20,039 nucleotides of DNA from a virus: IMG/VR virus record IMGVR_UViG_3300032323_001801, positions 1 through 20,039 of that record; one strand, written 5' to 3'. A program made the translations under genes and the position numbers. Shown here one piece after another: positions 1 to 20,039 of the stretch (position 1 is the first letter of the stretch; every line of letters starts with the position of its first letter). The notes under the pieces are model-generated. The model had not been told where the DNA came from and ran no database searches. It was given only the letters and a program-made list of their open reading frames with translations.

Positions 1-264
1 ATACTTGGTATTGCCGCATATGGTCGTACACAAGAAAAGATGGCGGGTGCTAACAACGGTGGTTTAGCGTTACCAGGTGCTGGTCCAACACCAACACCAA
101 GTTTTAGTGCGCCTAGCCCAACACCAAGTTTCAGTGCTCCTAAACCGGCGCCGAGTTTTAGTGCTCCTAGCCCAGCACCAAGTTTCAGTGCTCCGCCGGC
201 AGCATCAACATTTTCAAGTACAGGTAAACCAATGCCTGTGCAACCAGATCAACCAGAACTATAA
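1..264 (+). CDS. C-terminal end of an unknown protein with Pro/Ser/Phe repeat tail (partial)
   Basis: The frame is open from the first base of the window, so this is the 3' end of a longer gene rather than a gene starting at the ATG at 40. The visible 87 residues begin LGIAAYGRTQEKMAG and then become low-complexity: four tandem nine-residue units of the form P-[TA]-P-S-F-S-A-P-x, ending in a short tail KPMPVQPDQPEL. No catalytic motif is visible and the family cannot be named from this fragment. Repetitive Pro/Ala/Ser tails often act as flexible linkers or surface-exposed ends, but that is only a general expectation. The stop at 262-264 overlaps the ribosome binding site of the next gene, suggesting co-transcription. 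Confidence 0.7.
   Translation: MLGIAAYGRTQEKMAGANNGGLALPGAGPTPTPSFSAPSPTPSFSAPKPAPSFSAPSPAPSFSAPPAASTFSSTGKPMPVQPDQPEL
91..198 (+). repeat. Four tandem 27-bp repeats in coding sequence
   Basis: Four consecutive in-frame 27-base units (91-117, 118-144, 145-171, 172-198) each encode P-[TA]-P-S-F-S-A-P-x. Units differ mainly at a few synonymous or T/A-changing positions, so the array expanded by duplication and has since drifted. The repeat lies wholly within the partial upstream gene. Confidence 0.9.
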
Positions 265-276
265 GGAGATAAGTTC

Positions 277-513
277 ATGAAAAAATTATTAGCACTATTA
301 GTAGCATCGGCATTTGTTATGCCAGTAATGGCAGCAGATGAGGCACCAAAAACAAAACGTGCCTGTGTAATGCAGAAGGATCCAAAAACAGGCAAGGAAA
401 AAGAAGTCTGTAAAGAAATCAAAATTCATAAAAAACACGAAGGCACAGCAGTACCTGACAAAGCACCTCCTAAAAAGGACGATAAAAAGAAACCTGAACC
501 AGCCAAAAAATAA
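277..513 (+). CDS. Small exported lysine-rich protein
   Basis: This 78-residue protein starts with a textbook signal peptide: MKK, a hydrophobic core LLALLVASAFVMPV, and an Ala-x-Ala-type cleavage region around residues 18-20 (VMAADEA). The mature part is hydrophilic, very rich in Lys, Glu and Pro, and has two cysteines (RACVMQ and EVCKE) that could form a disulfide in the periplasm. The C-terminus is a run of Lys/Pro/Asp. A strong AAGGAG at 263-268 lies 8 bases before the ATG and fixes the start. No known family is recognised. Export to the periplasm is inferred from the signal peptide. Transcription probably ends at the hairpin at 532-566. Confidence 0.8.
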   Translation: MKKLLALLVASAFVMPVMAADEAPKTKRACVMQKDPKTGKEKEVCKEIKIHKKHEGTAVPDKAPPKKDDKKKPEPAKK

Positions 514-519
514 TCGGGC

Positions 520-548
520 TTGACATAAATTAAAAGGTATAGTATAAT
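520..548 (+). promoter_or_regulatory. Perfect sigma70-type promoter for the dnaJ-def-clpA cluster
   Basis: TTGACA (520-525) and TATAAT (543-548) are both exact consensus hexamers with an optimal 17-base spacer. Transcription would start near 555, only about 17 bases before the dnaJ ATG. A promoter this good would be read by unmodified host RNA polymerase, implying early expression of the genes downstream. Confidence 0.8.
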
Positions 549-566
549 TTTACTATACCTTTTTTT
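532..566 (+). terminator. Intrinsic terminator overlapping the promoter
   Basis: A 13-bp perfect inverted repeat (AAAAGGTATAGTA at 532-544 with TACTATACCTTTT at 551-563, six-base loop) is followed by a T tract to 566. It would terminate transcription from the exported-protein gene. Its left arm and loop contain the -10 hexamer of the next promoter, and RNA starting near 555 contains only part of the right arm, so the new transcript escapes the hairpin. Confidence 0.75.
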
Positions 567-571
567 ACCAT

Positions 572-1393
572 ATGAGTGATCACTATAATACATTAGGCGT
601 TGGACGAAATGCCAACGCAGACGAAATTAAAAAAGCCTACCGAAAGTTGGCTGGCAAACACCATCCCGATCGTGGTGGGGATACCAAACGGTTTCAGCAA
701 ATTCAAGAAGCATACGATACCCTAAGCGATCCAGGTAAGCGCCAGCAATACGACAATCCTCAACCAGAATTCCGTTTCCATACAGGAAATATGGGAGGGT
801 TTGAAGATATGTTTTCAAACTTTGGTTTTGGAGGCATGGGGCGTAGACAGCAAGTACGAAGAAATAAAAACGTTACTATACAAGTACGCATGACCTTAAA
901 AGATATTTTTGAAGGCAAGGAAGTAGTAGGAAGTATTCGACTACCCAGCGGCAAAGATCAAGCACTACAGATAAAAATACCAAGAGGTGTACAACACGGA
1001 GATCAGATTAGATTCCAGGGCCTAGGAGACGATAGTTTACCGGGAATACCCAAAGGCGATCTAATTGCCAACATTGTTCAACTACCCGATCATCGATATC
1101 GTAGAGATGGCCCGCATCTCTTTACTGAAGCACAGATAAATGCCTTTGATGCTATACTAGGCACTACTATTGTTGTGGACACTATTGCAGATACTCATTT
1201 AGAAATTTCAGTTCCTGCAGGAATTCAACATGGACAAATGATTAATTGTAGGGGACATGGGTTATACGAAATGAACAGACATGACTCCAGGGGTAGCATG
1301 TTTGTTGTAATTAATGTTACTACGCCTAATAATTTAGAACCTGGCGACAGAGTAGTATTAGAAAAACTACAGAGGAAATATGCAGGTCAGTGA
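572..1393 (+). CDS. dnaJ: DnaJ-like (type II, CbpA-like) Hsp40 co-chaperone
   Basis: This 273-residue protein has an N-terminal J domain (residues about 4-60) with the HPD signature at 31-33 that stimulates the DnaK/Hsp70 ATPase. A short Gly/Phe-rich linker follows (about 67-91, GFEDMFSNFGFGG), then a C-terminal region (about 95-270) with the look of the two beta-barrel substrate-binding domains. The CxxCxGxG zinc-finger repeats of classical DnaJ are absent, making it a type II/CbpA-like J protein. It begins a set of overlapping genes, its stop lying 14 bases inside def. There is no clear Shine-Dalgarno upstream of ATG 572, and the promoter predicts a leader of only about 17 bases, so initiation may be near-leaderless. 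It would act in the cytoplasm with host DnaK. Confidence 0.9.
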   Translation: MSDHYNTLGVGRNANADEIKKAYRKLAGKHHPDRGGDTKRFQQIQEAYDTLSDPGKRQQYDNPQPEFRFHTGNMGGFEDMFSNFGFGGMGRRQQVRRNKNVTIQVRMTLKDIFEGKEVVGSIRLPSGKDQALQIKIPRGVQHGDQIRFQGLGDDSLPGIPKGDLIANIVQLPDHRYRRDGPHLFTEAQINAFDAILGTTIVVDTIADTHLEISVPAGIQHGQMINCRGHGLYEMNRHDSRGSMFVVINVTTPNNLEPGDRVVLEKLQRKYAGQ

Positions 1394-1889
1394 TTTCCAA
1401 CTTAAAAAAGATCCAGATCCGATACTTTATCAAAAATTAGAAGATTACGATTTTTCTTGTGGTATGGATCCATATGAAATCGAACGTGTGATGATTGCCA
1501 TAATGGAAGATGAATATGGCATTGGCATTTCGGCCAATCAAGTAGGATTTGATAAAAGAGTTGTAATAGTAAAACCAAAAGGACAATCGGCTTTTGCATT
1601 GTTTAATCCTGTTATTATAGAACGACACGGAGAATGTTCAGACGAAGAAGGATGTCTAAGTTTTCCAGGTTTGTTTATGCAGATAAAAAGATTCGAAACT
1701 ATTACTGCAAAATATCTTGACAAGGATGCAAAAGAATGTACAATTACATTGTCTGGTATGGATGCCAAGTGTCTTCAGCATGAAATAGATCATTTGGACG
1801 GAATAGTTTTTACCAGTCATGTTAGCAAAATGAAATTAGATTTAGCACGTAAACGTCAAAGGAAATTATTAAATGGTAGAACCAAGTGA
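1380..1889 (+). CDS. def: Peptide deformylase
   Basis: The enzyme removes the N-formyl group from nascent polypeptides. All three family motifs are present in the 169 residues: GIGISANQ (47-54), EGCLSFPG (90-97, metal ligand Cys92) and HEIDH (134-138, with metal ligands His134 and His138 and catalytic Glu135). The length is normal for bacterial and phage deformylases, and it has a usual basic C-terminal helix. A GAGGA at 1372-1376 precedes the start inside the end of dnaJ. Deformylases are well known in marine cyanophages, where they are thought to help mature host-type proteins during infection. Here the gene sits between a co-chaperone and an unfoldase, consistent with a protein-maturation operon. 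Confidence 0.95.
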   Translation: MQVSDFQLKKDPDPILYQKLEDYDFSCGMDPYEIERVMIAIMEDEYGIGISANQVGFDKRVVIVKPKGQSAFALFNPVIIERHGECSDEEGCLSFPGLFMQIKRFETITAKYLDKDAKECTITLSGMDAKCLQHEIDHLDGIVFTSHVSKMKLDLARKRQRKLLNGRTK

Positions 1890-4125
1890 AGAACTACAAG
1901 CAGTCTTTGAAAAAGCAGTAGAAGATTGTAAAAAACTCAGTCACGAATATGTGACACTAGAGCATCTTACATTCGCTATGTTATGCGAGGAAAAATTCTA
2001 CGAGTTATTGACTAACTACGGTGCCAACACAGAATATGTTAAAACTAATCTCGAACATCACTTAAAAACCAAGTGTGAAGATATTATTTTAGAAAACCCT
2101 GGCAAATACAAACCAAAGAAAACACAATCCGTTGAGCGTGTGTTAAATCGTGCATTTACACAAGTTCTTTTCAGCGGGCGCCAGAGTATCGAACTGTTAG
2201 ATGTATTCCTTAGCATTCTTAGCGAAAAACGCAGTTATGCTGTCTACTATCTAAACAAGGGCGGAATAGAAAAAGATAAGTTTGCTGACTTTATCAATAA
2301 CGAAGTTGAAAGCGAAGAAGAAGAACACACCAGCGACGGGCAAAGTGAAAAAGCCCTTCGTAGTTTTACCACTAATTTAAACGATCAGGTTAAAAAGAGT
2401 AAAGTTGATCCTGTGATTGGTCGTGAATTTGAATTAGAACAAATTGCACTAGGACTTGGACGTAGAACAAAAAATAATGTTCTGTTAGTTGGTGATCCTG
2501 GTGTTGGTAAGACTGCTATTGCAGAAGGTTTAGCCTATAATATTGTTAACGACAATGTTCCAAAGTTTTTAAAAGAATATACTGTTTATAACTTGGATAT
2601 CAGTAGTATGTTGGCTGGTAGTAAGTACCGCGGCGACTTTGAAGAACGTTTTAAACTTGTACTTAAGGCTCTGCAAAGCAAAGGCAAGACTGTGCTGTTT
2701 ATCGACGAAGCACATATGATTTCTGGTGCGGGTGCAGGAGGACAACAAAATAGCAACGATCTTGCTAACATGATGAAACCAGCATTGAGCAAAGGTAACA
2801 TCAAAGTTGTAGCAAGTACTACTTGGGAAGAATATCGCAAGTACTTTGAAAAAGATCGTGCCCTAATGCGTCGATTCCAACGTGTTACTGTAGACGAACC
2901 TACAGCAGACATGGCACGTGATATTCTTCTTGGAATTAAGAAATATTATGAAAAACATCATAATGTTATTATTACAGATGAAGCCGTTGAATCAGCAGTT
3001 AAACTATCAGTAAAATATATCACTGATAAGAAATTGCCAGATAAAGCCATTGACTTAATTGACGTTGCTTGCAGTCGATTTAATATTAAAGAACAGGATG
3101 AAAATCGAATTGTAGATGTTCCTGAAGTACAGTTTGAACTCAGTAAGATGGTTAACTTACCTGAGGAAACAGTTAAAGAGAGAGAAAGTTCTAATTTAGT
3201 TAATCTAGAAAAGAACATGAAAGCAGAAGTGTACGGACAAGATGAAGCCATTGGCGAACTTATTGATAAGATTTTAGTAGCACAGGCAGGATTAAAACCA
3301 GAAAACAAACCTATCGGAAGTTTTGTATTCATGGGTCCAACAGGCACTGGTAAAACAGAAACTGCTAAACAGTTGGCTAAACAAATGGGCATTCCGATGA
3401 TTCGCTTTGATATGAGCGAATATCAGGAAAAGCACAGTGTTAGTAAATTAATTGGTAGTCCTCCGGGCTATGTTGGCTTTGAAGAAAACGCAGGCCTACT
3501 GATTACTAAACTACAAGAACATCCACATTGTGTGTTGTTGTTAGATGAAATTGAAAAATCTCATCCAGATGTATCCACTATTCTTCTACAACTTATGGAC
3601 AATGGTAAGGTCACTGGTAGTAACGGTAAAGAAGCAGATGCTCGTAACGTAGTATTAATTATGACTACTAACTTGGGTGCCGCTGATGCAGATCGCAATG
3701 TTATCGGATTTGGTAATCAAGACAGTGAATATGAAGATCGAGAACTTAAGAAGTTCTTTGCTCCAGAGTTCCGTAATCGTTTAGATGGTATTATCACATT
3801 TGGTAAACTTAGCAAAGAAACTATGATTAAGGTAGTAGGCAAGTTCTTAGTAGAACTTAAAGCACAAATCAAAGACAAAGACATTGATATCACTATTTCC
3901 AACGACGCAATAGATTATCTAGTTGAAAAAGGCTTTGATAAGAAGATGGGTGCCCGTCCTCTACAACGTGTAATCGATAAAGATATTAAACGTCCGCTAA
4001 GTAAGAGTATGTTGTTTGGAGACTTAAAAGGCGGCGGTCGTGTTCATATCGATGTACAAGATAACGAGTTAGTCCTTAAAACTGAAAATGAAACAAATAA
4101 AGAAAACCAATCATCTGTTCTATGA
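1873..4125 (+). CDS. clpA: ClpA-like AAA+ unfoldase (Clp protease ATPase subunit)
   Basis: This 750-residue protein is the length of bacterial ClpA and has its layout. An N-terminal repeat domain (1-145) is followed by an acidic linker. AAA1 carries Walker A GDPGVGKT (207-214), Walker B LFIDEA (275-280) and pore-loop region KYRGDFEER. AAA2 carries Walker A GPTGTGKT (488-495), Walker B LLLDEIEKSHPD (from 555) and pore loop GYVG (532-535). There is no ClpB/ClpC-type coiled-coil insertion in AAA1. The segment VIGFGNQD (610-617) sits where ClpA has its IGL ClpP-docking loop, so the unfoldase could pair with host ClpP. No clpP is seen in this window. It overlaps def by 17 bases and the next gene by 38. 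AAAGGAAA at about 1858-1865 is a reasonable ribosome site. Confidence 0.93.
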   Translation: MVEPSEELQAVFEKAVEDCKKLSHEYVTLEHLTFAMLCEEKFYELLTNYGANTEYVKTNLEHHLKTKCEDIILENPGKYKPKKTQSVERVLNRAFTQVLFSGRQSIELLDVFLSILSEKRSYAVYYLNKGGIEKDKFADFINNEVESEEEEHTSDGQSEKALRSFTTNLNDQVKKSKVDPVIGREFELEQIALGLGRRTKNNVLLVGDPGVGKTAIAEGLAYNIVNDNVPKFLKEYTVYNLDISSMLAGSKYRGDFEERFKLVLKALQSKGKTVLFIDEAHMISGAGAGGQQNSNDLANMMKPALSKGNIKVVASTTWEEYRKYFEKDRALMRRFQRVTVDEPTADMARDILLGIKKYYEKHHNVIITDEAVESAVKLSVKYITDKKLPDKAIDLIDVACSRFNIKEQDENRIVDVPEVQFELSKMVNLPEETVKERESSNLVNLEKNMKAEVYGQDEAIGELIDKILVAQAGLKPENKPIGSFVFMGPTGTGKTETAKQLAKQMGIPMIRFDMSEYQEKHSVSKLIGSPPGYVGFEENAGLLITKLQEHPHCVLLLDEIEKSHPDVSTILLQLMDNGKVTGSNGKEADARNVVLIMTTNLGAADADRNVIGFGNQDSEYEDRELKKFFAPEFRNRLDGIITFGKLSKETMIKVVGKFLVELKAQIKDKDIDITISNDAIDYLVEKGFDKKMGARPLQRVIDKDIKRPLSKSMLFGDLKGGGRVHIDVQDNELVLKTENETNKENQSSVL

Positions 4126-4744
4126 CAAGTATGTAAATAAAATCTCCATCTACACACCGCTGGCTGGAGATTTTCGTACTAAAGAATTAGATCGACTAAA
4201 GATTAATTTTGATCACTACAGCCAACTTCTAGAAAACAGTAAAAATGGTTTTATAGAAGTGGGTTCGTGGAACAAAAAACGCATTTCAGTCAGCGATGTA
4301 TTTGTTGGTTTTAAACTATTAAATCTTTTAGATTCTGAAGAAGATTTTTCAGTTCGTGTTGAAGGCAGGATACTGGGAATTTATTCTAACAACGATAATC
4401 TTATAGAAAAAATACGCTGTTTAGATTCTAGCATAGTTCGTGAAATTAGTAGACCTAGCAACGAAACTGTGAAAAATTTTCTGTTAGCCAATCCTAACAA
4501 AGTCATTGCAAAAACCTACACTCACAAGTTTCGAGTAACAGTTAACCCTTTACGGCACAACAGCGAAAGTTTCCATGAATGGGCTGAAAAAATTCCTAAA
4601 ATTAAACTTTTAAAGCGTACTTATAAAACCGAAGGCTATTTCTATGCCGCAGACGAAAAAGTACTAGGTTTATGTAAGTTGTTTTTAGGCTCTAAAATAC
4701 GCCGCATAGACGAATTAGTCACAGAAGAGGAAATTTGTGGCTAA
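4088..4744 (+). CDS. Unknown protein translationally coupled to clpA
   Basis: This gene encodes a 218-residue soluble basic protein starting MKQIKKTNHLFYDKYV, with no signal peptide, no membrane segment and no catalytic signature I can recognise. A mix of beta-strand-like and charged segments suggests a compact globular fold. The ATG lies 38 bases inside the end of the ClpA-like gene, in another frame. Such a large overlap indicates translational coupling and membership in the same early transcript. A role linked to the unfoldase, such as an adaptor, is possible from position alone but nothing in the sequence shows it. The next gene starts after a hairpin and late-promoter motif, so this is probably the last gene of the early cluster. 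Confidence 0.75.
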   Translation: MKQIKKTNHLFYDKYVNKISIYTPLAGDFRTKELDRLKINFDHYSQLLENSKNGFIEVGSWNKKRISVSDVFVGFKLLNLLDSEEDFSVRVEGRILGIYSNNDNLIEKIRCLDSSIVREISRPSNETVKNFLLANPNKVIAKTYTHKFRVTVNPLRHNSESFHEWAEKIPKIKLLKRTYKTEGYFYAADEKVLGLCKLFLGSKIRRIDELVTEEEICG

Positions 4745-4750
4745 AGCAAA

Positions 4751-4787
4751 ATAGCATAAATACTCTAATAATGGGTAGTTATGCTAT
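4751..4787 (+). promoter_or_regulatory. Long hairpin hiding the start codon of the first late gene
   Basis: A perfect 9-bp inverted repeat, ATAGCATAA (4751-4759) with TTATGCTAT (4779-4787), continues after one A/G mismatch into five more pairs (TACTC 4761-4765 with GGGTA 4773-4777, one G-U), leaving a 7-base loop. The 3' arm contains the GGGTAG region and most of the ATG at 4786. RNA reading through from the clpA cluster would fold and mask this start. RNA starting at the late-promoter motif would lack the 5' arm and be translatable. Confidence 0.7.
4756..4762 (+). promoter_or_regulatory. T4-type late promoter motif ATAAATA
   Basis: CATAAATAC matches the T4 late-promoter core (TATAAATA) and the NATAAATA form described for T4-like cyanophages. 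It lies in a gap between genes, just ahead of the first capsid-tag gene. Transcription would begin about six bases downstream, near 4768, inside the loop of the hairpin. Confidence 0.6.
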
Positions 4788-5142
4788 GAAAACATTCAAA
4801 GAATTATTTGAAAGCCTTGATAAACCAGAAAACTGGTTAGAAGAAACATATCACGGCGATGATTTTTATCTACAATACGGTGACGTAGAAGAATCTTTAG
4901 AAGAAGCAGAGTATCGCGGACGTAAGGTTTCTCTGGGTAAACCGATGCAGGGCGATGTTAAAAAATTCAAAGTCTATGTGCGTAACCCACAGGGTAATGT
5001 TGTCAAAGTAAACTTTGGCGATCCCAACATGAAAATCAAAAAGTCTAATCCTGCAAGACGTCGCAGTTTCCGTGCCCGACATAATTGCGATAATCCCGGA
5101 CCAAGACACAAGGCACGTTACTGGAGTTGTCGCAAATGGTAA
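4786..5142 (+). CDS. Small basic protein with capsid-targeting-like N-terminus
   Basis: Upstream in-frame TTG (4735) and ATG (4771) starts exist, but ATG 4786 gives MKTFKELFESL, which closely resembles the T4 internal-protein capsid targeting sequence MKTYQEFIAE and contains an L-x-E site (LFE). From that start the protein is 118 residues. A central acidic stretch (about 31-42) is followed by a basic C-terminal domain with KKFKVYVRNPQGNVVKVNFG (about 60-79) and RARHNCDNPGPRHKARYWSC near the end, including two cysteines. From memory this C-terminal type recurs in marine T4-like phages without an assigned function. It is the first gene of the putative late block, under the hairpin/late-promoter element, and overlaps the next gene by 7 bases. 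Confidence 0.8.
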   Translation: MKTFKELFESLDKPENWLEETYHGDDFYLQYGDVEESLEEAEYRGRKVSLGKPMQGDVKKFKVYVRNPQGNVVKVNFGDPNMKIKKSNPARRRSFRARHNCDNPGPRHKARYWSCRKW

Positions 5143-5483
5143 AATTATACGAGTTAGATCAGCAATTAAAAAATTTAGAAGATGTAGATTTAGTAGACGA
5201 TCTACATTACTTCATGAACAACGATCCTAAATTTTATAGAAGAATTATGTATCCTGTTCTAAGTCAAGTAAAGAACAAGATGAAACAAGGACAGGGTTGC
5301 AGTCATGATGTCTTTAGACCCTGTGTAGATACAGCAGCCAAACTCTATTGTAAAAAGTTTCAAATACCAAGCAATGACAAATCTGTGTTTACCGATGTTG
5401 ACAGAGATGCACTAGCACGTAAAATATTTCAACAAGAAAGTGAAAGAATTAAGCAAGGCGCATACGATAGGAACGAACAATGA
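5136..5483 (+). CDS. Conserved-looking small phage protein, unknown function
   Basis: ATG 5136 is preferred over the in-frame TTG at 5127 because GGAG at 5123-5126 is nine bases upstream of the ATG. The 115-residue product starts MVKLYELDQQLKNLED, is mostly predicted alpha-helical, and has three cysteines in its middle (GQGCSHDVFRPC, YCKK). The N-terminus contains L-Y-E, a possible prohead-protease site, but resembles the other capsid tags only weakly. The segment FYRRIMYPVLSQVKNKMK and the C-terminal DRDALARKIF...RIKQGAYD resemble an unassigned protein I recall from T4-like marine phages. Its stop overlaps the next start as ATGA, indicating translational coupling inside the putative capsid-protein block. 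Confidence 0.75.
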   Translation: MVKLYELDQQLKNLEDVDLVDDLHYFMNNDPKFYRRIMYPVLSQVKNKMKQGQGCSHDVFRPCVDTAAKLYCKKFQIPSNDKSVFTDVDRDALARKIFQQESERIKQGAYDRNEQ

Positions 5484-6223
5484 TATTGTTAGAAGGCGGC
5501 AATGTATTTGCAGATGCTACTCCTTTTGATCACAAAGAAGTACCTGCAATATTAAAAAGAGTTAATGATGCATTGCAAGGCACAGGCATACGTGCTATTC
5601 CTGTAGGCAGTGCTGCCACACCAACTCCTGGAAAACAAAGCGGAGATATGGATGTCATTGTTGATGAAAAGGCTGTGCTAGATTTTTTTAAAGCCAAAGA
5701 TGCTAAAACTGGTCGTAAAGCATTAAACGATTATATTGCTGGTAAAGGATTAGAAACTGCACAGAGCGGTATTAATGTTCATGTCCGTGTACCAACAGAA
5801 GATAGTTTTGCACAAGTGGACGTTATGGTGTCTCAAAATGCAGAACGTGTTTCTCAATTTCATAAACACAATATTCCAGCAGGTAGTCCTTACAAAGGTG
5901 TTAACAAACAATTAGTCATGGCCATACTTGCTAAGAGCAAAGGCTATATGTGGAGTGCGTGGCAAGGTCTATTCAGCCGCACACCCGACGGCAAAAAAGG
6001 GTCGTTAGTCACAGACGAACTAGCAGACATAGCAGAAATATTAACAGGAAAGAAAAACGCCGCAGTGTTAGGCAGTGTTGAAAGCATTTTAGATGCACTT
6101 CCAAAAGATCAAGCAGACGCATTGTTAGCCAAAGCCAAAGAAGATCCTAACTGGAGGGAAGTTCCAGTTAAACAAGAAAGTGCTGAACTACAGCGTATTA
6201 GAAAGTTGAGTGGATTAGCATGA
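5480..6223 (+). CDS. Pol-beta-type nucleotidyltransferase-like protein
   Basis: This 247-residue protein has a minimal nucleotidyltransferase core: a GS motif (VGSAATPTPGKQ, residues about 42-53), then GDMDVIVD supplying the paired metal-binding aspartates, and a third acidic position in AQVDVMV (about 113-119). The N-terminus MILLEGGNVFAD matches a nucleotidyltransferase group I recall from marine T4-like phages that begins with EGGNVF. Substrate is unknown; the superfamily includes tRNA CCA-adding enzymes, terminal transferases and antitoxin-type AMPylases. The C-terminus ESAELQRIRKLSGLA matches a short motif also found at the end of the 11535 gene. Start and stop overlap neighbours by ATGA, placing it directly before a ligase-like enzyme. 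Confidence 0.82.
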   Translation: MILLEGGNVFADATPFDHKEVPAILKRVNDALQGTGIRAIPVGSAATPTPGKQSGDMDVIVDEKAVLDFFKAKDAKTGRKALNDYIAGKGLETAQSGINVHVRVPTEDSFAQVDVMVSQNAERVSQFHKHNIPAGSPYKGVNKQLVMAILAKSKGYMWSAWQGLFSRTPDGKKGSLVTDELADIAEILTGKKNAAVLGSVESILDALPKDQADALLAKAKEDPNWREVPVKQESAELQRIRKLSGLA

Positions 6224-7371
6224 GACTAAGAGAAATTTTTTCAGGCTTAACAGAAGCAACGGCACCTAAACAATTAGGCCGTGCATTTAACCATTTAGAA
6301 GATTTAGTTTTCTTTTACGGCAGTAAAGGCACACAAGAAGCATTAAGCCATATTAAAGACTTTGCTACACAACAAGGTGCTGAAAGTATTCGTATGAAGT
6401 GGGACGGTAATCCTCAAATTTATTGGGGTAGAGAAACAAAGAACGGTCCACTATTGCTAGGTGGTCACAACGGTTGGAGCCGTGGAGCAAAAACTGACAG
6501 TCCTGAGGCTATTAGAGATTTTATTTTAAATAAAAGTGGTAGTCCTAAAACTCCAGACGAACAAGCGGCACGTGAACAATTTGCTGGACAGTTTGCTAGT
6601 TTATATGATTACTTCGATCGTAGTACACCCAGAGACTTTGTAGGATTTGTTTATGCTGATGGATTATTCCTACAACGTCCGCAATTAGACAAAGAAGATG
6701 TTTATAACTTCTGTCCTAATCCTAAATCACAAACCTGCTATCACGTTCGCAAAGACAGCGACCTTGGCAAGCGTATAGCACAGGCAGACGTTATGGTTGT
6801 TGGTCATGCATATTTTCCACAATGGGGCATGCCTGATTCAGCACAAAAACCAATTTCAGACTTCAGTCAATTTAATTCTAATCCTAAGTTAATAGTGTTA
6901 GGTCCTATCTATAATAAAAAACCTGTTAAGATAGACGATGACAGTGTGTTGGCTGTAGAAAAATATCTAGCACAACACGCAGGACAAATAGACGGCTTCC
7001 TTGCAGACACTGCGGGATTGGCAGATTTAAAAGATATCCTTTACAAGTATGTAAATCAAACAGCCAAAGCCAAACAATTAGACGACGTCAGTATGGCACA
7101 CTTTAAGCAATGGTTAAACACTGCTAAAGTCAGTGCAGGTAAAATGGCCAAAATTGATGAAAAAATTAAAGCAAATCCTAACGGTCTTGATGCCATATTT
7201 AAATTAGTACGTATGATACAAGATATGAAGGACGATGTTATTGATCAAATAGAAGGCGAGCAGGGAGACATATGGGACACACAAGGTGAAGGCCGTGTAC
7301 GCTATGCTGATCAAGGTAAAGAATTTGGTAATGTAAAACTAGTACCTCGTAAAAGGTGGACACCGCAATGA
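6220..7371 (+). CDS. Ligase-superfamily covalent nucleotidyltransferase-like protein with capsid tag
   Basis: The protein has 383 residues. After an N-terminal tag MRLREIFSGLTE, which contains the T4 prohead-protease-type site L-T-E, the core carries MKWDGNPQ (Lys60 to Gln66). This is the KxDG motif I where ATP-dependent DNA/RNA ligases and capping enzymes form a lysyl-AMP. FVGFVYADGLFL is a plausible motif III. GEGRVRYADQGKEFGNVKLV near the C-terminus fits motif IV (EG) and motif V (VKLV). From memory similar KWDG proteins are common in marine T4-like phages and lack a proven function. No separate OB-fold domain is evident. It may seal or adenylylate nucleic acid ends, but the substrate is not known. 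ATGA overlaps link it to both neighbours. Confidence 0.78.
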   Translation: MRLREIFSGLTEATAPKQLGRAFNHLEDLVFFYGSKGTQEALSHIKDFATQQGAESIRMKWDGNPQIYWGRETKNGPLLLGGHNGWSRGAKTDSPEAIRDFILNKSGSPKTPDEQAAREQFAGQFASLYDYFDRSTPRDFVGFVYADGLFLQRPQLDKEDVYNFCPNPKSQTCYHVRKDSDLGKRIAQADVMVVGHAYFPQWGMPDSAQKPISDFSQFNSNPKLIVLGPIYNKKPVKIDDDSVLAVEKYLAQHAGQIDGFLADTAGLADLKDILYKYVNQTAKAKQLDDVSMAHFKQWLNTAKVSAGKMAKIDEKIKANPNGLDAIFKLVRMIQDMKDDVIDQIEGEQGDIWDTQGEGRVRYADQGKEFGNVKLVPRKRWTPQ

Positions 7372-8261
7372 GATTAAGAAAGTTATTTGAAGCGTTAGGC
7401 GAAGAAGTTGCTATTATATTCGGCCGTTTTAATCCTCCACACAAAGGACACAGAGCCGCTTGGGAATTAGCCAGCAAGAGTCCTGTATGGTTTGTAGGTA
7501 CCAATCAAAGTACACAAGGACCAAAAGACCCATTACCGTTTAACGTTAAAGTAGAAGCAATGAAAACTGTATGGCCCAAAGTAGAAGGACACATAGTTTC
7601 TGAAACAGGATGGTTGACATTGGCCAGCAGAGTATATGAAAAATATCCCAAGGCTACGTTGTTGTGTCTTACAGATGAGGATTGGGTTACTAAAACTATT
7701 CAACAGTATAACGGCAGGGAAGGCGCACACGGCTACTATAACTTTGCAAAAATTGAACAGAAGCCCACACCAAGATTAAGTTCAGCCACAGCACTACGTG
7801 ATGCAGTTATTAAAGGTGACAGAGAAGCATTTACAGTTGCCGCGGGAGTAGACGCCGATACAAATGTAGCCGGTAAACCTTTCTTTGATCTAGTAGCAGA
7901 ATACTTACTGCCCTATCAAAATGCTCCTAAAAAAACTAGTAAAAAGAAAGTTGCAGAGCCTGCAGAAAGTATAAGCGAAGCACCTATTGAAATGAATCCT
8001 GAAGATCCTATGGATCCAATGATCTATGGACACGATAAGGCCAATCCTGGCAGTTTAAAATATCGTATGATGAGAGCATCAAAACAACTAGCAGATCTTG
8101 CCGCCCGTGCTGAAAACGCTGGCCCTGGAGAATGGGACACTATTACTAAACATTTTCAAGAATTAAAAATGAACATTGAGCAGATACGTCACGGTTTAGA
8201 AGAACTACGTAAAATGCGTAGTCGAGGTGGTCGTGGAAGTAGAGGCATAGAGAAATTCTAA
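7368..8261 (+). CDS. HxGH-type adenylyltransferase (NMNAT/cytidylyltransferase-like) fused to a helical domain
   Basis: ATG 7368 (overlapping the previous TGA as ATGA) is preferred over GTG 7356, because it gives the tag MRLRKLFEALGE followed at once by the enzyme core. The 297-residue product has GRFNPPHKGH (19-28), the nucleotide-binding HxGH motif, and SSATALRDAV (138-147), matching the ISSTxxR signature of NMN adenylyltransferases and phosphopantetheine adenylyltransferases. Residues 1-185 form this Rossmann-like domain. A Lys-rich linker and I-S-E (202-204) lead to a separate C-terminal module (about 205-297: MNPEDPMDPMIYGHDKANPG, helical, Arg/Gly-rich end), which resembles a stand-alone small protein of marine phages as I recall. 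Substrate (NMN, pantetheine phosphate or other) cannot be decided from sequence. Confidence 0.82.
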   Translation: MRLRKLFEALGEEVAIIFGRFNPPHKGHRAAWELASKSPVWFVGTNQSTQGPKDPLPFNVKVEAMKTVWPKVEGHIVSETGWLTLASRVYEKYPKATLLCLTDEDWVTKTIQQYNGREGAHGYYNFAKIEQKPTPRLSSATALRDAVIKGDREAFTVAAGVDADTNVAGKPFFDLVAEYLLPYQNAPKKTSKKKVAEPAESISEAPIEMNPEDPMDPMIYGHDKANPGSLKYRMMRASKQLADLAARAENAGPGEWDTITKHFQELKMNIEQIRHGLEELRKMRSRGGRGSRGIEKF

Positions 8262-8479
8262 TGGACATAAAAGATTTAAAACGTCTTGCTGGCATAGAAG
8301 AATTCAAAGGATATAAGCCCGTTGAAGGTATTAATATTTCTCATACCGGCACAGAAAAACGTGAACTTGAACGTAAGCACAACATTAGACCTGGTACACC
8401 TGAATGGTTCCAATTATGGTTTAGTCTGCCTTACATGACTGGCGAAAAACCAGTGGGCAAAGGAATCAGAAACAAATGA
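8261..8479 (+). CDS. Small protein with capsid-tag-like N-terminus
   Basis: This gene encodes 72 residues starting MDIKDLKRLAGIEEFKGYKP. The first 14 residues are amphipathic and end in I-E-E, a fit to the [LI]-x-E prohead-protease site. The tag resembles the [KR]L[AS]G motif at the C-termini of the 5480 and 11535 products. The remainder contains RPGTPEWFQLWFSLPYMTGEKP, an aromatic segment conserved-looking but of unknown role. The start overlaps the previous stop as TAATG and the stop overlaps the next start as ATGA, so its translation is coupled to the adenylyltransferase and HAD/GH19 genes. A structural or internal virion peptide is the best guess. Confidence 0.75.
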   Translation: MDIKDLKRLAGIEEFKGYKPVEGINISHTGTEKRELERKHNIRPGTPEWFQLWFSLPYMTGEKPVGKGIRNK

Positions 8480-9861
8480 GATTTCGTGACATAGAACCTA
8501 AAAAGTTAGTGGTCTTTGACATAGACGATACTTTAGTACATACCCAAACTAAGGTACACGTAGTCAAAGACGGCAAAGTTGTTAAGAGTTTAAACAGTCA
8601 CGACTTCACACACTATAAACTACAGCCTGGCGAAAAGTTTGATTTTGAAGATTTTAAAAATGCTAGAGAATTTTTTGACAATCATAAACCTATTATTCCT
8701 ATGATGAATCAGCTCAAACGTGATATTGCTACAGGTAATAAAGTTGTAATGGTAACTGCTCGATCTGATTTTGACGACAAAGAATTATTTCTAGATACGT
8801 TTCGTAAGTATGGAATAGATATGAACAAAGTTCATGTTTATCGAGCAGGTAATATCAAAGACGGATCAACAGAACAGCGTAAAAAAACAATTATTAAAAC
8901 ATTGCTAGATAAAGGTAATTATACCAAGGCCATTATGTATGATGATGCGAAACCTAATCTACATAGTTTTATGGAATTAAAAAAGGATCATCCTCATACA
9001 CGCTTTTATGCATGGTTGGTTAGTCTTGAAGGTGAGGCTTCTGAATACATGCGAGAGGACCTTGTCAGCGAACGTAAAAAGAAAAGAAAAAAGAATAAAA
9101 GTAAACGTACATACGGTGCAGTATGGGGTCCAGGTCCTTATGGGCTGTACGGTTGGGACGCAGGATACAGCGGTAGTGGTGGAGTATCGTCCGGCGACGG
9201 CGGTGGCGGTGTTGGCGAAGACATAGAAGAAGGTTGGAAAGATTGGGTAGCAGGTGCGGCACTAGGTGCGGCGGCATTAACTGCCAGTCCAGACGTTACA
9301 GCCAAAGTAGACAACAAAGCCGGTGTTATACAACAAGTTAAGAAAAAAGATATTGCTAAAACTGTAACAGGTTCGCCTCACGAAGTAGTATTAAAGAAAT
9401 ATGCAGAGAAAGCAGGAATAAAAGGTCAAGAACTTGCGGCGTTCTTAGCACAGTGCGCACATGAAACAATGAACTTTAAACACATGAAGGAAATTGGAGG
9501 CAGTCTAGACTTCCGTAAATACGATCCCAAGTATGCACCTAAGAAGGCCAAAGCACTAGGCAATAAAGTTGTAGGTGACGGTGCCAAGTTTAAAGGAAGA
9601 GGATACATACAACTTACTGGTCGTTATAATTATAAACGTGCCGGAGAAGCGTTAGGATTACCTTTAGAAAAACATCCTGAATTAGTTGAAAAACCTGAAG
9701 TGGCTGCCAAAGTTGCCGTGTGGTATTGGCAAAATCGTGTTGCTCCAAAGGTTGATACATTTAAAGATGTTAGAGCAGTAACTAAACCTATTAACCCAGG
9801 TATGAAACATTTAGATCAAAGAAAAGAGAAACATCAAGCATTCCAGGTGGCCATGAAATGA
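8476..9861 (+). CDS. HAD phosphatase fused to a GH19 chitinase/muramidase-like domain
   Basis: This 461-residue protein has two enzyme modules. Residues 8-185 form a HAD phosphatase: motif I VVFDIDDTLV (nucleophile Asp15, acid Asp17), motif II VMVTARSD (Thr94), and motif IV YDDAKPN (Asp156/Asp157). It resembles polynucleotide 3'-phosphatase or nucleotidase-type HADs. A basic stretch (KKKRKKNKSKR, about 201-211) and a Gly-rich linker follow, then DIEEGWKDWVAGAALGAAAL (249-268) with a hydrophobic segment. Residues 305-440 are GH19-like: AHETMNF with the likely catalytic Glu330, then FKGRGYIQLTGR (372-383). I-E-E at 250-252, between the modules, fits the T4 prohead-protease site, so the two could be separated during head maturation. 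GH19 enzymes in phages serve as endolysins or entry muramidases. Confidence 0.85.
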   Translation: MRFRDIEPKKLVVFDIDDTLVHTQTKVHVVKDGKVVKSLNSHDFTHYKLQPGEKFDFEDFKNAREFFDNHKPIIPMMNQLKRDIATGNKVVMVTARSDFDDKELFLDTFRKYGIDMNKVHVYRAGNIKDGSTEQRKKTIIKTLLDKGNYTKAIMYDDAKPNLHSFMELKKDHPHTRFYAWLVSLEGEASEYMREDLVSERKKKRKKNKSKRTYGAVWGPGPYGLYGWDAGYSGSGGVSSGDGGGGVGEDIEEGWKDWVAGAALGAAALTASPDVTAKVDNKAGVIQQVKKKDIAKTVTGSPHEVVLKKYAEKAGIKGQELAAFLAQCAHETMNFKHMKEIGGSLDFRKYDPKYAPKKAKALGNKVVGDGAKFKGRGYIQLTGRYNYKRAGEALGLPLEKHPELVEKPEVAAKVAVWYWQNRVAPKVDTFKDVRAVTKPINPGMKHLDQRKEKHQAFQVAMK

Positions 9862-10478
9862 GAGCAAAAGAATTTATAACAGAAAACTTTGCAGACGGAA
9901 AGAAACCCGGACGCAAAGGATTGGCAAAACGTAGTGGTGTTAATACTAAAGCCAGTGTTAGTAGTTTAAGAAAAACTGCTAAAAACAGTTCAGGCGAAAA
10001 ACAGCGTATGGCGCACTGGTTGGCTAATATGAAAGCAGGCCGTGCTAAAAAGAAAACAAACGAGTCTGTAGATTTTGAACAGATGCAACCGCAGAATATT
10101 ATAGCCGTAGCTCAACAGACATTTGCTAAACTTTATCCCAATGTTAAACTATACGGAAAGTCAGTAGTAGAAGGTGTAGGGTTAACAACACACAAAGGTG
10201 GAGCAGGCAGTGCCAGTGCATTTGCCGGTGGTGATACTCGTCGTGGTGAGTTTTATCTTACCTTAAATGCTTATGCCGAAGGTGACGCAATGATTGTAGT
10301 TATTGAAGATGCCACTGCTGGTAACTACAAAGGTGCCGCTACTGCTATTATCAAGTCATTGTTCGAAGCAGGCGAAAGACTATACAAAACAGAACAACGT
10401 GAATTAGTGGTTAACGATAATTCAAATTACGATGCATGGTCTACTATTGCTGATCGTGTAGGTGCAGAGTTACTATGA
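9858..10478 (+). CDS. Basic protein with strong capsid-targeting-like tag
   Basis: The protein has 206 residues. MRAKEFITE (1-9) is a close match to T4 MKTYQEFIAE with the protease site I-T-E. Residues 10-67 are strongly basic and rich in Ser/Lys/Gly (GKKPGRKGLAKRSGVN, SSLRKTAKNSSGEKQRM, WLANMKAGRAKKK), a nucleic-acid-binding-like segment I recall as frequent in marine T4-like phages. Residues about 72-206 form a separate alpha/beta domain (QNIIAVAQQTFAKLYPNVKLYG, GDAMIVVIEDATAGNYKGA) with no recognised motif. The first 27 bases are 23/27 identical to those of the next gene. ATGA overlaps join it to both neighbours. A packaged DNA-associated internal protein is a reasonable inference. Confidence 0.78.
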   Translation: MRAKEFITENFADGKKPGRKGLAKRSGVNTKASVSSLRKTAKNSSGEKQRMAHWLANMKAGRAKKKTNESVDFEQMQPQNIIAVAQQTFAKLYPNVKLYGKSVVEGVGLTTHKGGAGSASAFAGGDTRRGEFYLTLNAYAEGDAMIVVIEDATAGNYKGAATAIIKSLFEAGERLYKTEQRELVVNDNSNYDAWSTIADRVGAELL

Positions 10479-10933
10479 GAGCAAAAGAGTTTGTTACCGA
10501 ACAACATTTAGACGAACTGTTTAAACCAGGTCAGCAATGGGATTGGAAATTTACCGGCTACAGTGAAGCCGTTGCTTCGTTTAAAGTAGGTGACGTTCCT
10601 TATGAGTTTCATGCTGATCACGAAGGCGACGGTGAATGGGACGTAGAATTTAAACGCATTGGTTATGATCTTGATAAATCACAAAAGTACGGTTTAACCG
10701 GTACAGGGCGCAGTGCCGAAGTTATGAGCGTTGTAGTTGATATCATGCGTTCATTTATAAAAGAATATAAAGATGATATAGAAGTATTGAGATTTTCAGC
10801 CAAGGAAGGTTCACGTCGAGATCTTTATAGCAAAATGATCAGCCGATTACTGCCTAACTGGACATTAACACAAGATGGCGAAACCTTTGTACTACGTGCT
10901 CCTAATCCTTATAAGGCCAATAAGATACAATAA
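10475..10933 (+). CDS. Unknown alpha/beta protein with capsid-tag-like start
   Basis: The product has 152 residues beginning MRAKEFVTEQHLDELFKPG. The tag is nearly the same as in the gene before it. V-T-E replaces I-T-E, but L-D-E four residues later would satisfy the [LI]-x-E rule. The rest looks like one small alpha/beta domain: GDVPYEFHADHEGDGEWDVEF as strands, SAEVMSVVVDIMRSFIKEY as a helix, DIEVLRFSAKEGSRRDLYSK, then a C-terminal strand. This layout resembles an acetyltransferase-like or DUF-type fold seen in phages, but I cannot assign a family. It is coupled to the previous gene by ATGA. Its stop overlaps an ATAAATA motif, so transcription may restart right after it. Confidence 0.75.
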   Translation: MRAKEFVTEQHLDELFKPGQQWDWKFTGYSEAVASFKVGDVPYEFHADHEGDGEWDVEFKRIGYDLDKSQKYGLTGTGRSAEVMSVVVDIMRSFIKEYKDDIEVLRFSAKEGSRRDLYSKMISRLLPNWTLTQDGETFVLRAPNPYKANKIQ

Positions 10934-10936
10934 ATA
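10930..10936 (+). promoter_or_regulatory. T4-type late promoter motif ATAAATA
   Basis: AATAAATAT lies in the short gap between genes, overlapping the TAA stop of the 10475 gene, seven bases before the ATG at 10944. Transcription starting about six bases downstream would give an almost leaderless message. AT-richness makes chance matches possible, so this is a moderate call. Confidence 0.45.
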
Positions 10937-10943
10937 TTATATT

Positions 10944-11516
10944 ATGAAACTATACGAAATTATCTCAGAATCTAAAAAAGCCGAGGCTCCTAAGCCACGT
11001 AATTTTGTTGCTAAAAATGCTGTAAAAACTACATCAGGCGCCGGCGCACACAAAGATAAAAAGAGAGCCGAAAAGCAAGGCGATTTTAAGCACAAGAAAG
11101 AAAAAGTTCCTATGGGTGAAAGAGTACGAGATCCAGAAGATTGGGATGAAGGTAACACAGAACCACCTAATAACTTTGCTGTATACATTAATGGCAAGAA
11201 ATGGAAAGTATTTAAAGGTCGCGGACAATTTGCCAATGATTATAAAGAAATACAGCATTATCGACAACTTCGAAACTGGGCTCAGGCAAAATCTGCCGCC
11301 ACTGGAAAAAAATGGGAAGTTTCAGTCACTGGAGAGCCTGCTACAGAAAGTATGCAGGAAACTGCTACAGCGGGTGCTACAAGTGCTGGTAATGTTGGAG
11401 TAGGTGCAATTTATAAAAATAAACCTGGTAAAACACCTAAAAACAAAGATGGTACTGCAAAAAACGCCCTAGATATGAAAAACAATCTGCTCACCGGCGG
11501 TAGTGTTAAACGATAA
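10944..11516 (+). CDS. Lysine-rich protein with capsid-targeting-like tag
   Basis: An in-frame ATG at 10875 lies inside the previous gene. ATG 10944 is chosen because it gives MKLYEIISE, a capsid-tag look-alike ending in I-S-E. The product is then 190 residues. Residues 10-62 are basic (KPRNFVAKNAVKTTSGAGAH, KDKKRAEKQGDFKHKKEK). A middle domain (about 76-130: NNFAVYINGKKWKVFKGRG, then GKKWEVSVTG) looks like a small beta-rich fold. An Ala/Thr/Gly-rich linker leads to a tail NALDMKNNLLTGGSVKR that I recall from other marine phage proteins. Function is unknown. The modular build (tag, basic region, small domain, tail) matches an internal or structural virion protein. Confidence 0.78.
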   Translation: MKLYEIISESKKAEAPKPRNFVAKNAVKTTSGAGAHKDKKRAEKQGDFKHKKEKVPMGERVRDPEDWDEGNTEPPNNFAVYINGKKWKVFKGRGQFANDYKEIQHYRQLRNWAQAKSAATGKKWEVSVTGEPATESMQETATAGATSAGNVGVGAIYKNKPGKTPKNKDGTAKNALDMKNNLLTGGSVKR

Positions 11517-11519
11517 ATA
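11513..11519 (+). promoter_or_regulatory. T4-type late promoter motif ATAAATA
   Basis: CGATAAATACAG sits between genes, overlapping the TAA stop of the 10944 gene, with an AGGAG ribosome site at 11527-11531 and ATG at 11535/11538. A start of transcription near 11525 would leave a short leader still containing the ribosome site. Confidence 0.5.
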
Positions 11520-11534
11520 CAGTATCAGGAGATT

Positions 11535-12521
11535 ATGATGCACGACGAAATAAAACCACAAATGCCCGTAGATGACAGCGAAGTCCGCATGGCTCGCGCT
11601 GAGCTATATAGAGCCGCTAAAAATTCTATGAAACTTTTTGAAATGATTCAAGAAGGACAAGAATTAGAAGGTTGGGTTAGTGCTAAGATTACAAAGGCAG
11701 CAGATTACCTAGATTCAGTGTATCATTACATGGAATATCAAGTAAAATTTGGTCAAGGCGGAACTGCTTCTAGCCTAGACGATATCACATCCGACGCCAC
11801 AATGGCTGTTAAAAGTGAAGTTTCTGAAGAGGACGATGAAAAAGAAATGAAAGAATCCGCATACCAACAAAAACTACAGGCCCTGTTAGAAGGTGCTATG
11901 AAGAAGGTCAAAGGCAAAAAAGCCGAAGAAAAGAAAGATGAAAAAATGGACGAAGCCAAATTTCAAGCCAGCGGTGTTCGTGCCACTGATAAGAAAAAAG
12001 GTAAAGTTGAAAAAACAACTCGCAAAGCCTATTTCTTAAAGTTTGAAAAAGACGGTCGCACCAAAGGTGTAACAATGGTCGCAGACGAAGGCGAAAGTCT
12101 TGGTGATATGAAGGATCGCGCCAAGCGTGAAAACATGGGCTGGTCATTAGTCAGCGTTCGTGAAAAAGAAGCCGTTGAAGAAAGCAAACAAGAAGACGCT
12201 AAGAAAGCCGAAGAAGAAAAGAAAAAGAAAGAAGAAAAGAAAAAGAAAATTGCTAAGATTGTGGACGAAGGAAAGAGTGAAGCACAAAAGGCTGCTCAAG
12301 AAAAATTCAAAGCCATGATTTCTAAAAAGAAGGGCGATAAGAAAGACGACAAAGAAGTTAAAGAAGCAAAGAAAGCCAAACCAGACTTCTTAGACGTCGA
12401 TAAAGACGGTGACAAAAAAGAACCTATGAAGAAGGCCGTTGCTGACAAAAAAGAAGTTAAGGAAAGTGCAGAACTTTCTGACATTCTTAAACTAGCAGGT
12501 CGTCGTCCAATTAACGGTTAA
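11535..12521 (+). CDS. Highly charged Lys/Glu-rich head-type protein
   Basis: The product has 328 residues. Two ATGs occur in tandem, and the second (11538) has better spacing from AGGAG 11527-11531. Residues about 15-72 form a helical segment (MARAELYRAAKNSMKLFEMI, EGQELEGWVSAKITKAADYL, YHYMEYQVKF) that I recognise as a recurrent but unassigned marine T4-like phage motif. A small domain (about 160-212: RKAYFLKFEKDGRTKGVTM) follows, then a long Lys/Glu coiled-coil-like stretch (213-282). DVDKDGDKKEPMKK (287-300) is a calcium-loop-like motif. The C-terminus ESAELSDILKLAGRR matches the end of the 5480 product. L-L-E at 117-119 is a possible protease site. The charge pattern suits a prohead core or scaffold-like protein, an inference only. 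Confidence 0.78.
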   Translation: MMHDEIKPQMPVDDSEVRMARAELYRAAKNSMKLFEMIQEGQELEGWVSAKITKAADYLDSVYHYMEYQVKFGQGGTASSLDDITSDATMAVKSEVSEEDDEKEMKESAYQQKLQALLEGAMKKVKGKKAEEKKDEKMDEAKFQASGVRATDKKKGKVEKTTRKAYFLKFEKDGRTKGVTMVADEGESLGDMKDRAKRENMGWSLVSVREKEAVEESKQEDAKKAEEEKKKKEEKKKKIAKIVDEGKSEAQKAAQEKFKAMISKKKGDKKDDKEVKEAKKAKPDFLDVDKDGDKKEPMKKAVADKKEVKESAELSDILKLAGRRPING

Positions 12522-12531
12522 GGATCAAGTT

Positions 12532-13167
12532 ATGGACATGAAACAGATTCTTGCTGCCTTTGACGGTGCTGGTAAAAGGCCTGTTACAGGCACCAACGAC
12601 ATGAAAAAGTTTGTGTCTATTATCAAAGAAAACTCTGCCCCAACACAAGAAGCAATTATCACAGGGTTTGAAGAAGACAGCATCGGCGGACAGGCCAATG
12701 CTTTTCTTATTTCCGCTGATAAGATCAACGACATGGTCATGAGCGAAATTGAAAAAGTTAAAATTAATGCTAACCCAGAATTACTAAAAGGGTTGATGAA
12801 TAAGTTTAACGAATTCATGACTGCTTATCACAGTGTGGGTAAAGAAATTCTTCAACCAGATATGTTTAAAGATGATGTTAATGTTGAAGAAGGTGCCGCA
12901 GAAGATCTAGCACAGATTGAAAAACACCCTGCCGCAGATGATCCACGTATTCAGCAGGCTGTAGCAGACAAGAAAAAAGAATTTGATACTAAAGAAGAAG
13001 GCATACACAATGGCCTAGCATTTAAAGACTATTTTGCTTTAGAAGAAGCCAAAAAGAAAATTACCTCTAAGGAAGATCCTTGCTGGAAAGGTTACAAGAT
13101 GGTAGGCACTAAGAAAAAAGGCGGCCGAGAAGTGCCTAATTGTGTACCAGGCAAGAAGGGTGACTGA
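12532..13167 (+). CDS. Helical phage protein with C-terminal DPCWKGY module
   Basis: The product has 211 residues starting MDMKQILAAFDGAGKRPV, which resembles the start of the 8261 product. Residues 50-115 are helical and hydrophobic-patterned (FLISADKINDMVMSEIEKVK, KGLMNKFNEFMTAYHSVGKE). An acidic middle follows. Residues 164-172 (FKDYFALEE) look like an internal capsid-tag with an L-E-E site, placed directly before AKKKITSKEDPCWKGYKM and ending VPNCVPGKKGD. The DPCWKGY...PNCVP module is, from memory, a widespread C-terminal piece in marine T4-like phages. The layout suggests fusion of two originally separate small proteins. The start has only a weak ribosome site (AAGGA about 12520). The stop overlaps the next ATG as TGATGA. 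Confidence 0.76.
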   Translation: MDMKQILAAFDGAGKRPVTGTNDMKKFVSIIKENSAPTQEAIITGFEEDSIGGQANAFLISADKINDMVMSEIEKVKINANPELLKGLMNKFNEFMTAYHSVGKEILQPDMFKDDVNVEEGAAEDLAQIEKHPAADDPRIQQAVADKKKEFDTKEEGIHNGLAFKDYFALEEAKKKITSKEDPCWKGYKMVGTKKKGGREVPNCVPGKKGD

Positions 13168-14285
13168 TGAAAATCAACGAGTTATTTGATAGACCAATTC
13201 ATCGTCGAGCAGAACTAGGAAAAATTGTTCGAGCTGTCATTGCCTCTGGTAATACCGAAGCATGGGATCAATTAGATGCTGAAGAAAAATTCTACGGGTT
13301 AGATGATAATGGTCTGGTACCCGATACTGCAAGTCCCTGGGAATGGAAGGACGCTAATAGGTCTGACAAGGTGTTGTTTAATGCTATCCGTCAAAGACAA
13401 GACAACAAATATCAAGTCGATATCGGTCCTGAGAAACGCAACGAGCTTAATGCCAAGGCCGAAGAACTAGCAGAAATGCGTCGTCAACAGTTACGTAAAG
13501 AAGCATTAGAAGATGCGGAGTTAGCGTTCCAACGTGCCGAGACTCGAGCACAACGCGAAGCAGAAATGGAAAAGATCAAACGTCAATTCCAACACGATCT
13601 TGAGGTGATCAATACTGACCATCGCAATAACATGGAAGCCATACGAACTGGCAATTCTCATGAGATTGCAAAAATGGACAAAGAACATAGTCACGAAAAA
13701 ACAATGTTCGACAAAGAAGCAAAAGAAAGAGATAAAGATAGAGCAGAACGTGAAAGACAGCAAAATCGTCCAAGTCAGGACAGTGGCAATATTCCAGATC
13801 TAGATAAAGAGAAAGATCAGGAATATCAAGATTTTAAAGCAGATTTGTTTAAACTTTCAGGTGTACCGTTGCCTGCTCCAGAAAAGAAAGATGACAACAA
13901 TCCATCAAAGTTCGATAACAGCGATGCCGTTGATGTAGATTTTAAAGAAGTTCCATCAGATGATGAAAAGAAAAACGATCAAGGAAAACCAAACATGCTA
14001 CCAGGACCAAAGAAAGAAAATATTTCATATTTTAGAGATCTTGTAGATAATATGCAAGCATCGACTGCACCGCCAACAAAAAACATTCCTAATCTTCAGA
14101 AAAAATTTAAAGTTGGACAAACAGTTGAGTTTGGTCATTTTCTTAAAATGGATAAACATCAAGTAGGTAAGATTGTTAATATAGACGATCATATCCTAAC
14201 TATAGATGTAGACGGAAAACCTGTAAAAGTTCATATTGGTAACAAGAGTTTAGCAATTAATATCCTAGACGAAAAACAAGTATGA
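13167..14285 (+). CDS. Coiled-coil protein with capsid-tag-like start and beta-barrel-like C-terminus
   Basis: The product has 372 residues starting MKINELFDRPIHRR, similar to the other tags but without a nearby [LI]-x-E. Residues 15-90 look globular (AWDQLDAEEKFYGLDDNG, PWEWKD). Residues about 88-205 are a long charged coiled coil (Glu/Arg/Gln heptad-like: KAEELAEMRRQQLRKEALED onward). A disordered acidic stretch follows, containing DLFKLSGVPLPAP, a relative of the [KR]L[AS]G motif. The C-terminus (about 320-372: VGQTVEFGHFLKMDKHQVGK, IVNIDDHILTIDVDGKPVKV) looks like an SH3/KOW-type beta barrel. No enzyme motif is seen. It ends the putative internal-protein block and overlaps the lipoprotein gene by ATGA. 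Confidence 0.78.
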   Translation: MKINELFDRPIHRRAELGKIVRAVIASGNTEAWDQLDAEEKFYGLDDNGLVPDTASPWEWKDANRSDKVLFNAIRQRQDNKYQVDIGPEKRNELNAKAEELAEMRRQQLRKEALEDAELAFQRAETRAQREAEMEKIKRQFQHDLEVINTDHRNNMEAIRTGNSHEIAKMDKEHSHEKTMFDKEAKERDKDRAERERQQNRPSQDSGNIPDLDKEKDQEYQDFKADLFKLSGVPLPAPEKKDDNNPSKFDNSDAVDVDFKEVPSDDEKKNDQGKPNMLPGPKKENISYFRDLVDNMQASTAPPTKNIPNLQKKFKVGQTVEFGHFLKMDKHQVGKIVNIDDHILTIDVDGKPVKVHIGNKSLAINILDEKQV

Positions 14286-14671
14286 AAATTGTACCCATTC
14301 TTCTAATCAGTTTAACACTTACAGGGTGCTCAACTATTAAAGGGTGGGTTCCTAGTTTTTGGGATGATAATCAAAGTGCTAAAATTGTAGATGTTCGCCA
14401 TAAAGTGGAAAACTTAGATTGCACCAAAGATCAACTACCACAGATTACTGCTATACGATCTGACCTAGAATGGTTTCAGTTATACAGTGAAAGCAAAGGT
14501 TGGCGTCAAGCAGATGTACTACGTGTTGTTAAACCCATGCAGGAAACTGTAGAAGACATGTATAAAAGAGCGCAGAATAATCAAGGTAGTAAAACTTACT
14601 GCGAACTTAAAAAGAAAATTATGCAACAGCAGAGCAAACGTGCTGCCGAAGCAGTGCTAAGGAGATTTTAA
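14282..14671 (+). CDS. Small lipoprotein
   Basis: The N-terminus MKIVPILLISLTLTGCSTIKG is a classic lipoprotein signal: a positive residue, a hydrophobic core, and lipobox L-T-G-C with Cys16 as the predicted lipid-bearing residue. Processing by host Lgt/LspA would leave a membrane-anchored protein of about 114 residues. Ser at +2 predicts the outer membrane in proteobacteria-like hosts. The mature part is helical, with two further cysteines (LDCTKD, YCELKK) and a basic C-terminus. It could be an outer-membrane spanin or a superinfection-exclusion lipoprotein, but no i-spanin partner gene is visible next to it and the proline-rich look of many o-spanins is absent. It is translationally coupled to the previous gene by ATGA. 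Confidence 0.82.
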   Translation: MKIVPILLISLTLTGCSTIKGWVPSFWDDNQSAKIVDVRHKVENLDCTKDQLPQITAIRSDLEWFQLYSESKGWRQADVLRVVKPMQETVEDMYKRAQNNQGSKTYCELKKKIMQQQSKRAAEAVLRRF

Positions 14672-14905
14672 ATGATAGAACAACTACAAGTACTATGCGG
14701 CGCTCCTGATCCTGCTATTGCTGGCAGAGCACAAATGGCCTTGCAAATTACAGAAGCCGCACAACGTGGCGAAATTAGTCAAGACGAATACAAAGAATTA
14801 ATGTTGGATCTTGTACGTTCTGATAAATTAAATGAAGAATGTAGTGATTTAGAAATGAAAACAATGTTAGTAACAGCAGTATACGCTGTAGCACAGGTAG
14901 CATAA
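14672..14905 (+). CDS. Small acidic helical protein, unknown function
   Basis: This 77-residue, mostly alpha-helical protein (MIEQLQVLCGAPDPAIAGRA, then EISQDEYKELMLDLVRSDKL, then MLVTAVYAVAQVA) has no recognised motif. A strong AAGGAG at 14659-14664 fixes the start just after the lipoprotein stop. The Dps-like gene begins one base after its stop. From memory, similar short proteins occur in T4-like marine phages near structural genes, but I cannot name a family. Confidence 0.72.
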   Translation: MIEQLQVLCGAPDPAIAGRAQMALQITEAAQRGEISQDEYKELMLDLVRSDKLNEECSDLEMKTMLVTAVYAVAQVA

Positions 14906-14906
14906 A

Positions 14907-15341
14907 ATGGACGATTTACGTAAAGCACTTAAAATAGCATTTGCATCAGAATTTGCTTATTATCTAAAAGCACACTACTTCCATTGGAACGTAGAGGGTG
15001 CAGATTTTAAACAATATCACGAGTTGTTTGGAGATATCTATGAAGAAGTCTATGATAACATAGATACATTTGCTGAAAATATTCGTAAGACTGGGGGATA
15101 TACTCCGGGCAGTTTTGAACGTTTCAGTATGTTAAGTCGTATAGAAGATGAAACCGCAGTTCCATTAGCGTTAGACATGGTTAAAGAATTATTAGACAAT
15201 TCCGAAAAGATGGCTAATATTTTTAAACTAGTTTTTGATTTAGCAGAAAAATACGGCGAACACGGTCTTGCAGATTTTCTAGCAGGACGTCAAGATGCAC
15301 ATCGCAAACACGCATGGATGTTAAGGGCTACATTAAAATGA
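14907..15341 (+). CDS. dps: Dps/ferritin-like protein
   Basis: This 144-residue protein matches the Dps signature KAHYFHWNVEGADFKQYHEL (residues 21-40) followed by FGDIYEEVYDNIDTFAENIR. His26, His38, Asp53 and Glu57 are spaced exactly like four inter-subunit ferroxidase ligands of Dps (H31, H43, D58, E62 in the Listeria protein), so iron oxidation should be retained. The Lys-rich N-terminal tail that binds DNA in E. coli Dps is missing. Dps dodecamers store iron and protect DNA from hydroxyl radicals. In a phage it could protect DNA during infection, or scavenge iron, but that is inference. It follows the small 14672 gene by one base and overlaps the next gene by ATGA. Confidence 0.88.
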   Translation: MDDLRKALKIAFASEFAYYLKAHYFHWNVEGADFKQYHELFGDIYEEVYDNIDTFAENIRKTGGYTPGSFERFSMLSRIEDETAVPLALDMVKELLDNSEKMANIFKLVFDLAEKYGEHGLADFLAGRQDAHRKHAWMLRATLK

Positions 15342-15523
15342 AAGATATTACTCTAGCAGATTACATCAAAAGAACGATGGAAAATTTAGAGAAAGACAAG
15401 CAAAAAATAGCCGAAAACAGAAATGTCTGGAACGATCCATCGTTGGCAAAGCAAGACATTTATAATGTATATCCCGAAGATGATAGCACAGATCGTCCAA
15501 TCAATCCTTACAGCAATCATTGA
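15338..15523 (+). CDS. Small hydrophilic protein, unknown function
   Basis: ATG 15338 (ATGA overlap with the Dps stop) is chosen over the in-frame ATG 15314 inside dps. The 61-residue product begins MKDITLADYIKRTMENLEKD, helical and charged, and ends with YNVYPEDDSTDRPINPYSNH, probably extended. No family is recognised. The gene closes the run of tightly packed genes, and the structured non-coding stretch starts right after it. Confidence 0.65.
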   Translation: MKDITLADYIKRTMENLEKDKQKIAENRNVWNDPSLAKQDIYNVYPEDDSTDRPINPYSNH

Positions 15524-15729
15524 AACATTAGCAAGGTTTGGCTGCGGACTAGCAGGCTTACCTTACGACCCAGACACACCTTAGGACCGCTATGGTGCGT
15601 GGCCGGCTGCTGGCCTAACCAACAGGATTCGCTACCCTTGAAGGTTTAAAGTGAGCATTTTTGTCCTAAACACTTAAAACCTTTGTCCAAGTGCGGTGCC
15701 GCAAAATACGATAAATATTTGTTACATCG
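15524..15729 (+). ncRNA. GC-rich structured non-coding stretch, candidate phage RNA
   Basis: These 206 bases hold no gene beyond an 8-codon ORF at 15592-15618. Bases 15535-15640 are about 59% G+C by hand count, far above the surroundings. GGTTTGGC (15535-15542) pairs with GCCTAACC (15613-15620) with one mismatch, enclosing CTGC/GCAG (15542-15555), a CACACC/GGTGCG-type arm (about 15575-15599) and GGCC/GGCC (15601-15615); these cannot all form at once. A 13-position stem with one mismatch follows (15641-15653 with 15671-15683), then TGCGG/CCGCA (15692-15703). No known RNA family is recognised. It could be a trans-acting RNA, a structured leader or part of a processing site. Confidence 0.5.
15711..15717 (+). 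promoter_or_regulatory. T4-type late promoter motif ATAAATA
   Basis: CGATAAATATTT lies at the end of the structured gap, 12 bases before the ATG at 15730. The preceding base context (CGATAAATA) equals that of the motif at 11513. Transcription would begin near 15723 with a very short leader. Confidence 0.5.
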
Positions 15730-15912
15730 ATGAAAAAGTTTGCTTGGTTGCCCACACGTATGTCTAGTCAAAGAGTAATCTGGCTTTCTTATTATTATGA
15801 ATATAAAACATTATACGATGAATCTACTGGTAGACCTCCGTTGAATAATTTGTATTTTATTTTTAAAGAAACACCAAAAGAAAAAACTTTTAGATTGTTA
15901 AAGGAAAAATAA
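15730..15912 (+). CDS. Small basic aromatic-rich protein
   Basis: The product has 60 residues: MKKFAWLPTRMSSQRVIWLS, a Tyr-rich segment YYYEYKTLYD, then STGRPPLNNLYFIFKETPKE, ending RLLKEK. The pattern of tryptophan, a Tyr-rich middle, TGRPPLN and ETPKEKTFRLLK looks like a conserved small phage protein rather than random translation, but no function is known to me. There is no Shine-Dalgarno before the ATG, in line with a short leader made from the ATAAATA motif at 15711. Confidence 0.65.
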   Translation: MKKFAWLPTRMSSQRVIWLSYYYEYKTLYDESTGRPPLNNLYFIFKETPKEKTFRLLKEK

Positions 15913-15920
15913 GGATTATT

Positions 15921-16574
15921 ATGTTAGAAACTATATGTGATATTTTAGTAGAGGCATACAAACGTAACTGGATTACCAGTCGTGACGGCAACGTTTCTAT
16001 CCGTCATCACGATAGGGATCACTTTTATGTTACACCTAGCGGTGTGCGTAAACAAACTATGCAACCTGATCAGTTTAAGAAGATTAAAATCTGGAAATGT
16101 ATTAACAGCGGCGTTGGTAGTGCTACATTTGGTCATTTTTGGGAAGAAATGCCTTACAGTGATATTTCTAGTGGATTAAAACCTACTGGAGAAATGCCAT
16201 TGCATTTTGGCCTACAAAAGGAAATAGGCGATGATGAAGTACGTGTTGTTACACACATTCATCCTACTTATATTGTAGCAGCCATGCATGCTGGCATAGA
16301 ATTAAATGAATTAGTAAAAGATTTTCCAGAATTAAGTCGTTATACTCGTGTAGCACCTAACGTAGGTGATGTGCCTCCTATCAGTCAAGAGCTAGGAGAT
16401 CAGTGTCATGAAAAGTTAGGCTTAGATCAAAGAACTGGAAAATTGCAATACGACATAGTCGGAATTAAAGGTCACGGGGTCGTGGCTATCGATACTAGCC
16501 CTTGGCGCAGTTTCGAACATATCGAGAGACTAGAGCATATTTGTAAAATAGTTCTGTCCTCAGGGAACTATTAA
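15921..16574 (+). CDS. Class II aldolase/adducin-family enzyme
   Basis: The product has 217 residues, close to the usual length for L-fuculose-1-phosphate aldolase, ribulose-5-phosphate 4-epimerase or methylthioribulose-1-phosphate dehydratase. Motifs fit the family: DGNVSIR (22-28), VTPSGV (37-42), PTGEMPLH (88-95) with the likely catalytic Glu91, zinc ligands His112 and His114 in THIHPTYIVAA, and GIKGHGVVA (181-189) with the third zinc ligand His185. The C-terminal FEHIERLEHICKIVL is the usual family helix. The exact sugar-phosphate substrate cannot be told from sequence. It is preceded by an AAGGA-type site (about 15911) and followed at once by a lipid desaturase, so the pair are likely auxiliary metabolic genes. 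Confidence 0.88.
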   Translation: MLETICDILVEAYKRNWITSRDGNVSIRHHDRDHFYVTPSGVRKQTMQPDQFKKIKIWKCINSGVGSATFGHFWEEMPYSDISSGLKPTGEMPLHFGLQKEIGDDEVRVVTHIHPTYIVAAMHAGIELNELVKDFPELSRYTRVAPNVGDVPPISQELGDQCHEKLGLDQRTGKLQYDIVGIKGHGVVAIDTSPWRSFEHIERLEHICKIVLSSGNY

Positions 16575-16576
16575 TA

Positions 16577-17290
16577 ATGATAGAAATAATTTATACACTT
16601 ATAGTAACACACATTACCATAATATGCGTTACTTTATACTTACACAGAAATCAAGCTCACCGAGGCATAGAATTTCACCCAACCCTAAGTCACTTTATGC
16701 GTTTTTGGTTATGGATGACTACAGGAATGACAACTAAGCAATGGGTAGCAGTACATCGTAAACATCATCAAAATACAGATGTAGAAGGCGATCCGCATAG
16801 CCCACATGTATTTGGTATTTGGCAATTAGTATTTGGTGGCGTCAAATACTATAATCGTGCAGGTAGTGATGCTCACATGATTGTAAAATACGGTGCAGGT
16901 ACTCCCAAAGACTGGATTGAACGCAAACTTTATACACCCCACCATCGTCTTGGTATTCTCTTAATGTTAGTTATAGACTTGTTATTATTTGGTCCATGGG
17001 GATTTCTAGTGTGGGGTGTTCAAATGTTATGGATCCCTTTCTGGGCCGCTGGCTTTATTAACGGTATTGGTCACTGGTGGGGATACCGCAACGGAGAAAC
17101 CAAGGATCATAGTCACAATGTAAGTCCATGGGGAATATTAATTGGCGGTGAAGAACTGCACAACAATCATCACCTAGATCCTGCTAATCCTAAACTAAGT
17201 CGTCGTTGGTTTGAATTTGACATTGGCTGGATGTGGTTTAAAATATTCAATATGTTAGGTTTGGCTAAATTGCGTAATCAAATTCCTTGA
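16577..17290 (+). CDS. Membrane fatty-acid (delta-9-type) desaturase
   Basis: This 237-residue membrane protein has the three histidine boxes of acyl-lipid/acyl-CoA desaturases that hold the di-iron centre: HRNQAH (23-28), HRKHH (60-64) and HNNHH (195-199), plus His166 in INGIGHWWGYRN, another conserved ligand region. Hydrophobic segments occur at about 3-22, 40-50 and 125-165. The arrangement is closest to DesC/OLE1-type enzymes that put a double bond into acyl chains using O2. It is somewhat shorter than typical bacterial homologues of about 270-300 residues, mainly at the N-terminus. It would act in the host membrane, changing lipid fluidity. The start is two bases after the aldolase-family stop; the ribosome site is weak. 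Confidence 0.9.
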   Translation: MIEIIYTLIVTHITIICVTLYLHRNQAHRGIEFHPTLSHFMRFWLWMTTGMTTKQWVAVHRKHHQNTDVEGDPHSPHVFGIWQLVFGGVKYYNRAGSDAHMIVKYGAGTPKDWIERKLYTPHHRLGILLMLVIDLLLFGPWGFLVWGVQMLWIPFWAAGFINGIGHWWGYRNGETKDHSHNVSPWGILIGGEELHNNHHLDPANPKLSRRWFEFDIGWMWFKIFNMLGLAKLRNQIP

Positions 17291-17313
17291 TTTCTTTAAA
17301 CAAATAATATAAA
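17287..17313 (+). promoter_or_regulatory. Possible weak promoter ahead of the dsbA-like gene
   Basis: TTGATT (17287-17292) and TATAAA (17308-17313) are separated by 15 bases, shorter than ideal, in an AT-rich 49-base gap. A strong AAGGAG (17328-17333) precedes the ATG at 17340. The ribosome site is clear; the promoter is only a possibility. Confidence 0.25.
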
Positions 17314-17339
17314 ATATTGTAGTTATTAAGGAGAAATAC

Positions 17340-17600
17340 ATGAGCAGTCGTACCTACGGACCAGAAGAAAAAGCAAAATTAGAACGTCTTATTAACGAGG
17401 GTGTTCAAATTAAGTATGAAGTAGAAAGTCTACAAGAAGGTCTAAAAGAAACTGTTAAGGCCGTGGCCGAAGAGTTGGAAATCAAACCAGCACTGATTAA
17501 TAAAGCAATTTCAATTGCACACAAAGGTAATTGGAACGAGGTATTCAGTGAGTTTGACGATCTAGAAACACTAATTGTTACTGTTGGTAAAGACAAGTAA
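17340..17600 (+). CDS. dsbA: T4 DsbA-like double-stranded DNA-binding protein
   Basis: The product has 86 residues, near the 89 of T4 DsbA, a small helical dsDNA-binding protein linked to late transcription. The pattern fits by eye: an N-terminal charged helix (EEKAKLERLINEGVQIKYEV), a second helix (LQEGLKETVKAVAEELEIKP), then ALINKAISIAHKGNWNEVFS and an acidic end EFDDLETLIVTVGK. This parallels T4 segments of the type AKDELGV, LLALYHKDNR and VFEAETEEVVELYDTV. The start is supported by AAGGAG at 17328-17333. Its position upstream of gp43 supports a replication/transcription role. The match is from memory and length/pattern, not an alignment. Confidence 0.7.
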   Translation: MSSRTYGPEEKAKLERLINEGVQIKYEVESLQEGLKETVKAVAEELEIKPALINKAISIAHKGNWNEVFSEFDDLETLIVTVGKDK

Positions 17601-17602
17601 CT

Positions 17603-17890
17603 GTGAATGTTACCTCAAACATTATCCAATGGATCCAGAAAGATTACGCAAGTAATCGAGTACGTTTTTGTCTTGAGGTCCTTGCTTGGGCTATGTCTAT
17701 TGGTTGTGCTATCACTATGGCACTCACCGTTCCAACACCACCTTTCATGGTTCTTTACCCTGTTTGGATATCAGGCTGTATTATATACTCTTGGTGTTGT
17801 TATAACCGTGGTTCCTTTGGTTTGTTGGCTAATTACATGCTTATGGTCACGATCGACAGTATAGCCTTAGCAAGATTGATAATTACTTAA
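17603..17890 (+). CDS. Small membrane protein with GTG start
   Basis: The product has 95 residues and starts with GTG two bases after the dsbA-like stop. After a soluble N-terminus (NIIQWIQKDYASNRVRFCLE) come three hydrophobic segments (about 22-44, 46-65, 71-93) with Trp, Cys and Pro residues (LAWAMSIGCAITMALTVPTP, FMVLYPVWISGCIIYSWCCY). Its size and style recall a small membrane protein seen in T4-like cyanophages, and loosely PnuC/SemiSWEET-like transporters, but no family can be claimed. A second open frame (17607-17864) is a shadow. Weak initiation signals suggest coupling to the gene before it. Confidence 0.72.
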   Translation: MNVTSNIIQWIQKDYASNRVRFCLEVLAWAMSIGCAITMALTVPTPPFMVLYPVWISGCIIYSWCCYNRGSFGLLANYMLMVTIDSIALARLIIT

Positions 17891-17903
17891 TATAGAAAAA
17901 GGT

Positions 17904-17958
17904 ATGCGGGCCATAAACCGCATGTTTGGCATTTGTGAGCCGTAAGTCACATAAGGAG
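17904..17958 (+). promoter_or_regulatory. Hairpins upstream of gp43, candidate translational operator
   Basis: Two small hairpins with 8-base loops lie in the gp43 leader. ATGCGG (17904-17909) pairs with CCGCAT (17918-17923). TGTGA (17934-17938) pairs with TCACA (17947-17951), ending one base before AAGGAG (17953-17958). The second, with a 5-bp stem, 8-base loop and position at the ribosome site, has the geometry of the T4/RB69 operator to which gp43 binds to repress its own translation. Loop sequence differs from T4. Confidence 0.45.
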
Positions 17959-17962
17959 AAAA

Positions 17963-20039
17963 ATGGGTTACGTTGACGCTCTGTTTGACAGAGAGAATGA
18001 TATTATCAAGGTCGTTGAAAGAAACGACAAAGGCGAAAGGGTTTTTAAAGAACACCCAGTACGCTACACATTTTACTATCCAGACGCTAGAGGCAAGTTC
18101 CAAAGTATCTATGGTGATCCTCTTACACGAGTAGTATGTAAAAATTCCAAAGACTTCCGTAAAGAATTAGCCATTAACAGTGGTAAAGACTTGTACGAAA
18201 GCGATATTAATCCAATTTTCGTACACCTAAGCGAAAATTATCTTAATCAAGATGCGCCTAAGTTAAACATTTGTTTCTTCGACATCGAAGTGGATTTTGA
18301 TCCAGAACGTGGCTATAGCACTCCCGAAGATGCGTTTATGCCTATTACTGCTATCACTGTTCATCTTAAATGGTTAGACAAATTAATTACACTTGCCATG
18401 CCTCCAAAAACTCTTACTATGGAGCAAGCAAAAGAATCAATTAAAGATATTCCAGATACGCACTTGTTTGATAACGAAGGCGATATGTTGGAAACATTCT
18501 TAGACTTAATTCAAGATGCTGACATTATTAGTGGTTGGAATAGTGAAGGCTATGATGTTCCCTATACTGTTAATCGAGTAACCCGTGTACTGAGTAAAGA
18601 AGATACTAAACGATTCTGTCTTTGGGGACAACTTCCTAAGAAACGTGAATACGAAAAATACGGGAAACAGGCTGTTACTTATGACTTCCACGGTCGTGTG
18701 CATTTAGACAGTCTCGAACTGTATCGTAAGTACACATACGAAGAACGTCATACATATCGTTTAGATGCTATCGGTGAAATGGAAATTGGCGAGAACAAAA
18801 CTGTTTACGAAGGTACGTTAGATCAGTTGTACAACAATGACTTTAAAAAGTTTATTGTGTATAACAGACAAGATACTGCACTACTAAACAAACTAGACGA
18901 TAAACTTAAATTTATTGATCTTGCTAATAAACTAGCACATGAATGTACAGTATTGTTACAGACTACCATGGGTGCTGTGGCTGTTACCGAACAGGCTATT
19001 ATTAACGAAGCACATCGCAGAGGATTTCAAGTGCCTAATCGTCCTAAACGTGACGAAGGCGAAGATACTGCGGCCGCAGGTGCTTATGTTGCTTATCCTA
19101 AAGATGGTCTTCAAGACTGGATCGGATCACTAGACATTAACTCATTGTATCCTAGTGCGATTCGTGCATTAAACATGGGTCCAGAAACTATTGTTGGACA
19201 ACTACGTCCTGTATATACGCAGGCACATATTCACGAACAAACAACTCTTAAGAAAAAATCATTTGCGGCTGCTTGGGAAGGAATGTTTGGCACTGTGGAA
19301 TACGAAGCAGTTATGGAAAAACGTAGAGATACTGAAATTACCATAGACTGGGAGGATGGCAACAGTACTGTACACAGTGCCGCAGAAGTACATCAATTAA
19401 TCTTTGATAGCAATCAACCTTGGATGGTTAGTGCTAACGGTACTATCTTTACCTATGAAAAAGAAGGAATTATTCCCGGACTGCTAAAGCGTTGGTATGC
19501 CGAACGTAAAGAAATGCAGGCCAAACTTAAAGAATGTATAACGGCGGGAAATAAAATTGAAGAAGAATATTGGGACAAACGTCAGTTGGTTAAAAAAATT
19601 AACCTTAATAGTCTTTACGGTGCTATTCTTAATCCTGGGTGTCGTTTTTTCGATAAGCGTATCGGTCAGTCTACCACTCTTACAGGACGTCAAATTGCCA
19701 AGCACATGGCTAGTAAGGTAAATGAGATTATTACTGGGGAATACAATCACGTAGGTCGTGCTGTTATATACGGCGACACAGACTCCTGTTATTTCAGTGC
19801 TTATTCTACACTAAAGAAAGACATTGAATCAGGTGTTATTCCGTGGACTAAAGAAAATGTTATTGCACTTTATGATCAAATAGGAGAAGAAGTTAATGGC
19901 ACGTTTGTTAAATTCATGGAACAACAGTTCCACTGTCCGCCCAGTAGAGGAGAAGTCATCAAAGCAGGTCGCGAGATTGTTGCTTCCAAAGGATTATTCA
20001 TCACCAAGAAGCGATACGCAGTACTCTACTACGACAAAG
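17963..20039 (+). CDS. 43: B-family DNA polymerase, T4 gp43 type (3' end beyond window)
   Basis: The frame is open from ATG 17963 to the end of the window, 692 codons of an expected 800-900. The N-terminal and exonuclease domains carry FFDIEVD (Exo I, Asp107 and Glu109), ISGWNSEGYDVPY (Exo II, about 189-201) and YNRQDTALL (Exo III, about 300-308), so proofreading is intact. Polymerase motifs follow: SLDINSLYPS (motif A, 389-398), KKINLNSLYGA (motif B, 544-554) and IYGDTDS (motif C, 602-608) with the catalytic aspartates. The C-terminal thumb and clamp-binding tail are outside the window. AAGGAG at 17953-17958 precedes the start, and leader hairpins suggest translational control. It is the replicative polymerase of the phage. 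Confidence 0.95.
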   Translation, partial: MGYVDALFDRENDIIKVVERNDKGERVFKEHPVRYTFYYPDARGKFQSIYGDPLTRVVCKNSKDFRKELAINSGKDLYESDINPIFVHLSENYLNQDAPKLNICFFDIEVDFDPERGYSTPEDAFMPITAITVHLKWLDKLITLAMPPKTLTMEQAKESIKDIPDTHLFDNEGDMLETFLDLIQDADIISGWNSEGYDVPYTVNRVTRVLSKEDTKRFCLWGQLPKKREYEKYGKQAVTYDFHGRVHLDSLELYRKYTYEERHTYRLDAIGEMEIGENKTVYEGTLDQLYNNDFKKFIVYNRQDTALLNKLDDKLKFIDLANKLAHECTVLLQTTMGAVAVTEQAIINEAHRRGFQVPNRPKRDEGEDTAAAGAYVAYPKDGLQDWIGSLDINSLYPSAIRALNMGPETIVGQLRPVYTQAHIHEQTTLKKKSFAAAWEGMFGTVEYEAVMEKRRDTEITIDWEDGNSTVHSAAEVHQLIFDSNQPWMVSANGTIFTYEKEGIIPGLLKRWYAERKEMQAKLKECITAGNKIEEEYWDKRQLVKKINLNSLYGAILNPGCRFFDKRIGQSTTLTGRQIAKHMASKVNEIITGEYNHVGRAVIYGDTDSCYFSAYSTLKKDIESGVIPWTKENVIALYDQIGEEVNGTFVKFMEQQFHCPPSRGEVIKAGREIVASKGLFITKKRYAVLYYDK

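Follow-up and report, generated by a model that had tools for sequence, protein, structure and literature searches.

Gene content of the window and its tagged N-termini

The window, a 20,039-base virus fragment with 27 genes, encodes DnaJ, Def, a ClpA-like protein, a run of small-protein and enzyme genes, a Dps-like protein, DsbA and gp43. This gene content fits a T4-like phage, and megablast of the window against an annotated phage collection returned no match and no close relative. The features of the gene run are given below, with arrows marking predicted cut positions.

4786..5142, + strand: tagged small protein of 118 aa; tag MKTFKELFE (4786-4812) with the cut predicted at LFE↓S
5127..5483, + strand: untagged protein; start MRIRELLENK or MRIVELLEGK in the orthologues of L025, L026, L027 and L030
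5480..6223, + strand: putative nucleotidyltransferase-like protein; conserved start MILLEGGNVF
6220..7371, + strand: DUF6267 enzyme; tag MRLREIFSGLTE (6220-6255) with the cut predicted at LTE↓A
7368..8261, + strand: NMNAT/cytidylyltransferase-like enzyme (FGRFNPPHKGH); tag MRLRKLFE (7368-7391) with LFE↓A as the likely cut
8261..8479, + strand: small protein; N-terminus MDIKDLKRLAGI, with an LAGI motif in place of the tag
8476..9861, + strand: HAD phosphatase-like domain, basic linker and GH19 domain in one fusion
9049..9072, + strand: tag-like internal stretch MREDLVSE↓RKKK of the 8476 product
9858..10478, + strand: protein bearing the tag MRAKEFITE (9858-9884) ahead of a lysine-rich module; rare domain at the C-terminus
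10475..10933, + strand: protein bearing the tag MRAKEFVTE (10475-10501) on a body that is not related to that of the 9858 product
10944..11516, + strand: tagged basic protein; tag MKLYEIISE (10944-10970)
12532..13167, + strand: protein with a conserved start, MDMKQILAAFD, different from the tag; C-terminal DPCWKGYKMVGTKKKGGREVPNCVP module
13167..14285, + strand: tagged coiled-coil-like protein; tag MKINELFD (13167-13190), without an [LI]xE cut site

The initial annotation quoted seven N-termini from this run as T4-like capsid-targeting tags, and each of them is a real ORF start (4786, 6220, 7368, 9858, 10475, 10944 and 13167), the 4786 product beginning MKTFKELFESL, the 6220 product MRLREIFSGLTE, the 7368 product MRLRKLFEALGE and the 13167 product MKINELFDRP. 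The [LI]xE tripeptide said to accompany the tags is present in six of the seven, in the 4786 product as LFE at residues 7-9, but is lacking in the 13167 product, which reads ELFD. The 13167 tag ends in LFD; T4 tags with Asp in place of the cut-site Glu still target but escape processing (PMC9026906). The products proposed as a background check do not refute the proposal, being all untagged, namely DnaJ (MSDHYNTLG), Def (MQVSDFQLK), ClpA (MVEPSEELQ), DsbA (MSSRTYGPE) and gp43 (MGYVDALFD). Defined as M[KR]..(E/K)-hydrophobic-hydrophobic with [LI]xE within residues 4-15, the tag occurs in 6 of the 27 genes of the window, and these six lie between 4786 and 11516. Shuffling of residues 3-15 predicts 0.30 such genes, and none of 5000 shuffles reached six. 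This pattern was modelled on the list in the initial annotation and the window test is partly circular; further tests were therefore relied on, the more independent of them using a related genome, the virions of S-CREM2, two tag scans of IMG/VR and the cyanophage cytidylyltransferases. The canonical T4-type tag was looked for in the DNA of the window and is absent. The window tags are of variant types only, in which hydrophobic residues again stand at i, i+3 and i+4, in most cases one residue out of step with T4.

Several products of the run bear individual features. The first six residues of the 4786 product (MKTFKE) are those of the T4 internal protein IPI; its tag is retained in L002-L004 and L007, and its body matches phrog_7595. 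The nucleotidyltransferase-like character of the 5480 product is suggested by its sequence, family searches with it returned no match, and its C-terminus, ELQRIRKLSGLA, resembles that of the gp22-like scaffold protein of a related genome (IDIRRLAGLK). The 8476 product starts MRFRDIEPKKL, with no clear tag, and the homologue of its GH19 half in L003 and L006-L008 starts MRASEFITE↓RKK or MRAKEFIVE↓RKK at the place of the internal MREDLVSE↓RKKK of the window. In the 10944 product, a DUF7230-like module (PRNFVAKNA..GAGAHKDKKRA) follows the tag. A PADLOC search with eight of the products identified no defence family.

Conservation of the tag among orthologues and in a related genome

Relatives of the 6220 product are encoded by 32 viral contigs, and N-terminal alignment across relatives, as proposed with the initial annotation, shows for two enzyme families that tag and core are conserved and the linker between them is not. 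Mean pairwise identity of tag, linker and core is 0.60, 0.13 and 0.81 among 18 DUF6267 orthologues, taking the first eight residues as the tag, and 0.67, 0.12 and 0.72 among 15 NMNAT-like proteins. The linker varies from 2 to 38 residues in the DUF6267 set, and in L002-L004, the DUF6267 cores of which are 82-97% identical to that of the window, a basic module of ~31 residues lies between tag and core. The tag outlasts ~50% divergence of the core, over which the linker is lost, and orthologues exchange one tag for another (MRLRE..., MRANEFISE, MRARDFLRE, MRAKEFLFE, MKSFxxF). The [LI]xE motif is present in 12 of the 18 DUF6267 orthologues under the strict definition and in 17 of 18 when FxE or YxE is allowed.

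The folded cores had been proposed to begin directly behind the cut. The AlphaFold2 model of the 6220 product (mean pLDDT 88) has residues 1-21 at pLDDT <50, that is, disordered, and a confident fold from residue 22; the tag is thus predicted to lie outside the fold, but the core begins some 10 residues past the predicted cut. For the 7368 product, the proposed cut GE↓EVAII is not conserved and is probably misplaced; almost every orthologue retains the LFE of residues 6-8, so that LFE↓A is the more likely site on sequence grounds. The core of the 6220 product contains an invariant KxDG (K60, D62, G63). Its predicted fold has no significant match in the PDB, the best being DNA ligase IV (E=0.017), and several of its best, non-significant matches are DNA and RNA ligases. 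The term "ligase-like" is used here for this KxDG motif and weak fold resemblance and for nothing else, and a ligase or nucleotidyltransferase is a possible identity. Together with the NMNAT-like and HAD proteins, the DUF6267 KxDG enzyme suggests a chemistry of nucleotides, NAD or nucleic-acid ends.

Two of the related contigs, G001 and G002, belong to one phage; they share 99-100% protein identity in their overlap and together span ~325 kb. G002 encodes a gp21-family protease (PF03420, E=7.8e-27) along with a gp22-like scaffold protein and gp23, both named from position and sequence. Genes on both contigs were called with a small caller of our own that reproduces most, not all, of the window gene starts. 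Across this genome, 8 of the 309 genes have both tag and cut motif, where shuffling predicts 0.41 and gave no more than 4 in any of 2000 rounds; of 1469 windows starting at an internal Met, 3 have both. The sequence RA[KAS][ED]F is found exactly six times in the six frames, each copy directly behind a start ATG. The six copies differ in synonymous codons, which therefore points to selection on the protein. Residues 1-31 of one tagged G002 protein match the PHROG family "internal head protein". The major capsid protein of G002 reads YLSE↓SASTG where T4 has FLTE↓AEIGG, a sequence consistent with the same cut rule.

Occurrence in public viral DNA and in cyanophage virions

A codon scan of IMG/VR for MRAKEFxxE, with position 7 restricted to codons with a middle T, retrieved at least 134 matches in at least 120 viral loci. 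Among the matches listed, all 134 lie at ORF starts and no more than 50 codons past an in-frame upstream stop, compared with 30% of Met codons in the same loci (p about 1e-70). Chance and start-codon bias were rejected on the basis of the start location of the public matches and of the shuffles. The bodies behind the listed tags fall into 28 single-linkage clusters, one only 57 aa long, and at least 27 of them are unrelated; the cargo among these matches includes a GH19 domain with LysM, an amidoligase, an ADP-ribosyltransferase-family protein (in L089) and DUF6267. The ADP-ribosyltransferase family is also the enzyme class of the packaged Alt protein of T4. A gp21-family gene is present in 6 of the 7 tag-bearing contigs longer than 120 kb and in none of the 7 of 62-96 kb, which are probably fragments (matches listed in both cases).

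A second IMG/VR scan, counting ORFs of 40 aa or more, used the canonical form M-K-x-F-x-x-F-[FL]-x-E-A and placed 111 matches at ORF starts and none within a longer reading frame, with 28 body clusters and 9 short ORFs not assigned. Two DUF6267 proteins carry this canonical tag (E=5.8e-102 and 1.2e-26), a HAD protein of L304, 38% identical to the 8476 product, starts MKSFLEFLAE↓A, and cytidylyltransferases also occur among the canonical-tag proteins. Thus, the textbook T4 tag is found elsewhere on three of the enzyme families of the window. A 40-residue protein of L317 consists of the canonical tag and a CWK..VPNCVP module alone; in the 12532 product of the window, this DPCWKGYKMVGTKKKGGREVPNCVP module is C-terminal.

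The cyanophages provide a link to purified particles. The cytidylyltransferase T4-GC190 was detected in purified virions of S-SM1 (Sullivan et al. 2010, PMC3037559), and further proteome papers place NMNAT-like or cytidylyltransferase proteins in the virions of S-SCSM1, S-SZBM1 and S-CREM2. These proteins begin MKSFLQFLKE↓A in S-SCSM1, MKNFSSFLTE↓A in S-CREM2 and MRFRQFIIE↓A in S-SZBM1, and those annotated as T4-GC190 begin MKSFSQFLTE↓T in P-SSM2 and MKSFFQFLSE↓A in S-SM2. A comparison of 11 tagged cytidylyltransferases of cyanophages shows M1, F4, F7 and E10 in every sequence and A11 in 10 of them, in agreement with the residues mapped in T4 IPIII; the relatives in S-CAM9 and S-CAM3 have no tag as annotated. 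These enzymes are of the class of the 7368 product, with a core about 25-30% identical to it, and most bear the canonical tag, which the available portions of the cyanophage virion papers do not mention.

The printed S-CREM2 virion list was compared with broad tag patterns that had been fixed before its sequences were seen. Of the 28 non-classical virion proteins these mark 5; of the 167 proteins not detected they mark 3, all under 70 residues. With the comparison limited to proteins of at least 75 aa, the tag is carried by 5 of the 28 in the virion set and by 0 of the 101 left undetected (p=3.6e-4), and all 5 tagged proteins of this size are in virions. A strict T4-register pattern, written afterwards, gave four matches, all of them virion proteins: a SAM hydrolase, an APH-like kinase, the cytidylyltransferase and gp13. 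None of the 24 classical structural proteins, tail and baseplate included, carries a tag. In T4 as a control, the strict pattern selected only ipII, ipIII and the uncharacterised 61.1. The correspondence is partial: the products 191 and 192 of S-SZBM1 are tagged yet absent from its 30-protein virion list, many virion-detected proteins are untagged, the proteome authors allow for carry-over of abundant proteins, and no cleaved N-termini are reported in the accessible text.

Probable capsid targeting, its alternatives and its possible consequences

The targeting sequence of the T4 internal proteins IPI, IPII and IPIII (Mullaney and Black 1996, in PMC9026906) is likewise N-terminal and of about 10 residues, and shares with the tags described here a hydrophobic residue followed three residues on by a hydrophobic pair, a Glu cut site and unrelated bodies behind it. 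In IPIII, residues 4 and 7 are the main determinants of targeting, and residues 8 and 10 those of processing (PMC9026906). A gp21-family protease is common to the T4 system and to the related genomes. The commonest forms in the window differ from the T4 tags in lacking one residue or in being more varied (MRAKEFxxE, MRLRELF..E). Larger enzymes make up much of the cargo, whereas that of T4 is small proteins. The ELF/ELL core of T4 Alt (MELITELFDE) and gp24 (MAKINELLRES) is like that of MKINELFD and MRLREIF, the start of Alt resembling that of the 13167 product; gp24 is a shell protein, unlike the tagged cargo, and its propeptide is a likeness of sequence only. The DarB signal of phage P1 (PMC9024508) is also N-terminal and suffices to place a reporter in the head, but spans 30 residues of other sequence in another phage group. 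Polyvalent proteins and NAD/ADP-ribose effectors (PMC9503650) share the idea that myoviruses ship NAD- or RNA-related enzymes in the head; packaging is deduced there from fusions and gene context, and here from a short tag.

The tags of the window are very probably capsid-targeting sequences of the T4 kind that load enzymes into the prohead, as the initial annotation had proposed. This reading is favoured because the pattern matches the functional residues of T4, the same families carry the textbook T4 tag, tagged enzymes are present in virion proteomes, and a gp21-family protease is usual in large tag-bearing contigs. For this phage, we infer packaging, scaffold docking, cleavage and injection as follows, with docking partner and order of events carried over from T4. 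A short N-terminal amphipathic helix (hydrophobic-x-x-hydrophobic-hydrophobic, with a Glu 0-4 residues on) would dock on the scaffold core during prohead assembly, and this binding would bring the protein behind it into the head. The gp21-family protease would probably cut after the Glu and free the cargo, which would stay in the mature head and be ejected with the DNA. The cargo would here comprise the DUF6267 KxDG enzyme, the NMNAT/cytidylyltransferase-like enzyme and several uncharacterised proteins.

Targeting could also proceed without processing, gp21 leaving most tags uncut and [LI]xE arising as a by-product of a Glu-rich amphipathic helix. The LFD of the 13167 product, the FxE or YxE of some DUF6267 orthologues and the behaviour of T4, in which Asp at position 10 blocks cutting and leaves targeting intact (PMC9026906), all lean this way, but the Glu is retained just behind the hydrophobic residues while the following linker is free to vary, and the cyanophage form has Ala at P1' in 10 of 11 proteins, like T4 IPII and IPIII, so that this alternative is improbable. 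It is distinctly less plausible still that the tag directs proteins elsewhere than to the head, for example to the tail, to a replication compartment or to the membrane. This phage is known from sequence alone, and the published virion lists are silent on where in the particle an enzyme lies; nevertheless, the tags match an experimentally mapped head signal of T4 at its functional residues, tagged enzymes are detected in virions, the tag co-occurs with the head protease, and the classical tail and baseplate proteins of S-CREM2 are all untagged.

That the likeness is a by-product of translation-initiation preference or of duplicated 5' gene ends, with no function at the protein level, can be given next to no weight. 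M-K/R starts are indeed common, K or R standing at position 2 in 63 of the 309 genes of the related genome, but shuffles that keep residue 2 yield 0.3-0.4 matches against 6-8 observed. The repeated tag differs in synonymous codons, persists where the linker has been lost over ~50% core divergence, and is swapped between orthologues, each of which argues against such an origin.

The packaging principle is already known from T4, and capsid-targeting sequences have been reviewed as a possible general protein-packaging route of T4-like phages (PMC9026906). What appears to be new is the shortened form of the tags and, in aquatic phages, the cargo of enzymes: a search that left most subscription papers outside found no prior account of the tag on these enzymes, of the MRAKEF/MRLRELF forms or of the link to virion proteomes, and a literature text search for MKTYQEFIAE returned no match. 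A broader proposal, advanced tentatively and with slightly less than even confidence, is that a large part of the T4-like phages, cyanophages and jumbo phages of 300-500 kb among them, share one head-loading code, with an open slot for changing enzymes and, behind the tag, lysine-rich mini-modules that tether cargo to the packaged DNA. The slot would then be filled by enzymes of NAD and nucleotide metabolism, the ligase-like DUF6267 protein, HAD proteins, ADP-ribosyltransferase, amidoligase and wall hydrolases and, if true, this cargo set acts in the host ahead of any phage gene expression.

These findings would add head protein-packaging tags for phages other than T4. A short tag would allow head-loaded phage proteins to be predicted from sequence alone, and would explain why cytidylyltransferases, SAM hydrolase and kinases recur in cyanophage virion proteomes, for which the authors could not exclude contamination. 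It would likewise yield a catalogue of proteins active within minutes of the start of infection, among them probably enzymes of counter-defence.

Tag-bearing proteins in T4 and other phages

The strict pattern of the capsid-targeting-like tag is matched by the start (MKTFKEFIKED) of an uncharacterised T4 protein, which, judged from its sequence, may be an internal head protein so far overlooked:

NC_000866, 18966-19130, minus strand (locus L189): T4 gene 61.1, 54 residues

An MRAKEF tag also begins an ADP-ribosyltransferase-family protein (L089:6643-7242), identical in enzyme class to the packaged Alt of T4 and adjoined by a second tagged protein of unassigned function. The same tag occurs together with a gp21-family protease on a half-megabase phage contig (G010, locus L082; 524,565 bases). 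Tag-like stretches are found elsewhere than residue 1 in a Cas9-like protein detected in the cyanophage virion, namely LRFASFMAEA near residue 17 and KTFRDFLN at the C-terminus:

OR473000, 7704-10313 (locus L063): S-CREM2 gp12

Scaffold-like motif and lysine-rich modules

A motif resembling [DE][IL]xR[IL]xxL[AS]G[LI] is common to the C-terminus of a gp22-like scaffold and several cargo-region proteins, and could constitute an additional head-loading or scaffold-contact signal:

Window 5480 and 11535: C-termini
Window 8261: N-terminus
G002 gene 78: C-terminus

Short lysine-rich modules, many bearing Cys/His and with a net charge of +5 to +15, are swapped among the tagged proteins:

6220-orthologues of L002-L004 (DUF6267 enzymes), residues 10-40: KWSxKYKxSINCSNPKGFSQKAHCAGRKK
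Window 9858 product, residues 14-64: GRKGLAKRSG...GEKQRMAHW.ANMK.GR.KK
Window 10944 product, residues 17-40: PRNFVAKNA..GAGAHKDKKK
Window 12532 product, C-terminus: CWKGYK.VGTKKK.G..VPNCVP

Through these modules, the packaged DNA may serve as an anchor for the cargo.
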